A stretch of 64,000 bases of DNA, from assembly GCF_013141915.1 (NCBI RefSeq), contig NZ_SROX01000002.1:496001-560000 (forward strand), written 5' to 3'. The notes beneath the pieces were generated by a model. The model saw only the letters and a program-made list of their open reading frames with translations. It was not told the origin of the DNA and did no database searches. The position numbers were made by a program, and so were the translations under genes. This DNA is from Cupriavidus necator. GTDB taxonomy: Bacteria > Pseudomonadota > Gammaproteobacteria > Burkholderiales > Burkholderiaceae. Position 1 is the first letter of the stretch; every line of letters begins with the position of its first letter. Shown here in pieces: positions 1 to 64,000 of the stretch.

Positions 1-260
1 TGGCGTTGGCCGTGCTGCCCGACGCCAGCGCCATCGGCGAATCGCTCTACGCCTACCTGGAGCGGATCGGCAAGCCGGTGCTGCGCGTCACCGAGACACT
101 GCGCGCCGTCGTGGCGACCGAGGAACTGGCCGCGCGCCTGGGCATCAGGCCGGGCGAGCCCTTGCTGCATATCCGCCGCACCGGCTACACCCATGGCGAC
201 AAGCCGGTCGAACTGACCGACGCGTACTGCCTGAACGACTTTTACGAGCTCAAGCAATAG
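1..260 (+). CDS. GntR-family transcriptional regulator, C-terminal UTRA domain (5' end outside window)
   Basis: Only the last 86 codons are present; the frame is open to the left edge, so the DNA-binding winged helix is missing from the window. The visible part has the ligand-binding UTRA fold of HutC/FarR-type regulators. It shows the run LAARLGIRPGEPLLHIRRTG, followed by a strand with DKPVELTDAYCLNDFYEL at the C-terminus, which is how UTRA domains usually end. The ligand cannot be inferred from this fragment. The stop overlaps the 3' end of a small ORF on the other strand. Confidence 0.8.
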   Translation, partial: ALAVLPDASAIGESLYAYLERIGKPVLRVTETLRAVVATEELAARLGIRPGEPLLHIRRTGYTHGDKPVELTDAYCLNDFYELKQ

Positions 261-430
261 CGCCCGGCGGCGCCGGCCACGGGCGGCTCCACGGGCGGCG
301 GGGGCGGGTCTTCCTCGGGCGGCAGCGGCAGGTCGGGGGGCACGCCCGGCGGCGCTGGCTCTTCCGCCGGGGGCACGGTATGGCGCGGATGCGGGCGTGC
401 ACCGGCGATGGGGTTCAGCGAGGCGGGCAT
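242..430 (-). CDS. Small proline-rich hypothetical protein (62 aa)
   Basis: A 62-codon frame with a good ribosome-binding site: GGAG seven bases before ATG at 430. The protein is rich in Pro, Glu and Ala (PPEEDPPPPPVEPPV near residues 37-51) and has no signal peptide or membrane segment. Its 3' end overlaps the stop of the UTRA-domain gene by 19 bases in antisense orientation. The function is unknown. High G+C sequence produces such frames by chance, so the call rests mainly on the Shine-Dalgarno sequence. Confidence 0.4.
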   Translation of the reverse strand: MPASLNPIAGARPHPRHTVPPAEEPAPPGVPPDLPLPPEEDPPPPPVEPPVAGAAGRYCLSS

Positions 431-507
431 GCGAGGTCTCCGTGACGGGGTTTCTTCCTCATTGAAGCAAACCCCGCCCGCCCACGCCAGTGCGGATCCC
501 GCACCGG

Positions 508-1149
508 TCAGGCGTGCTGGCGGCGCACGAAGAACAGCGCCGCGCCCACCGCCATCAGCACGCTGCCGAAAAACCGGTTCTGCCACAGCACCGCGCGCGC
601 ATTGCGGAACAGCCCCTGCATGCGCGACGCCAGCAGCGCGTAGCCATGCATCACCACCAGGTCGACGCCGCACATGGTGGCGGCCAGGATCGCCAGCTGC
701 GGCGCCAGCGGCCGGTTGGGGTCGATGAACTGTGGCAGCACCGCGACCATGAAGATAATGCCTTTGGGATTGGTCACATTGGTCAGCAAGCCCGTGGCAA
801 AGCGCCGGCGCCGGCTCATCACGGCCACGCGCGCGGGGCCGCCGTCCTGCACGGAACCCGCTTCCACCCTGGCGCGCCATTGCTGGATGCCAAGGTAGAT
901 CAGGTACAGCGCGCCAACCGTCTTGACCACCATGAACGCCTGTTCCGAGGCCAGCAGCAGCGCCCCCAGCCCGCCGCCGGCCACCAGCAGCACGATCACC
1001 AGCCCGGCCTGCAGGCCGAAGATGGTGGTGGTGGTGCGGCGCAGCCCGTACGACAGCCCATGGCTCATCGACAGCACCGCGCCCGATCCCGGCGAGACGG
1101 CAATCACCCAGCACGCAGCGAAATAGGCCAACCAGACTTCCCAACGCAT
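508..1149 (-). CDS. LysE/RhtB-family amino-acid exporter
   Basis: The 213-aa protein has the length and layout of the LysE/RhtB family, which exports amino acids or homoserine lactones across the inner membrane. The family motif near the N-terminus is clear (AVSPGSGAVLSMSHGLSYG, about residues 18-36). About six hydrophobic segments follow, with a charged loop around residues 92-112. It ends FFVRRQHA. It sits alone, reading toward the small proline-rich frame, and no LysR partner lies next to it, so the substrate is not predictable. Confidence 0.88.
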   Translation of the reverse strand: MRWEVWLAYFAACWVIAVSPGSGAVLSMSHGLSYGLRRTTTTIFGLQAGLVIVLLVAGGGLGALLLASEQAFMVVKTVGALYLIYLGIQQWRARVEAGSVQDGGPARVAVMSRRRRFATGLLTNVTNPKGIIFMVAVLPQFIDPNRPLAPQLAILAATMCGVDLVVMHGYALLASRMQGLFRNARAVLWQNRFFGSVLMAVGAALFFVRRQHA

Positions 1150-1227
1150 TTCGACTCTCCTTTGACGTCAACCATGCCGGGCCACGCACTGCGGCCCGAC
1201 ACCTGTTATGGATGTTGGCGCGGCGCC

Positions 1228-1830
1228 TCAGAGCGGGTGGAACCCGCCCAGGAACTGCTCCACCTGCTCGGCCTGGCGCGCGTCGCGCGCGGCCTCGCCG
1301 GATTCCAGCACCACCGCCTGGTAAGCGCGCGTGCCCACCGCCACCAGCCGCGCGCTGAGACGGCGCGGCGACTGGTCCTGCGGCGACACGCCGCTGGCCT
1401 GCAGTTCCAGGCCGGCCAGCGGTCGGCCCGGCCGGTCCGCGCTCATGATGGTGACCGGCCGCGTGCGCGCCTCGCCCGAGAGCGTGCCGAGGTTGGCCAG
1501 CAGGCCGGCCTGCATCGCCGCCAGGGCCTCGCGCCGCAGCGCTTCATCGTCGGCGGGCAGGGTCACTACGCCCACGGCGAAGAGTGTGTCGTCAACGCGC
1601 GCGGCCTCCATCGTCATCGGCAGCTTGCGTCCGGCAATGGTGACGTCGCGCGCGGCGCTGGTGGGCTTGCCGGGGTAGAGCGCGGCGTAGCCGCCTTCGC
1701 CCGACTGGATGGTGCGCCAGTCATAGCGCGGCGAGCAGGCGCACATGGCCAGCGCCAGCAGCGCGGCGCAGCACGTCAGGGACCAGCGGGGCACGGCGAC
1801 AGGGCTCAGCGGGGGCAGCACGGGGCGCAT
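1228..1830 (-). CDS. Putative lipoprotein of unknown function
   Basis: With ATG at 1830 the product is 200 aa. It begins with a hydrophobic signal ending in ALLALAMCAC, a probable lipobox with Cys30 or Cys32, followed by a mature domain starting SPRYDWR. This predicts an outer- or inner-membrane lipoprotein. An upstream in-frame extension exists but would run into the divergent thioredoxin-like gene and spoil the signal peptide. The mature part is unrecognised; it reads as a mixed alpha/beta domain (YAALYPGKPTSAARDVTIAG). Confidence 0.6.
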   Translation of the reverse strand: MRPVLPPLSPVAVPRWSLTCCAALLALAMCACSPRYDWRTIQSGEGGYAALYPGKPTSAARDVTIAGRKLPMTMEAARVDDTLFAVGVVTLPADDEALRREALAAMQAGLLANLGTLSGEARTRPVTIMSADRPGRPLAGLELQASGVSPQDQSPRRLSARLVAVGTRAYQAVVLESGEAARDARQAEQVEQFLGGFHPL

Positions 1831-1964
1831 GAAAAAAACTGGGGCGAAGGGCAGGTGCGGGATGGTCGCGCGCGGGCACATCGCCAGCGCGCGGAAACCG
1901 GTATTATCCCGGAAGCGGCGCGCCAGTGCTTGCCGCGCCGCCCCGCCGCACCCCCGGATCCGCC

Positions 1965-2471
1965 ATGCCCGCTTCCCGCCTCGCCCACCCTGCCGTAGCC
2001 AGCACTCGCCTGCCCTGGCTGGTCGCGGGCGTGTTGCTGGCCGCCGTGGCCGGCCTGGCTGCTGCCGCCAGCCCGCCACACCTGCCGCCGGCCACTGACC
2101 TCGCCGCCCACGGCGCCGATGCCGCGCGCCGGGGCGAGCCGCTGGTGGTGCTGGTGTCGCTGCCGGGCTGCGGCTATTGCGACGCGGTGCGCCGCAACTA
2201 CCTGGGCCCGCAGGCGGCCGCGGGCGAGATCGCCGTGCGCGAACTCGACATGACCGCCGACACCCCGCTGCGCGCTACCGATGGCAGCCTGACCACGGCG
2301 CGCGCCTGGGCCCGGGCGCAGCAGGTCAGGGTGGCGCCCACGGTGCTGTTCCTGGACCGCCAGGGCCGCGCCGCCGCGAGCCCGCTGCGCGGCATGCAGC
2401 CCGACTTCTATGGCGCCTACCTGGAACAGGCGCTGGCGCAGGCCCGCGCCGCGGTCGCCGCGCAGAAGTGA
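1965..2471 (+). CDS. Periplasmic thioredoxin-fold protein (SoxW-like)
   Basis: 168 aa with an N-terminal hydrophobic segment (about residues 17-36), so it is exported or membrane-anchored. The domain carries a redox-active CGYC at residues 69-72 (SLPGCGYCDAVRRNYL) and a cis-Pro region, VRVAPTVLFLDRQGR, as in thioredoxin-like SoxW/DsbD-gamma-type proteins. It probably reduces periplasmic disulfides or serves cytochrome c maturation; the exact partner is unknown. ATG at 1965 is preferred to a TTG 39 bases upstream because it places the signal sequence normally. The next gene is another thiol-disulfide protein in the same direction. Confidence 0.72.
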   Translation: MPASRLAHPAVASTRLPWLVAGVLLAAVAGLAAAASPPHLPPATDLAAHGADAARRGEPLVVLVSLPGCGYCDAVRRNYLGPQAAAGEIAVRELDMTADTPLRATDGSLTTARAWARAQQVRVAPTVLFLDRQGRAAASPLRGMQPDFYGAYLEQALAQARAAVAAQK

Positions 2472-2575
2472 CTGAAGGGCTGCGGCGGATTGCCGCAAGG
2501 CGGTTCCGCACAGCGCGCGAACGCCGGCCGCATTAGAATGTCCCACTGCTGACCGAACCTGCCGAGCCGGATTTC

Positions 2576-3109
2576 ATGACTACTACCGCTGCCCCCAAGA
2601 CCTCCCGCAAGCCATGGCCCATCGTCGCCGCCGTGGTGGTACTGGCGCTGCTGGGGTGGTTCGGCTACCGCGCGCTGTCGCCGTCCGGTACCGCGCCCGC
2701 CGCCACTTTCACGCTGCTGTCGGGCGAAAAGGTCAGCACCGCCGACCTCAAGGGCAAGGTCTACCTGATCAACTTCTGGGCCACCAGCTGCGCCACCTGC
2801 ATCAAGGAGATGCCGGACATGGTCAAGACCTACGAGCAATTCAAGGGCAAGGGCCTCGAATTCGTCGCGGTGGCGATGAACTATGACCCGCCCATGTATG
2901 TGATGAACTATGCCAAGACGCGCGGGCTGCCGTTCAAGGTGGCGATGGATACCGACGGCAGCGCGGCCAAGGCCTTCGGCGACGTGGGGCTGACGCCGAC
3001 CACCTTCGTGGTCGACAAGGACGGCCGCATCCTGAAGCGCTACGTCGGCGAGCCCGAATGGGAGGCGCTGCACAAGCTGCTGGACGGCGCGCTGGCAAAG
3101 TCCGCGTAA
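2576..3109 (+). CDS. TlpA/ResA-family thiol-disulfide oxidoreductase
   Basis: 177 aa. A single N-terminal membrane anchor (residues 14-29) is followed by a thioredoxin-like periplasmic domain. The active site is CATC at residues 72-75 in the family context INFWATSCATCIKEMP. The later block LTPTTFVVDKDGRI carries the cis-proline. TlpA/ResA proteins keep apocytochrome c or cytochrome oxidase copper-site cysteines reduced. It lies about 100 bases after the CGYC protein, so the two may act together. An intrinsic terminator follows the stop. Confidence 0.85.
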   Translation: MTTTAAPKTSRKPWPIVAAVVVLALLGWFGYRALSPSGTAPAATFTLLSGEKVSTADLKGKVYLINFWATSCATCIKEMPDMVKTYEQFKGKGLEFVAVAMNYDPPMYVMNYAKTRGLPFKVAMDTDGSAAKAFGDVGLTPTTFVVDKDGRILKRYVGEPEWEALHKLLDGALAKSA

Positions 3110-3132
3110 CTGCCGCGCTGCGAACACACGAC

Positions 3133-3160
3133 AAAAGGTGCTCATCGAGCACCTTTTTTT
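3133..3160 (+). terminator. Rho-independent terminator after the TlpA-like gene
   Basis: Perfect 10-bp stem AAAAGGTGCT/AGCACCTTTT with a CATCG loop, followed by three more T residues, 24 bases after the stop codon. Confidence 0.88.
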
Positions 3161-3190
3161 GTTTTTGGGCGCGATCCTGCGCATGCCGGG

Positions 3191-3218
3191 TTGCGCGGGC
3201 GGGCTGTATGGATATACA
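3191..3218 (+). promoter_or_regulatory. Possible sigma-70 promoter of the helicase gene
   Basis: TTGCGC at 3191 and TATACA at 3213 are separated by 16 bases. This would place transcription start near 3225, upstream of the GTG at 3260, and argues against using TTG at 3191 as the start codon. The -35 is a weak match. Confidence 0.3.
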
Positions 3219-3259
3219 GTTGGCGCCAGCCTTTTCCACGCCTTCCGCCCGCCCCGCCC

Positions 3260-5386
3260 GTGACCCTGGACCTTGCCCCCACCGCTGAACCCGCCGCAGC
3301 CGCGGAAGCCGCTGAAGCGGCCGTCTCTGAAGCCGGATCTGTACCCGCCTATCTGTCCCGGCTCAATCCGGAGCAGCGCGCCGCGGTCGAGCACGGCAGC
3401 GAGGCGCCGCTGCTGATCATCGCCGGGGCCGGCTCGGGCAAGACCAATACGCTGGCGCACCGGGTGGCGCACCTGGTGCTGGGCGGCGCCGATCCGCGCC
3501 GCATCCTGCTGCTGACGTTCTCGCGCCGCGCCGCCGCCGAGATGGGCCGGCGCGTCGAGCGCATCGTCGACCAGGCACTGGGCACCAGTACCGGCGCGGG
3601 CCGCGCGGCGCTGCAGTGGTCCGGCACCTTCCACGCCATCGGCGCGCGGCTGCTGCGCGAATATGCCGAGACGCTAGGGCTGTCGCCGGCGTTCACCATC
3701 AGCGACCGCGGCGACTCGGCCGACCTGATGCACGTGGTGCGCCACGACCTGGGCCTGTCCGAGACCGCCAGCCGCTTCCCCAAGAAGGAAACCTGCCTGT
3801 CGATCTATTCGCGCGTCGTCAACACCCGGGCGCCGCTCGAAGACGTGCTCAGGCAGCAGTTCCCGCGCTACGCGATGTGGGCTGACGCGCTGCGCACGCT
3901 GTTCGCCGGCTATGTCGAGGCCAAGCAGAAACAGCACGTGCTGGACTACGACGACCTGCTGCTGTACTGGGCCCAGGCCATGGCCGAGCCCGCCATCGCG
4001 CAGGACATGGGCGCGCGCTTTGACCATATCCTGGTCGATGAATACCAGGACACCAACGCGCTGCAGGCGTCGATTTTGCTGGCCATGCGGCCCGACGGAC
4101 GCGGCCTGACCGTGGTCGGCGACGACGCGCAGTCGATCTACGCCTTCCGCGGCGCCAGCGTGCGCAATATCCTGGATTTCCCCGCGCAGTTCACGCCGGC
4201 CGCGCAGCAGATCACGCTGTCGCAGAACTACCGCTCGACGCAGCCGATCCTGCAGGCCGCCAACGCCGTGATCGGGCTGGCGGCCGAACGCTATACCAAG
4301 GACCTGTGGTCCGAGCGCCAGTCCGCCGAGAAGCCCGGCGTGATCGTGGTCAACGATGAGGCCGACCAGGCCCGCTATGTGGTCGAGCAGGTGCTGGCAC
4401 GGCGCGAGGCCGGCCTCGCGCTGATGGCGCAGGCAGTGCTGTTCCGCGCCGCCGACCACAGCGCGCAGGTGGAAATCGAGCTGGCACGGCGCAATATCCC
4501 GTTCGTCAAATTCGGCGGCCTCAAGTTCCTGGAGTCGACCCACGTCAAGGATGTGTTGGCGGTGGTGCGCTGGCTGGAAAACCCGCGCGACCGCATGGCG
4601 GGCTTCCGCACGTTGCAACTGCTGCCAGGCATCGGACCCAAGACCGCGGCGCGCGTGCTCGATGCGCTGGCGCTGGCGACCGAGCCGCTGTTCTCGCTGG
4701 AAGCCTTCGAGCCGCCGCCGGCCGCCGCGCCCGCGTGGGCCGACCTGCTGGGCCTGGCACGCGCGCTGATGGCGCCGACCTCGCCATGGCCATCGGAGTT
4801 CGAGCAGGTGCTGGGCTGGTACGCGCCGCATCTTGAACGCCTGCACGACGACGCCGCGGCCCGCCAGGCCGACCTGCAGCAGCTGGAGCGCATTGCCGCC
4901 ACCTACGGCGCGCGCGAGCGCTTCCTGACCGAGCTGACGCTGGACCCGCCCAGCGCCTCCAGCGATGAATCCGGCGTGCCCTCGCGCGACGAGGACTACC
5001 TGATCCTGTCGACCATCCATTCGGCCAAGGGGCAGGAGTGGAAGGCGGTGTATGTGCTCAACGCGGTCGACGGCTGCATGCCGAGCGACCTGGCCACGGG
5101 CACTACGGAAGAGATCGAGGAAGAGCGGCGGCTGCTGTATGTGGCGATGACGCGGGCCAAGGACCACCTCGACGTGATCGTGCCGCAGCGGTTCTACGTG
5201 CATCAGCAGGTTGGCTTCGGCGACCGGCATGTGTATGCGTCGCGCACGCGCTTCCTGCCGAACCGGGTGATGCCGAATTTCTACAGCCGCTCGTGGCCGC
5301 CGCCGCCGATGTCGGGCGAAGGCGCGGTGAAGCCGGCGCTGGCGCCGGTGGACCTGGCGGGCCGGATGCGGAATATGTGGCGGTGA
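3260..5386 (+). CDS. UvrD/Rep-type superfamily 1A ATP-dependent DNA helicase
   Basis: 708 aa from GTG 3260. The full SF1A motif set is visible: Walker A AGAGSGKT (about 55-62), motif II VDEYQDTN, motif III GDDAQSIYAFRGA, motif IV SQNYRS, motif V TIHSAKGQEWKAVYV and motif VI RRLLYVAMTRAKDHLDV. Such 3'-5' helicases unwind DNA in repair or replication restart. It has an acidic, Ala/Glu-rich N-terminal tail of about 30 residues and a short C-terminus. It is probably a second UvrD/PcrA-like paralogue rather than uvrD itself. The start is uncertain because no strong ribosome-binding site is seen. Confidence 0.88.
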   Translation: MTLDLAPTAEPAAAAEAAEAAVSEAGSVPAYLSRLNPEQRAAVEHGSEAPLLIIAGAGSGKTNTLAHRVAHLVLGGADPRRILLLTFSRRAAAEMGRRVERIVDQALGTSTGAGRAALQWSGTFHAIGARLLREYAETLGLSPAFTISDRGDSADLMHVVRHDLGLSETASRFPKKETCLSIYSRVVNTRAPLEDVLRQQFPRYAMWADALRTLFAGYVEAKQKQHVLDYDDLLLYWAQAMAEPAIAQDMGARFDHILVDEYQDTNALQASILLAMRPDGRGLTVVGDDAQSIYAFRGASVRNILDFPAQFTPAAQQITLSQNYRSTQPILQAANAVIGLAAERYTKDLWSERQSAEKPGVIVVNDEADQARYVVEQVLARREAGLALMAQAVLFRAADHSAQVEIELARRNIPFVKFGGLKFLESTHVKDVLAVVRWLENPRDRMAGFRTLQLLPGIGPKTAARVLDALALATEPLFSLEAFEPPPAAAPAWADLLGLARALMAPTSPWPSEFEQVLGWYAPHLERLHDDAAARQADLQQLERIAATYGARERFLTELTLDPPSASSDESGVPSRDEDYLILSTIHSAKGQEWKAVYVLNAVDGCMPSDLATGTTEEIEEERRLLYVAMTRAKDHLDVIVPQRFYVHQQVGFGDRHVYASRTRFLPNRVMPNFYSRSWPPPPMSGEGAVKPALAPVDLAGRMRNMWR

Positions 5387-5395
5387 GATGAGCAG

Positions 5396-5427
5396 CTCCC
5401 CTCTCCCGCGCGCGCGAGGGGAGAAAA
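5396..5427. repeat. Dispersed palindromic intergenic repeat, copy 1
   Basis: C-rich/G-rich hairpin of the form CCCCTCTCCCGC...GCGAGGGGAG, between the helicase and rlmI stops. Related copies are at 6691, 6773, 19857, 22161 and 25711. Confidence 0.65.
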
Positions 5428-5438
5428 CAAGCGACGCG

Positions 5439-6635
5439 TCAGCCCACCTTCTCCAGCAGCAATCCCTTCAGGTACTCGCCTTCCGGAAACGCCGCCAGCA
5501 TCGGATGATCGGTGCCGGCCGACAGCCTGCGCAAAATGCGCGCATCCGCGCGCGCATCGGTCACCGCCCCGGCGACGATCTTCTGGAACAACTCCATGCT
5601 GATCGCCCCCGAGCACGAATACGTGAACAGCAGCCCGCCCGGGCGCAGCAGCTGCATGCCGACCAGGTTGATCTCCTTGTAGGCGCGCGCGGCGCGATCG
5701 ATATGCTGCGCCGATGGCGCGAACTTGGGCGGGTCCAGCACGATCAGGTCGAACTGCCGCCCTTCGGCGCGGAATTCGCGCAGCGTCTTGAACACGTCGG
5801 CGTCGAGCCAGGTCGCGCGCCCGGCATCAAACCCGTTCAGCGCCACGTTGCCCGCGGCGATCTTCAGGGCCTCGCCCGACGAATCGATCGATGTTACCGA
5901 CGTGGCGCCGCCGCGCAACGCCGCCAGCGAGAAGCCGCCGGTATAGCAGAAACAGTTCAGCACCTCGCGCCCTTCGGCCAGGTCGCCGACCAGCTTGCGG
6001 TTGTCGCGCTGGTCGACATAGAAGCCGGTCTTGTGGCCGTTGCGCACGTCGACGTAGTAGCGCACGCCGTGCTCGGTCACCGACAGCGCCGGATCGGGCT
6101 CGGCGCCGGCCAGCACGCCGGTCACCAGCTCCAGGCCCTCGCGCTGACGCACCGCGGCGTCGGAGCGCTCGTAGACGTTGGGGCAGCCGGTCTCCTTGAC
6201 CAGCGCCTGCACGATCGCGGTCTTCCAGTGCTCGACGCCCGCCGAATTGAACTGGCACACCAGCTGGCCGGAGCTACCGTCGCCGTAGTAATCGACGATA
6301 AGCCCCGGCAGCCGGTCGGATTCGCCGAAGATGAGCCGCACCGCGTCGCTGTCCTTCACCCACTGGCGGCGGTAGGCAATGGCCGCCGCCACGCGGCGCT
6401 TGAACAGCGCATGGTCGACCGGCTCGTTCTCGTCGAAGGTCCACACGCGCGCGCGGATCTGCGATTCGGGGCTGTAGGCAGCCTTGGCCAGGAAACGCCC
6501 GTCGGCGGCGCGCACGATCACGGTGGCGCCCGGCTCGCAGCGGCCTTCGGTGGTGGCGATGCCGGTGGCATAGATCCACGGGTGGCGGCGCAGCAGGGAT
6601 TTTTCCTTGCCGGGTTTCAGGGTGATGGTGTTCAT
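5439..6635 (-). CDS. rlmI: 23S rRNA (cytosine-1962-C5)-methyltransferase RlmI
   Basis: 398 aa, the usual length of RlmI/YccW. An N-terminal PUA-like domain (LKPGKEKSLLRRHPWIYATG) precedes the RlmI-specific middle part and a class I SAM-methyltransferase fold. SAM motif I is CFCYTGGFSLAALRGGA, motif IV is LDPPKFA, and the catalytic-cysteine motif is TYSCSG. The enzyme methylates C5 of cytosine 1962 in 23S rRNA. It stands alone, flanked on both sides by copies of the palindromic repeat, and converges with the helicase gene. Confidence 0.86.
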   Translation of the reverse strand: MNTITLKPGKEKSLLRRHPWIYATGIATTEGRCEPGATVIVRAADGRFLAKAAYSPESQIRARVWTFDENEPVDHALFKRRVAAAIAYRRQWVKDSDAVRLIFGESDRLPGLIVDYYGDGSSGQLVCQFNSAGVEHWKTAIVQALVKETGCPNVYERSDAAVRQREGLELVTGVLAGAEPDPALSVTEHGVRYYVDVRNGHKTGFYVDQRDNRKLVGDLAEGREVLNCFCYTGGFSLAALRGGATSVTSIDSSGEALKIAAGNVALNGFDAGRATWLDADVFKTLREFRAEGRQFDLIVLDPPKFAPSAQHIDRAARAYKEINLVGMQLLRPGGLLFTYSCSGAISMELFQKIVAGAVTDARADARILRRLSAGTDHPMLAAFPEGEYLKGLLLEKVG

Positions 6636-6690
6636 GTTGGTATGGGAAAAAGCATGCCGCAGAGAGTGCGTTGCAATGCTGCAGCGGGCT

Positions 6691-6750
6691 TCCCTCTCCC
6701 GCCTGCGGGAGAGGGGTTGGGGGAGAGGGCGGGAGTGTCAACGAAGTGAC
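6691..6750. repeat. Dispersed palindromic intergenic repeat, copy 2
   Basis: CCCTCTCCCGCCTGCGGGAGAGGG hairpin followed by the extension GGGGGAGAGGGCGGGAG and TCAACGAAG. The same extension (with small changes) follows the copy at 19857, so the repeated unit is longer than the hairpin alone. Confidence 0.7.
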
Positions 6751-6772
6751 GCGCGTCGGTATGCCAGCGCCT

Positions 6773-6820
6773 GCCCTCTCCCCCGGCGCCTCCCCCGCGC
6801 GCGGGAGAGGGGAGAAAACA
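6773..6820. repeat. Dispersed palindromic intergenic repeat, copy 3
   Basis: CCCTCTCCCCC...GCGCGGGAGAGGGG ending in GAGAAAACA, the same tail as copy 1. It lies 20 bases beyond copy 2, forming a tandem pair between rlmI and the ybeD-like gene. Confidence 0.65.
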
Positions 6821-6825
6821 ATGCC

Positions 6826-7134
6826 TTACAGCACCACCTTCACCATCGGATGCGAAGTCAATGCCCGGTACAGGTCATCGAGCTGCTCGCGGCTGGTGAC
6901 CCACACCGTCACGGTCAGGCCCAGGTAGTTGCCCTTGCTCGACGGGCGCATTTCCATCTTGCCGGCGTGGAAGTCGGGGTCGAACTCCTGCACCAGCGTG
7001 ACGATGGCTTCGGCAAAGCCGTCCTGCATCGTGCCCATCACCTTGATCGGGAAATGGCTCGGATATTCGATCAGCGACTGCTCCGGCGGGATCTCGCCGG
7101 GCTTGTTGCCGCTGCCTTGGTTGTCGGTCGTCAT
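6826..7134 (-). CDS. ybeD: YbeD/DUF493-family protein
   Basis: 102 aa. The ACT-like DUF493 domain fills residues 22-102: YPSHFPIKVMG, then EFDPDFHAGKMEMRPSSKGNY and LTVTVWVTSREQLDDLYRAL, ending in HPMVKVVL. All are family hallmarks. In enterobacteria ybeD lies between dacA and lipB. Here it follows the D,D-carboxypeptidase gene in the same direction by 61 bases, keeping the dac-ybeD neighbourhood. A role in regulating lipoate or other ligand-dependent processes has been suggested but not settled. Confidence 0.85.
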   Translation of the reverse strand: MTTDNQGSGNKPGEIPPEQSLIEYPSHFPIKVMGTMQDGFAEAIVTLVQEFDPDFHAGKMEMRPSSKGNYLGLTVTVWVTSREQLDDLYRALTSHPMVKVVL

Positions 7135-7195
7135 CTCGGATTCTCCGGCGCAAGGCCGGCGCGCCGCGTGGCACGCCGGCTCGCGCGCATTCAGG

Positions 7196-8395
7196 TCACT
7201 TGCGCTTGAACCACAGGCGGATGGTGTCCCACAGGCGGCCGAAGAAGCCGGCCTCGGGCACTTCTTCCAGCGCCACCACCGGGAATTCGGCCACCTTGTT
7301 GTTGCCGTCCATCAGCTTGACCATGCCCACCTGCTGGCCCGCCGAGATCGGCGCGATCAGCAGTTCCTGGCGCTCCAGCACCGGCTTGAGGCGTCCGCCG
7401 GTGCCCTTGGGCACGGTGACGAAGGTCTCGTTCTGCACGCCGATCTTGATCGTGCCGTTCTTGCCCTTGTAGATGTCCGGCGTGGCCAGCACCTGGCCCT
7501 TGTCGTACAGGCGCAGCGTGTCGAAGAACTGGAAGCCGTAGTTGAGGATCTTCAGGCTTTCCTGGGTGCGCACCTGTTCGGTGGTGGTGCCGATCACGAT
7601 CGAGATCAGGCGGCGCGAGCCATCCGGCACGTTGGCCAGCGGCCGCTTGGCCGACGAGATCAGGCAATAGCCGGCGGACTTGGTGTGGCCGGTCTTGACG
7701 CCGTCGACGGTCGAGTCGATGTACAGCAGGCGGTTGCGGTTGGGCTGCCTGATCTTGTTATAGGTGAACTCCTTCTGCGAGTACATGCTGTAGTACTCGG
7801 GGTAGTCCTTGATCAGGCGCGTGGTCAGCGTCGCCAGGTCCACCGCGGTGGTGTAGTGGTTCGGGTCGGGGATGCCGTCGGTATTGGTGAAGTGGGTGTT
7901 CTTCATGCCCATGCGCTGGGCCTCGCGGTTCATCATCGCGACAAAGCCCTCTTCCGAGCCGCCCACGGCTTCGGCCAGCGCCAGCGCGGCGTCGTTGCCC
8001 GACTGCACGATCAGGCCCAGCAGCAGGTCCTGCACGGTGACCGGCTTGTTGGGCTCGATGAACATGCGCGACTCGTCGCTTTTGACCTTGAGCACCAGGT
8101 TGGTCGGCACCACCGCCTGGTCCAGCGTCAGGCGCTTTTCCTTGAGTGCCTCGAACGCCAGGTAGGCGGTCATCAGCTTGGTCAGCGAAGCCGGCTCGAT
8201 GCGCGCGTCGGCGTTCTGCGAGGCCAGGGCCTGGCCGCTGGTCACGTCATACAGCATCCACGACTTGGCGGCGACCTGCGGCGTCGGCACGCCCTGCGCC
8301 AGCACGGCGGCGGGCGCGGCGGCCAGCACGACGGCGGCGGCGATGGCGGCGGGAGCGAAAGCGGACGAAAGGCGTGTCGTGGCTCTATTCAGCAT
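7196..8395 (-). CDS. dacC: D-alanyl-D-alanine carboxypeptidase (PBP5/6 family)
   Basis: 399 aa with a signal peptide (cut near LAQG, residue 34). The serine-type carboxypeptidase motifs are intact: SLTK at 70-73, SGN at 132-134 and KTG at 234-236. The C-terminal PBP5 domain ends in a basic amphipathic helix (GRLWDTIRLWFKRK) that anchors the enzyme to the periplasmic face of the inner membrane. It trims the terminal D-Ala of peptidoglycan pentapeptides. ATG at 8395 is preferred because a longer frame would read into the neighbouring hydrolase gene. Confidence 0.92.
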   Translation of the reverse strand: MLNRATTRLSSAFAPAAIAAAVVLAAAPAAVLAQGVPTPQVAAKSWMLYDVTSGQALASQNADARIEPASLTKLMTAYLAFEALKEKRLTLDQAVVPTNLVLKVKSDESRMFIEPNKPVTVQDLLLGLIVQSGNDAALALAEAVGGSEEGFVAMMNREAQRMGMKNTHFTNTDGIPDPNHYTTAVDLATLTTRLIKDYPEYYSMYSQKEFTYNKIRQPNRNRLLYIDSTVDGVKTGHTKSAGYCLISSAKRPLANVPDGSRRLISIVIGTTTEQVRTQESLKILNYGFQFFDTLRLYDKGQVLATPDIYKGKNGTIKIGVQNETFVTVPKGTGGRLKPVLERQELLIAPISAGQQVGMVKLMDGNNKVAEFPVVALEEVPEAGFFGRLWDTIRLWFKRK

Positions 8396-8457
8396 GTTTC
8401 TGTTTTCCGACAGTAAGAAGGTGGCGCGGGAGGGTCCGGGCTGGCGGCGTGCCGGCC

Positions 8458-9111
8458 TTACCGGTCCCACGCATTGACGACGAGCTGCTTGATCAGGTGC
8501 AGCTTGCGGTGAAAGAAATGGTCGGCGCCGGGGATCACGATCACCGGCAGCTCTTGCGGGCGGGCCCAGTCGAACACGCTGGCCAGCGGCACGGTGTCGT
8601 CCTGTTCGCCGTGGATCACGATGGTGTCGGCCGGCACCTGGGCCACTTCCCAGCGGCTGGCGGCGGTGCCCACCAGCACCAGGCGCTGCACCGGGGTGCC
8701 GGCCTCGGCCAGGCGGCGCGCCACATGGGTGCTGACAAAGCTGCCGAACGAGAACCCGCCCAGCGCCAGCGGCAGCGTCGCGGCCTGCGCCGACCACGCG
8801 GTCTGCTCGCGCATCCAGGCCACCACGGCAAGCAGGTCGTCCTGCTCGCCGATGCCGTTGTCATGCGTGCCGGCGCTCGCACCGACGCCGCGGAAGTTGG
8901 GGCGCACGGTGGCATAGCCCAGCTGCACGAAGGCGCGCGCCAGCGTCTGCGCGACCTTGTTGTCCTTGGTGCCGCCGAACAGCGGGTGCGGATGCGCCAC
9001 CAGCGCCAGGCCGCGCAAGGGTACGTCTGGCAGGCCTTGCGGCAGGTCTACCGAGAGCTCGATCGCCCCGGCGGGGCCGGCGATGGAAAGTACCTGGGTA
9101 TGCGCGTTCAT
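8458..9111 (-). CDS. Alpha/beta-hydrolase, small serine hydrolase
   Basis: 217 aa. The fold is recognised from VAHPHPLFGGTKDNKV (oxyanion region), the nucleophile elbow GGFSFGS (Ser121), an acidic residue in IHGEQDDTVP and the catalytic His in GADHFFH. This pattern is common in dienelactone-hydrolase-like, cytosolic proteins annotated only as alpha/beta hydrolase. The substrate is unknown. It lies 62 bases upstream of the carboxypeptidase gene in the same direction, so they could be co-transcribed. Confidence 0.8.
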   Translation of the reverse strand: MNAHTQVLSIAGPAGAIELSVDLPQGLPDVPLRGLALVAHPHPLFGGTKDNKVAQTLARAFVQLGYATVRPNFRGVGASAGTHDNGIGEQDDLLAVVAWMREQTAWSAQAATLPLALGGFSFGSFVSTHVARRLAEAGTPVQRLVLVGTAASRWEVAQVPADTIVIHGEQDDTVPLASVFDWARPQELPVIVIPGADHFFHRKLHLIKQLVVNAWDR

Positions 9112-9250
9112 GATGGACGGTCGGGATGGCGGTCAGGCAAGCGCCCCGGCGGCAAGCCCGGGCAAAAATGAAAAAACCGTCCGGCTGGCGGGCGGCGGGG
9201 CATGGCGGTTGCAACGGGTGGGACAGGGGTAAAAACAGGGGTAAAGCAAC

Positions 9251-9270
9251 AAGCCGGCATGCGCCGGCTT
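9251..9270 (-). terminator. Probable terminator of the [2Fe-2S] protein gene
   Basis: An 8-bp stem AAGCCGGC/GCCGGCTT with a 4-base loop lies about 22 bases after the leftward stop at 9293. It is followed on the minus strand by a moderately T-rich stretch. No perfect U-run is present. Confidence 0.45.
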
Positions 9271-9292
9271 CGGTTGGTTCAGTGCTGCGCCA

Positions 9293-9613
9293 TCAGCGGT
9301 CCACCATCAGCCGCTCGACCGGCTTGCCCTTGAGCAGGTGGCTGTCGATGATTTCATCGATGTCATGCTCGTCGACATAGGTGTACCAGATGGCCTCGGG
9401 GTAGACCACCAGCACCGGGCCGAGTTCACAGCGGTTCAGGCAGCCGGCCTTGTTGATGCGCACACGCCCTTCGCCGCCGGCGATGCCCAGCTCCTTGCAG
9501 CGCTTCTTGGCGTATTCCTGCATCGCCTTGGCGTTGTAGTTGGCGCAGCAGTTCTCGCCGGCCTCGCGCTGGTTCAGGCAGAAAAAGACGTGGTGCTGGT
9601 AGTAGCTGCGCAT
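9293..9613 (-). CDS. Thioredoxin-like [2Fe-2S] ferredoxin
   Basis: 106 aa. The four likely cluster ligands are Cys12, Cys22 or Cys23, Cys58 and Cys62, in the spacing of the thioredoxin-fold [2Fe-2S] proteins (FCLNQREAGENCC, then KAGCLNRCELGPVLVVYPE). The C-terminal YTYVDEHDIDEIIDSHL is also typical. It is a small cytosolic electron carrier related to NuoE-type domains; the partner is not evident. It reads toward the hydrolase gene about 180 bases away. Confidence 0.85.
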   Translation of the reverse strand: MRSYYQHHVFFCLNQREAGENCCANYNAKAMQEYAKKRCKELGIAGGEGRVRINKAGCLNRCELGPVLVVYPEAIWYTYVDEHDIDEIIDSHLLKGKPVERLMVDR

Positions 9614-9814
9614 GCGTACGGTGTGAAGACGGCCCCGGACGGCGGCACGGCCCGGACGGCGTTGAACGGAAGCCTGGAATTATACGGCGTTGCGAGGGCC
9701 GGGCCGCGATCCGTGGCAGGTTTGCGCGCGCCGCCGGTCGCCATCAGCCGCCACCAGGTGGCGCCTCGCGCACCCTACGCGCGCCGGCCATTCCGGATCG
9801 CCGGATCGGCGCCG

Positions 9815-9836
9815 TCCGGGATTCCGGAATCCCGGA
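9815..9836. promoter_or_regulatory. Perfect 22-bp palindrome, candidate DctD upstream activator site
   Basis: TCCGGGATTCC followed by its exact complement GGAATCCCGGA. Its centre is about 100 bases upstream of the predicted sigma-54 start of dctA. That is where a bacterial enhancer-binding protein such as DctD would bind. Further CCGGAT elements lie just upstream (9793-9806). Confidence 0.5.
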
Positions 9837-9901
9837 GCCCGGGCGCCTGCCCCTCGCCAGCCTTTCCTTGTGAATCAACCAGTTAGCAATACCCGTTGGA
9901 C

Positions 9902-9917
9902 TGGCACGCGGGTTGCG
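9902..9917 (+). promoter_or_regulatory. Sigma-54 (RpoN) promoter of dctA
   Basis: TGGCACGCGGGTTGCG matches the -24/-12 consensus TGGCAC-N5-TTGC exactly. Transcription should start near 9928, giving a 75-base leader before the dctA ATG. The encoded DctD is a sigma-54 activator, so promoter and activator agree. Confidence 0.85.
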
Positions 9918-10002
9918 AATTCCCGTCCGTGAACGCGCCGCAACTGTGACGGCGCGCGCCCCGCGCAAACCGCCGGGTACGGTCAACACCGAGGACGACA
10001 TC

Positions 10003-11304
10003 ATGAGGAAACCCTTCTACAAGATCCTGTACGTGCAGGTCCTGTTCGCCATCTGCATCGGCATCCTGCTCGGCCACTTCTGGCCCGACACCGGCGTCGC
10101 CATGAAGCCGCTGGGCGATGGCTTCATCAAGCTGATCAAGATGATCATCGGCCCGATCATCTTCTGTACCGTGGTGACCGGCATTGCCGGCATGAGCGAC
10201 ATGAAGAAGGTCGGCCGCGTCGGCGGCAAGGCGCTGCTGTACTTCGAGGTGGTGTCGAGCTTCGCGCTGCTGATCGGCCTGGGCGCCGCGCACCTGCTCA
10301 AGCCGGGCGTGGGCTTCAACATCGACCCGTCGACACTGGACACCAAGGCCATCGCGCAATACGTGTCCAAGGCGCACGGCCAGAGCACGGTCGAGTTCCT
10401 GATGCACATCATCCCGGACACCGTGTTCAGCGCCTTCGCTAACGGCGACATCTTGCAGATTCTGCTGGTTTCGCTGTTCTTCGGCGCCGCGCTGGCCGTG
10501 CTGGGTGAACGCGCCCGCATCGTGGTGCAGCTGATCGAGCAGGTCTCGAAGGTGTTCTTCCATATCGTCCACGTGATCACCAAGGTGGCGCCGATCGGCG
10601 CCTTCGGCGCGATGGCGTTCACCATCGGCAAGTACGGCCTGGGCTCGCTGGTGCCGCTGCTCAAGCTGATCGGCACCTTCTACTTCACCGCCATCCTCTT
10701 CGTGCTGGTGGTGCTGGGCACGATCGCGCGCCTGACCGGCTTCAACATCCTGCGCTTTATTTCCTACATCAAGGAAGAGCTGCTGATCGTGCTGGGCACC
10801 AGCTCGTCCGAAGCCGCGCTGCCGCACCTGATGGAAAAACTGGAGAAGCTGGGCTGCTCCAAGTCGGTAGTGGGCCTGGTGGTGCCCACCGGCTACTCGT
10901 TCAACCTGGACGGCACCAACATCTACATGACCATGGCGGTGATCTTCATCGCGCAGGCTACCGGCATCGAGCTGACGCTGATGCAGCAGCTGACCATCCT
11001 GGCGGTGGCGATGCTGACCTCCAAGGGCGCCAGCGGCGTGACCGGCTCGGGCTTCATCACGCTGGCGGCGACGCTGGCGGTGGTGCCGACCATCCCGGTG
11101 GCGGGCATGGTGCTGATCCTGGGCATCGACCGCTTCATGAGCGAGTGCCGCGCGCTGACCAACATCATCGGCAACGGCGTCGCCACGGTGGTGGTGTCGG
11201 CGTGGGAACGCGAACTGGACCGCAAGCGCCTGGCCCGCGTGCTGCAGCACGGCGGCAGCGACGATGCCGACGAACTTGCCGAAGCCGGCCAGGGCGCCGT
11301 CTGA
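10003..11304 (+). CDS. dctA: C4-dicarboxylate:cation symporter DctA
   Basis: 433 aa, a member of the DAACS (glutamate/dicarboxylate) symporters. It shows the serine-rich hairpin motif [10 protein letters not shown], the [20 protein letters not shown] segment and the [14 protein letters not shown] re-entrant loop. The N-terminus [20 protein letters not shown] is characteristic of DctA. It imports succinate, fumarate and malate with cations across the inner membrane. ATG at 10003 has GAGG about ten bases upstream. It is followed by its sensor and regulator genes, and a sigma-54 promoter lies in front. Confidence 0.95.
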
Positions 11305-11383
11305 ATGCGCGGCGGCCGCGCGGGCGGCTGCCCCGGCCGCCCGCCTGCGGGTATCATCGGCGCGACAGCCCTCGCGCGCGCCG

Positions 11384-13377
11384 ATGCCACACTCCGACGA
11401 CTTCCTCGCCGTGCATGACCCCGCCGCCACCCGCCCGGTGCACGCGCCGGCGGCCGGCAGCGGGCGCTGGTGGGGCTTCGCCGTCGCCCTGGCGGCGGGC
11501 CTGCTGCTGCTGTGCGCGCTGACCTGGCTGGTCTCGGTCCAGCGCGGCCTGGCCAGCCTGCAGCAAGGCACTGCCACGCGCGCCGACCGCTACGCCGCCA
11601 CGCTCGAAAGCACCCTCGACCGCTACGAGTTCCTTCCCGCGCTGGTGTCGCTGCATCCGTTCGTGCGCGGGCTGCTCGCCGCCCCCGGCGACGCGCAACG
11701 CGTCGCCGCCGCCAACCAGTACCTGGCCGAGGTCAACCGCCGCGCGCATGCGTCGGCAACTTATGTGATCGCCGCCAACGGCATTGCACTGGCGGCCAGC
11801 AACCATGGCGAGCCCGGCAGCTTCGTCGGCACCGACTACCGCTTCCGCCCCTACTTCCAGGCCGCCGCGGGCGGCAAGATGGGGCGCTTCTACGCCATCG
11901 GCATCACCAGCGACGAGCCCGGCTACTACATCGCCCAGCCGGTGGAGGCAGGCGGCAAGGTCATCGGCGTGACCGTGGTCAAGCTCAACCTGGAATGGTT
12001 CCAGCGCGCCGGCAGCGGCGCCGAGCCGCTGATGGTGAGCGACGACCACGGCGTGATCTTCCTGTCGTCGGTCCCCGCGTGGCAGTACCGCACGCTGCGC
12101 CCGCTGCCGCCGGCATTGCGGGCGGAACTGGACCAGACCCGCCAGTACCATGGGCGCGCGGTGACGCCGCTGCCGCTGGAACCGCTGGCGTCGCCGGTCA
12201 CGCGCTGGCTGGCCGACACCACGTTGCCCCACGGCGCGCGCCTGGTACGCGTGCGCGACGATGCGGCGGCGTCCCGGACCCCCTTCGCCCCGGATGGCGC
12301 CGAACGCGCCGAGCGCTACCTGGAACTGAACCGCACCGTCGGCCCGGCCGGCTGGACCATGCAGGTGATGGCGCCGCTGGAGCCGGTGCTGGCCAATGCG
12401 CGCAACGCCACCGTGGCCGCGGCGCTGGCCTACGCCTGCATCTGCCTGCTGCTGGTCAACTGGCGCCAGCGACGCCAGCGCGCGCGCGACATGCAGTACA
12501 GCCGCCGCCTGCTCGAGGCCGCCTATGACCAGCTCGAACGACGGGTCGAGGCCCGCACCGCCGACCTGATGGCAATCAACGAGAAACTGGAAGACGAAGT
12601 GGCCGAGCGCACCCGCGCCGAAAACGAACTGCGCGCGGCCCAGGATGAGCTGGTGCAGGCCAGCAAGCTGGCCGCGCTGGGCCAGATGGCGGCCGGCATC
12701 ACGCATGAACTGAACCAGCCGCTGGCGGCGCTGCGCACCTTCTCGGACAACACCCGCGTGCTGCTGGCGCGCGGCCAGCTGGCCGCCGCCGAAGGCAACC
12801 TGACTGCCATCGCCGACCTGACCGAGCGCATGGGCAAGATCACCGGGCAGCTCAAGCTGTTTGCCGGCAAGGCGCGCCCGGTGCGCCGGCCGGTGGCGCT
12901 GCGCGCGGCCGTCGACCACGTGCTGGCGCTGCTGGCGCCGCGGCTGGGCGCGGTCACGGTCGCCGTGACCGGACTGGATGCGGTGCCCGGGCTGGCCGTG
13001 CGCGCCGACGAGCTGAAGCTGGAGCAGGTGCTGCTGAACCTGCTCGGCAACGCGCTGGACGCAATCGCCGCGGCAGCGCCGGCGCAGGGACGGATCGATC
13101 TGGACGTGCAGGCCGGCGAGCACGCCGTCACTATCGTCGTGCGCGACAACGGCACCGGGATCGCGCCGGAAGCGCTGCCGCGCCTGTTCGAACCGTTCTT
13201 CACCACCAAGGAAACCGGGCAGGGCCTGGGGCTGGGGCTGGCGATCTCTTCGTCGATCGTGCGCGAGTTCGGCGGGCAGCTCGGCGTGGCCAACCTCCCC
13301 GGCGGCGGCGCGCAGTTCACGCTGGTGCTGGCGCGCGCACCCGCCCTCGACACCGCACCCCCGCTTTCCACCACCCA

Positions 13378-13381
<4 letters not shown>
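11384..13381 (+). CDS. dctB: C4-dicarboxylate sensor histidine kinase DctB
   Basis: 665 aa. One membrane helix (about 30-52) is followed by a double-PDC-like periplasmic sensor (YVIAANGIALAASNHGEPGSFVGTDYRFRPYF), a second helix (NATVAAALAYACICLLLVNW) and a coiled coil. The kinase core has H-box GITHELNQPLAALRTF, N-box LLNLLGNALDAI and G-boxes DNGTGIAP and GLGLGLAISSSIV. This is the DctB architecture. It senses external C4-dicarboxylates and phosphorylates DctD. Its stop overlaps the dctD start (ATGA), so the two are translationally coupled. Confidence 0.92.
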
Positions 13382-14715
<1,334 letters not shown>

Positions 14716-14833
14716 TGTCATGCGGCCTTCATGGCGCCGCCACGACGCCGTCACATTGGCGGCCTATGCTTCGTGGGCGGTTGCGGCATTGGCAGGTGCC
14801 CGCCGTGTGTATCAGTCTTCGTGGTAATTGATG

Positions 14834-14860
14834 GCCCCGCGCATGCGGGGCGTTTTTTTT
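14834..14860 (+). terminator. Rho-independent terminator downstream of dctD
   Basis: 7-bp stem GCCCCGC/GCGGGGC with a GCAT loop, then G and eight T residues. It lies about 120 bases after the dctD stop. Confidence 0.88.
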
Positions 14861-14956
14861 GGGCGGTCTGGGCGCCGCCGCGCCGCTTCACACCCGCCAC
14901 ACATTGCCCTCACCCCGGCTGGCCAGACTGGAGCCCTTCGCTCTCCGGGAACCGCC

Positions 14957-16081
14957 ATGCCCTCCTTTGACTACGACCTCGTCATCGCCGGCGCCAGCTT
15001 TGCCGGCGCGGCCTGCGCCCTGGCCGCCGCGCGCGCCGGCCTGCGCGTGCTGGTGCTGGAACGCAAGACCGATCCGGGCGACAAGCTCCACACCACCGGC
15101 ATCCTGGTCAAGGAAGCCATCGAACAGACCTGGCTGGGCCAGGCGCCGGCCGATTGCGTGCACCGCGTCGACCAGGTGCGGCTGTACTCGCCGCGGCTGC
15201 GCAGCATCGACCTGAGCGCGCCCGGCTACTACTTCCACACCACCGATACGCCGCGGCTGATGCGCTGGCTGGCCGCGGAACTGGTGCGCCACCGGGTCGA
15301 GCTGCGGCTGGGCCAGGCCTTCGTCGGCGCGGTGCCGCGCCACGGCGGCTGGCATGTGACGGGGGTCGGCCATACGCGCTACCTGGTCGGCGCCGATGGC
15401 GCGCAGTCGCGCGTGGCGCAATGTGCCGGGCTGGGGCGCGTGCACAGCTTCCTGTACGGCGTGGAGTATGAATTCCCGGGACTGGCGCTGCCACAGCCCG
15501 GCGCGCTGCACTGCTTTGTCACGCGCCGCTTCGCGCCCGGCTATATCGGCTGGATCGCGCAGAACCCCACCGGCGTGCAGGCCGGGCTGGCACTGCGCTA
15601 CCTGCCGCGGCGCGGCCGCGCGCCGGACCTGGACGGCCTGCTGGCGCACGTGCGCGAGCGCGCCGGGCTGCCGCAGCTGGCGCGGCCGGCGGCCACGCGT
15701 GCCGGCCTGATCCCGTGCGGCGGCCCGGTGTTGCCGCTGGCGCGCGACGGCGTGATCCTGACCGGCGACGCCGCCGGCATCGTGTCGCCGCTGACCGCGG
15801 GCGGCATCCACTACGCCTTTGCCCACGGCGAATCGGTCGGCCAGGCCGTGGCCGCGCACCTGCTGCGCGGCGGCCCGGCGCCGGAGGCCGTGGCCAGCGC
15901 CAGCGCGCCGCGCTTTCGCGCCAAGCGCGCGCTGCGCTGGATGTTCGAGCGCTTCCAGTGCGACTGGCCCTTCGACCTGATGCTGTATTCGCCGCCGCTG
16001 CGCTGGGCCGCGGCGCAGATCTATTTCCACCAGCGTGGCGCCGAAGCGGCGGAGCCGGCGCGCGCGGCGGCCCGCGCCTGA
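14957..16081 (+). CDS. FAD-dependent oxidoreductase, geranylgeranyl-reductase-like
   Basis: 374 aa. An N-terminal Rossmann dinucleotide-binding motif (VIAGASFAGAACALAAARAG, with A for the first G) is followed by an acidic beta-2 end (VLERK) and a later FAD motif (GVILTGDAAGIVSPLTAGGIHYAF). This matches the geranylgeranyl-reductase / p-hydroxybenzoate-hydroxylase superfamily. It may reduce isoprenoid double bonds or hydroxylate an aromatic compound; the sequence does not decide. ATG at 14957 starts the fold directly. creB follows after nine bases, so it may be co-transcribed with creBC. Confidence 0.72.
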   Translation: MPSFDYDLVIAGASFAGAACALAAARAGLRVLVLERKTDPGDKLHTTGILVKEAIEQTWLGQAPADCVHRVDQVRLYSPRLRSIDLSAPGYYFHTTDTPRLMRWLAAELVRHRVELRLGQAFVGAVPRHGGWHVTGVGHTRYLVGADGAQSRVAQCAGLGRVHSFLYGVEYEFPGLALPQPGALHCFVTRRFAPGYIGWIAQNPTGVQAGLALRYLPRRGRAPDLDGLLAHVRERAGLPQLARPAATRAGLIPCGGPVLPLARDGVILTGDAAGIVSPLTAGGIHYAFAHGESVGQAVAAHLLRGGPAPEAVASASAPRFRAKRALRWMFERFQCDWPFDLMLYSPPLRWAAAQIYFHQRGAEAAEPARAAARA

Positions 16082-16090
16082 CCGGCTAGA

Positions 16091-16789
16091 ATGCCGGGCA
16101 TGGAACAACCGCGGATCCTGGTGGTGGAAGACGAGCAGGCCATCGCCGACACCATCCTCTATGCGCTGCGCACCGACGGCATGCTGGCCGCGCACTGCAC
16201 GCTGGGCAGCGACGCGCTGGCGAGCCTGCGCGCCGCGCCAGCCGACCTGGTGGTGCTGGACGTGGGGCTGCCGGACCTGAACGGCTTCGAGGTCTGCCGC
16301 ACGCTGCGCACCTTCTGCGACGCGCCGGTGATCTTCCTGACCGCGCGCCATGAAGAGATCGACCGCATCGTCGGGCTGGAGATCGGCGCCGACGACTACG
16401 TGGTCAAGCCGTTCTCGCCGCGCGAGCTGGCCGCGCGCGTGCGCGCCATCCTGCGCCGGGCGCGCGGTGGCAGTGCCACCGCCGCGAGGGACGACGAGAT
16501 TGCCGGCTTTACCCACGACAAGGACGGCGCCCGCCTGGCCTATCACGGCCACTGGCTGGCGCTGACGCGCTACGAATACCTGTTGCTGGCCTGGCTGGTC
16601 GCGCATCCGGGCCGCATCTATTCGCGCGCGCAGCTGATGGACGGCGTGTGGGCCGGCGCACTCGACACCAGCGACCGCACCGTCGATACCCATATCAAGA
16701 CCCTGCGCGCCAAGCTGCGCGAGGTGGCCCCCGAAGGCGCCGGGCGCATCCGCACCCATCGCGGCATGGGCTATTCGCTGGAGCCCTGA
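16091..16789 (+). CDS. creB: Response regulator CreB (OmpR/PhoB family)
   Basis: 232 aa. The receiver (ILVVEDEQAIADTILYALRTDG) has phospho-acceptor Asp57 in VVLDVGLPDLNGFEVC, conserved Thr in FLTARHEE and Lys in DDYVVKPFSPREL. A winged-helix DNA-binding domain follows, ending in TVDTHIKTLRAKLREV and RTHRGMGYSLEP. It is paired with a kinase that has the CreC N-terminal signature, which supports the name. An alternative ATG lies nine bases downstream (16100). In enterobacteria CreBC responds to carbon source and beta-lactam stress. Confidence 0.85.
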   Translation: MPGMEQPRILVVEDEQAIADTILYALRTDGMLAAHCTLGSDALASLRAAPADLVVLDVGLPDLNGFEVCRTLRTFCDAPVIFLTARHEEIDRIVGLEIGADDYVVKPFSPRELAARVRAILRRARGGSATAARDDEIAGFTHDKDGARLAYHGHWLALTRYEYLLLAWLVAHPGRIYSRAQLMDGVWAGALDTSDRTVDTHIKTLRAKLREVAPEGAGRIRTHRGMGYSLEP

Positions 16790-16798
16790 GCGCGAGCC

Positions 16799-18229
16799 AT
16801 GCATATCGGCCTGCGCATCTTCTTCGGCTTTTTCCTGATCGTGGGCCTGGCCACCGTGCTGACGCTGCGCGTGTTCGTGCAGGAGGTCAAGCCCGGCGTG
16901 CGCCAGGCCATGGAAGACACGCTGATCGATACCGCGCACGTGCTGGCCGCGCTGGCCGCCGACGACCTGAAGGCCGGCCGCATCGCCGACGGCGCTTTCG
17001 CGCGGCATATGGCGGCGTTGCGCGACGTGCCGGTCAATGCCGAGGTCTCGGGCCTGCACAAGGACAGCATCGGCTACCGCGTCTACGTGACCGATGCCAG
17101 CGGCATCGTCCGCTTCGATTCCACCGGCACCGACGTGGGCCATGACTACTCGCGCTGGAACGATGTCTACCTGACGCTGCGCGGCCAGTACGGCGCGCGC
17201 AGCACGCGCGCCGACCCCGCGGACGAGGCCAGCACCGTGATGCACGTGGCCGCGCCGGTGCGCGACGGCGAACGCATCATCGGCGTGCTCACCGTGGCCA
17301 AGCCCAATGCGGCCATGGCGCCGTTCATCGCGCGCAGCCAGCGCAAGATCCTGTTCTACGGCGCCCTGCTGATCGGCACCGCCTGCGTGATCGGGCTGGC
17401 CTGCACGCTGTGGCTCGCGCATGGCCTGAGCCGACTGCGCGGCTACGCGCGCGCGGTGGCGGCCGGCGCGCGCGCCGAGATGCCGCTGCGCGGCGCGGGC
17501 GAGCTGGCCGAACTGGGGCGCGCGGTGCAGGGCATGCGCGAGCGGCTGGAAGACAAGCAGTATGTCGAGCACTACATCCACACGCTGACCCACGAGATGA
17601 AGAGCCCGCTGGCCGCCATCGGCGGCGCGGCGGAGCTGCTGCAGGAAGAGATGCCGGCGGCTGATCGCCAGCGCTTCGTCGCCAATATCCGGACCCAGTC
17701 CGGACGGCTGGAAACCATGATCCGCAAGCTGCTGGCGCTGGCCGAGGTGGAACAGCGCCAGCGCCTGGAGGTGCGCGAGCCGGTGCCGCTGGCGCCGTTG
17801 CTGGCGCAACTGTGCGCCGAACTGGAGCCGCGCGCGCGGCAGCGCGGCGTGGCGCTGCAGTGCCCTGCCGAAGGCGGCCCGGGCCACGTCGCCGGAGACC
17901 CGTTCCTGCTGCGCCAGGCCATTGCCAACCTGCTGGAAAACGCCATCGACTTCGCCCCGCCGGGGAGCGCGGTCACGGTGGCCTTGGAGCGCCGCCGCGA
18001 CGCGCTGGCCATCACCGTGGCCGACCAAGGGCCCGGCATTCCCGACTACGCGCTGCCGCGCGTGTTCGAGCGCTTCTACTCGCTGCCGCGCCCGCATGGT
18101 GCCGACAAGAGCACCGGCCTGGGCCTGTGCTTTGCGCGCGAGGTGGCAACCTTGCATGATGGCGCGGTGACGCTGGCCAACCGCCCGGGCGGCGGCGCGC
18201 TGGCCGAGCTGGTCCTGCCGGCGGCATAG
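16799..18229 (+). CDS. creC: Sensor histidine kinase CreC
   Basis: 476 aa. The N-terminus MHIGLRIFFGFFLIVGLATV and the adjacent VFVQEVKPGVRQAMEDTLID are the CreC hallmark. A periplasmic cache-like domain (IGYRVYVTDASGIVRFDSTG) precedes a second membrane helix (ILFYGALLIGTACVIGLAC) and a HAMP-like segment. H-box HTLTHEMKSPLAAIGG, N-box NLLENAIDFAPPG and G-box DKSTGLGLCFAREV are all present. It starts nine bases after creB. The creD gene that often follows is not present here. Confidence 0.87.
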   Translation: MHIGLRIFFGFFLIVGLATVLTLRVFVQEVKPGVRQAMEDTLIDTAHVLAALAADDLKAGRIADGAFARHMAALRDVPVNAEVSGLHKDSIGYRVYVTDASGIVRFDSTGTDVGHDYSRWNDVYLTLRGQYGARSTRADPADEASTVMHVAAPVRDGERIIGVLTVAKPNAAMAPFIARSQRKILFYGALLIGTACVIGLACTLWLAHGLSRLRGYARAVAAGARAEMPLRGAGELAELGRAVQGMRERLEDKQYVEHYIHTLTHEMKSPLAAIGGAAELLQEEMPAADRQRFVANIRTQSGRLETMIRKLLALAEVEQRQRLEVREPVPLAPLLAQLCAELEPRARQRGVALQCPAEGGPGHVAGDPFLLRQAIANLLENAIDFAPPGSAVTVALERRRDALAITVADQGPGIPDYALPRVFERFYSLPRPHGADKSTGLGLCFAREVATLHDGAVTLANRPGGGALAELVLPAA

Positions 18230-18291
18230 CGCCCCGCGCCGGCCGGACCGGCATAGACTGGGGCTTCTAACGTCACCGCGCGGAAACTCCC

Positions 18292-18310
18292 TATAATCGA
18301 ACGACCGTTC
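18292..18310 (+). promoter_or_regulatory. Promoter -10 box and overlapping palindromic operator of the nitronate monooxygenase gene
   Basis: A perfect TATAAT at 18292-18297 is followed at once by GAACGACCGTTC (18299-18310), an inverted repeat with GAAC/GTTC arms of the type bound by TetR-family repressors. The operator would sit at the transcription start. No regulator gene is adjacent. Confidence 0.5.
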
Positions 18311-18357
18311 ATTTAGGGCGCGCCCCGCGTGCCCGCCCGTAGCGTCCAGGAGACACC

Positions 18358-19335
18358 ATGCCCGCCGCCAAGCAACTGCCCCAGGCCTTGCAGAACCTGG
18401 CCCTGCCCGTGATCGCCTCGCCCATGTTCATCGTCAGCTACCCGGAACTGGTGCTGGCGCAGTGCAAGGCCGGCATCGTCGGCTCGTTCCCGGCGCTCAA
18501 TGCGCGCCCGGCCGAACTGCTCGACGAATGGCTGACCCGGATCGAGGAAGAACTGGCCGCCTTCAAGGCCGCCAACCCCGGCGCAACGGTGGGCCCGGTC
18601 GCGGTCAACCAGATCGTCCACAGCTCCAACGCGCGCCTCGAGCATGACATCAAGGTCTGCGTGGAACACAAGGTGCCGATCTTCATCACCTCGTTGCGCG
18701 CCCCGCCCCGGGAGCTGATCGACGCGGTGCACAGCTACGGCGGCATCGTGCTGCACGACGTGATCAGCCTGCGGCACGCCGAGAAGGCGATCGAATCCGG
18801 CGTCGACGGCCTGATCCTGGTCGCGGCGGGCGCCGGCGGCCATGCCGGCATGCTGTCACCGTTCGCGCTGGTGGGCGAGGTGCGCAAGCTCTTCGACGGC
18901 CCGATCGCGCTGTCGGGCTCGATCGCCACCGGCGAAGCGGTGCTGGCCGCACAGGCGATGGGCGCCGACTTCGCCTACGTGGGCACGCGCTTCATCGCCT
19001 CGCAGGAGGCCCATGCCGCCGAGTCGTACAAGCAGTCGATCACCAGCTCGGCCGCCGCCGATATCGTCTACACCAACCTGTTCACCGGCGTGCACGGCAA
19101 CTACATCCGCGAAAGCATCAGCAACGCGGGACTGGACCCGGACAACCTGCCGGTGGCCGACAAGAGCAAGATGGATTTTTCCAGCGGCAGCTCCAAGGCC
19201 AAGGCGTGGAAAGACATCTGGGGCGCCGGGCAGGGCGTGGGCCAGATCCACGACATCCCGAGCGCCGGCGAAATCGTCGCGCGCATGAAGGCGGAGTACG
19301 ATGCCGCCAAGGCGCGGCTGGGTATCGCGCGCTGA
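18358..19335 (+). CDS. Nitronate monooxygenase (2-nitropropane dioxygenase family)
   Basis: 325 aa. The FMN-binding TIM barrel of the NMO family is shown by PVIASPMFIVSYPELVLAQC at the N-terminus, the phosphate-binding segments LILVAAGAGGHAG and GPIALSGSIATGEAVLAAQAMGADFAYVGTRFIAS, and the expected length. The enzyme oxidises alkyl nitronates such as propionate-3-nitronate in the cytosol. AGGAG lies eight bases before ATG. It is preceded by a clear promoter-operator and stands as its own unit. Confidence 0.88.
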   Translation: MPAAKQLPQALQNLALPVIASPMFIVSYPELVLAQCKAGIVGSFPALNARPAELLDEWLTRIEEELAAFKAANPGATVGPVAVNQIVHSSNARLEHDIKVCVEHKVPIFITSLRAPPRELIDAVHSYGGIVLHDVISLRHAEKAIESGVDGLILVAAGAGGHAGMLSPFALVGEVRKLFDGPIALSGSIATGEAVLAAQAMGADFAYVGTRFIASQEAHAAESYKQSITSSAAADIVYTNLFTGVHGNYIRESISNAGLDPDNLPVADKSKMDFSSGSSKAKAWKDIWGAGQGVGQIHDIPSAGEIVARMKAEYDAAKARLGIAR

Positions 19336-19380
19336 CCCAAGCCATTACCGGGCCGCGGCTGCGGCCTCTTCAGGCCTCCC

Positions 19381-19833
19381 TTGCCAACGCCAGGTCCCGC
19401 CAACCCTCCCGATTCCGCTCCGGATCCCGCCGCCGTGCCAGGCCGCCGGCAGCAGGTGCTGCGCGCGCTGTGGGTGGTGCTGGGCGGCGTATGCCTGCTG
19501 CTTGGCGTGATCGGCATCTTCCTGCCGGTGCTGCCGACCACGCCGTTCGTGCTGCTGGCCGCTGCATGCTTCGCGCGCGGTTCGCAACGCTTCCATGAAT
19601 GGCTGCTGGGGCATCCGCGCTTCGGGCCGCTGGTGAGCGACTGGCAGCGGCATCGCAGCATCCCGTTCAAGGCGAAATGCCTGGCGCTGTCGATGATGTG
19701 GGTGTCGATGGGGACCACGGCATGGCTGCTGCGCGGGCGGCCGCTGGTGTCGGCGGCGTTGCTGGCGTGTGCGGTGGGGGTGAGTGTGTGGATGGTCAGG
19801 TTGCCGACGCGGCCGGCTAGCGGCAAGCTCTAA
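19381..19833 (+). CDS. YbaN-family (DUF454) inner-membrane protein
   Basis: 150 aa from TTG 19381, or 132 aa from GTG 19435. The DUF454 signature is GGVCLLLGVIGIFLPVLPTTPFVLLAAACFARGS, followed by HEWLLGHPRFGPLVSDW and KAKCLALSMMWVSM. It has two to three membrane segments. The family is found in many proteobacteria without an agreed function. The start is uncertain because the first residues are Pro-rich and non-conserved looking. Confidence 0.72.
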   Translation: MPTPGPANPPDSAPDPAAVPGRRQQVLRALWVVLGGVCLLLGVIGIFLPVLPTTPFVLLAAACFARGSQRFHEWLLGHPRFGPLVSDWQRHRSIPFKAKCLALSMMWVSMGTTAWLLRGRPLVSAALLACAVGVSVWMVRLPTRPASGKL

Positions 19834-19856
19834 TGCGCCCGCACACCGACGGTTGG

Positions 19857-19915
19857 CTCCCCTCTCCCGCCTGCGGGAGAGGGGCTGGGGGAGAGGGTCG
19901 GCGTATCAACGAAGT
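19857..19915. repeat. Dispersed palindromic intergenic repeat, copy 4
   Basis: CCCCTCTCCCGCCTGCGGGAGAGGGG hairpin followed by CTGGGGGAGAGGGTCGG and TCAACGAAG. It is near-identical to copy 2, including its tail. It lies between the converging YbaN-like and ligase genes. Confidence 0.7.
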
Positions 19916-19946
19916 CTAAAAGCCGCCAGCCGCGACGCCACCCCGC

Positions 19947-21197
19947 TTAATCATACTTGCGCGCATCCTCGATCAGCTTCCCATCCTGCGGCAACGACCC
20001 CGCCGCGACAAACGCCACCTCGCCGCGCAGCCGCATCACCTCGCGCAGCGACTCCGCCACCGCGCGCTGCAGGTCAGCGTCTGTGCGCGTCGCTTCGCAA
20101 TGCAGCGTCATCACGTCGGCGCCCGGATCGCCCGTCACTACCAGCCGCGCCGCGCGGATTTCGGGATGGCGCCGCACTACGTCGGCCACCTGTCCCGGAT
20201 GCACGAACATGCCCTTGACCTTGGTCGCCTGGTCGGCGCGCCCGAGCCAGCCCTTGAGCCGGATATTGGTGCGGCCGCACGGGCTGGGCCGCTGCGAGGA
20301 CGCCGGCACCACTGCCGACAGGTCGCCGGTGCCGAAGCGGATCAACGGGTAGTCGCCGTTGCCCAGCACCGTCACCACCACCTCGCCGGTCTCGCCTTCG
20401 GGCATCGGGCGCGAGCCGCCGGGTTCGACGATCTCCACCAGCACGCCCTCGTCCACCACCCAGCCATCGCCACCTTCGGTCTCGTATGCGATCAGGCCGA
20501 CATCGGCGGTGCCGTACATCTGCTGCACGCGCACCCCGCGCGCCTGGAACCAGTTGCGCAGCGACGGCGGCAGCGCCTCGCCCGAGACCAGCGCCTTGGC
20601 CAGGCTGGTGCAGGGCGTGCCGAGTTCATCGCCGCGCTCCAGCAGCAGCTTGAGGAACGACGGCGTGCCGGCATAGGCCGCCGGCTGCAGGCTGGCCAGC
20701 GCCTGCACCTGCGAATCGGTCTGGCCGACGCCGGCCGGGAACACGCAGCAGCCCAGCCGGTGGGCGCCGCTTTCCATCATCATCCCGGCCGGGGTGAAGT
20801 GATAGGAGAAGGTGTTGTAGACCAGCTCGCCGGCGCGAAAGCCCGCGGCGTGCATGGCGCGCGCGGTGCGCCACCAGTCCGCTTCATGGCCATCGGGCTC
20901 GTGGATCGGCCCCGGTGACTGGAACACGTGGCGCAGCTTGCCCAGCGGCGTTGCGTTGAGCCCGCCCAGCGGCGGCAGCATGCGCTGGCGCGCGGTGAGG
21001 TCCGACTTGCGCGTCACCGGCAGTTCGGCCAGCGCGGCGCGCGAGGTCAGCAGGCGCGGCTCGACGCCGCTCAGCAGTTCGGCAAAGTAAGGCGCGTGGT
21101 CGCGCGCATGGGCCACCTGGCGTGCCAGGGCGGCAAGGAGCGCCTGCTCGCGGACTTCCGGCGCGCGGGTTTCGAGCGGATCGAAGTGTTCTGGCAT
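19947..21197 (-). CDS. Phenylacetate-CoA ligase-like AMP-forming enzyme
   Basis: 416 aa, the length of PaaK-type ligases. Visible features are an N-terminal helical part (REQALLAALARQVAHARDHAPYF), SGEALPPSLRNWF, the core motif QQMYGTADVGLIAYE, the hinge-region FGTGDLSAVV, RLKGWLGRADQATKVKGMFV and the late lysine in PQDGKLIEDARKYD. It should activate an aromatic or other carboxylic acid to its CoA thioester. It is the last gene of the ABC-importer operon, so its substrate is probably the imported compound. Confidence 0.82.
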   Translation of the reverse strand: MPEHFDPLETRAPEVREQALLAALARQVAHARDHAPYFAELLSGVEPRLLTSRAALAELPVTRKSDLTARQRMLPPLGGLNATPLGKLRHVFQSPGPIHEPDGHEADWWRTARAMHAAGFRAGELVYNTFSYHFTPAGMMMESGAHRLGCCVFPAGVGQTDSQVQALASLQPAAYAGTPSFLKLLLERGDELGTPCTSLAKALVSGEALPPSLRNWFQARGVRVQQMYGTADVGLIAYETEGGDGWVVDEGVLVEIVEPGGSRPMPEGETGEVVVTVLGNGDYPLIRFGTGDLSAVVPASSQRPSPCGRTNIRLKGWLGRADQATKVKGMFVHPGQVADVVRRHPEIRAARLVVTGDPGADVMTLHCEATRTDADLQRAVAESLREVMRLRGEVAFVAAGSLPQDGKLIEDARKYD

Positions 21198-21290
21198 GGT
21201 GCTGTGCGTCAGGGAATGGGATGCGTCTTGCCCCGCGCCGCGGGGCGCGTGGTCGCGTGGTGGCAAGGCCGGATAAAAAACGGGCGCTGG

Positions 21291-22106
21291 CTAGGCCAGC
21301 CAGCGCTTGCGGCGCCGGTAGCTCTTGACGTCGCGGAACGACTTGCGGCCGGGGCCGTCGGCGTCGTTGGCGGCCACGCCCAGGTAGAACTCCTTGACAT
21401 CCTCGTTGGTGCGCAGCGACTCGGCGTCGCCGTCCATCACCACGCGGCCGTTCTCCAGGATGTAGCCGTAGTCGGCATAGCGCAGCGCCACCATGGTGTT
21501 CTGCTCGGCCAGCAGGAAGCTGACGTTCTCGCGCGAATTCAGGCCGCGCACGATCTCGAAGATCTCCTCGACGATCTGCGGCGCCAGCCCCATCGAGGGC
21601 TCGTCCAGCAGGATCATCGCGGGCTTGGCCATCATGGCCCGGCCGATCGCGCACATCTGCTGCTCGCCGCCGGAGGTGTAGCCCGCCTGCGACTTGCGGC
21701 GCGTCTTCAGGCGCGGGAAGTATTCGTAGATCTTTTCCAGCTCGTCGCGGGTCTGGCCGCGCGACAGGCCGCGCGTGTAGGCGCCGGTGAGCAGGTTTTC
21801 CTCGATGGTCAGGTGCGCGAAGCAGTGGCGCCCTTCCATCACCTGGATCACGCCGCGGCGCACCAGGTCATTGGGCGTGAGCTGGTCGACCCGGTCGCCG
21901 CGGTATTCGATCGAACCCTTGGTGACATCGCCGCGCTCGGCCTGCAGCAGGTTGGAGATGGCCTTGAGCGTGGTGGTCTTGCCCGCGCCGTTGGCGCCCA
22001 GCAGCGCCACGATCTTGCCCTCCGGCACTTCGAGCGAAACGCCCTTGAGCACCAGGATCACGTGATCGTAGATGACTTCGATATTGTTGACGGACAGGAG
22101 GCTCAT
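21291..22106 (-). CDS. ABC transporter ATP-binding protein, LivF-like
   Basis: 271 aa. Walker A GANGAGKTTT, signature region YTSGGEQQMCAIGRAMMAKP, Walker B MILLDEPSMGLAP and the His-loop replaced by LLAEQNT are all as in LivF proteins. ATG 22106 follows AGGAG. The C-terminus is extended by about 30 residues (GPGRKSFRDVKSYRRRKRWLA) compared with the usual LivF, and is strongly basic. It belongs to the high-affinity importer encoded by the next four genes upstream. Confidence 0.88.
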   Translation of the reverse strand: MSLLSVNNIEVIYDHVILVLKGVSLEVPEGKIVALLGANGAGKTTTLKAISNLLQAERGDVTKGSIEYRGDRVDQLTPNDLVRRGVIQVMEGRHCFAHLTIEENLLTGAYTRGLSRGQTRDELEKIYEYFPRLKTRRKSQAGYTSGGEQQMCAIGRAMMAKPAMILLDEPSMGLAPQIVEEIFEIVRGLNSRENVSFLLAEQNTMVALRYADYGYILENGRVVMDGDAESLRTNEDVKEFYLGVAANDADGPGRKSFRDVKSYRRRKRWLA

Positions 22107-22160
22107 GGTGCGGCTCGGGTTGGTGTGGCGGTGATTCAGTGCTTCACAGTCGTGGCGGCT

Positions 22161-22193
22161 TGCTCCCCTCTCCCGCAAGCGGGAGAGGGGAGC
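22161..22193. repeat. Dispersed palindromic intergenic repeat, copy 5
   Basis: GCTCCCCTCTCCCGC/GCGGGAGAGGGGAGC is a 15-bp perfect inverted repeat with an AA centre. It lies between the substrate-binding protein gene and the livF-like gene, inside an operon. Confidence 0.7.
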
Positions 22194-22217
22194 AAACCAG
22201 TCGGGACTCGTCCGGCC

Positions 22218-23555
22218 TCAGCTCTTCGAGCACCCCGGCGTAAGCCCCTTCTCCTTCGCGTACTGCGCCGCGGTGGCCTTGAACAGCGGGTGGATCAGGC
22301 TCTTATTGCCCTCGATCCAGTCCGACACCACCACCCACTTGCTGCCGTCCCACTGCTGGATCTTCACCTTGCCCGAGCCCTCATGGTTCTCGCAGCTGGT
22401 CTTGATCTCCGGCAGCAAACCCGTGGCGCCCAGTTGCTGCAGGCGTGCGTTGGTCAGGTTCAGGTTCTCGAAGGCCCAGCGCATCTGCTCGCCGCTCATG
22501 GGCTTGCCCTTGCCAAACTTGGCCTGCGCCACGCGCACCGCTTCCACCGTCACCACCGCCGCCGACACGCCGCGGTTGTACAGCACCGAGCCGACCTTGT
22601 TCTTGTCCTGCATATTGCCCTTGCCGGCACCGTAGACCACCTTCTCGATATCGGCGATCAGCGGCACGCTCTTGCCCGCGACGTTCCAGGTCGCGCTCAT
22701 GTAGCCCTTGGCCGCATCGCCGGCCGGCACCGTGTCTTCCTCGGAGCCCGCCCACCAGGAGCCGATCATCTTGTCACGCGCGAAGCCTACCTTCTGCGCG
22801 GCCTTCAGCGCGGTCTGGTTCATCACGCCCCAGCCCCAGAAGATCACGTAGTCAGGATTTTCCTGGCGGATCTTCAGCCACTGCGCACCCTGCTCGTTGC
22901 CGGGGTGCGCCACCGGGATCTCCACGAGGTTGAACTTGCCCAGGCGCGCTTCGGCCTGCAGCGCCACGATCGGCTCCTTGCCATAGGCCGAGTCGTGGTA
23001 CAGGTAGACGATCTTCTTGCCGGCGAGCGAACCGCCGTTCTTCGACGCCAGGTACTTGACGATGGCCGAGACCTGCATCTGGTACGTGGTCACCAGCGGG
23101 AACGCGTACGGGAACACCGAGCCGTCGACTGCATCGGTGCGGCCGTAGCCCATCATCACCAGCGGCACCTTGTCGGCGGCGGTCTTGTCGACCAGCGCGT
23201 AGGAGATGCCGGTCGACATGGCGTGGTACGCGGTGCCCTTGGTGGTGGCGTTCTTGGCCTTCAGCCGCTCATAGCACTCCACGCCCTTGGCATTGTTGTA
23301 CTCGGTCTCGCACTCTTCCCAGCTCAGCTTGACGCCGTTGACGCCGCTTTCCTTCAGGTTGACGTAGTTGAGGTAGTCGATGAAGCCGCCATACCAGGAC
23401 TGACCGTTGGCGCCGTACGGCCCCACGCGGTAGCTCGGCAAAGCCACGAACTGCTCGTTGCTCTGCGCCATGGCCGGCGCCGCGGGCGCCAGCAGTGCCG
23501 CCGCGGCGCTGACCACCAGGGCGGCGCGTTGCACGTTGCGGATCAGGTGGGTCAT
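22218..23555 (-). CDS. ABC transporter periplasmic substrate-binding protein, LivK-like
   Basis: 445 aa. A signal peptide ends at AMAQS (about residue 31). The mature protein is a type I periplasmic binding fold of the branched-chain amino acid / amide group, seen in VPLVMMGYGRTDAVDGSVFP and KIVYLYHDSAYGKEPIVALQ. Its length exceeds a typical LivK (about 370 aa). It is closer to binding proteins linked to aromatic-acid or urea-like uptake operons with their own CoA ligase. ATG 23555 has GGAG eight bases upstream. The ligand is unknown. Confidence 0.85.
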   Translation of the reverse strand: MTHLIRNVQRAALVVSAAAALLAPAAPAMAQSNEQFVALPSYRVGPYGANGQSWYGGFIDYLNYVNLKESGVNGVKLSWEECETEYNNAKGVECYERLKAKNATTKGTAYHAMSTGISYALVDKTAADKVPLVMMGYGRTDAVDGSVFPYAFPLVTTYQMQVSAIVKYLASKNGGSLAGKKIVYLYHDSAYGKEPIVALQAEARLGKFNLVEIPVAHPGNEQGAQWLKIRQENPDYVIFWGWGVMNQTALKAAQKVGFARDKMIGSWWAGSEEDTVPAGDAAKGYMSATWNVAGKSVPLIADIEKVVYGAGKGNMQDKNKVGSVLYNRGVSAAVVTVEAVRVAQAKFGKGKPMSGEQMRWAFENLNLTNARLQQLGATGLLPEIKTSCENHEGSGKVKIQQWDGSKWVVVSDWIEGNKSLIHPLFKATAAQYAKEKGLTPGCSKS

Positions 23556-23646
23556 GACAGTCTCCTTCGCCCTCAAGGGAGCGTTTCGTTATGCGTAAGC
23601 TTCAGAACTTCACACAGGAACTGCGGTAACACAGGCTCCCCTCCCG

Positions 23647-24723
23647 TCAATGAGGGAACGGCCACAGCCTCAGCTTCTCCTTGGCGATCTGCCACAGCCG
23701 GGCCAGCCCGTGCGGCTCCACGATCAGGAAGAAGATGATCAGCCCGCCGAACACCATCAGCTGGATGTGCGACACGGTGGCATTGGTAAAGGGCAGGTGC
23801 AGCAGCGATGCCAGCGGCGGCAGCACGTTGTCCAGGAAGATCGGCAGCAGCAGGATGAAGGCGGCCCCGAGGAACGAGCCCAGGATGCTGCCCACGCCGC
23901 CGATGATGATCATGAACAGCACGCGGAACGACAGGTCCAGCGAGAAGCCGTCCGGCTCGACCGAGCCCAGGTAGCAGAACGCGTACAGCGCGCCGGCCAC
24001 GCCGCAGTAGAACGAGCTGACCGCGAACGCCAGCAGCTTGGTCCGCATCAGCGGGATGCCGATCACCTCGGCGGCCACGTCCATGTCGCGCACCGACATC
24101 CAGGCGCGGCCGGTGGCCGAGCGCACCATGTTCTTGGCCGCCAGCGCCAGCACCGTGACGATGGCCAGCACGAACAGGTATTTCTTGACCGGGGTGTCGA
24201 TGGCGAAGCCGAACAGGTCAAGCCGCTGCGCCGTGATCACGCCCGAGGAGCTGTTGTTGGAGAACCAGGGGAACTTGGTCAGCGCCCACACCACGAAAAA
24301 CTGCGCCGCCAGCGTCGCCACCGCCAGGTAGAAGCCCTTAATGCGCAGCGATGGCAGCCCGAACGCCACCCCCACCACCGCCGCCGACAGGCCGGCCAGG
24401 ATAAACGTCAGCAGCACCGGCATGCCTTCGATGCGCAGCTGGAAGTTGTACGCCGCATACGCGCCCACCGCCATGAAGGCCGCGGTGCCCAGCGACAGCT
24501 GGCCGGCATAGCCGGTCAGGATATTCAGCCCCAGCGCCGCCAGCGAGAAGATCAGGAACGGGATCAGGATGGCCGAGAACCAGTATTCCGACCCGACGAA
24601 CGGGACCGCCACGAAGGCGACCGCCATCAGCACGGCAAAGCCGATGCGGTCCTGGCGGATCGGGAAAATCTGGCTGTCGGCAACGTAGCTGGTCTTGAAC
24701 TGGCCGGCCTCACGATAGAACAT
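23647..24723 (-). CDS. ABC transporter permease, LivM-like
   Basis: 358 aa with about ten hydrophobic segments. The LivM motifs LGLNILTGYAGQLSLGTAAFMAVGAYAAY and LPSLRIKGFYLAVATLAAQF are present, as is the loop GRAWMSVRDMDVAAEVIGI that contacts the ATPases. It forms the inner-membrane channel with the LivH-like protein, encoded 24 bases upstream in the operon. Confidence 0.9.
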   Translation of the reverse strand: MFYREAGQFKTSYVADSQIFPIRQDRIGFAVLMAVAFVAVPFVGSEYWFSAILIPFLIFSLAALGLNILTGYAGQLSLGTAAFMAVGAYAAYNFQLRIEGMPVLLTFILAGLSAAVVGVAFGLPSLRIKGFYLAVATLAAQFFVVWALTKFPWFSNNSSSGVITAQRLDLFGFAIDTPVKKYLFVLAIVTVLALAAKNMVRSATGRAWMSVRDMDVAAEVIGIPLMRTKLLAFAVSSFYCGVAGALYAFCYLGSVEPDGFSLDLSFRVLFMIIIGGVGSILGSFLGAAFILLLPIFLDNVLPPLASLLHLPFTNATVSHIQLMVFGGLIIFFLIVEPHGLARLWQIAKEKLRLWPFPH

Positions 24724-24747
24724 GGCAACTCTCCTGTGCGAAGTCGG

Positions 24748-25662
24748 TCAGACGCGATCAATATGTTTTTCGCCAAACAGCCCTTCGGGCCGTACCAGCA
24801 GGAACAGCAGCGCAAACACGTACGGGAACCATCCCTCGATGCCGCCGAAGTTGCCGCCGAACATCGACTGGAACACCGGCGGGATATAGATCTCGGCCAG
24901 CTTCTCCGACGCGCCGATGATGAGCCCGCCGACGATGGCGCCGGGCACCGAGGTGAAGCCACCGAGGATCAGCACCGGCAGCGCCTTCAGCGCGGTCAGC
25001 GTCAGCGCGAACTGCACGCCATTGCGCGAGCCCCACAGCATGCCCGCCACCAGCGCGACAAAGCCCGCCACGCCCCAGACGATGGCCCAGATGTTCTGCA
25101 GCGGAATGCCCAGCGACAGCGCCGCCTGGTGGTCGTCGGCCACCGCGCGCAGCGCGCGGCCGACCTTGGTGTACTGGAAGAACAGCGCCAGCGATCCGAC
25201 CAGCACGCCGGCGATGGCCGCCGCCGCGATGTCGAACTTGGACAGCACGATATTGAAGTTGGTGAGGATCGACTCGATCGGCTCGTCGACGATGCCCAGG
25301 TTGATCGGCCGCACTTCATTGCCGAACAGGAGCGGCCCCAGCCCTTCCAGGAAGAACGACAGCCCGATGGTCGCCATGAACAGCGTGATCGGCGGCTGGT
25401 TGACCAGCTTGCGCAGCACGAAGCGCTCGGTGCTCATGCCGACCAGGATCATCACCACGAAGGCGCCGATCACCGCGGCCCACATCGGCAGGCCCTTGTC
25501 CATCAGCCCGACCACCGCCAGCGCGGCAAAGTAGACCATCGCGCCCTGGGCAAAATTGAACACGCCCGAGGCCTTGTAGATCAGCACGAAGCCCAGCGCC
25601 ACCAGCGAGTACATCAGTCCCGACAGCAGGCCGCCGAGCAGGATTTCAATGAAGAACGTCAT
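24748..25662 (-). CDS. ABC transporter permease, LivH-like
   Basis: 304 aa. The start MTFFIEILLGGLLSGLMYSLVALGFVLIYKASGVFNFAQG is the standard LivH N-terminus, written here only to position it (residues 1-20 are MTFFIEILLGGLLSGLMYSL). The EAA-like loop GRALRAVADDHQAALSLGI is clear. About eight membrane helices are predicted. It pairs with the LivM-like permease. Confidence 0.9.
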   Translation of the reverse strand: MTFFIEILLGGLLSGLMYSLVALGFVLIYKASGVFNFAQGAMVYFAALAVVGLMDKGLPMWAAVIGAFVVMILVGMSTERFVLRKLVNQPPITLFMATIGLSFFLEGLGPLLFGNEVRPINLGIVDEPIESILTNFNIVLSKFDIAAAAIAGVLVGSLALFFQYTKVGRALRAVADDHQAALSLGIPLQNIWAIVWGVAGFVALVAGMLWGSRNGVQFALTLTALKALPVLILGGFTSVPGAIVGGLIIGASEKLAEIYIPPVFQSMFGGNFGGIEGWFPYVFALLFLLVRPEGLFGEKHIDRV

Positions 25663-25710
25663 GGTTTGCCTTTGCTTGCTTCCGTTGGTCCACCAACACC
25701 ACTGTCTGCC

Positions 25711-25740
25711 TCCCCTCTCCCGCTTGCGGCAGAGGGGAGC
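25711..25740. repeat. Dispersed palindromic intergenic repeat, copy 6
   Basis: TCCCCTCTCCCGCTTGCGGCAGAGGGGA, the same hairpin with one mismatch, between the livG-like and livH-like genes. Confidence 0.65.
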
Positions 25741-25750
25741 ACCCCCGCGC

Positions 25751-26740
25751 TCAATGTGAGGTTCCCAGGTATGCCTTGATCACGTCAGGGTTGCCCTTGA
25801 CCTCTTCCGGCGTCCCGTCTCCGATCTTCTTGCCGTAATCCAGCACCACCACGCGGTCGGAGATATCCATCACCACGCCCATGTCGTGCTCGATCAGCAC
25901 GATGGTGGTGCCGAACTGCCGGTTCACATCGAGGATGAAGCGGCACATGTCCTGCTTTTCTTCCACGTTCATGCCGGCCATGGGCTCGTCGAGCAGCAGC
26001 ATCGACGGCTCCGCCGCCAGTGCCCGCGCCAGCTCCACGCGCTTCTGCAGGCCGTATGGCAGGCGTCCCACCGGCGTCTTGCGGATCGACTGGATTTCGA
26101 GGAAGTCGATCACCTCCTCGACCTTCTGCCGGTGCCGCATCTCTTCATTGCGTGCCGGGCCCCACCACAGCGCGTGCGCAAACAGCCCGGTGCGGAACTG
26201 CGTGTTGCGCCCGGTCATGATGTTGTCGAGCACCGTCATGCCCTTGAACAGCGCGATGTTCTGGAACGTGCGCGCAATGCCCTGGCGCGCGGCGGCGGTC
26301 GGGTGCATCTGCTTGCGCTCCTCGCCGCGAAACACGATGCGTCCCTGCTGCGGGTGGTACACGCCGTTGATCACGTTGAGCATCGAACTCTTGCCGGCGC
26401 CGTTGGGACCGATGATGGCGCGCACCTCGTGCTCGCACACGTCGAACGAGATATCGGTCAGCGCCTTTACCCCGCCGAACGACAGCGAGATGTGCTGCAG
26501 GTCCAGGATCACCTCGCCGCCGGTGCGCGCCTGTGCGCCGGTGCGCTGCGCGTGGCGCGTACCGGGATGCGCGCCGCTGTCATCCGTCAGCCCCGACGGG
26601 GGCAGCGGACCGGTGGGAGCCATCGCTCCGCCACTGCCGGCGCCGCTCGCATCGGTGCGTGCCGCTCCCGTCCACTCGCGCTTGCCGGCGCCTTGCCAGG
26701 CCACTTGCGTCATGTTGCTGCCTCCACCCTGTGCGCTCAT
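25751..26740 (-). CDS. ABC transporter ATP-binding protein, LivG-like, with long N-terminal extension
   Basis: 329 aa. The ATPase proper starts near residue 76 (EVILDLQHISLSFGGVKAL). It has Walker A GPNGAGKSS, signature LPYGLQKRVELARAL, Walker B MLLLDEPMAGM and switch His in LIEHDMGVVM. Before it lies a low-complexity Gly/Ala/Thr/Pro-rich stretch of about 75 residues that LivG proteins lack. ATG 26740 overlaps the stop of the upstream synthetase gene (ATGA), which supports this start. Internal Met codons at 26713 and 26623 would shorten the extension. Confidence 0.85.
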   Translation of the reverse strand: MSAQGGGSNMTQVAWQGAGKREWTGAARTDASGAGSGGAMAPTGPLPPSGLTDDSGAHPGTRHAQRTGAQARTGGEVILDLQHISLSFGGVKALTDISFDVCEHEVRAIIGPNGAGKSSMLNVINGVYHPQQGRIVFRGEERKQMHPTAAARQGIARTFQNIALFKGMTVLDNIMTGRNTQFRTGLFAHALWWGPARNEEMRHRQKVEEVIDFLEIQSIRKTPVGRLPYGLQKRVELARALAAEPSMLLLDEPMAGMNVEEKQDMCRFILDVNRQFGTTIVLIEHDMGVVMDISDRVVVLDYGKKIGDGTPEEVKGNPDVIKAYLGTSH

Positions 26741-28695
26741 GCCGCGCGCGCCGCCGCCGGCAGCCGCTTGGCATCCATCAGCTTCAGCGTGGCCGACACG
26801 CTGCCCTCGCGCCCGTCTTCAAACTTGACGCGCGTCTCGATGAACTGTTCAGACTTGCCCGCATAAAGGGCCTCGACCAGCACCGCGTACTTCTCCGCGA
26901 TAAAGCCGCGCCGTACCTTGCGCGTGCGGGTCAGCTCGTCGTCGTCCGGGTCCAGCTCCTTGTGCAGCACCAGGAAACGCGCCACCTGCGAGCCCGCGAG
27001 CATCGGGTCGTGGGCAAGGTCGGCGTTCACCTGGTTCACGCACTCGCCGATCATCTCCAGCACGTCCGGCTGCGCGGCCAGGTCGACATAACCGGCATAC
27101 GGCAGGTGGCGGCGCTCGGCCCAGTTGCCCACTGCCTCGAAGTCGATGTTGATAAAGGCACAGACCTGGTCGCGGCCGTTGCCGAAGGCCACCGCCTCCT
27201 TGATGTACGGGAAGAACTTGAGCTTGTTCTCGATGTACTTGGGCGCGAACATCGAGCCATCGGCCAGCTTGCCCACGTCCTTGGCGCGGTCGATGATCTT
27301 CAGGTGGCCGTCGGCGTCGATCACGCCGGCGTCGCCAGTCATGAAGTAGCCCTCGTCGTTGATGGCCTCGCGGGTGGCGTCGTCGCGCTTGTAGTAGGAC
27401 TTGAGCAAGCCCACGCCGCGCACCAGCACCTCGCCGTTGTCGGCGATGCGGATTTCCATGCCGGGCGCGGCCGGTCCGACAGAATCGAACTTGACCTTGC
27501 CGTCGGGCTGCAGGCACACGTAGGCGCAGGTCTCGGTCTGGCCGTAGAACTGCTTCAGGTTCACGCCGATCGAGCGGTAGAAGCGGAACAGGTCCGGGCC
27601 GATCGCCTCGCCCGCGGTATAGCCGACGCGGATGCGGCTCATGCCCAGCACATTGCGCAGCGGGCCGTAGACCAGCGCCTCGCCCAGCGCATAGCGCATG
27701 CGCTCCGCCAGCGGCACCGGCTGGCCGTCGAGGATATCGGTGCCGCAGCGTCGCGCCACGTCCATGGCCCAGTGGAACAGCTTGCGCTTGATCCAGCCGG
27801 CGTCCTCCATGCGGATCATCACCTGCGTCAGCAGCCCTTCATAGATGCGCGGCGGCGCGAAGTAGTAAGTGGGGCCGATCTCGCGCAGGTCGGTCATCAC
27901 CGTCTCGCGCGATTCCGGACAGTTCACGGTGAAGCCCGCCACCATTGCCTGCGCATACGAGAACAGGTTGTCGCCGACCCATGCCATCGGCAGGTAGGAC
28001 AGCACGTCGTCATCGGCGCTGAGCTTGTCGAAGGCGCAGCCGTTGCGCGCCGAGCCGATCAGCCCGTAGTGCGAATGGCACACGCCCTTGGGCTTGCCGG
28101 TGGTGCCCGAGGTATAGAGGATGATCGCGGTGTCGTCGGGCTGCCCCGCGGCGATGGCCTCGTCATAGAAGCCCGGATGCGCCTGGTCGAATTCGCGCCC
28201 CAGCTCCTGCAGGCGCTCGTACGACATCAGCGAAGGGTGGTCGTAGTCGAGCAGGCCGCGCGGGTCTTCGAAGATGATGTGGCGCACGGCGCGGCCCGAC
28301 TCGGCCAGCAGCGCTTCGACCTCCAGCAGCTTGTCGACCTGCTCCTGGTCCTCGACGATGGCGAACTCGATTTCCGCATCGTTGAGCACGTAGACCATCT
28401 CGTTGGCGATCGCGTCCTGGTACAGCGGCACCGGCACGCCGCCCAGCGCCTGTGCCGCGGTCATGGCCCAGTACAGGCGCGGGCGGTTGTCGCCCACCAC
28501 CGCCAGGTTCATGCCGCGTTTGAAGCCGAGCGCGGCCAGACCACATGCCAGCGCCCTCACCTGCTGCGCCACCTGGGCCCAGCTGTATGTCTGCCAGATG
28601 CCGAGATCCTTCTCGCGGTAGGCCGGATGTTCCGGCCGCTGCTGGGCGTGCGCCAGCAGCCATCGCGGGAAGGTCGTCGCCGACGATTCCTGCAT
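26737..28695 (-). CDS. AMP-dependent long-chain acyl-CoA synthetase
   Basis: 652 aa. The AMP-binding P-loop is ILYTSGTTGKPKGV, followed by YGQTETCAYVCLQ (A5), FMTGDAGVIDADGHLKIIDR (A7/A8) and KVRRGFIAEKY at the C-terminus. The FACS-type linker and length point to medium/long-chain or aryl-alkanoic acids. It is the first gene of the operon that continues with a five-component ABC importer and a second acid-CoA ligase. This suggests import of an acid that is activated immediately. It is divergent from the Crp/Fnr-type regulator. Confidence 0.88.
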   Translation of the reverse strand: MQESSATTFPRWLLAHAQQRPEHPAYREKDLGIWQTYSWAQVAQQVRALACGLAALGFKRGMNLAVVGDNRPRLYWAMTAAQALGGVPVPLYQDAIANEMVYVLNDAEIEFAIVEDQEQVDKLLEVEALLAESGRAVRHIIFEDPRGLLDYDHPSLMSYERLQELGREFDQAHPGFYDEAIAAGQPDDTAIILYTSGTTGKPKGVCHSHYGLIGSARNGCAFDKLSADDDVLSYLPMAWVGDNLFSYAQAMVAGFTVNCPESRETVMTDLREIGPTYYFAPPRIYEGLLTQVMIRMEDAGWIKRKLFHWAMDVARRCGTDILDGQPVPLAERMRYALGEALVYGPLRNVLGMSRIRVGYTAGEAIGPDLFRFYRSIGVNLKQFYGQTETCAYVCLQPDGKVKFDSVGPAAPGMEIRIADNGEVLVRGVGLLKSYYKRDDATREAINDEGYFMTGDAGVIDADGHLKIIDRAKDVGKLADGSMFAPKYIENKLKFFPYIKEAVAFGNGRDQVCAFINIDFEAVGNWAERRHLPYAGYVDLAAQPDVLEMIGECVNQVNADLAHDPMLAGSQVARFLVLHKELDPDDDELTRTRKVRRGFIAEKYAVLVEALYAGKSEQFIETRVKFEDGREGSVSATLKLMDAKRLPAAARAA

Positions 28696-28918
28696 CGCTG
28701 TCTCCTGTCCCTCCGGCGTGGGGGTCCACGCCCGGTGTCAAGCGCCGGTCCGGTCGTTATACTTGGCCTGCTTTGCGCGGCGGCATCCGCCGCATCGCAT
28801 CAAGCCCGGTGTGCCATCTCAGGGGGCCGGGAAAGCGTTGCCGCCATTCCCCGGCGTGCCTCTGGTGACACCCGCGGTTCCGTTGTGATCGTACGATAGT
28901 CCATGCCAACCACCCCGG

Positions 28919-28936
28919 TTGTCACGCCGGTGACAA
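28919..28936. promoter_or_regulatory. 18-bp inverted repeat, candidate Crp/Fnr-type operator
   Basis: TTGTCACGCCGGTGACAA: perfect 7-bp arms with a 4-base centre, like the FNR (TTGAT-N4-ATCAA) site layout. It lies 36 bases before the regulator start and in the intergenic region shared with the synthetase/ABC operon. Confidence 0.55.
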
Positions 28937-28971
28937 TTCCGGGTTAATCCCTACCGGAGCTTGCGCAGGCC

Positions 28972-29640
28972 ATGCTGAACGATTTTGTCGACCGCTGCGT
29001 GTGGGCAGCAGACCTGAGTCCGGCGCAGCGCGAGCGCGTGCGCCGCGCCATGTTCGTGCACGAGTACAGCCAGGGCGACTACGTCTGCCACAAGGGCGAC
29101 AAGGCCGAGCACTGGATGGGCGTGCTCGAAGGGATCGTCAAGATCACCACGGTATCGCCGTCGGGCAAGTCAGTTACCTTCACCGGCGTGCCCACCGGCG
29201 GCTGGTTTGGTGAAGGCGCGGTGCTGAAGTCGGAGATCCGCAAGTACGACGTGATGGCGCTGCGCCGCTCGACCATCGCCTTCCTGCCGCGCGACACTTT
29301 TCAGTGGCTGCTGGATACCAGCCTGCCGTTCACGCGCTTTCTGCTGACGCAGTTCAACGAACGGCTGGGGCAGTTCATCGCCGCGGTCGAGTATGAACGG
29401 CTGCTCGACATCGATTCGCGCGTGGCGCGCGCGGTGTCTTCGCTGTTCAACGAGCACCTGTATCCCGGCATCGGCAAGACGCTGGAGATCTCGCAGGAAG
29501 AGATCGGGCTGCTTGCCGGCATCTCGCGCCAGCGCGCCAACCAGGCGCTGAAGGTGCTCGAGCAGCAGGGGCTGGTGCGGGTGGACTATGGCGTGATCGA
29601 GGTGCTGGACCTCGAAGGCTTGCGGCAGTACGGGGAGTAA
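28972..29640 (+). CDS. Crp/Fnr-family transcriptional regulator
   Basis: 222 aa. An N-terminal cyclic-nucleotide-binding-like barrel (YSQGDYVCHKGDKAEHWMGVLEG, then GGWFGEGAVLK) is followed by a dimerisation helix and a C-terminal winged HTH (ISQEEIGLLAGISRQRANQAL). No N-terminal Cys cluster is seen, so it is not an FNR iron-sulfur sensor. It is divergent from the acyl-CoA synthetase/ABC operon and probably controls it from the palindrome just upstream of its own start. Confidence 0.85.
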   Translation: MLNDFVDRCVWAADLSPAQRERVRRAMFVHEYSQGDYVCHKGDKAEHWMGVLEGIVKITTVSPSGKSVTFTGVPTGGWFGEGAVLKSEIRKYDVMALRRSTIAFLPRDTFQWLLDTSLPFTRFLLTQFNERLGQFIAAVEYERLLDIDSRVARAVSSLFNEHLYPGIGKTLEISQEEIGLLAGISRQRANQALKVLEQQGLVRVDYGVIEVLDLEGLRQYGE

Positions 29641-29641
29641 C

Positions 29642-30064
29642 GTGGGCAGCGCCATCGACGCCGCCACCTTGCGGGCGTATCGTGAAACGCACTACCGGGT
29701 GCTGGGCGACAGGCCGATGCGCTTGCGCATCGACCAGCCCAGCGCGGCGCTGGCCGCGCTGCACCAGGCGCATGGCGTCGACTGCAGCGCCTTCATTACG
29801 GCGGCCAACCCGTTCAGCCAGCGTTGTGGCGACGCCGCCAATGCGCAGCGTCAGCTGGCACTGGCGCAGAACCTGGAGCGCATGGGCTTGCGCGCGATAG
29901 CAGCCGCCGGCGAGCATCCGTCAAACGGCTGGCCGGCCGAACCAAGCTTCCTGGTGCCCGGGCTGTCGCTGCAGGATGCGCGGATGCTCGGGGAACAATA
30001 CGGCCAGAACGCCGTGGTGTGGAGCGGCGCGGACGCGGTGCCGCGGCTGGTGCTGCTGCGCTGA
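29642..30064 (+). CDS. DUF3293 domain-containing protein
   Basis: 140 aa from GTG 29642, one base after the regulator stop, so it is clearly co-transcribed. The DUF3293 pattern is visible: YRETHYRVLGD near the N-terminus, FITAANPFSQRCGDAANAQRQ in the middle, and SFLVPGLSLQDARMLGEQYGQNAVVW at the end. It is a small cytosolic protein of unknown function. Its tight coupling to the regulator is the only functional hint. Confidence 0.75.
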   Translation: MGSAIDAATLRAYRETHYRVLGDRPMRLRIDQPSAALAALHQAHGVDCSAFITAANPFSQRCGDAANAQRQLALAQNLERMGLRAIAAAGEHPSNGWPAEPSFLVPGLSLQDARMLGEQYGQNAVVWSGADAVPRLVLLR

Positions 30065-30220
30065 GCGTCCGGCTGGCGCCGGCGCGGTTCGACGCCAGCG
30101 CCCGCTGGTGTTGTCGTAAACGGAGTGGGTGCACTCTACCGCGCATTCCTGTTACCGGATGCGGCGCAGTGTTTCGGCATATAACGCGGTGTAAACGGGA
30201 TTCCGCGGGCCCGGCGTCGG

Positions 30221-30250
30221 CAAAAGAAAACGGCCGCCCGAAGGCGGCCG
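30221..30250 (-). terminator. Terminator of the 3-hydroxybutyryl-CoA dehydrogenase gene
   Basis: 8-bp G+C-only stem CGGCCGCC/GGCGGCCG with a 4-base loop. On the minus strand it is followed by TTTTCTTTTG, 28 bases after the stop at 30278. Confidence 0.85.
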
Positions 30251-30277
30251 CCGCAAGCGCGCAAGCCGCCGCGCGGC

Positions 30278-31132
30278 TTACTTGCTATACACGTACACCC
30301 CACGCCCCGTCTTGCGCCCCAGGTAACCCGCGGCCACCATCTCGCGCATCAGCATCGCCGGACGGTACTTGGGATCGGCGAACTCGGTGTACAGCACTTC
30401 CATCACCGCCAGCATGGTGTCCAGGCCAATCATGTCGGCCAGCGCCAGCGGCCCGATCGGGTGGTTGCAGCCCAGCTTCATGCCTTCGTCGATCTCTTCC
30501 GGCGAGGCCAGGCCTTCGCCCAGCACGCAGAAGGCTTCATTGATCATCGGGCACAGGATGCGGTTGACGACGAAGCCCGGGCTGTTCCTGACCGTGATCG
30601 GGTACTTGCCGAGCTGCTTCGACAGGCCTTCCACGGCGGCGTGGGTGGCGTCGCTGGTCTGCAGGCCGCGGATCAGTTCGACCAGCGCCATCACCGGCAC
30701 CGGGTTGAAGAAATGCATGCCGATAAAGCGGTCGGCGCGCGAGGTCACGGCGGCCAGCTTGGTGATCGAGATCGACGAGGTGTTGGACGCGATGATCACG
30801 TTGTCGCCGACGATGCCGTCGATCTGCTTGAGGATCTTGACCTTGAGATCGTAGTTCTCGGTGGCGGCCTCGATCACGATGTCGGTGCCCTTGAGATCGT
30901 CATACGACGTGCTGCCCTGGATGCGCGCCAGCGCGTCGGCCTTTTGCGCTTCGGTCAGCTTTTCTTTCTTGATCAGCCGGTCCAGGCTGCCCGCCACCGT
31001 GGCCACGCCCTTCTGCACCGCGGCGTCGCTGATGTCGACCATCACCACGTTCAGGCCCACCACCGCGCAAGCCTGCGCGATGCCGTTGCCCATGGTGCCG
31101 GCACCCACGATGCCTACCGTCTTGATTGCCAT
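30278..31132 (-). CDS. 3-hydroxybutyryl-CoA dehydrogenase
   Basis: 284 aa, the standard length for the single-domain enzyme (Hbd/PaaH1). The NAD-binding GAGTMGNGIAQACA (about 11-24) is followed by the conserved catalytic block GMHFFNPVPVM, then NSPGFVVNRILCPMINEA and the C-terminal GVYVYSK. It oxidises (S)-3-hydroxybutyryl-CoA to acetoacetyl-CoA in the cytosol. ATG 31132 has GGAAG eight bases upstream. It lies 44 bases after the HIT gene in the same direction and may be co-transcribed with it. Confidence 0.92.
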   Translation of the reverse strand: MAIKTVGIVGAGTMGNGIAQACAVVGLNVVMVDISDAAVQKGVATVAGSLDRLIKKEKLTEAQKADALARIQGSTSYDDLKGTDIVIEAATENYDLKVKILKQIDGIVGDNVIIASNTSSISITKLAAVTSRADRFIGMHFFNPVPVMALVELIRGLQTSDATHAAVEGLSKQLGKYPITVRNSPGFVVNRILCPMINEAFCVLGEGLASPEEIDEGMKLGCNHPIGPLALADMIGLDTMLAVMEVLYTEFADPKYRPAMLMREMVAAGYLGRKTGRGVYVYSK

Positions 31133-31176
31133 CTTGTCTTCCTCTGCTTGCTTGGTTGAATGCCTGGATGCGGGCT

Positions 31177-31614
31177 TCAGGCGCCCTGCTCGCGCAGCGC
31201 GGCGATGATGCGCTCGGCATGACCCTTGAGCACGTCCGGCTCCTGCATGTCGCGCGCGTGGCCACGCAGCGCCTGGTCGTTGTAGCGCGGCACGATGTGG
31301 AAATGGATGTGCGGCACGGTCTGGCCCGCCGCGGCACCGTTGAACTGGCCGATCGAGATGCCGTCCGGGCTGAAGGCGGCGCGCACCGCGCGCGCCACGC
31401 GCTGGGTGGCGACGATGGCCGCCTGCGCGCCGCGCTCGGACAGGTCGAAGAGATTGACCGCGGCTTCCTTGGGCACCACCAGCGTATGGCCGTCGGCCTG
31501 CGGCATGATGTCCATGAAGGCGATGGTGTCGTCGTCCTCGTACACCTTGATGCACGGCATTTCGCCGCGCAGGATCTTGGCAAAGATGTTGTTCGGGCTG
31601 TACTGGGTGTCCAT
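31177..31614 (-). CDS. HIT-family nucleotide-binding protein
   Basis: 145 aa. The histidine-triad motif is HIHFHIVPRY, about residue 100, with the expected N-terminal IFAKILRGEMPCIKVYEDDDTIAFMDIMPQ region (HINT branch). HIT proteins hydrolyse nucleoside phosphoramidates or dinucleotides. It is between icmF and the hydroxybutyryl-CoA dehydrogenase. The length of 145 aa, slightly above the minimal 110-aa HINT, reflects a C-terminal helix. Confidence 0.9.
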   Translation of the reverse strand: MDTQYSPNNIFAKILRGEMPCIKVYEDDDTIAFMDIMPQADGHTLVVPKEAAVNLFDLSERGAQAAIVATQRVARAVRAAFSPDGISIGQFNGAAAGQTVPHIHFHIVPRYNDQALRGHARDMQEPDVLKGHAERIIAALREQGA

Positions 31615-31755
31615 GGTTTCGGGCTTGCGGTTATCTGGAATACGTTGGCCGTAGCGCGGCCGCCGGCGCAGCCTTCGAGTGTAACGCAGGGCGGCCCGTC
31701 ACTGCGGCCGCCCTGCGCGGTAATCGGGCACGCGTTCCGCGCGGTGCCGGCGGCG

Positions 31756-34700
31756 CTACATATTGCGGCGATACTGCCCGCCAACCTCGAACAGCGCGTG
31801 CGTGATCTGCCCCAGCGAGCAAACCCGCACCGCGTCCATCAGCACCGCGAACACGTTCTGGTTGTCGATCACGGCCTGGCGCAGCCGCTGCAGCATCGCC
31901 GGCGCTTCGTCGGCATGCGCCTGCTGGAACGCCTGCAGGCGGTCGAGCTGGCTCTGCTTCTCGGCCTCGCTGGAGCGCGCCAGTTCCAGCTTCTGCGGCA
32001 CCGGATCGCCCTCCGGATTGCGGAACGTGTTCACGCCGATCAGCGGCAGCGTGCCGTCGTGCTTGAGCTGCTCGTAGTAGAGCGACTCCTCCTGGATCTT
32101 GCCGCGCTGGTAGCCGGTCTCCATCGCGCCGAGCACGCCGCCGCGCTCGGCGATGCGCTCGAACTCCTGCAGCACCGCCTCTTCCACCAGGTCGGTCAGT
32201 TCCTCGATCAGGAAGCTGCCCTGGTTGGGGTTCTCGCACCTGGCTACGCCCCATTCGCGGTTGATGATCAGCTGGATCGCCAGCGCGCGGCGCACCGATT
32301 CGCCGGTGGGCGTGGTGATGGCCTCGTCGTAGGCGTTGGTGTGCAGCGAATTGCAGTTGTCGTAGATCGCGATCAGCGCCTGCAGCGTGGTGCGGATATC
32401 GTTGAAGTCGATCTCCTGCGCATGCAGCGAGCGGCCCGAGGTCTGGATGTGGTACTTCAGCTTCTGGCTGCGTTCGTTGGCGCCGTACTTGTCGCGCATG
32501 GTCACGGCCCAGATGCGGCGCGCGACGCGACCCAGCACGCTGTACTCGGGGTCCATGCCGTTGGAGAAGAAGAACGACAGGTTGGGCGCGAAATCGTCGA
32601 TATGCATGCCGCGCGCCAGGTACGCTTCCACATAGGTGAAGCCGTTGGACAGCGTGAACCCCAGCTGCGAGATCGGGTTGGCGCCGGCCTCGGCGATGTG
32701 GTAGCCCGAGATCGACACCGAGTAGAAGTTGCGCACCTGGTGGTGGACGAAGTACTCCTGGATATCGCCCATCACCTTGAGCGAAAACTCGGTCGAGAAG
32801 ATGCACGTGTTCTGGCCCTGGTCTTCCTTCAAGATGTCGGCCTGCACCGTGCCGCGCACGTTCTGCAGCACCCACGCGCGAATCTTGGCCTCCTCGTCGG
32901 CGGTGGGGTCGCGGCCGTTGTCGGCGCGGAACTTGTCGAGCTGCTGGTCGATGGCGGTGTTCATGAACATCGCCAGGATGGTCGGCGCCGGGCCGTTGAT
33001 GGTCATCGACACCGACGTGCTCGGGCTGGTCAGGTCGAAGCCGTCGTACAGCACCTTCATGTCGTCGAGCGTGGCGATCGACACGCCCGAGTTGCCGACC
33101 TTGCCGTAGATGTCGGGGCGCACATGCGGGTCTTCGCCATAGAGCGTGACCGAGTCGAACGCGGTCGACAGGCGCTTGGCGTCCATGCCCTCCGACACCA
33201 GCTTGAAGCGCCGGTTGGTGCGGAAGGCATCGCCCTCGCCGGCGAACATGCGCGTGGGATCTTCATTTTCGCGCTTGAAGGCGAATACGCCGGCGGTGTA
33301 CGGGAAGCTGCCGGGCACGTTTTCGCGCATCAGCCACTTCAGCACCTCGCCGTCGTCGTCGAAGCGCGGCAGCACCACCTTGCGCACCTTGGTGCCCGAC
33401 AGCGTGGTGGTGACCAGCCCGGTGCGGATCTCCTTGTCGCGGATCTTCACCACGTATTCGTCGCCGCTGTAGGCCTCGCGCATCTGCGGCCACATCGCCA
33501 GCAACTTGCGCTCGACCTGGCCGAGGGCCGTGTCGCGCTCCGCGGCGAGCGCATCGAGTGCGGTGCCGTCTCCGTGCGCGGCCTTCAGCATGCGGCTCGA
33601 TTCGCGCAGCTGCTGGCGCTCGCGCGCAATGCGGCTTTGCTCGGCCACGCGGCGGTGGTAGGCGCGCACGGTGTCGGCCAGTTCGGCCAGGTAACGGCTG
33701 CGCGCCGGCGGCACGATCACGTTCTGGCCGGTGGAGATGCGCCCGGACAGCGCCGGCAACGCGCCCGGCCGCAGAACCAAGCCGCGCGCGGCGAGCGCTT
33801 CGCGCAGGCCCTGGTACAGCATGGTCACGCCGTCGTCGTTGAAGCGCGAGGCCTGGGTGCCGTAGACCGGCATGTCCTCCGGCTTGCCATGCCATTGCTC
33901 GCGGTTGCGCTGCACCTGCTTGGCCACGTCGCGCCAGGCATCCTGCGCGCCCTTGCGGTCGAACTTGTTGATGGCGACAAAGTCCGCGAAGTCCAGCATG
34001 TCGATCTTCTCGAGCTGGCTCGCCGCGCCGAACTCCGGCGTCATCACGTACAGCGACAGATCGACGTGCGGCACGATGGCGGCGTCGCCCTGGCCGATGC
34101 CGGAGGTTTCGACGATCACCAGGTCGAAGCCCGCCACCTTGCACGCGGCGATCGCGTCGGGCAGCGCCTGCGAGATCTCGGAGCCGGCCTCGCGCGTCGC
34201 CATCGAGCGCATGAAGATGTTCCGGTGGTTGATCGCGTTCATGCGGATGCGGTCGCCCAGCAGCGCGCCGCCGGACTTGCGCCGCGACGGGTCGATCGAG
34301 ATCACGGCGATCGACAGCGCATCGTGCTGGTCCAGCCGGAAGCGGCGGATCAGCTCGTCGGTCAATGATGACTTGCCGGCGCCGCCGGTGCCGGTGATGC
34401 CCAGCACGGGGACCGATGCCGGTTTCGCCTGCGCATGCATCGACGCCACCAGCGCGCCATCGGCCTTGCCGTTTTCCAGCGCGGTGATCAGCTGCGCCAG
34501 CGCGCGGCGGTCGCCGCCGGCGACCGCATCGAGCGAAGTCGGGGCGTAGCGCGACAGGTCGATGTCGCAGCGCTGCACCATGTCGGCAATCATGCCGGCC
34601 AGGCCCATGCGCTGGCCGTCCTCGGGGCTATAGATCCGTGCCACGCCATAGGCCTGCAGTTCGCGGGTCTCGTCGGGAACAATCACGCCGCCGCCCCCGC

Positions 34701-35046
34701 CGAAGACCTGCACGTGTTCGCCGCCCTTCTCGCGCAGCAGGTCGACCATGTACTTGAAGTACTCGACATGCCCGCCCTGGTAGCTGGAGATCGCAATCCC
34801 CTGCGCGTCTTCCTGCAGCGCGGCGGTCACGATCTCCTCCACCGAACGGTTGTGGCCAAGGTGGACCACCTCGCAGCCGTGCGACTGCAGGATGCGGCGC
34901 ATGATGTTGATCGAGGCATCGTGGCCATCGAACAGCGAGGCGGCCGTAACAAAGCGCACCTTGTTGACCGGACCGGCGCCCTGCGCGGTCGGCTTGGGCT
35001 GGGGCGCCCCGCGGCGCACATCATGCACATCGGAAAGGTCGGTCAT
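31756..35046 (-). CDS. icmF: Fused isobutyryl-CoA mutase IcmF
   Basis: 1096 aa. The order is a B12-binding domain (about 27-160, DGHD at 40-43 with the cobalt-ligating His42), a MeaI-type G-protein chaperone (Walker GTGGAGKS, 219-226, and NKFD), then the mutase TIM barrel ([41 protein letters not shown]). This order defines IcmF; methylmalonyl-CoA mutase has the B12 domain at the C-terminus. It interconverts isobutyryl- and n-butyryl-CoA, with built-in GTPase editing of the cofactor. ATG 35046 (MTDLSDV) is the start known for the Cupriavidus enzyme; an upstream in-frame extension is rejected. Confidence 0.96.
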
Positions 35047-35255
35047 TGTCTCCACCGTCTCTGGTGTTTCGCTGCCGCCGCGGCGTGCGCCGGTCATGTT
35101 GTGGGGTGCCGTGCCTGGACGGCTTGTCGGCAAGCGCGCGGGCCGGGTCCCGGATGGGGGCCGGTCGATTATATGACGTTGACGTTAACGTTAATCAATG
35201 GGGCGGAACCCCGAGGGCGGGCGGCTCCGCCCTTCTAGAGTAGGCGCCGCCGCCA

Positions 35256-35282
35256 AGCAAAAGGCCACCCGCAGGTGGCCTT
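35256..35282 (-). terminator. Terminator of the DUF2917 gene
   Basis: 9-bp stem AAGGCCACC/GGTGGCCTT with a 4-base loop. The minus-strand continuation is TTTTGCTTGG, 24 bases after the stop at 35306. Confidence 0.75.
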
Positions 35283-35305
35283 GTCCGAAAATCGTCGGGC
35301 GCCGT

Positions 35306-35644
35306 TCAGGCCCAGATCCTGGGGCACTCGCCGAACGCATCGGTGCTGTGCTCTTCCACGCGGTGGCGCATCGCCCGCAGCCACCCGGACAGCCGCCGCA
35401 GCGACCACGGTGCCGGCACCTGCGCCAGCGTAAAGCGCGCCCCAGCGCCGTCGCCCGACAGCCATACCCGGTAGCCTTCCGGCAGCGCCAGCTCGGCACC
35501 AGGTTCCAGCCAGATATCGTTGGGGTTGCCCTCGACCGTCAGCCACAGCTTGCCGGTCACCGCGCAGACGGTCTGCCCGTAACCAGCGCGCCAGCTGACC
35601 GGCCGTCCGGGCTCGTCCAGTTCGAAAGTCCGTAGTTCGCGCAT
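35306..35644 (-). CDS. DUF2917 domain-containing protein
   Basis: 112 aa. A small beta-rich cupin-like domain matches the DUF2917 pattern: VCAVTGKLWLTVEGNPNDIW, then LEPGAELALPEGYRVWLSG. A helical tail with several Arg/His residues follows. The function is unknown. It is divergent from a MocR-type regulator with a 155-base shared promoter region that contains an operator-like inverted repeat, so it is probably that regulator's target. Confidence 0.75.
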   Translation of the reverse strand: MRELRTFELDEPGRPVSWRAGYGQTVCAVTGKLWLTVEGNPNDIWLEPGAELALPEGYRVWLSGDGAGARFTLAQVPAPWSLRRLSGWLRAMRHRVEEHSTDAFGECPRIWA

Positions 35645-35730
35645 GTTGCACTCCTCTCAGCCTGTCGGCGTCGTCATTGCCGCCACGCTTCCATTATTCG
35701 CATCCCTCACTACAATCCCATGTACAGTTG

Positions 35731-35755
35731 TGAACAGTTTTCGATGCACTGTTCA
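35731..35755. promoter_or_regulatory. Operator-like inverted repeat between DUF2917 and MocR genes
   Basis: TGAACAG-N11-CTGTTCA, perfect 7-bp arms, with a TGTACAG half-like element ten bases upstream (35721) and TGACAG downstream (35769). Suits a dimeric winged-helix GntR/MocR regulator controlling both divergent genes. Confidence 0.5.
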
Positions 35756-35798
35756 GTAGTTTTTCCTGACAGTTGCCCTGCGGCTGCGCGCGGATCCC

Positions 35799-37205
35799 AT
35801 GAAACTTATCTTAGATGCTTCCACCGGAATTCCACTGACCGAGCAGATCGTCGAAGGCGTGAAGTCGTGGATCGGCAACCGCGAGGCGCGCCCGGGCGCG
35901 CGGCTGCCGTCGATCCGGCAGCTGGCCGCCGAGAACGGCATCAGCCGATTCCCGGTGATCGAGGCCTATGACCGGCTGGTGTCGCAGGGACTGCTCGATT
36001 CGCGCCAGGGGTCCGGCTTTTATGTGGCGGACAGTCCGCTGGCGGGGCGCTCGGCGCGCGGCTGGTCGGACCCGAGCCTGGCCGAGGATCTGTCCGACCA
36101 TATCCTCGAGCAGTTCAACCACCCCAGCGGCACGCTCAAGCTCGCCGGCGGCTTCGTCCCGGAGAGCTGGCGCGACGTGGAAGGCCTGACGCAGGCGATC
36201 CGCGCGATTTCGCGCAACGAGATCGACAGCGTGATCCATTACGCCACCCCGATGGGCCATCCGGAACTGCGCCGCCAGGTGCTGCTGCGCGTACGCCAGT
36301 TGGGCATCGCCGCGGAGCTGCCGCAAGTGCTGATCACCACCGGGGCCAGCCAGGCGCTGGACCTGGTGGTGCGCCACATGCTCAAGCCGGGCGACACGGT
36401 GTTCGTGGAAGACCCTGGCTACTACAACCTGTTCGGCCTGCTGCGGCTGCATGGGGTGCAGCTGGTGGGCGTGCCGCACACACCCAACGGCCCCGATCCG
36501 GACGCCACCGAGGCGCTGCTGCGCCAGCACAAGCCGAAGCTGTTCTTCACCAACAGCGTGCTGCAGAACCCGACCGGCTCGACGCTGGCGCCGCCGGTGG
36601 CGTTCCGGCTGCTGGAACTGGCGCGCCGGCATGGCTTCCGCTTTGTCGAGGACGATATCTTCTCGGACTTCCAGACCCACTTCACCGACCGGCTGGCCAC
36701 GCTGGACCAGCTCGAGCACGTGATCTACATCGGCGGCTTTTCCAAGACGGTATCGGCGTCGCTGCGGATCGGCTACCTGGTCGCCGACAAGGCGCTGGTC
36801 AAGGACCTGGTCGATGTGAAGGTGCTGACCAGCGTGGCCGGCTCGCACTTTGCCGAGGCGGTGACGGCGGCGCTGCTGGAGCGCGGCGGCTACCGCAAGT
36901 ATGTGGAGCGGCTGCGGCTGCGCGTGCGCGAGGCCGTGGCGGTCGCGGTGCGCCAACTGCATGGCAATGGCTGGGAGGTGTTCTGCCAGCCCTCCGGCGG
37001 CAACTTCCTGTGGGCGCGCCCGCCCGGCATCGCGGATTCGCGCGAGCTGGTGACGCTCGGCGAGCAATACGGCGTGACGCTGGCGCCGGGCAACTACTTT
37101 CGCCCCGGCGGCGAGACCTCGGCCTGGATCCGCATCAACGCCGCCTATGCCAATGAGCCGCGCGCGGTGGCGTTCATGCAGGCCGCGGCAGAACGCGGCC
37201 GCTGA
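35799..37205 (+). CDS. MocR-type regulator (GntR winged helix fused to aminotransferase-like domain)
   Basis: 468 aa. A winged helix (RLPSIRQLAAENGISRFPVI, about 31-50) is linked to a fold-type I PLP domain. The PLP domain has TTGASQALDLVV, the NPTG loop LQNPTGSTLAPP, FVEDDIFSDF and the Schiff-base lysine in GGFSKTVSASLRIGYL. MocR proteins use bound PLP to sense amino acids, vitamins or amines. Candidate targets are the divergent DUF2917 gene and the broken permease gene that converges with it. Confidence 0.88.
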   Translation: MKLILDASTGIPLTEQIVEGVKSWIGNREARPGARLPSIRQLAAENGISRFPVIEAYDRLVSQGLLDSRQGSGFYVADSPLAGRSARGWSDPSLAEDLSDHILEQFNHPSGTLKLAGGFVPESWRDVEGLTQAIRAISRNEIDSVIHYATPMGHPELRRQVLLRVRQLGIAAELPQVLITTGASQALDLVVRHMLKPGDTVFVEDPGYYNLFGLLRLHGVQLVGVPHTPNGPDPDATEALLRQHKPKLFFTNSVLQNPTGSTLAPPVAFRLLELARRHGFRFVEDDIFSDFQTHFTDRLATLDQLEHVIYIGGFSKTVSASLRIGYLVADKALVKDLVDVKVLTSVAGSHFAEAVTAALLERGGYRKYVERLRLRVREAVAVAVRQLHGNGWEVFCQPSGGNFLWARPPGIADSRELVTLGEQYGVTLAPGNYFRPGGETSAWIRINAAYANEPRAVAFMQAAAERGR

Positions 37206-37214
37206 GCGCCGCGG

Positions 37215-38611
37215 TCAGCCGCCGTGGTTATGCAGCACGGCATGGCGCCGCGCGTAGGCGAAGTAGATCACCAGCCCCACCGCCAGCCAGACCAGGAAGG
37301 CGGCCCAGGTCAGCGCCTGCAGGTGCGCCATCAGGAACAGGCAGAAGCCGATCGACAGCAGCGGCACCACCGGCACGCCCGGGCAGCGGAAGGCGCGCGG
37401 CAGCTCGGGCCGGGTCTTGCGCAGCACCAGCACCGCCACCGAGATCAGCGTAAAGGCCGCCAGCGTGCCGATATTGATCAGTTCCGCCAGCACGTTCAAC
37501 GGCACCAGGGCGGCAATCGCGGCAAACACGAGGCCCACGGTCCAGGTGGCAAAGTAGGGCGTGGCATGCACCGGGTGCACCGAGGACAGCCGCTCGGGCA
37601 GCAACCCGTCGCGCGACATGGCAAAGATCACGCGGGTCTGGCCATAGGTCATCACCAGGATCACCGTGGTCATGCCCAGGATCGCGCCCAGGTCGACAAA
37701 GCCCGCGACCCAGTTCTGCCCGGCAAACTGCAGCGCCAGCGAGACCGGATGATCGACCCCGGCAAATTTCGCGAACGGCACGATGCCGGTCATGATCGCC
37801 GCCACCACCACGTACAGCACCGTGCAGACCGCGAGCGAACCGATGATGCGATCGGCAGGTCGCGGCGCGGGTTGCGCACCTCTTCCGCGGCCGAGGTCAC
37901 CGCGTCGAAGCCGATAAAGGCAAAGAACACCAGCGCCGCCGCATTGAAGATGCCGGTAAAGCCGAATGGCGCGAACGGCTGCCAGTTGGCCGGTTGCACG
38001 TGCCACACGCCCACCGCGATAAACAGCAGCACCACGCCGATCTTGATCGCGACCATCAGGTTGTTGACGCGCGCGGACTCGCGCACGCCATACGACACCA
38101 CCCAGGTGATGGCCAGCATGATCAGGCACGCCGGCAGGTTCAGCACGGTCTGCACCCCGGGCACCGAGCCCGGTGCCGCGGTCAGCGCCACCGGCAGCTT
38201 CATGCCGAAACCCGTCATCAGCGACTGGAAATAGCCTGACCAGCCCACCGACACCGCCGACGTGGCCAGCCCATATTCCAGCAGCAGGTCCCAGCCGATC
38301 ATCCACGCGACGATCTCGCCGAGCGTGGCGTAGCTGTAGGTATAGATCGATCCCGACACCGGGATGGCCGAGGCAAACTCCGCGTAGCACAGCGCGGCAA
38401 AGCCGCACGCCAGTGCCGCGATCACGAACGACACCGTCAGCGCCGGCCCGGCGGTCAGCGCGCCGGTGCCGGTCAGCACGAAAATGCCGGTGCCGATGAT
38501 GGCGCCGATGCCCATCAGCACCAGGTCGACCGGACCCAGCACTTTTTTCAGGCCATCCTCGCGCGCGACGGCGAGCATCGCGTCGATATCCTTGGTACGG
38601 AACAAGCTCAT
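37215..38611 (-). pseudogene. APC-family amino-acid permease, interrupted by a frameshift
   Basis: Two overlapping frames together encode one APC transporter of about 465 aa with some 12 membrane helices. The N-terminal part (from ATG 38611) has GIGAIIGTGIFVLTGTGAL and FFAFIGFDAVTSAAEEVRNPRRDLPI. The reading then shifts near 37849-37850. The other frame continues with IIGSLAVCTVLYVVVAAIMTG and runs normally to the end (YARRHAVLHNHGG at 37215). Restoring one C in GATGCGATCGG (plus strand) gives IGIIGS and rejoins both halves. A true mutation or a sequencing error is possible. Confidence 0.8.
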
Positions 38612-38784
38612 TCAGACTCCCTGCAACGGTAACCAGGCCCGCGGCGGCAATGCGCGGGCCCGGAAAAAGGGCGGTAGTTTACGCCGCTGGCCGGACGCAA
38701 GCGTCACTTGCACCCGGCCACCGCGTTGCAGGAATGATAGGAAAGCCCCGCCAGGCCGGCACTGACGGCGGGCAAGGCACGCGC

Positions 38785-39135
38785 TCAGGCGTGCGCGAGG
38801 ATATTGACCAGCTGCCCGAACGGATCGCGCACAAAGAAGCGACGCACGCCCCACGGCTCGTCGGCCGGGCCGTATTCCACGGCAAAGCCAGCGGCCACCA
38901 TGCGGCGGTGCGCTTCGTCGACGTCGTCGACTTCGATCGACAGCGCGGGCACGGGCGTGCCGTTGCCGCCTTCCACGGCAAAGCTGACCTGGGCCCGCGC
39001 GGCGCCATCGCTGCCGTAGGTGCGGATCCAGCCGTGGTCCATCAGCAGGTCCAGGCCGAGCACGTCCTGATAGAAGATGCGGGCCTGGCTGGGGTCGGCA
39101 GTGCCGATATTGGCGACGATGCGGTTGACCTTCAT
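38785..39135 (-). CDS. VOC-family (glyoxalase/bleomycin-resistance fold) protein
   Basis: 116 aa. The two beta-alpha-beta-beta-beta modules of the vicinal-oxygen-chelate fold are visible: IVANIGTADPSQARIFYQDVLGLDLLMDHG, and then LSIEVDDVDEAHRRMVAAGF with FFVRDPFGQLVNILAHA. The last block carries the usual C-terminal metal-ligand position, here Asn (VNIL) where many members have Glu. The substrate is unknown. It follows mmsA in the same direction, 17 bases downstream, so it may belong to the same operon. Confidence 0.8.
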   Translation of the reverse strand: MKVNRIVANIGTADPSQARIFYQDVLGLDLLMDHGWIRTYGSDGAARAQVSFAVEGGNGTPVPALSIEVDDVDEAHRRMVAAGFAVEYGPADEPWGVRRFFVRDPFGQLVNILAHA

Positions 39136-39151
39136 GACCCGTCTCCGACTA

Positions 39152-40669
39152 TCACTTCGCCACCGGCATGGTGAACTCGGCGCCCTTGGCGATCGAGTCC
39201 GGCCAGCGCTGCATCACGCTCTTGTAGCGCGTGTAGAAGCGCACGCCCTCTTCGCCATAGGCATGGTGGTCGCCGAACAGCGAGCGCTTCCAGCCGCCGA
39301 ACGAATGCCACGCCATCGGCACCGGGATCGGCACGTTGATGCCGACCATGCCCACCTGGATCTGCCGCGCGAACGCGCGCGCGATGCCACCGTCGCTGGT
39401 GTAGCAGGAGACGCCGTTGCCGTACTCGTGCGCATTGATCAGCGCCACCGCCTCGGCAAAGTCATGCACGCGCACCACCGACAGCACCGGGCCAAAGATC
39501 TCTTCCTTGTAGATGGTCATGTCGGGCTTCACATGGTCGAACAGCGTGCCGCCGACATAGAAGCCGTTCTCATGGCCATCGACCTTGTGCCCGCGCCCAT
39601 CGGTCACCAGCGTCGCGCCCTCCGCCACGCCTTTGGCGATATAGCCTTCGACCTTGGCCTTGTGCGCGCCGGTCACCAGCGGGCCCATCTCGGCATCGGC
39701 CTCCATGCCGTTGCGGATCTTCAAGGAACGCGCCCGCTCGGCCAGGCGCGGCACCAGCTGGTCGGCGACCTCGCCAACGGCAACGGCCACCGAGATCGCC
39801 ATGCAGCGCTCGCCGGCGGAACCGTAGGCGGCGCCGATCAGCGCATCGACCGCCTGGTCCAGGTCCGCATCGGGCATCACCACCAGGTGGTTCTTGGCAC
39901 CGCCCAGTGCCTGCACGCGCTTGCCGTGCTTCGTGCCTTCCGTATAGATGTACTCGGCGATCGGGGTCGAGCCGACGAACGACAACGCCTGCACGTCCGG
40001 ATGCGCCAGCAGCGCGTCGACCGCTTCCTTGTCGCTCTGCACCACGTTAAACACGCCATCCGGCAAGCCGGCCTGGCGCAGCAAATCCGCGATCAACAGG
40101 CTCGGCGACGGATCGCGCTCGGACGGCTTGAGCACGAAGGTATTGCCGCACGCCAGCGCCACCGGGAACATCCACATCGGCACCATCACCGGGAAGTTGA
40201 ACGGCGTGATGCCGGCCACCACGCCCAGCGGCTGGCGCAGGTTCCAGTTGTCGATGCCGCCGCCGATGTTGTCGGTGAAATCGGTCTTGAGCAGGTTGGG
40301 AATGCCGCAGGCAAACTCCACCACCTCGATGCCGCGCGTGACTTCGCCCCTGGCATCGGAGAACACCTTGCCATGCTCACGCGTGATCAGCGCGGCCAGG
40401 TCGTCGTGGTGCTGGTCCAGCAGTTCCTTGAACTTGAACAGGATGCGCGCGCGGCGCAGCGGAGGGGTGTCGGCCCACGCGGGGAAAGCGGCCTTGGCGG
40501 CGGCGACGGCCTCGGCGACGTCTTGCGCGGTGCCGAGCGCCACGCGTGCGGCAACTTCGCCGGTGGCGGGATTAAACACATCCGCCTGGCGCTGGCCGCC
40601 GGCGCGGCGCACGGCGCCGCCGATGAAATGATGGATTTCGGCGAGTTGCCGGTTTTCTGCAATGCTCAC
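39152..40669 (-). CDS. mmsA: Methylmalonate-semialdehyde dehydrogenase (CoA-acylating)
   Basis: 505 aa. Aldehyde-dehydrogenase fold with the MmsA-specific N-terminus ([29 protein letters not shown]), [31 protein letters not shown] (NAD loop) and the catalytic cysteine in [13 protein letters not shown]. It converts methylmalonate or malonate semialdehyde with CoA and NAD to propionyl- or acetyl-CoA. An omega-transaminase gene is 106 bases upstream. Together they suit beta-alanine degradation: beta-alanine to malonate semialdehyde to acetyl-CoA. Confidence 0.92.
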
Positions 40670-40775
40670 TTGGGGTTTCCTTCGAGAGCCGCGACACGCA
40701 GTACAGCGCGCCCGGCGTGCAATCCGAGACGCCGGGCCCGCGGGCCCGGCAACAAAGCGATGCGGCGCGCGCCGC

Positions 40776-42107
40776 TTACTGGATGGCCTGCAGCGCCTTC
40801 TTCACGGTATCGAAAAGTTCGCCGATCTGCGCTTCGGAAATGATCAGCGGCGGCGAGAACGCCAGGATGTCGCCGGTGTAGCGCACCAGCACGCCCAGCT
40901 CCAGGCACTTGAGGAAGGCCTCGTAGGCGCGCGCGCCCGGCTGGCCCGGACGCGACTCCAGCTCGATGCCCGCCACCAGCCCGTAGTTGCGGATGTCCTT
41001 TACATGCGGGGCGCCGCGCACGCCGTGCACCGCGGCCTCGAATACCGGCGCCAGTTCGGCAGCGCGGCCGAACAGGTTTTCGCGCTGGTACAGGTCCAGC
41101 GTGGCAATGGTGGCCGCCGCAGCCAGCGGGTGGCCCGAATAGGTGTAGCCATGCAGCAGTTCGATCGTCCCCGGCGCGGCCGCATTGACCACCGCGTCGT
41201 GCACCTCGCGACGCACGGCGACGGCGCCCATCGGCACCGCGGCGTTGTTGATCGCCTTGGCCATGGTGATCAGGTCCGGCGTCACGTTGAAGCGCTCGGC
41301 CGCGGTGGCGGCGCCCAGACGACCGAAGGCGGTGATGACTTCATCGAAGATCAGCAGGATGCCGTGCTTGCTGGTGATCTCGCGCAGCTTTTCCAGATAG
41401 CCGACCGGCGGCACCAGCACGCCGGCGGAGCCCGCCAGCGGCTCGACGATCACCGCGGCGACATTGGCCGGATCGTGCAGCGCCAGGATGCGTTCGAGTT
41501 CGTCGGCAAGGTGGGCGCCCCATTGCGGCTGGCCCTTGGAAAAGGCCGCTTCGGCGATGTTCAGCGTGGCCGGCAGATGATCGGTGCCGGGCATCAGGTT
41601 GGCCGAGAATGCCTTGCGGTTGGGGCCGATGCCGCCCACCGCCATGCCGCCGAAGCCGACGCCGTGGTAGCCGCGCTCGCGGCCGATAAAGCGTGTGCGC
41701 TGGCCTTCGCCGCGCGCGCGGTGGTAGGCCAGCGCGATCTTCAGCGCGGTGTCGACCGACTCCGAGCCGGAGTTGGTGAAGAAGATGCGGTCCAGCCCCT
41801 GCGGCATGATCGCCGCCACCTTGGTGGCGGCCTCGAACGACAGCGGATGGCCCATCTGGAACGGCGGCGCGTAATCCAGCGTGGCCGCCTGGCGTGCCAC
41901 CGCTTCGGCGATCTCCTTGCGGCAGTGGCCGGCCGCCACGCACCACAGCCCGGCGCAGCCGTCCAGGATCTGGCGGCCGTCGTGGGTGGTGTAGTACATG
42001 CCGCTGGCCGACGCCAGCAGGCGCGGCGCCGCCTTGTACTGGCGGTTGGCGGTGAAGGGCATCCACAGGGCATCGAGATCGGGAATCACGGTCTTGGCGG
42101 CGTCCAT
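40776..42107 (-). CDS. Omega-amino acid (beta-alanine):pyruvate aminotransferase, class III
   Basis: 443 aa. Class III PLP aminotransferase of the omega-amino acid:pyruvate type: [15 protein letters not shown] at the N-terminus, [49 protein letters not shown], and the Schiff-base lysine in [17 protein letters not shown]. It should move the amino group of beta-alanine to pyruvate, making malonate semialdehyde for the mmsA product encoded next. Divergent from the second MocR gene, which probably regulates it. Confidence 0.9.
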
Positions 42108-42209
42108 ACGTCCTCCTTGAGGGGAAATCGGGTCGGTTGGCGGGGGCGCGCTGGCAGGGCAGCGGCAGCGATGAGGGCCACTCTACCGGCGGCGACTGGC
42201 CGACAAAAT

Positions 42210-42414
42210 ATACAGTCCGGACAACCACGCCTTACCGTACAGTTTGATCACGCCAAATCGTACAGGCAAGCGGCGCTGCCCGACCGCCCCCAGTCGATGC
42301 TGGCGGGGGCCGCTCGGCGACGCGGTTCGGCATCCCACGCTGCAGTGCGGCAAATTTCGCGGGACCGGCACCGCAGCGGCCGCGACCGCGCCGGGCACCC
42401 GCTAAACTGTACAG
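42210..42414. promoter_or_regulatory. Intergenic region with four TACAG elements, candidate MocR operators
   Basis: ATACAG at 42210 and GTACAG at 42237, 42260 and 42409, all in the same orientation, in the 330-base gap between the transaminase and MocR genes. The first three are 27 and 23 bases apart, close to helical-turn spacing; the fourth (CTGTACAG, palindromic) lies 24 bases before the MocR start. MocR regulators such as GabR and PdxR bind direct repeats of this sort. Confidence 0.5.
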
Positions 42415-42437
42415 GTCCACGCCCCATCGAGCGCCTG

Positions 42438-43898
42438 ATGCTGACCCTGAACCTCACCCGCAGCCGCCGCGACGGCGATACCCTGACTGAGCAGATCGTC
42501 GCCGGCATCGCCGCGCTGGTGGAGCAGCGCGCGCTACGTGCCGGCGCGGCGCTGCCGTCGGTGCGGCGCTTTGCGCAGCACCACCATGTCAGCACCTTCA
42601 CCGTGGCCGAGGCCTACGGGCGGCTGACCGCGCTCGGCTACCTTGCCGCGCGGCCTGGCGCCGGCTACACCGTGGCACACCGCCACGCCCCTGCCGGGCA
42701 CGCGCGCGCGCCGCAATGGGAAGCGCCGGGACTGAATGCGGCCTGGCTGCTGTCGGACGTGTTTGCCGACCATTCGGTACCGATCAAGGCCGGCGCGGGC
42801 TGGCTGCCGGGCGACTGGCTCAACGAGGAAGGCTTGCACCAGGCCATGCGCGCCTCGGCCCGCGTGCCGGCGGCGCAGCTGTCGGGCTACGGCCATCCGT
42901 ATGGCTTTGCGCCGCTGCGCGAGCACATTGCCGCCGGCCTGGGCCAGTACGGCATTCCGCTGCAGGCGCAGCAGGTGGTGCTGACCCAGGGCGCGACGCA
43001 GGCGCTGGACCTGGTGGTGCGCACGCTGCTGCGCGCCGGCGATACGGTGCTGGTGGAAGCGCCCTGCTATTGCAACCTGCTGCAGATCCTGCGGCTAGCC
43101 GGGTTGCGCGTGGTGGGCGTGCCGCGCACGGCGGCGGGGCTGGACACCGATGCGCTCGAGGACGCGCTGCGCGCCCACGCCCCGCGCGCGCTGTTCATCA
43201 ACACCGTGCTGCAGAACCCGACCGGTGCCAGCCTGACCAGCATGAACGCCTTCCGCGTGCTGCAACTGGCCGAGCAGCACCGGCTGCTGGTGGTCGAGGA
43301 CGATATCTACCGCGAACTCGCGCCGGCCGGCTCGCCGATGCTGGCGGCCATGGATGGGTTGTCGCAGGTGGTCTATATCAATGGTTTTTCCAAGACCATC
43401 ACGCCGTCGCTGCGGGTCGGCTACCTGGCAGCCAGTCCGGACCTGGCCAAGGCGTTCGCGCGCACCAAGATGGCGGTCGGACTGACCTCATCGGAAGTGA
43501 CGGAGCGGCTGGTGTATTCCGTGCTGACCAGCGGCCACTACGGCCGCCATGTGGCGGCGTTGTCCGAACGGCTGCGCGCGCAGCAGGACCGCGTGACGGA
43601 AAAGATGGAAGCCCATGGGCTGGAGGTGCTGCTGCGCCCGGAAGGCGGGATGTTCGCCTGGGCGCGCCTGAACGAATCGATGCAGGCGCAGTGGCTGGCC
43701 AGCCGGCGCGGCGGTCCGCTGCTCGGCAACCGCCTTGCTACGCTGGCACTGGAGCACGGCATCTGGCTGGCGCCCGGATCGTATTTCGAGCCGGACGAGA
43801 CCGACTCGCCGTGGATCCGCTTCAACGTGGCGACCGGCGATGCGCCGCAGTTATGGCAGTTCTTTGACAGCCTGGCGCAGGCGCAGCAGGCGGCTTGA
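42438..43898 (+). CDS. MocR-type regulator of the beta-alanine-type operon
   Basis: 486 aa. An N-terminal GntR-type winged helix (ALPSVRRFAQHHHVSTFTVAEAYGRL) is joined to an aminotransferase-like PLP domain. The PLP domain shows TQGATQALDLVV, TVLQNPTGASLTSM, VVEDDIYREL and the Schiff-base lysine in INGFSKTITPSLRVGYLA. Start ATG 42438. It is divergent from the omega-transaminase/mmsA genes with TACAG repeats between, so it most likely senses beta-alanine or a related amine. It shares about the same design as the regulator at 35799. Confidence 0.88.
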   Translation: MLTLNLTRSRRDGDTLTEQIVAGIAALVEQRALRAGAALPSVRRFAQHHHVSTFTVAEAYGRLTALGYLAARPGAGYTVAHRHAPAGHARAPQWEAPGLNAAWLLSDVFADHSVPIKAGAGWLPGDWLNEEGLHQAMRASARVPAAQLSGYGHPYGFAPLREHIAAGLGQYGIPLQAQQVVLTQGATQALDLVVRTLLRAGDTVLVEAPCYCNLLQILRLAGLRVVGVPRTAAGLDTDALEDALRAHAPRALFINTVLQNPTGASLTSMNAFRVLQLAEQHRLLVVEDDIYRELAPAGSPMLAAMDGLSQVVYINGFSKTITPSLRVGYLAASPDLAKAFARTKMAVGLTSSEVTERLVYSVLTSGHYGRHVAALSERLRAQQDRVTEKMEAHGLEVLLRPEGGMFAWARLNESMQAQWLASRRGGPLLGNRLATLALEHGIWLAPGSYFEPDETDSPWIRFNVATGDAPQLWQFFDSLAQAQQAA

Positions 43899-44339
43899 GG
43901 GGATGGATGCGGACTGCCGATGACGGGAGCAGGGTCAGTCCGCGGGATCAGAACGCGGCTGGGGGGCGCTCAGCTCCAGAGACGTTCGACCAGCCACCCC
44001 GCGGTGGCGCAAACGCCGACCCAGGCGGCAAGACAGGTGGCAATAAAGCGATAGCTCATCTCGGTATGGTCAACAAAGTTATGACGGGGGCATGAATTTT
44101 TCGCCGAATCATACATCCGTTCATGAATGTATGTAAGTGGAAGACAAGATTCCTTACGACTATCGCGGGCATTTTGTCGCATATCAGTCACATGTAGCGA
44201 TGCCAGCCCGTCGCTCGGATGCACCCCTGTCGCCATCGGGGATGCCGCCGGCGCGCCCCAGGTCTCTGCTACCCTTGGTCCTGCCCGGCCCTGTGCCGGA
44301 CGATTTCTCAAGATCTCACAGCGCAACGCTCGTTTCCCC
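43899..44339. other. 440-base intergenic region with an inverted repeat
   Basis: No convincing gene. CATACAT-N10-ATGTATG (44110-44133) is a perfect 7-bp inverted repeat in an A+T-richer patch about 210 bases upstream of the CDF exporter gene. It could be a metal-regulator operator. A 29-codon hydrophobic frame at 43970-44059 (minus) lacks a usable ribosome-binding site. Confidence 0.35.
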
Positions 44340-45341
44340 ATGCATACCCAAGACTTGTCCGCCTGGACCCACAGCCACGCCTTCGACGCGGGCAACCGCG
44401 CCGCCGAGCGCGGCACCCGCCTGGTCATGGTGATCACCGCCATCACCATGGTGGCGGAAATTGCCGCCGGGCTCTGGTTCAACTCGATGGCGCTGCTGGC
44501 CGATGGCTGGCACATGAGTTCGCACGCGCTGGCTATTGGCCTGTCCGCCTTTGCCTATGCCGCCGCCAGGCGCTACGCCGGCGACTGGCGCTTTGCCTTC
44601 GGCACCTGGAAGATCGAAGTGCTGGCCGGCTTTGCCAGCGCGGTATTCCTGCTCGGCATTGCCGCGCTGATGGCGGCGGGCTCGGTCGAGCGGCTGTTCA
44701 CGCCGCAGGCCATCCACTATCGCGAAGCCATGGCCGTGACCGCCCTGGGGCTGCTGGTCAACCTCGGCTGCGCGCTGATCCTGGGCGGCCATGCGCATGG
44801 CCACGATCACGGACACGACCACGGACACGACCACGGCCACCATCACGGCCATGATCATGGGCATGGCCACCATCATCATGGCCATGGCGCCCATCACGAC
44901 ATCAACCTGCGCGCGGCCTATGTGCACGTGCTGGCCGACGCCGCGACTTCGGTGCTGGCGATTGTCGCGCTGGCCGGCGGCTGGTGGCTCGGCTGGGCCT
45001 GGCTGGACCCGGTGATGGGCCTGGTGGGCGCGGCGTTGGTCGGGCGCTGGGCCATCGGCCTGCTGCGCCAGAGCGGTACGGTGCTGCTGGACCGGGAGAT
45101 GGACCACCCGGTGGTGGAAGAAGTGCGCGAGGTGCTGGCGGGCCTGGACCACGGCGACGAAAGCACCCGCGTGTCGGACCTGCATGTGTGGCGCGTGGGC
45201 CGGCAGCACTTTGCCTGCATCGTCTGCCTGGTCACGCACGATGCCGCGCTGACGCCGCAGCACGTGCGCGAGGCGCTGTCGGTGCATGAGGAACTGGTGC
45301 ACGTAACGGTGGAGATCAGCCGCTGCGACGCCCCTCACTGA
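44340..45341 (+). CDS. dmeF: CDF-family divalent-metal exporter (DmeF-like)
   Basis: 333 aa. Six membrane helices hold the CDF metal sites: N-terminal FNSMALLADGWHMSSHALAIG with the HxxxD-type pair reversed as in DmeF, and HVLADAATSVLAIVAL in helix V. Between helices IV and V is a loop of about 30 residues made mostly of alternating Gly/His/Asp (HGHDHGHDHGHDHGHH), a metal-binding region. The N-terminus MHTQDLSAWTHSHAFD matches the DmeF type. It exports Co2+, Zn2+ or Ni2+ from the cytosol. The exact metal preference is not visible. Confidence 0.82.
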   Translation: MHTQDLSAWTHSHAFDAGNRAAERGTRLVMVITAITMVAEIAAGLWFNSMALLADGWHMSSHALAIGLSAFAYAAARRYAGDWRFAFGTWKIEVLAGFASAVFLLGIAALMAAGSVERLFTPQAIHYREAMAVTALGLLVNLGCALILGGHAHGHDHGHDHGHDHGHHHGHDHGHGHHHHGHGAHHDINLRAAYVHVLADAATSVLAIVALAGGWWLGWAWLDPVMGLVGAALVGRWAIGLLRQSGTVLLDREMDHPVVEEVREVLAGLDHGDESTRVSDLHVWRVGRQHFACIVCLVTHDAALTPQHVREALSVHEELVHVTVEISRCDAPH

Positions 45342-45377
45342 GGCGAGCACAGGGGCTCGCCGTTGGCTTGCAGGGAC

Positions 45378-45821
45378 TCAGGCCAGCTCGCACCACATGC
45401 ACAGCGGTGGCGTGTCCGCGGCGCGGTGGAATTCGCTCGATGACATGACCTCGGGCGGCAGCTTCGAGGCCGGCACCAGCGTAAAGCCGTAGCGCGCGAA
45501 ATAGCTGGGGCAGCTGGAGGCCAGCAGCACCGCGCGCCGCGCGCCGTTGGCGCGGGCGCGCATCAGCGCGGCACGCACCACGTGGGTGGCCACGCCCTGG
45601 TCGCGGTGCTCGGGCAGCACGGCCACGGACCGGATCACCACGGTCTCGCCGCAGCGCTCGCCGGCGGCGCAGCCAATAATCTGCGTGCCAAGGATGGCAA
45701 CGTGGAAATGCTCGAGCAAGCGCGGCACGCCGTCCACCGGCAACCCGCATCGTTCCAGCACGTCTCCCACGGCTGGTGCGTCCGACGGCATGGCCGCCCG
45801 GATCCGCAGGTCTTTCATCAT
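45378..45821 (-). CDS. GNAT-family N-acetyltransferase, ArsN2-like
   Basis: 147 aa. GNAT fold with acetyl-CoA pyrophosphate loop VLPEHRDQGVATHVV and the C-terminal block LLASSCPSYFARYGFTLVPASKLP. The closing SSEFHRAADTPPLCMWCELA resembles ArsN2-type acetyltransferases linked to arsenic resistance, but no ars gene is nearby. The ATG pair at 45821/45818 follows GAGAGG. Converges with the CDF gene. Confidence 0.75.
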   Translation of the reverse strand: MMKDLRIRAAMPSDAPAVGDVLERCGLPVDGVPRLLEHFHVAILGTQIIGCAAGERCGETVVIRSVAVLPEHRDQGVATHVVRAALMRARANGARRAVLLASSCPSYFARYGFTLVPASKLPPEVMSSSEFHRAADTPPLCMWCELA

Positions 45822-46129
45822 CTGGAGCCTCTCATTCTCAAACTGCCTCGCGACGGGAAACGCCATGGAAGCCCGGACATGGCGGTGCCGCCATCTGGCG
45901 GCACGGGTTGCATGCAGGCCGACAGGCCTGTCGGGCAACATTACCCGATTCGGTGTTGTCGATCCATTGGGGAAAAATGGGTGTCCGGAATCGCTGCGCA
46001 TACCGGTCAGGGCGTGCACGGCACAGCCTGCCGCTGTCATGGCGCTGGCCGATGACAGGGGCGTGAAAACAAGGGAAATGGCGCGGATGCGCTGGCGTGC
46101 CGGGCCGGCCGGGCCAAGCAGGAAAATGA
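45822..46129. other. Intergenic region with two perfect hairpins
   Basis: GTGCCGCC-ATCT-GGCGGCAC (45885-45904) and the 16-bp palindrome CCGACAGGCCTGTCGG (45919-45934) lie in the leader of the acetyltransferase gene. Neither has a T-run, so they are more likely protein-binding or RNA-structure elements than terminators. No gene is supported here. Confidence 0.35.
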
Positions 46130-46204
46130 TGGAGGCGGGGATCCGGAATCGAACCGTCGTACACGGCTTTGCAGGCCGTTGCATAACCACTCTGCCACCC
46201 CGCC
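46130..46204 (-). tRNA. tRNA-Cys (anticodon GCA)
   Basis: Reading leftward, the acceptor stem GGCGGGG (46204-46198) pairs with CCCCGCC (46140-46134). The D-loop has GCAGAGTGGTTA, the anticodon loop holds GCA at 46172-46170, and the T-arm is GACGGTTCGATTCCG. U discriminator and encoded CCA (46132-46130) complete a 75-base gene. Confidence 0.95.
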
Positions 46205-46299
46205 GCTGACGCAGCGCCTGAACGACGCAACGTGCTGCGGGCCGCAGTGTAGCGGGAAATGGAAATCTTTGCAGGAGGCGGCGCCGGAACGGCGCCGCG

Positions 46300-46776
46300 T
46301 CAGTCCGCGCCGCCCATGGCCGACTGGATGTAATTCTGCAATCCGACCTTGCGCACCAGCTCCAGCTGCGCCTCGAGCCAGTCGATATGTTCTTCGGTGT
46401 CTTCGAGGATATCGACCACCAACTGGCGCGAGACATAATCGCCGACCGATTCGAAATACTTGATTGCGTCCTTGCAGCTGGCCTGCGACACCTGCTCCAG
46501 CTTCAGGTCGCAGCCGAGCATCTCTTCGGTGTTCTCGCCGACCAGCAGCTTGTCGAGGTCCTGCAGGTTGGGCAAGCCGTCGAGCAGCAGGATCCGTTCG
46601 ATCAGCTTGTCGGCGTGCTTCATTTCCTCGATCGATTCCTCGTACTCATGCTTGCCCAGCGCGCGCAGCCCCCAGTGCCGGTACATGCGGGCATGCAGGA
46701 AATACTGGTTGATCGCGGTCAGCTCATGCCGCAGCTGCGTATTCAGCAATTGGATCACCTTCTTGTCGCTCTTCAT
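46300..46776 (-). CDS. bfr: Bacterioferritin
   Basis: 158 aa, the canonical Bfr length. Ferroxidase ligands are in [36 protein letters not shown] and [19 protein letters not shown]; the haem-ligating Met position falls in the [23 protein letters not shown] area. It forms a 24-mer iron-storage shell in the cytosol. ATG 46776 begins [12 protein letters not shown], typical for the family. The tRNA-Cys gene lies about 95 bases downstream in the same direction. Confidence 0.93.
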
Positions 46777-47084
46777 GGCAGCCCCCAATGCCCCTTTGGC
46801 AGGGACACACGATGTCGCGATTGCACGACCACAGCAACGCCACGGCGAATCGTCCGCCGTGGCTTTCATGGTAGTCCCGCGCAAGCGGACATCAAAGCCA
46901 TCCGGGCCCCCGCGCGGCGTTGCTTGTGCCGCATGGATACGCACTTTCGCATCTGCTTGCGGATGCGAATGCCAATGGTTTTTATTCGGCTTTCAAAAGC
47001 GCCCGGCACGACATCGCGCCAATGCAAAGGCGGGCGCGCGGCATCGGCCGCCGCGCCCGCCACGGGTCTCTCGCTCGATGCAGG
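46777..47084. other. Intergenic region upstream of bacterioferritin, with one inverted repeat
   Basis: TTCGCATC-N8-GATGCGAA (46946-46969) is a perfect 8-bp inverted repeat in the bfr leader/promoter region, 170 bases upstream of its start. A role for an iron regulator is possible but it is not a good Fur box. No gene is supported. Confidence 0.3.
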
Positions 47085-48077
47085 TCAGTCCAGCTTCGCG
47101 CCCGAATCCGCCACCAGCGTCTTCAGCACCGGCCAGTCACGGGCGTAAAGCGCCTGCGCCTCGGCCGGTGAACTGCCCACGGTGCGCAGTCCCAGCGCGA
47201 CCATGCGCTCCTGCATCTCGGGGGTCTGCAGGATGGCGCGCACCTCGCCTTCCAGCCTGGCCAGGATCGGTGCCGGCACGCCTACCGGCGCCATCAGCCC
47301 GATCCAGCCGACGGTCTTGAAGGCGCTGTCCGGCATGCCGGCCTCGGCGAAGGTGGGCATCTCGGGCAACGCGCTGCTGCGCTGCGTGCCGGTGACCGCC
47401 AGCGCCTTGAGCTTGCCGCTCTGGATATAGGGCTTCGCGGTCAGGATGCTGGCGAAGCCGAACTGCACCTGCCCGCCGAGCAGGTCCTGCAGCATCGGCG
47501 CCTCGCCCTTGTAGGGCACGTGCGTGGCCTGGCCGTGCACCAGCTTGCTGTAGTAGGCGCCGCTCAGGTGCGACAGCGAACCCACGCCCCACGAGGCATA
47601 GCTCAGCTTGCCCGGCCGCCCGCGCGCGTATTCGCCCAGTTCGCGCACCGTGCGCGCCGGCACCGACGGATGGGTCACCAGCACCAGCTGCGCGTCGGCC
47701 AGCACGCTGATCATGGTCAGGTCCTTGCGCGGGTCGTAGGGCAGCTTCTGGAACAGGAACTGGTTGGTCAGCACCGACTGCGTCAGCGTCATCAGCAGCG
47801 TGTAGCCATCGGGGGCGGCCTTGGCCACGGCATCGGTGCCGATGATGCCGGAGGCGCCGGCCTTGTTGTCGACCACCACCGGCTGGCCCAGCCGCTTGCC
47901 GAGCTTTTCGCCCATGGCGCGCGCAATGGTGTCGGTGCCGCCGCCGGCCACATAAGGCACGACGATGCGGATCGGCTTGGCGGGATAGGCCTGCGCCGCG
48001 GCGGGCAGGGGCACGCCGAGCGAAAACCCGGCCACCACGCCGCCAGCGGCCATTGTCAGCAAAGCGCGTCGGTTCAT
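47085..48077 (-). CDS. Bug-family (TctC) periplasmic solute-binding protein
   Basis: 330 aa. A Tat/Sec-like signal (MNRRALLTMAAGGVVAGFSL, cut near AAAQA) precedes the Bug signature YPAKPIRIVVPYVAGGGTDTIAR, GQPVVVDNKAGASGIIGTDAVAKAAPDG and the C-terminal QALYARDWPVLKTLVADSG. These receptors bind small carboxylates and are greatly expanded in Cupriavidus and Bordetella. No TctAB membrane genes are adjacent, so it is an orphan receptor. Divergent from a LysR regulator. Confidence 0.9.
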   Translation of the reverse strand: MNRRALLTMAAGGVVAGFSLGVPLPAAAQAYPAKPIRIVVPYVAGGGTDTIARAMGEKLGKRLGQPVVVDNKAGASGIIGTDAVAKAAPDGYTLLMTLTQSVLTNQFLFQKLPYDPRKDLTMISVLADAQLVLVTHPSVPARTVRELGEYARGRPGKLSYASWGVGSLSHLSGAYYSKLVHGQATHVPYKGEAPMLQDLLGGQVQFGFASILTAKPYIQSGKLKALAVTGTQRSSALPEMPTFAEAGMPDSAFKTVGWIGLMAPVGVPAPILARLEGEVRAILQTPEMQERMVALGLRTVGSSPAEAQALYARDWPVLKTLVADSGAKLD

Positions 48078-48180
48078 GTTGTCTCCAGATCGATTTTGTT
48101 TTGGAGGCCAACCTTAGTGGGCTTGAGAACTTACGTCCAATGCAATATTTTTCAGTTCTTGATGCACAAAGAGTTAATTT

Positions 48181-49128
48181 ATGGGCTTAAGGCAGCTGCA
48201 TCACTTCGTCACGCTGGTCGAGCAAGGCAGCTTCGCTCGCGCCGCGGCCGCGCTGCACCTGTCGCAGCCGGCGTTGACCCGCAGCATCCAGGCGCTGGAG
48301 TCCGAACTGGGCACGCTGATCGACCGCAGCTATGGCAAGGTGCGACCGACCGCCGCCGGCATGCTGGCGCTGGCGCGCGCACGCCGCATGCTGCGCGAAC
48401 AGCGCGAGCTGCGGCGCGACCTGCAATTGCTGGAAGATGTGGAAATCGGCACGATCCGCGCCGGCTTCGGGCCGTTCGCGGCATCGTTCCTGCTGGACCC
48501 GGTGCTGGAGGCGCTGGTGCGCCGCTATCCGCGGCTGCGCATCGACCTGGAGACCGCCGACACCACCGCCATGCGGCGTTCGCTCGAAGCCGAACAACTC
48601 GACATCTTTGTCGGCGAAAGCCGCAGCCTGGCGGAACTGGGCCACTTGCAGATCGACCGGCTGCCGGCACTGGAAACGGCATTCTTTGTGCGCAGCGGCC
48701 ATCCGCTGACACGGCAGCGCAAAGTCACCCTGGCCGACCTGCGCGCCTATCCCGTGGCCGGGACCCGGCTGCCACCCCATATCGTGCGCTTCTTCCGCCA
48801 GGCCTTGCACGAGGCCAGCGGTGGCAGCGGTCCGCTGCCCGAGGACGAGCCCGGGCTGATGACGGTCACCTGCAACGACATGCATGCGCTGCGCGCACTG
48901 CTGCTGGCCGTCGATGCCGTGGCGCTGGTGCCGGCCGCCATGATGGCCGACGCCTGCGCGCGGCATCTGGCCGTCGCTTTGCCGATGCACCCGCCCACCG
49001 CGCTGAAGGCGCAATACGGGATCGTGACGCTGGCCGGGCGCACCCCGTCGCCGGCCATGCGCGTGTTCGCCGCGCTGGTGCATGAAGCGGTGGCGCAGGT
49101 CATTGCCGATGCCGGGCCGCCTCCGTAA
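48181..49128 (+). CDS. LysR-family transcriptional regulator
   Basis: 315 aa. The N-terminal HTH MGLRQLHHFVTLVEQGSFAR with AALHLSQPALTRSIQALE is standard for LysR; the rest is the periplasmic-binding-like effector domain. It is divergent from the Bug receptor gene. AGAACT at 48126 and AGTTCT at 48154 form an inverted repeat in the 103-base shared gap, a likely operator. It probably controls the receptor gene in response to the bound carboxylate. Confidence 0.87.
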   Translation: MGLRQLHHFVTLVEQGSFARAAAALHLSQPALTRSIQALESELGTLIDRSYGKVRPTAAGMLALARARRMLREQRELRRDLQLLEDVEIGTIRAGFGPFAASFLLDPVLEALVRRYPRLRIDLETADTTAMRRSLEAEQLDIFVGESRSLAELGHLQIDRLPALETAFFVRSGHPLTRQRKVTLADLRAYPVAGTRLPPHIVRFFRQALHEASGGSGPLPEDEPGLMTVTCNDMHALRALLLAVDAVALVPAAMMADACARHLAVALPMHPPTALKAQYGIVTLAGRTPSPAMRVFAALVHEAVAQVIADAGPPP

Positions 49129-49148
49129 GCCAGGCCCAATCCCGCGGT

Positions 49149-50459
49149 TCACCCCGCGGCGACCGCGGGCCGTCCGGCCTGGACGCCCGATGGCAGCCGC
49201 GCCGCCAGACGCTGGCGCGAGCGCTCGGGGTTGACCATGCGCAGCCCGGCCAGCGCTGCCACCACCATGATCGCGCCACACAGCGCCAGCCCCAGTTCAA
49301 AGCCGCGCGCGCCGGGCATGTTCTGCACCAGCACGCCCGTCACCAGCGGCGCCAGCACGCCGGCGACCGACGACACCGAAGCATCGATCGCCAGCACCGC
49401 GCCGCGCTGCCCCGCGGGCACCACCTCGGCCAGCATCGCCGGGCCGAGCGAATAGATCGCCGGCGCGCACACGCACGCCAGCACCAGCAACCCCACGCGC
49501 ATGGCCGGCGTGGTGTCTGGCCACAGCAGCAACAGGAAGAAGCCGCCCGCCAGTAGCAGCATGCCGGCCGATACCCGGCCGCGCGCCACCCGCGACGACA
49601 CCCCGCGCGCGAGCAGGCGTTCCGAGCACCACGCGATGGCGATCGTCAGCGGCAGGTTGGTGCCGACGATCAGCGCGAACAGCTTGCCGCTGACGGCATG
49701 GTCGAAACCCAGCCCGCTTTGCAGATACGCCGGAATCCAGGTCAGGCATAGCGCCAGGCCCCAGTACGCCGCCAGCCGCAAGGCAAAGCAGCCGAGCACG
49801 GTGGGATCGCTCAGCAGGACGCGATATGGCAGCCGCTGCGGCGCGCTGGTGCCCGTGGCGACGTGCGCGTCGGTGCGTTCGTCGAGCGTGCCCTCGCGCC
49901 CGAGCGCAAGCCACGCCACCGCCCACACCACGCCCAGCACCGCCAGCAGGTAGAAGTTGGTGCGCCAGCCCCAGTGCGAGGCCACGGCCGGAATCAGCAG
50001 CCCGGCCAGCACGATGCCGATGCCCGCGCCCTGTGTCAGCACCGCCACCGGCAGGTTGCGCCGGTTGTTGGGAAACCACTTGTAGCAGGCGTGGATCGCC
50101 ACCGGCGCGGCCGGCCCTTCCATGAAGCCCAGCAGCACGCGCGACACGATCAGCACCGCCAGGCTGGACGACAGCGCGATCGGAATCTGGCATAGCGACC
50201 ATGCCAGCGCCATCAGCACCAGCAGCCGCGAGGTCGGCGTGCGGTTGGCGAGGAAGCCGCCCAGCACGCCGGACACCGCGAACAGCCAGAAGAAGCTGCT
50301 GCCGACCAGGCCGAACTGTGCCGGCGTGAGTCCCAGTTCCGCCATCATCGGCGCGGCCAGCAGGCCCACCACCATCTTGTCCATGGCGTTGACCACCAGG
50401 AAGAAGAACAACAGCACTGCGGTCAGCCACGCGCGGCGCGGCTGGTAGGTTGAAGTCAT
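49149..50459 (-). CDS. MFS transporter (anion:cation symporter type)
   Basis: 436 aa with 12 hydrophobic segments. The start MTSTYQPRRAWLTAVLLFFF and NAMDKMVVGLLAAPMMAELGLTPAQFGLVGSSFFWLFAVSG fit the ACS/glucarate-galactonate branch. GFMEGPAAPVAIHACYKWFPNNRRN is the conserved loop between helices 4 and 5. It imports an organic anion of unknown identity. It is the last gene of a leftward group with an acyl-CoA dehydrogenase and a phosphotransferase-like gene, so the substrate may be a carboxylic acid. Confidence 0.87.
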   Translation of the reverse strand: MTSTYQPRRAWLTAVLLFFFLVVNAMDKMVVGLLAAPMMAELGLTPAQFGLVGSSFFWLFAVSGVLGGFLANRTPTSRLLVLMALAWSLCQIPIALSSSLAVLIVSRVLLGFMEGPAAPVAIHACYKWFPNNRRNLPVAVLTQGAGIGIVLAGLLIPAVASHWGWRTNFYLLAVLGVVWAVAWLALGREGTLDERTDAHVATGTSAPQRLPYRVLLSDPTVLGCFALRLAAYWGLALCLTWIPAYLQSGLGFDHAVSGKLFALIVGTNLPLTIAIAWCSERLLARGVSSRVARGRVSAGMLLLAGGFFLLLLWPDTTPAMRVGLLVLACVCAPAIYSLGPAMLAEVVPAGQRGAVLAIDASVSSVAGVLAPLVTGVLVQNMPGARGFELGLALCGAIMVVAALAGLRMVNPERSRQRLAARLPSGVQAGRPAVAAG

Positions 50460-50514
50460 GCGTGTCTCCCGGAAGGATGGGATGCCCGCCGCGGCGGGCA
50501 CCAGGGGTTCGCCG

Positions 50515-51807
50515 TCAGTGGGGCGCCGGCCCGGCGCGGTCGTGGCCGATATAGCCGAACAGGTAGGCGCCGACCTTGCGCATCTGGATCTCGTCCGAGC
50601 CCTCGGTGATGCGGTAGCGGCGATGGTGGCGGTAGATATGCTCGAACGGCTTGTGTCGCGAATAGCCCAGCCCGCCGTGCACCTGCATCGCCGTGTCGGC
50701 GGCCTCGCAGCACAGGCGGTTGGCGCTGTAGTTGCACATCGAGACCTTGTCCGACAGGCGCTTCTCGACCTCGCGCTTCGGCATCTGGTCCATCTGCCAC
50801 GCGGTCTGGCGGATAAAGGCGCGCAGCATCTCGGCGCGCGTGGCCAGTTCGACCAGCGGGAACTGGATGCCCTGGTTGCGCGCCAGCTCCTGGCCGAAGG
50901 GCTTGCGCTGGCGCGCATACTTCACGCTCTCGCGGATGCAGTAGTCGGCCGCGCCGAGGCTGGCCGCGGCCTGGCGGATGCGGTTCTCGTGCACGAAGTG
51001 CTGGGCGATGGCGAGGCCCGCGCCCGGCTGCCCCAGCACGGCCTCGTCCGGCACCCAGACCCCGCTGAAGCTCACGCGCGGGTGGTCGGTCGGCATGTTG
51101 AAGGTCCACAGGTACTCTTCCACGCGTACGCCTTCGCTGTGCGCCGGCACCAGGAACGCGGTGATGCCGCGGGCATCGCCATCCTCGCCGCTGGTGCGCG
51201 CAAACACCACCACGTGCGTGGCGGTGTGCAGGCCAGTGGTCCACATCTTCTCGCCGTCGATGCGCCAGCCGCCGCGGCCGCCGCGTTGCTCGGGGCGCGC
51301 GCGCGTGGCCATGTGCGTGGCGTCCGAGCCGTGCTCCGGCTCGGTCAGGCCGAAGCTCAGCTTGATGGTCTCGTCCAGCATGCCCGGGATCAGCGTGGCG
51401 CGTTGCGCATCGTTGCCGAAATCGCGCAGCACCAGTACGAACGGCTTGTTGCCGACGATCGAATGCTCGTTCTGCAGGTCATTGTGCAAACCCAGGCCCT
51501 TGGCCGCCAGGTGTTCGCGGATCACGGCCATCCACAGGTTGCCGCCGTCGCGGCCGCCGTACTGCGCGGGCAGCGCGAAGCGCAGGTGGCCGGCGCGGTC
51601 GGCACGGCGGCGCGCCTCGGCCAGCAGCGCCTCCCATTCCGGACGCGGCAGGCCCTGGTTGTCGAAGTCGGTGCGGGCCCATTCGCGGCGGTGGTCGAAG
51701 AAGCGCTGGTTGTCGTGCTCGGCCTGCAGCGGCGCGATCTCGGCCTCGATAAAAGCATCGAGCTCGGCCAGGTAGGCCGTCAGCTCGGCCGGCAACTGGA
51801 AATTCAT
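50515..51807 (-). CDS. Acyl-CoA dehydrogenase
   Basis: 430 aa. The FAD/substrate-binding signature LSFGLTEPEHGSDATHMATR, the second block ARQRKPFGQELARNQGIQF, and the C-terminal HGGLGYSRHKPFEHIYRHHRRYRITEGSDEIQMR are all present. Catalytic Glu is likely in the last block. It introduces the alpha-beta double bond in an acyl-CoA. Start ATG 51807 overlaps the stop of the DUF6285 gene by four bases. The phosphotransferase-like gene two steps upstream recalls eukaryotic ACAD10/11, where the same two activities are fused. Confidence 0.9.
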   Translation of the reverse strand: MNFQLPAELTAYLAELDAFIEAEIAPLQAEHDNQRFFDHRREWARTDFDNQGLPRPEWEALLAEARRRADRAGHLRFALPAQYGGRDGGNLWMAVIREHLAAKGLGLHNDLQNEHSIVGNKPFVLVLRDFGNDAQRATLIPGMLDETIKLSFGLTEPEHGSDATHMATRARPEQRGGRGGWRIDGEKMWTTGLHTATHVVVFARTSGEDGDARGITAFLVPAHSEGVRVEEYLWTFNMPTDHPRVSFSGVWVPDEAVLGQPGAGLAIAQHFVHENRIRQAAASLGAADYCIRESVKYARQRKPFGQELARNQGIQFPLVELATRAEMLRAFIRQTAWQMDQMPKREVEKRLSDKVSMCNYSANRLCCEAADTAMQVHGGLGYSRHKPFEHIYRHHRRYRITEGSDEIQMRKVGAYLFGYIGHDRAGPAPH

Positions 51808-52190
51808 GGAAGCGTCTCCACAGGATCGACAATCTGGCGATAGCTGCTGTACCCAGGCTGGTCGACGGCGAGCTTGGCCAGCGTGACCGCCCACAGGTGA
51901 GCGGCAAGCCCCGGCGTGGCGGCATCGATGCGGCCGCTGGCGATGCCCTCGCACAGGCGCTGGTTCTGTTCGGCCTGCGTGCCGTCGCTGCCCAGCAGGG
52001 CACGCAGGCGTTCATGCTCGGCGGCGTGCGCCGCGGGGGCCAGGCGCAGTTCGCGCGCGACGATGTCGAGCACATTGGCGGCCACGCGCGCGTCGAAGGC
52101 CGGGCGGCCGCTCAGGCTGGGGATTGCCGTGTCGCGCAGGAAGGCGGTCACTGCGTCGATCAGTTCCGCGGCATGGGGAGTGTCTTGCAT
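51804..52190 (-). CDS. DUF6285 domain-containing protein
   Basis: 128 aa, mainly helical. LIDAVTAFLRDTAIPSLSGRPAFDARVAANVLDIVARELRLAP is the family N-terminus, seen mostly in operons with phosphotransferase-family and acyl-CoA dehydrogenase genes, as here. It sits between those two genes with a 4-base overlap on one side and 2-base spacing on the other. The function is unknown; a scaffold or regulatory subunit for the neighbouring enzymes is a guess. Confidence 0.75.
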   Translation of the reverse strand: MQDTPHAAELIDAVTAFLRDTAIPSLSGRPAFDARVAANVLDIVARELRLAPAAHAAEHERLRALLGSDGTQAEQNQRLCEGIASGRIDAATPGLAAHLWAVTLAKLAVDQPGYSSYRQIVDPVETLP

Positions 52191-52192
52191 GG

Positions 52193-53248
52193 TCAGCTTC
52201 CGTAGGCCGGGGCTGCATCGCGCGGCAGCAGCAGGTTGAGCAAGTCGATCTCGGTTTCCGAACTGCGCCGGCCGATGGCGGCCCGCTCCACGCTGCGCGG
52301 TCCGCCGCCCTCCGGCGGGCGCGACATGGTCTGGCAGGCCACGCCCCACTTCAGCACGCCAAAGATCTCCCAGAAGCGCACGCGCTCAGCATCGACCATG
52401 CCGCCTGCGTCGCCATAGCCGGCAAACAGCTGCGCGCGCGTGCCAAAGCCACCCACCGGCAGCCTGGTGCGGCCAAAGCGCCAGGAATTCACGCACAGCC
52501 AGCCCAGGTCGGTCATGGGGTCGCCCACATGGGCCAGCTCCCAGTCGAGCACCGCGCGCAGGCCGGCTTCGTCGACCATCAGGTTGCCGTTGCGGAAGTC
52601 GCCATGGACCAGCGTGGTGCGCTCCGTTGCCGGCGCATGGCGCTGCAGCCATCGGAACGCCAGCTCGAACACCGGTCGCTGCGCGCCAGTCGCCCGATAG
52701 CGCCGCAGGTAGCCCTCCACCTCCGCCGCGGCGTTGCTCTCGCGCAGCGGCGGCAGCGTGGCGCGGTCGATACCATGGATCGCGGCCAGCGCCTGGCCAC
52801 ACTGGTAGGCCAGCTGTTCGCGCGCCCGCGCCAGCCGCGGCTCGCGCACGATGCGCGCGCCCAGGGTCTCGCCTTCGATGTAGTCCATGACAAAGCCCGC
52901 GCCGATGCCGTCCTGCGGCGCCAGCACCGCCCGCACCACCGGCACCGGCACGCCAGCCGCGCCGACCAGCCGCAACAGTGCCGCCTCGGCCGCCATGCCC
53001 GCCTGCACCACCGCGACGCCCGCCGCGGGCCGCGCCCCCGCGCCCGGATCCCGCCGCAGGATCAACGGCTCCGGCCCTTGCGGCCCGGCCAGCGTGAACC
53101 GCCAGGTTTCCTGGCTGGCGCCGCCGGACAGGCGGCGTAGCCCGCTGATGCCCGCCTCCGCATCGGCACCCGGAAACTCGCGGGAAACGACGCGGCGAAG
53201 GCCGGCCAGCAAGCCGGATTCCGCTTCGGGGGACAGGGGTGTATGCAT
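52193..53248 (-). CDS. Phosphotransferase-family protein (APH/ACAD10-11 kinase-like)
   Basis: 351 aa. A kinase-like fold with catalytic loop TTLVHGDFRNGNLMVDEAG and Mg-binding AVLDWELAHVGDPMTDLGWL, as in aminoglycoside phosphotransferases and the N-terminal domain of ACAD10/11. With an acyl-CoA dehydrogenase downstream, it likely phosphorylates a 4-hydroxyacyl-CoA or similar hydroxy acid rather than an antibiotic. ATG 53248 (MHTPLSPEAE) is preferred to an upstream GTG-type extension. First gene of the four-gene group. Confidence 0.85.
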   Translation of the reverse strand: MHTPLSPEAESGLLAGLRRVVSREFPGADAEAGISGLRRLSGGASQETWRFTLAGPQGPEPLILRRDPGAGARPAAGVAVVQAGMAAEAALLRLVGAAGVPVPVVRAVLAPQDGIGAGFVMDYIEGETLGARIVREPRLARAREQLAYQCGQALAAIHGIDRATLPPLRESNAAAEVEGYLRRYRATGAQRPVFELAFRWLQRHAPATERTTLVHGDFRNGNLMVDEAGLRAVLDWELAHVGDPMTDLGWLCVNSWRFGRTRLPVGGFGTRAQLFAGYGDAGGMVDAERVRFWEIFGVLKWGVACQTMSRPPEGGGPRSVERAAIGRRSSETEIDLLNLLLPRDAAPAYGS

Positions 53249-53406
53249 CGGTCTCCGGGCAGTCCCGCATGGCCACGGCACCGCTTAATTGATAATCTGA
53301 ATTATGTTTTGGCCGAGTATGGTGGCCTGATACAGTTCATGACATCGGTAAAAACACGGACAAACAGGGGCACGCGGAAGCGCTTCCGCCAGGAATCGGG
53401 GTCGTC

Positions 53407-54042
53407 ATGAAAGAAAAACTGATCGCGCTGGAAGGCCACGCGGGCTATGCCGCGCCGCGCTATTCGCGCGGCCTGCGCACCACCCATGCGCTGCTTGCGG
53501 CGGGCCGGCGGCTGCTGCGCGAGCGCACGCTGGAGCAGGTCTCGATCCACGAAATCTGCGCCCACGCCGGCGTCACCACCGGCGCCTTCTACAGCCGCTT
53601 CGACGGCAAGGACAGCTATTTCAAGGCGCTGCAGGCGCTCGCGCTGGCCACGCTGCGCCGGGCCATGGCGGCGCGCCTGGCCCAGCTCGACCACGCCCCC
53701 ACCACGCTGGAAGACGCGGTGCATACGCTGGCCCGCGGCAGCCGGATCTGGGCTTATCGCAATGAAGGGGTGCTGCGCGCCTCGCTGGTGGCGCGCGCCA
53801 CCACCGGCGAGGACCCGGTCCGCCAGCTCAATCGCCAGTACATGCTCGACCTGGCTACACGCCTGGCACGGCTGCACCCGGCCGGCCCTTCACCGCAACT
53901 GGAATTGCGTATCCGCTTCGCGCACCAGGCGCTGGCCGGCACGCTGCTGTATGCGCTGATCAACCGCGAGAGCACCTTTGCGCTGTCGGAGCGGCGGCTC
54001 GATATGGAAATGGCGCGGGCCTTCCTGCTGACGGTGGCATAG
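53407..54042 (+). CDS. TetR-family transcriptional regulator
   Basis: 211 aa. The HTH is RTLEQVSIHEICAHAGVTTGAFYSRFDGKDSYFKAL (DNA-binding helices about 39-75), with an all-helical C-terminal effector domain. It is divergent from the phosphotransferase/acyl-CoA dehydrogenase group and likely represses it. AATTGATAATCTGAATTAT near 53286 is a possible operator in the 158-base gap. It is the last chromosomal gene before the transposon end, which lies 73 bases after its stop. Confidence 0.87.
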   Translation: MKEKLIALEGHAGYAAPRYSRGLRTTHALLAAGRRLLRERTLEQVSIHEICAHAGVTTGAFYSRFDGKDSYFKALQALALATLRRAMAARLAQLDHAPTTLEDAVHTLARGSRIWAYRNEGVLRASLVARATTGEDPVRQLNRQYMLDLATRLARLHPAGPSPQLELRIRFAHQALAGTLLYALINRESTFALSERRLDMEMARAFLLTVA

Positions 54043-54055
54043 CGACCCGCGCGTT

Positions 54056-54105
54056 CAGGCACCAATGCAAAGAGGCCCCGTGGGGCCTCTTTGCATTGGT
54101 GCCTG
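54056..54105. terminator. Bidirectional terminator: 50-base near-perfect palindrome
   Basis: Arms of 24 bases (CAGGCACCAATGCAAAGAGG plus CCCC, and the exact complement) around a GT centre, 14 bases after the TetR-gene stop. TTTGCATTGG on either strand gives limited T-richness. The strong hairpin should terminate the regulator transcript. It ends only nine bases before the transposon terminus. Confidence 0.7.
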
Positions 54106-54114
54106 CGTAGCAGC

Positions 54115-54302
54115 TGTGAGCAACAAATAGAACCGGATACGACCGCACAAACAGATTCGGATACTGAGCTAAAAATCGCTTTTATTTCAATAAGTTATAG
54201 CCACTTTCCTGAGCCCCGCTTTCGGCGGCATCTAGCGTCACTCCTTGGAAAGGGTAACCGAAGTGAGAACCTGTAAAAGTACAAATAGTTCCGGATACTA
54301 CC
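54115..54302 (+). repeat. Transposon end with three direct TnsB-binding-like sites
   Basis: TGTGAGCA at the tip, then site 1 at 54123 (ACAAATAGAACCGGATAC), site 2 at 54147 (ACAAACAGATTCGGATAC) and site 3 at 54281 (ACAAATAGTTCCGGATAC). All are in the same orientation; the first two are 24 bases apart and the third 134 further. The layout (tip, first site near base 9, several spaced sites) mirrors Tn7 ends, whose sites read ACAAAATAG followed by a G/A/C-rich half. Confidence 0.8.
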
Positions 54303-54399
54303 CCCATTGACTACCCGCACGACTGACGCGCGGGTCGAGTCAGGGGAGTTCGGTACCGGAAATGAAAGCTCTTGCACCTCCGCCCAGATGAACAGATGC

Positions 54400-54425
54400 A
54401 GAAGGCCGTCAGATGACGGCCTTCT
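54400..54425 (-). terminator. Hairpin downstream of tnsB
   Basis: 11-bp stem AGAAGGCCGTC/GACGGCCTTCT with an AGAT loop, 48 bases after the tnsB stop. It is flanked by direct repeats of CTTGCACCTC (54371 and 54424). It has no strong T-run but probably ends the tns operon transcript before the transposon tip. Confidence 0.55.
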
Positions 54426-54472
54426 TGCACCTCTCTCCCGCACGTGGCGACTTCCCGGCCGAGTTGTTCTGC

Positions 54473-56833
54473 TTACAAGAGTCCCAACTCTGCAAGGTAC
54501 TCCTCGTCTGAGCCCGCCGGCCGCTGCAGCGGTGGCGTATCCGACACTCGCTCAACTGCAACCTGCGGAAATTGGACGTCGTATGCGCTCGTTTCCGCAG
54601 CACCCCGCTCCTGCGCCCGCTTGAGTGCTGCTGTATCTTTAGCTGCTACCACCGTGGCTCCGCTCATACCAGCCAATGGATTACCCCTGCCACGTTCTGC
54701 AGCGGTAATTTGTTCATGCGTCTTTACCGACACCTGCCCTCGGTTGCGTCGACCTTTGTCCTTCAGTTTCCCGCCTCGGTGGTCATCGTCAAGGAGGTCC
54801 AGTTCAATTTGCTTCCAGGATACCGTGCCAAAGCTGAGGCGGTCCTCTGCGACCATCTCAAGCGCTTCCGTTGTGCCATCGTCTTTGCGCCACAACAGGA
54901 CTTGGTCGAAGCCGGTTAGCCGCTTCACCCATACACGGGGGTTCGTAACTTTGCCAGGCCGCTTGGCTCGCTCATTAAAGTAATCCGCCATTGCCGTTGA
55001 AGAGAATCGCACATCATTGATGTAGACAACCCCCTTTCGGCAAGCTTTGCTTATCCAAGGAATAAACCTGTCGTTCACTTCCGAGGGGGTGTACCTCCTC
55101 GCCGCGTCGCCATGCCGCTGCTCTTGGGTGTACTTGTGCAATGCTGCCGGATGGATGTCTACGCCGGCACTTCGCATAGTGCGCGTGCGCAGCCGCCTCT
55201 TATTCGTGTAGAGGTTGTAGTGGTTGAACGCCTTAAGCATGAACCGTTCGAAATCGTCGAGCGACAAAGGCGGCGCCTGGCGCATCAGCTGACGAATTTC
55301 TCTTGCTAGCACGTCCCTGTCCCGGGTCGCACCAATACGCTCCTCTGCCATCATCCGGATGAGCAGCGAATTGAGCCCCTCGATGACACCCTTTGTGTCA
55401 CCCCGGCCAGGCGGAGCGAGTATACGGATAAGCCCCATCTCATCGACAGCGACACTCACAACCTCTTCAGACGCGCCGGCGCCGTTGTCTACGAAGACGC
55501 CGTCAATCGAGCCTACAAGCAGGCCCTTCATCTGGCCAAGACCTAGTGCAGTGGCTCGCTCCTGTTTCGAAAGATAGATAGACGCGATGCATCGCCGAAA
55601 CGAGTCCGAATTCTCCGCCTTCAACGCGAACTCGTAGCCGAGGATAGCGCCTGTAAGCCTCGATACTGCGATGATGACTTTTATCGTGGTCCGCTCAATC
55701 TTCCCATTAATCTGGACAGCAATACCGACTTTTGGCACCCAGCCGTCGATGTCGACAATCTCAATGACGCCATAGGTTAGCTGACTAGCCTGGCCCGTCC
55801 TTGCGTCGTTATGTTGAGCGGATAGTTTGTGTCCAAGCCTTATCGCCTTTAGATTCTTCTCCTCTATTATTCGTGGCGCGTGATATAAGAACATTCTTAT
55901 TGTTGGAATCAAGCGCTTTGCCCACCTCTTATAACTATCCGCAACAAGATATCTATAAGTAGTCCTATAATTTAGTCTGCCAATCGCCCAATAGGTACGA
56001 AGCGCAGACTCGAACTTAAGCAGGTCTGACTTACGCACGGGACGCTGGCGCTTGAAATTCTTTTCTCCCGAGAAATGTGCTCTGTTTTTTTCGAGCAACT
56101 CCATCTTGGACAACCGGCCCGGTTTTCTACCGTTTAATCCGGTGCGACTTGCTCCCTTCCCCCCTTGAAATGAAGTCAGCCTTGCGAGCGCGCAGTCGCC
56201 TCCACCGTAATGGAGGTACTTGGTAAGCAGCTCCAACATGTACGGCCGGTAGCTAGCCGCTCGACCAATTGCCTCTATGACTCTTCGCACAGCTTGACCG
56301 CACGCCTTGGCATCAAAGATGATTTCGTCATTAAAGATGAAATCATCTGGATTTCCGTCGCCAGTCCGGTCCAACATCAGCACCGCCGATACGACCATAT
56401 TGCGAAAGGCCAAGCCGTGCGAGGCCGAAGGCGGAATATCTCCTTGGTCGGGGTTCATGAACTGCGGACGAACCATGTCAGGGACTACCGCAATTGATAA
56501 GCCACTCTGCAGGTCCGGTGCCACAATGAGCTCGTCAGGCTTGCGCGCCCCTTCCGGCGCTTTTCCTACAACTACGGGCTGTGCATAGAGCCTCCTGGCG
56601 CATGGATTCCATGCGACGGCTCGTCTCAGCAGCTGCTTCTTGCTATCTCCAGTTGTAAAGACGTCGAATCGAGATAGGTTGAATGGCCAAGGACTTGCAT
56701 GTACTTCCGCCAACCAGTCCAACTGAGCAGAAGTTGCCTTTGCAGGCAAAACGACCGTCTTGGAATCCGCCAAGACAAAATGCGAACTATTCACTTTTAC
56801 CACCTCACCGCAATACATGAAGCGCTTCGTCAT
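54473..56833 (-). CDS. tnsB: Transposase TnsB (DDE integrase family)
   Basis: 786 aa. An N-terminal DNA-binding region (RKPGRLSKMELLEKN, TYWAIGRLNYRTTYRYLVAD) precedes a retroviral-integrase-like core. The core has catalytic Asp363 in EIVDIDGWVP, Asp449 in GVFVDNGAG and Glu485 in GDTKGVIEGLN, an exact DD(35)E spacing. A beta-barrel and a charged C-terminal tail (ending DEEYLAELGLL), probably contacting TnsC, complete the protein. TnsB binds the end repeats and cuts the 3' ends. Its start overlaps the tnsA stop by 29 bases; ATG 56818 would reduce this. Confidence 0.88.
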   Translation of the reverse strand: MTKRFMYCGEVVKVNSSHFVLADSKTVVLPAKATSAQLDWLAEVHASPWPFNLSRFDVFTTGDSKKQLLRRAVAWNPCARRLYAQPVVVGKAPEGARKPDELIVAPDLQSGLSIAVVPDMVRPQFMNPDQGDIPPSASHGLAFRNMVVSAVLMLDRTGDGNPDDFIFNDEIIFDAKACGQAVRRVIEAIGRAASYRPYMLELLTKYLHYGGGDCALARLTSFQGGKGASRTGLNGRKPGRLSKMELLEKNRAHFSGEKNFKRQRPVRKSDLLKFESALRTYWAIGRLNYRTTYRYLVADSYKRWAKRLIPTIRMFLYHAPRIIEEKNLKAIRLGHKLSAQHNDARTGQASQLTYGVIEIVDIDGWVPKVGIAVQINGKIERTTIKVIIAVSRLTGAILGYEFALKAENSDSFRRCIASIYLSKQERATALGLGQMKGLLVGSIDGVFVDNGAGASEEVVSVAVDEMGLIRILAPPGRGDTKGVIEGLNSLLIRMMAEERIGATRDRDVLAREIRQLMRQAPPLSLDDFERFMLKAFNHYNLYTNKRRLRTRTMRSAGVDIHPAALHKYTQEQRHGDAARRYTPSEVNDRFIPWISKACRKGVVYINDVRFSSTAMADYFNERAKRPGKVTNPRVWVKRLTGFDQVLLWRKDDGTTEALEMVAEDRLSFGTVSWKQIELDLLDDDHRGGKLKDKGRRNRGQVSVKTHEQITAAERGRGNPLAGMSGATVVAAKDTAALKRAQERGAAETSAYDVQFPQVAVERVSDTPPLQRPAGSDEEYLAELGLL

Positions 56834-57593
56834 CTCTGAATGGCTTCGTATGGTCTACTCTCAACATTCCAAAGCTGGCTGCAATCGAAAAAAGCTCATG
56901 GGCGCGGTCTTCCGGCACAGCCAGCTGTTTCGCAATCCGCCGCATAACAGAACCGAGCGTGCCATTTGTCGAACGTTTTTTTACATACTCTGCAAAGGCA
57001 TCCGCCTCCTCGTACTGTGCAAAGACATCCTGGTCACGTATGGTCCGATACATGACCAAATAGTTGGAGAACTCAAGGGCGCTGTATGCGTTACTGGGCA
57101 TAAACTCCCATGTCCATCCTAGTTTCCCCAGAGCCTCCTCTTCTCGCTGGTGTCTCGCCTCATCCTTTTCACTGAGGTCCGCACCGGCCAACTTTACTGA
57201 AATGCCGTGATAGTGGATGCGGTAGTCGGGCGGGAGGACCAACGTCACGACTATGTCTATAGACATCTTGTCAGCCTCGAACATGCGCCTTCCGGCTCGC
57301 ACGGCTCTGTTATAGGCTTCCTGTTCATAGATGGGGAACTGCTCCCGGATGTCGACGACGTAGGGGTTGAACGCCAACGCTAGCAATGGCCGAAACTCCG
57401 TGAAAGCCAGCGTTTCATAACGCCGCTTGAATTTCAGTCCTCTGAACGTAACTCGCGTGCTCCGGCGCGGAGTCCTTGCCTTCTTTGCTGCCTCGAAGCC
57501 TTCACCATGAGGCTGTCCAACGATGTCGCGCCCCGGAAGCCACAAGCCCGGCGGGGTAACGAACGGAGCCCGAGTGTCTTCAATAATCCTCAC
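56805..57593 (-). CDS. tnsA: Transposon endonuclease TnsA
   Basis: 262 aa. A restriction-endonuclease-like fold with the catalytic triad preserved: Glu66 in LAFTEFRPLLAL, Asp113 in KMSIDIVVTL and Lys134 in HGISVKLAG. These positions are close to those of Tn7 TnsA (E63, D114, K132). NPYVVDIREQFPI is the conserved TnsA stretch. The C-terminal half (helical, EEADAFAEYVKKR) is the winged-helix TnsC-contact domain. TnsA cuts the 5' ends and makes excision clean. Overlaps the upstream tniQ stop by four bases. Confidence 0.88.
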   Translation of the reverse strand: MRIIEDTRAPFVTPPGLWLPGRDIVGQPHGEGFEAAKKARTPRRSTRVTFRGLKFKRRYETLAFTEFRPLLALAFNPYVVDIREQFPIYEQEAYNRAVRAGRRMFEADKMSIDIVVTLVLPPDYRIHYHGISVKLAGADLSEKDEARHQREEEALGKLGWTWEFMPSNAYSALEFSNYLVMYRTIRDQDVFAQYEEADAFAEYVKKRSTNGTLGSVMRRIAKQLAVPEDRAHELFSIAASFGMLRVDHTKPFRDDEALHVLR

Positions 57594-59191
57594 TGTCGTT
57601 TCCTTGCAGCCTTGAGGAGAGAATGAACGCGCCTGTCCTCAAGCACGTCGACCGATGCAACTTCGTTTGGGGAAATCGAAGGCACCAGCCCCTTGACGAC
57701 GAAACCCTTGAGCCGTCGCCTCTTGTAGGCACTTGGACTCTCCTCATATACAGCCAAAACAAGCTTTGTCTGTGGAAGCAGGTGCTCGATACCCGCGAAA
57801 ACGGACACCATCTTGTGCCGACCAAAGAGACGTGTCCGCGACAGGCGACCCTCGAAGCCTGCTTTGCGGAGTGCGGCGGCTGTCTTCTCAACCTGCTCGG
57901 CAAGAGAAGAGTCTAGCGACACGTAGTATTCAGGCCCGCTCCTTGCCTTCGCTGGCTCCACGCCCATCGCCTTAAGTCGACTACGTGTAAGGATTTCCCC
58001 TGCGTGGCGTGGCATTCGCAGAAGTAGGGAGCTATGTGTCTCCGTAGGATGCGTCTCCCTAAGCTCCCGATACTGCTTTGCATACTGGTAAGCGTTCTCC
58101 TCAGCCCTTTTCCTCGCGTTTTCCTTGTAACGTGCACGAGATGCCGCTGATGTCCGACTTTTCGCCGTTGCTGCGCCCGGCCTGACATCTGTCGAGTTGT
58201 CACGCTCGGAATGAAGCGCAGCGACGACTTGACTCCAACTACCGTATAGGGCCTGCATCAGAAGAATTGCGTGCACTGGCCGTCGAGGCAGCACACCATC
58301 CTTCATGATTCTTGAGACGACTAACCCCTTGTTTCCGGGAAACCCCGTGCGAGCCATCTTGCTACGAAACGGGCTCTCAGCAATCAATTCATTCAGTCCG
58401 GACCGATTCAAACGGCCCGTCTCGGCCAAGCCTAGAGTAGCGAGCTTGGTCTGAATCAACCTAACCATGGCTGAACGGTTCATGCCTGGAATAGCTGATT
58501 CGTCGAGTAGTTGCGACCACGCCCTTGCAAAGTCAATTTCGGCCTCTGCCTCCGCGAGGTCTAGGTTCGACGAGCGTAGAACAAGCTGGGCCCCGCAAAT
58601 GCAACGATAGCGCGGTCGACAGATGCCAGCGGATGTGCGGAAGCCATTCTGGCAAACTCCGCAATGAATTTTGAGAGGTTCCGCATGCCTCCAGCAGTAG
58701 GAAACATCGGCTAAGATGAAATCCCGGCGCCAAAAGGCTTGCCCGTCCGCGGCGATATCCTCATTCAAGCATCCGGTGCAAATTCCTGGTTGCCAAGAGG
58801 GTCCCGAAACTGACACCCCAGCGAGACCGACCAATGACGCAATACCCTGCACCGGTGACGACAAATGATGCGCATTCACAAGGGATACATCGCCATCAGT
58901 GAGAAATCGGTTAAGTGCGGGTGCGATGGTGTTCCTACTCAGTACTTCGTCCGGTGTTCCAACAGCATCTCCGAGCAACTCTGCCATCTCCCGAATCCGA
59001 CTAGGTAGCAACCATGGTATTCGACCGTGGTGGTACGTATTCATCGAGCTCGACAACTGGTTATGTAGCGATGTCAGGCTGAATCTTCGATGCCCTGCAA
59101 TGTATCCAGCCAAAATTTCACCGGGAATAATTTGCCTGGTCATTAATCGACCTAACAAACCATTTTCAACACAACAACCATCCGTCTTCAT
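57590..59191 (-). CDS. tniQ: TniQ/TnsD-family targeting protein (second copy)
   Basis: 533 aa from ATG 59191, or 516 from ATG 59140 (MTRQIIPGEILAGYIAGHRR, the usual TniQ start). The zinc-binding TniQ core has Cys138/Cys141 in ICTGCLNED, Cys166/His169 in YCWRHAEPL, Cys177/Cys180 in CGVC and Cys197/Cys199 in CICG. A long C-terminal part, rich in Arg/Lys, may bind target DNA (KSRTSAASRARYKENARKRA). It overlaps tniQ 1 upstream and tnsA downstream by four bases each. Its partner role to the first TniQ is unknown. Confidence 0.86.
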   Translation of the reverse strand: MKTDGCCVENGLLGRLMTRQIIPGEILAGYIAGHRRFSLTSLHNQLSSSMNTYHHGRIPWLLPSRIREMAELLGDAVGTPDEVLSRNTIAPALNRFLTDGDVSLVNAHHLSSPVQGIASLVGLAGVSVSGPSWQPGICTGCLNEDIAADGQAFWRRDFILADVSYCWRHAEPLKIHCGVCQNGFRTSAGICRPRYRCICGAQLVLRSSNLDLAEAEAEIDFARAWSQLLDESAIPGMNRSAMVRLIQTKLATLGLAETGRLNRSGLNELIAESPFRSKMARTGFPGNKGLVVSRIMKDGVLPRRPVHAILLMQALYGSWSQVVAALHSERDNSTDVRPGAATAKSRTSAASRARYKENARKRAEENAYQYAKQYRELRETHPTETHSSLLLRMPRHAGEILTRSRLKAMGVEPAKARSGPEYYVSLDSSLAEQVEKTAAALRKAGFEGRLSRTRLFGRHKMVSVFAGIEHLLPQTKLVLAVYEESPSAYKRRRLKGFVVKGLVPSISPNEVASVDVLEDRRVHSLLKAARKRQ

Positions 59192-60660
59192 CTATTTATT
59201 TTTACCCCTCCGGCTCCCCTAGCTTCGGGGGCCGAACCGTAGAGGAAGACGAGAACGGTCTCCACACGCAACCTCGCGGCTCTCGCAATCGTGTCGGGCC
59301 GTACCGGCTGGCGCCATCGATTTAGCTCGCTCATCGCCCACTCGACGCGATGAGAAACCAGACGACGTTTCGAACATGAATCTTTGTCGTACCAACCGAC
59401 CTTCGAAAGATTTTTCAGCGCCAGTCGGAACGCGCCCTCGTTAAGCCCATAGTGCAGTCTCGCTTGGTATGCTGAGCAAAGGGGCGGCGGAAGGTTTGTA
59501 CCCGACAGTGGCGCCGCGCAGTCGCCCTTAAGGACTTTGGTCATCCAGCTTGGAATGTCTCGCTGTCTTCTACCTCCAGCAGGTCGCATACGCGGTGCCT
59601 GGTTGAGGATGAGCCAGGCCCTATCGTTGCGGCGGAGCCAGAACCACAATGCAGATTTTCTATTCCGCGCGTCGCTTCTTGACTCGTCAGGATGGGTCGC
59701 ACGCTCTTTCAGCCACTCTGCTCGCTTCCTGCTCGACAACTCATGGGGTACGCTGGAAGCAGGCTTGCTGATGGCACGCCGGCTTGCTGATGTACGGCTT
59801 GTCTTGCAGCCTTGGCTTTCGTCCAAACACCACAACATGAGCGTAAGGAGAACGGGATGAACTCCTCTATCTTCCCGATGTAAGGAGCGATAGATACGTA
59901 ATGCCAGGTCTGACTCGCGAGCAATCGCAGTGAGACGGCAATCTTCGAATCCTGCCGAGAAATTTTTCGCAAAGTCTTGGCATAGCTCATTCACAGAAAG
60001 GCGACCGTCGGGGCTCACATACCCTTTCTCAACAAGCAAATGACTAACCACGCCGCGAAGCCGTCCACTCTCCGAAGCCCGGCTCGTTGCAAATGACCTA
60101 ACCGCAAACCTCTCGCTATTCGACCTTGACGCGGCTGAGGCTTCCTGCTGGCATAGAGCCTCGAAAGTGGAGCACGGGTCTGAAAGGCGTAGCGGAGCAT
60201 GATGGTGAGGGCAGCGACTGACGTAGGGAAGGCACTCATGACAGAGCGACACCCCCCGTCCAACAGCGACTACTGATGCGGCTTGGCACTCTGGGCAGCG
60301 CATTCCGTAGCGATGACCGGACTCGAGCAACACTGGCAGTCGTGGAGCACATGTCCTGAACCTGAGCTCGCTTATTAGCTGCGTTTGAAGACGGCCTCGA
60401 AGAAAATCTGGCATCCCAGCAAGCTCGTACGCGAAGAGCGCGTGGTGATGAAGAACCTCGAGTTCCCCCCCATAGAGTCCACGAGTCAGTTCGCAGAATC
60501 GACGTACGCGGCAAGGCAACGTATAGATGAGGGGATAACAGCGACGGAATGCCATGGCGACCGTTCGACATATCTCCCGGTCTCCCGTGGATACAGCTGC
60601 TGCGCACAATAAACTAAACGCCGTTTCGTCATCTGCAGCTGGATAGAAAATTGGTAGCAT
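59188..60660 (-). CDS. tniQ: TniQ/TnsD-family targeting protein (first copy)
   Basis: 490 aa. The N-terminal TniQ domain (about 1-175) starts FYPAADDETAFSLLCAAA. It has a Cys-rich zinc-binding set: Cys122/Cys125 in MRCPECQ, Cys140/Cys143 in LCHECLPYVSRCPHHHAPL, Cys150 and His152/His153. A TnsD-like C-terminal extension of about 300 residues with basic and helical parts (RRNDRAWLILNQAP, GWYDKDSCSKRRLVSHRVEW) probably recognises the attachment site. It starts 16 bases after the tnsC-like stop and overlaps the second tniQ by four bases. Confidence 0.84.
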   Translation of the reverse strand: MLPIFYPAADDETAFSLLCAAAVSTGDREICRTVAMAFRRCYPLIYTLPCRVRRFCELTRGLYGGELEVLHHHALFAYELAGMPDFLRGRLQTQLISELRFRTCAPRLPVLLESGHRYGMRCPECQAASVVAVGRGVSLCHECLPYVSRCPHHHAPLRLSDPCSTFEALCQQEASAASRSNSERFAVRSFATSRASESGRLRGVVSHLLVEKGYVSPDGRLSVNELCQDFAKNFSAGFEDCRLTAIARESDLALRIYRSLHREDRGVHPVLLTLMLWCLDESQGCKTSRTSASRRAISKPASSVPHELSSRKRAEWLKERATHPDESRSDARNRKSALWFWLRRNDRAWLILNQAPRMRPAGGRRQRDIPSWMTKVLKGDCAAPLSGTNLPPPLCSAYQARLHYGLNEGAFRLALKNLSKVGWYDKDSCSKRRLVSHRVEWAMSELNRWRQPVRPDTIARAARLRVETVLVFLYGSAPEARGAGGVKINR

Positions 60661-60676
60661 TTTGACGCTGACTTCT

Positions 60677-62041
60677 TCAGGATGCGCTTAGAGTTTTGGC
60701 GGCAACAGCCGCATCAAGGCCAAGAGCGGTCTTCATCATCACCTCTAGCGGAATCCAGTCACCATGGCGGCGCAGGCTAGCATTGGTAAACGTGCCGCCA
60801 CCGTGTGCCTGGCGAACCGCTCGTAGATGTGGCTCATGGATTAGGGTCGCCTCTGCGGCCAGCACTGCAAACTCCTCTTCCCCAAAGGCTTTCTCATCTT
60901 TAAGCTTGAGAGCTGCCTCAGTTGCCTTTGCAGCCGGCACGGCTACGCCTGGGTGTCCCAGTGACGCGTTCCACAGCGCCGCAGGGAACCAGTCAGGCAT
61001 CACGCCGCCATTCGCGAACGGGAGGCATTGCATATATATTGCCTTGGCAATCGCTTTCCATTCGTTAGTGTCCCGGCCATACGGAGTGATTCGGTGAACT
61101 CCATTCGGGCACAGGTCACCAATGGAGCCGGATTGTTCAGCCAGACCAGTCGCAGCACCCGGCGTCAACAGGCACAACACGGGAATTCCTGTCGTTCGAG
61201 TAAAAATTCCAAGCGCATCCCAGGTATCCGGGGCGTATCGAGAGGTGGCATCACGTGTATTGATGCGTTCCACGATAAGCAATCCGAGATTGACGCCCGT
61301 TGCCAACGCGCATAGTGCCGGGACGATGTCTTCCTCGCGGAACAGCGGACCCCTCGTTCGATGAGAATACTCGGAGCGAACTACGGAGTCGAATGCACCG
61401 ACAAACTGTTTCGCAAAGGTCCTTAGCTTTCCATTCGTTGGCCAGCTGACTCGAAGTGTTCTCAGTCGCAGGAACTCGGCGAATCCGTTTTCGGTGTCGA
61501 CCCTGATGGTGTGGTAGCCGCTGCCAATGTAGCTTTGAACTGCATCTGCTATCCGCCCTCGACCAGTACGAGCAGGCGCGCACACGAGAATTCCTCGAGG
61601 CTTGGCGTTTGGAGCTTTCCCCGCTCTGGCGGGAATTCGATGGCCGTGTCTATCGTAAGACTGATGCAAGAACTCCAGCGCCGTATACGTGTAAGCGCGA
61701 TAGGCTGCATCGTTCAGATTGCGGTAAGCATAGGAGCTCCTGACTTGCGTCACGACCTCAATCAGTATTCTCGCCTGCGGTGTAGTGGGCACGAAGAGCC
61801 GAGCGCTTTCGTCAATGTCAGCCGAATCAGTTCTTGGTGACACCACTGTAGATGCGCTCAGATACGGCAAGCAGGCCATTTCCCGCCTAGCAACGGCAAG
61901 AGTTGGCACTCTCGGGGTATCAAGCAGTGCGGGATTTTCAAGCCTTGATGCCACCGTGTGAACGAGCGGCTTCAATGCTTGCCCGACCGAGGCAAGCGCG
62001 CTGTCAGTTGACATATTGCAAACGTTTTTTGCTCCGACCAC
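60677..62041 (-). CDS. tnsC: TnsC-like AAA+ protein with degenerate Walker motifs
   Basis: 454 aa from GTG 62041 (445 from ATG 62014). The order of AAA+ elements matches TnsC: P-loop region GILVCAPARTGRGRI (150-164), Walker B region LGLLIVERIN (253-261) and sensor-1 region FTRTTGIPVLCLLTPGAA. The catalytic residues are gone, however. In the P-loop, Gly-x4-Gly-Lys-Thr/Ser reads Ala-x4-Gly-Arg-Gly, and in Walker B Asp-Glu reads Val-Glu. ATP binding or hydrolysis is therefore doubtful. Family membership rests on context and motif order rather than strong similarity. Confidence 0.7.
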   Translation of the reverse strand: MVGAKNVCNMSTDSALASVGQALKPLVHTVASRLENPALLDTPRVPTLAVARREMACLPYLSASTVVSPRTDSADIDESARLFVPTTPQARILIEVVTQVRSSYAYRNLNDAAYRAYTYTALEFLHQSYDRHGHRIPARAGKAPNAKPRGILVCAPARTGRGRIADAVQSYIGSGYHTIRVDTENGFAEFLRLRTLRVSWPTNGKLRTFAKQFVGAFDSVVRSEYSHRTRGPLFREEDIVPALCALATGVNLGLLIVERINTRDATSRYAPDTWDALGIFTRTTGIPVLCLLTPGAATGLAEQSGSIGDLCPNGVHRITPYGRDTNEWKAIAKAIYMQCLPFANGGVMPDWFPAALWNASLGHPGVAVPAAKATEAALKLKDEKAFGEEEFAVLAAEATLIHEPHLRAVRQAHGGGTFTNASLRRHGDWIPLEVMMKTALGLDAAVAAKTLSAS

Positions 62042-62183
62042 CGAAAAGGCGGTCGGAATAGGTCACCAGGAGGGACGTGATGACACACCATCCCTCGAGC
62101 GATGTTGCTGTAGATGCTGAATAGCTTTGCGAGCCATGACTGAACGCGCAAAGACCAAAGGACTACGGCCCCTTGCAAGCAAG

Positions 62184-62750
62184 CTATTTGGAGCGAATGC
62201 TCTGCCTTTTCCGCCTGCGCCCCACTACGGTCTGCGCCTCGTTAGTCTTCGTGTCGGGGTCGCGAGAAATAGATTCGAATACCGGGGCGCTGGAAGTGGG
62301 CGGTTCTCTGTGCAACCTGCGCCGGCTCATGAGCCTTTCTTCTATCGACTTTTGGTCGGGCCTCAGCCGAAGTAGCTGCGCTTCGTGCGCAAGCACCGCA
62401 CGCTTAATTGCAGCCCTAGTCGCTTTAGCCGCTTTAGGCACACGGAACAGCACCTTCGCCGAAGTGGCCTTCGAATTGCAAGCTGTGTTGGCAGCGACCA
62501 GGGCCGACGCCAGTTCTAGGTTGGACCCTGGCGGTCCCTCTGTCTCCATTACCGAGGAAAGGTGTGGGTATGCGGTGCTCTGGACGCAGTTTGCGGCGGA
62601 CCCGAGATAAACCACAACGTGCCGAATGCCAGAATCTTTGAGGCATGACATGAGGCGGGCAACCGACGGCCAATCGGCGTAGGCTACTTCGAGTAATCGA
62701 AGTTCTACGCGGCAGCCTTGCGTCACCGCGATGTTGTCATTAGACCACAT
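62184..62750 (-). CDS. Unrecognised basic protein upstream of tnsC
   Basis: 188 aa from ATG 62750, which follows AAAAGGA by six bases; a longer frame starting at 62870 lacks a ribosome-binding site. The first 70 residues look alpha/beta (ELRLLEVAYADWPSVARLMS, GIRHVVVYLGSAANCV). A helical, very basic part follows (AAKATRAAIKRAVLAHEAQL) and the tail is GRRRKRQSIRSK. It resembles no family I know. It lies 142 bases upstream of tnsC in the same direction, so a DNA-binding accessory or regulatory role in transposition is plausible but unproven. Confidence 0.5.
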   Translation of the reverse strand: MWSNDNIAVTQGCRVELRLLEVAYADWPSVARLMSCLKDSGIRHVVVYLGSAANCVQSTAYPHLSSVMETEGPPGSNLELASALVAANTACNSKATSAKVLFRVPKAAKATRAAIKRAVLAHEAQLLRLRPDQKSIEERLMSRRRLHREPPTSSAPVFESISRDPDTKTNEAQTVVGRRRKRQSIRSK

Positions 62751-63271
62751 TCTGTGTCCTTTTTGCCTGGAGTTAGGCGTGCGAATGCCGCCCTCCCTCC
62801 ATTTGGGTTGACAAATTGGGGGCGGACAAAAGACACTTGCGATTCGTGGGTGCGTGTCTTCTGTTCGCACTCTGGGCGGTGTAAAGGGCCCTAATCCTTT
62901 GCTCCGCCCGCCCCTTCCTACAGCACATTGCTGTACGGCTGTTCACTGACAAAGTCAGTGAATATCTCTCTTCCTTGTACTCCGGTCTTACCCCTTCATT
63001 GCATCGGCCATGGCACGTGGGTGTCTGGCTTCAATCTGTGTAATACGGCTCTAAACTGTGACGCTTGGAATTTAGGAAGGCGCATCCTCTAAAATTGCGC
63101 TAAAATCTAAATTCCACGTTGTTCGGCTCGTATTTTTTCAAAACGAGCAAAATTCTAGCACGCTCCTTTTCCGCGCCGCAATGGGCATGGGGCTTTGTCG
63201 CGTCCCTACGTTGTGATTCGCACGGATGCTCGCCCACCTCATGCCTCCCAAGCAATTCCCCCCCATCAACC
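62751..63271. promoter_or_regulatory. 520-base gene-free region with four inverted repeats
   Basis: AAGACAC/GTGTCTT (62830-62860), TACAGCA-CAT-TGCTGTA (62919-62935), TTCACTGAC-AAA-GTCAGTGAA (62942-62962, 21 bases) and TGGAATTTAG/CTAAATTCCA (63066-63116) are all perfect. The region precedes the transposition operon and is the likely site of its promoter and control. The middle two, six bases apart, look like paired operators or a riboregulatory structure. No coding sequence is supported. Confidence 0.55.
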
Positions 63272-63817
63272 CTAGGCAGTAACTCGGTCTACAGAGACCG
63301 AGCGCTGCAGCGGGCTTCCCACATCGTCGGCCACTAGCAGCGCTATTAACCTGTCGCAGGCCCCGGCGGATGCGAGCCCATACCAGCCATCCACAATGCA
63401 AGATGAATCAGTAAGTGCCGGCGCAATCTGCCTGTAGTCGCAATCCACCAAGACCGGCTGCAGCGGTCGACGACGAATAAGGTCTTCGTCTAGCCAGGAG
63501 CGTCGCGCACCGGTTGGCCTCAGTCTGGCACGAAGGCCTCGAGTACCGCGCCATGTCGCTCCGATGACATGCAACCGTACCTCCTGTGGCAGCATCTCTA
63601 ACACCCTCCGATATCCGAGTGCAGGCACCCACAAGGTGTGCAGCACCACCTGCGTTTGCGGACACGATTCGATGACCTGCTCAAGAATCACGCTGTTCTC
63701 AAAAAAAGCATGACCGCCAGCGTGCAACTGAGGCAAGCGCCGTCCGTTAAATGAAACGAGGTTTGGATGGAGCACGCCGTCGAATGCCAGGTAAAGCGTT
63801 GCTGCTGCAGTCCCCAT
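63272..63817 (-). CDS. HAD-fold protein with nucleophile Asp replaced by Ala
   Basis: 181 aa. The fold is that of HAD domains such as those in Swiss-Army-Knife RNA-repair proteins: motif I LYLAFDGVLHP near residue 8, motif II region TQVVLHTLWVPALGYRRVL, and the last motif PVLVDCDYRQIAPALTDSSC. In normal HADs motif I is DFDGV; here the first Asp is Ala, so phosphatase chemistry is unlikely. ATG 63817 follows GGGGA by six bases. It is probably transposon cargo or an accessory gene. The frame stays open upstream to the window edge. Confidence 0.65.
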   Translation of the reverse strand: MGTAAATLYLAFDGVLHPNLVSFNGRRLPQLHAGGHAFFENSVILEQVIESCPQTQVVLHTLWVPALGYRRVLEMLPQEVRLHVIGATWRGTRGLRARLRPTGARRSWLDEDLIRRRPLQPVLVDCDYRQIAPALTDSSCIVDGWYGLASAGACDRLIALLVADDVGSPLQRSVSVDRVTA

Positions 63818-63888
63818 AGCTATCCCCAGGGAGCATAGACTCTGGGAACGTGTCCGTTTGGGGCCCTCTACAGTCGACGGACTTGGGT

Positions 63889-64000
63889 CTAAAATGCCTG
63901 TTCCAGAGACGAATTTTTTGTCGGCTCGAGCCTTCCACGCGCGACCAGGTTTAGCTCCGCCTGTGTAAGGCCACCCGCCAATAGATACTGCCCTGCTGCA
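63889..64000 (-). CDS. C-terminal end of an unidentified gene (5' end outside window)
   Basis: An open frame enters from the right edge and stops at TAG (63889). The last residues read QYLLAGGLTQAELNLVARG then RLEPTKNSSLEQAF, an amphipathic helical pattern that looks more protein-like than the other frames. It lies 71 bases upstream of the HAD-like gene in the same direction. Too short to classify. Confidence 0.35.
   Translation of the reverse strand, partial: AAGQYLLAGGLTQAELNLVARGRLEPTKNSSLEQAF

Follow-up and report, generated by a model that had tools for sequence, protein, structure and literature searches.

TnsC links the target selector of a Tn7-like transposon to its transposase, and type V-K CASTs are known to lack TnsA. 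According to the accessible part of one account (PMC11406308), changing the Walker B glutamate of TnsC renders Tn7 hyperactive even without target selectors, and the same change cripples Tn6677, ShCAST and McCAST; that part also describes some V-K CAST TnsC proteins without Walker motifs, so that a Walker-less TnsC is, as such, already known. A search of the open-access literature, within the text accessible there, returned no account of a C-D-D-A-B gene order, nor of a Walker-less TnsC outside V-K CASTs, nor any report of such a protein fixed in a clade that carries TnsA, homes to glmS and has a distinct operon.

The element described here begins within a window, the whole stretch of 64,000 nucleotides that was analysed (G000:C22:496001-560000). 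Judged from sequence, the probability is roughly two in three that it represents a distinct clade of Tn7-like, glmS-homing transposons that have a C-D-D-A-B operon and a TnsC turned pseudo-ATPase. The features of the window are:

53407-54042, plus strand: TetR-family gene in the host flank, which in element-free related genomes adjoins glmS
54115-54298, no strand: glmS-distal element end, with terminal TGTGAG and three TnsB-type sites ACAAAYAGNNYCGGATAC at 54123, 54147 and 54281
54473-56833, minus strand: TnsB, DDE transposase, 786 aa, with D363, D449 and E485 present
56805-57593, minus strand: TnsA, endonuclease, 262 aa, with PF08722 at 0.14 and an alignment with TnsA of R721 Tn7
57590-59191, minus strand: TniQ2, TniQ family, 533 aa (TniQ PF06527, 3e-6; PADLOC TniQ, 8.4e-10)
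59188-60660, minus strand: TniQ1, TnsD-like and the probable glmS selector, 490 aa (Pfam TnsD PF15978, 8e-10)
60677-62041, minus strand: TnsC-like AAA+ protein, 454 aa, in which canonical Walker A and B are lacking
61265-61282, minus strand: degenerate Walker B of TnsC, residues 254-259, LLIVER, with E258 for the D and R259 for the E
61556-61579, minus strand: degenerate Walker A of TnsC, residues 155-162, APARTGRG, with R161 for the K and G162 for the T
62042-64000, no strand: start of the cargo region, the element running beyond the window to window-equivalent 106662

The leftward order tnsC-like, tniQ, tniQ, tnsA, tnsB claimed in an earlier note on this DNA agrees with the ORF coordinates, all on the minus strand, as does the tight packing: a 16-base gap between tnsC and tniQ1, 4-base overlaps, and an overlap of 29 bases between tnsA and tnsB. 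The profile searches proposed there identified TniQ1 and TniQ2 through Pfam, TnsA at 0.14 only, which is below the curated cut-off of PF08722, and TnsC and TnsB through profiles of their relatives. With single sequences little was seen: TnsB and TnsC matched no relevant Pfam family, none of the five tns/tniQ proteins matched NCBIfam, TnsC found the solved Tn7 TnsC at 0.15 only, and TnsB found nothing relevant among solved proteins. The relatives' profiles reached Tn7 TnsC at 8.6e-22 and Tn7 TnsB (7pik) at 1.1e-40. In the TnsA alignment E66, D113 and K134 of the window protein (numbers hand-counted) lie opposite E63, D114 and K132, which we take to be the catalytic residues of Tn7 TnsA. The element possesses a TnsC-type AAA+ regulator by fold and homology, a TniQ/TnsD target selector (PF06527, PF15978), a TnsB-homologous DDE transposase with the DDE conserved, and TGT/ACA ends with TnsB-site arrays; canonical Walker A and B motifs, usual though not definitional for a Tn7-like TnsC, are lacking.

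The element end seen at 54115 is real: TGTGAG is followed by the three TnsB-type sites, and the end pattern, with up to 3 mismatches, is matched four times in the window against 0.43 expected, a count that none of 100 shuffles reached. The fourth match, at 62265, lies away from the element end. G+C content is about 0.56 from the left end onward, against about 0.68, and a 105-kb contig scan located oppositely oriented end-motif sites at 602611 and 602635, where high G+C resumes. The element therefore occupies 550115-602662 in C22 coordinates, 52,548 bp (~52.5 kb). Beyond 602662 the opposite strand carries the end of a gene that we take to be glmS from its C-terminal motif (DKPRNLAKSVTVE stop); the element starts 23 bp past the stop, a Tn7-type insertion. 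At the opposite end, the TetR-gene flank is found beside glmS in L064-L068, five of the eight loci with at least 85% flank identity in 60 same-genus genomes searched (junction sequence inspected in four of the five).

Three TnsB-type sites are present at each end of the window element and of that in G110; in G000, G011 and G110 the third site of the end upstream of tnsC points the opposite way to the outer two (G000:C22:602553; G011:1981799; G110:2926638). The match at 62265-62282, a TnsB-like site with 2 mismatches, is ~220 bp upstream of the window tnsC. It was seen in one of seven elements, the window's own, and in none of six relatives; autoregulation through such a site as a general feature was therefore rejected. 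The cargo outside the window (G000:C22:564845-597300, L032 and L033, ~33 kb) is defence-rich, judged from a scan of 10 of its 28 ORFs, with a short prokaryotic Argonaute and SIR2 partner, McrBC, QatA, Druantia DruE and type I restriction genes.

Knowledge of both ends disposes of a contrast of orientation with Tn7 drawn in the earlier note: transcription of the window tns genes leads away from glmS, just as it does in Tn7, and the genes are displaced to the glmS-distal end, not reversed. The same direction holds in G205, L133 and L134, and the closely related G148 and G720 are transcribed towards glmS. glmS adjoins the mapped element end in G000, G148, G205 and G720; in L133 and L134 it is ~2 kb upstream of tnsC, a position relative to tnsC and not to mapped ends; and in G104 a different element, L088, has its tns genes between the C-D-D-A-B element and glmS. 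For G011 and G110 the glmS motif is absent from the 100 kb taken around each, and simple ORF calls gave their target genes no name. Their TniQ1 ORFs are short (303 and 355 codons), which fits a role of TniQ1 as the glmS selector. TnsB lies within 0.4 kb of an element end in G000, G110 and G104; in G148, G011 and G205 the two are separated by 7-9 kb of other DNA.

To place the element we read gene order with iterated profiles at 69 loci, which came from searching the family, order and class with TnsB and include Tn7 of plasmid R721; these loci were picked by similarity to the query clade, part of the TnsB matches being fetched, and are not a random sample. The TnsB tree has 65 rows (L091, L097, L099 and L135, with TnsB below 560 aa, left out) and the TnsC tree 64 (L135 left out); both are quick searches with several long branches, and the comparators include Tn7 twice, as the identical L111 and L144. 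The clade forms one side of a branch in each tree, with 29 of 65 rows for TnsB and 28 of 64 for TnsC, SH-aLRT being 99 in both.

The degenerate ATPase site of TnsC had been overlooked in the earlier note. Walker A is intact in only one of 29 clade TnsC proteins, L134, against 36 of 36 outside, and Walker B in none of the 29 against 35 of 35 (30 clade rows were aligned, and the L135 fragment was left out of the count). Within the clade the Walker B acidic pair is gone throughout (29/29), and Walker A is graded from intact to erased: L085, L093, L094 and L133 have K changed to R with the Ser/Thr kept, L089 and L129 keep the K, and the remaining 22 show neither Lys nor Arg with a following Ser/Thr at the Walker A columns. 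In the loci recovered afterwards through TnsB alone (L181, L183-L185) TnsC likewise lacks the motifs (4/4). The clade TnsC proteins that share the loss are highly diverged, at 15-39% identity; a TnsC fold is present despite the Walker loss. L128 (the same locus as L186) holds, within a single operon, two TnsC genes that differ from each other and both lack Walker motifs, the order being C-D-C-A-B, and the window's genome contains a second C-D-D-A-B gene set, L089 (G000:C43:300508-308190), whose TnsB is ~0.3 kb from a G+C junction judged by eye and whose TnsC keeps the Walker lysine but not the Ser/Thr.

The partial P-loops of L085, L093, L094, L133, L089 and L129, with the intact one of L134, would suit a TnsC that binds, and perhaps hydrolyses, nucleotide via a non-canonical pocket, but the lack of even such remnants in 22 of 29 proteins and the disappearance of the acidic pair from every one make this rather unlikely.

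Clade TnsC is under purifying selection: dN/dS is 0.088-0.263 in five clade pairs, near the TnsB values of the same pairs. Two control pairs gave 0.071 and 0.126, and since the clade values are mostly higher, constraint may be somewhat relaxed. This excess, the Walker loss itself, the visible decay of clade locus L135 and the flanks of the window element, GCAGC and GCGCC, which form no identical 5-bp target duplication, could be taken as signs that TnsC is a decaying pseudogene and the elements immobile relics. But the TnsC genes are full-length, their dN/dS (0.09-0.26) is close to that of TnsB, the Walker loss spans the whole range of divergence given above, and insertions at glmS are found in several genomes. 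Moreover, among the six elements examined for flank repeats, that of G011 has an exact 5-bp duplication, GCCGC; G110 and G148 have 4-bp repeats, and in G205 and G104 no duplication was assignable. We consider decay of this kind improbable.

Slightly more improbable still is the supply in trans of an active TnsC or another AAA+ protein. Tn7-like elements do co-reside, and G104 offers a Walker-intact tns set (L088) beside its C-D-D-A-B set; but a canonical TnsC query (L106) matched nothing in the window's genome, in what is a weak test without positive control, the other TnsB match of that genome is also of the C-D-D-A-B type, and the P-loop ORFs of at least 250 aa at 28 loci, judged by inspection, revealed no recurring extra gene. 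The two Tn7-like gene sets of G104 (G104:C43:42085-131124) are on the same side of glmS.

There remains the gene order. The TnsB tree and extraction of neighbours, proposed as the check on an order read as ABCDD cut between B and C, returned not uniform ABCD homologues but conserved C-D-D-A-B, a lineage trait: the order is present in 5/5 nearest TnsB homologues (31-43% identity) and is exact in 24 of the 65 tree rows. The clade holds in addition L104, with an extra D fragment, L128, L107 (C-D-A-D-B), and L102 and L127, cut by contig ends. C comes first in all four later loci, L183-L185 being C-D-D-A-B (in L184 additional sequence separates D from A) and L181 C-D-A-B; the departures from the exact order in the clade are thus L107, L128 and L181. 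A local rearrangement of an ordinary ABCDD element in one genome, a possibility raised in the earlier note and in keeping with the varied gene orders of Tn7-like elements, is refuted by this conservation and can be set aside almost completely.

The clade's neighbours in the TnsB tree are L088, in which A-B faces D-D-C tail to tail, and L098 (C, insertion, D, A, B), then, with weak support, L100 (D-D-C-A-B); the other side of the branch holds A-B-C-D and A-B-C-D-D elements and Tn7, some rows being truncated or having D displaced. "Circular permutation" therefore stands as a description of the order but not as its route, for the arrangement in L088 makes a swap or inversion of AB and CDD modules appear at least as likely. 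The order change was probably earlier than the ATPase loss; with about one origin each, the two are correlated by descent only.

On our preferred reading, a clade whose TnsC has become a pseudo-ATPase, TniQ1 would bind the end of glmS, and a TnsC assembly, formed with neither binding nor hydrolysis of ATP, would bridge TniQ to the TnsA/TnsB-bound ends, whereupon TnsA and TnsB would cut and paste the element into attTn7. Protein contacts, perhaps via both TniQ proteins, would replace the nucleotide-gated step of Tn7, with a putative compensating role for TniQ2. A fuller version strikes us as evenly poised between true and false: transposition throughout the clade would proceed with TnsC neither binding nor hydrolysing ATP; once C-D-D-A-B had arisen, hydrolysis would have gone first, and binding would have been lost afterwards on several occasions; target licensing would rest on protein contacts in place of a nucleotide switch; and one subclade would also do without the TnsA active site. 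In that subclade (L103, L104, L105, L107, L108, L109, L132, L135) at least one TnsA catalytic residue is lost and the TnsB DDE is intact, as it is in 66 of 66 rows; such loss of TnsA residues could mean replicative transposition.

Named hosts of the clade are Burkholderia, Paraburkholderia and Caballeronia, of the window's family. An order-level search of 300 genomes added G1010 and G937, one genome each from two other families, and in a class-level search of 369 genomes no match outside the window's family was better than 3.4e-33. Scanning genome contigs with a single TnsB found nothing, and with a TnsB alignment six named loci, three being the same records as G148, G709 and G104; a plasmid search found one record among 72,556 and an IMG/VR search none. 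At E 0.01, Pfam families are matched by 0 of 18 clade TnsB and, weakly, by 1 of 12 clade TnsC, against 4 of 4 Walker-intact TnsC tested. Silence of TnsB is not special to the clade, since TnsB of L088 and L098 has no match either and that of Tn7 itself reaches only 0.0082. Earlier surveys, as far as the accessible parts of their descriptions go, were seeded with PF00665, PF05621, PF11426 and CAST alignments in one case and with PF00665, PF09299 and PF13401 in another; those that rely on Pfam to recognise TnsB or TnsC would probably have missed the clade. A TniQ-led survey could have met such elements, since TniQ1 and TniQ2 of the window match Pfam.

This lineage has kept TnsC, target homing and mostly both nucleases, yet has lost both Walker motifs. 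It offers a direct test of whether target choice requires ATP turnover or is only regulated by it, and Walker A, eroded by degrees inside a single clade, supplies a ready experimental series.

With Tn7 (the R721 copy, L111) the window element shares homologous TnsA, TnsB, TnsC and TnsD/TniQ, TGT/ACA ends, TnsB-type site arrays and the glmS attachment site (for Tn7, the accessible part of PMC11406308). It differs in having two TniQ genes, a TnsC without Walker motifs, and the order C-D-D-A-B at the glmS-distal end, where Tn7, as seen in R721, has A-B-C-D-E; in Tn7 proper that order begins at the glmS-side (right) end. The nearest non-clade elements, L088, L098 and L100, retain intact Walker motifs along with their different orders, and group together in the TnsC tree on the opposite side of the branch from the clade. 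Two tandem tniQ/tnsD genes and protein-guided homing are shared with the dual TniQ-TnsD Tn7-like elements (Faure et al. 2023, PMC10293859); the permuted operon and the probable pseudo-ATPase TnsC set the clade apart and do not occur in the accessible part of that description. Type V-K CASTs (the accessible part of Hsieh and Peters 2024, PMC11406308) likewise include natural TnsC proteins without canonical Walker A or B, but they are Cas12k-guided, whereas the window element homes to glmS and has a TnsA with its E/D/K residues, two TniQ proteins and a TnsC of 454 aa with a Tn7-like fold.
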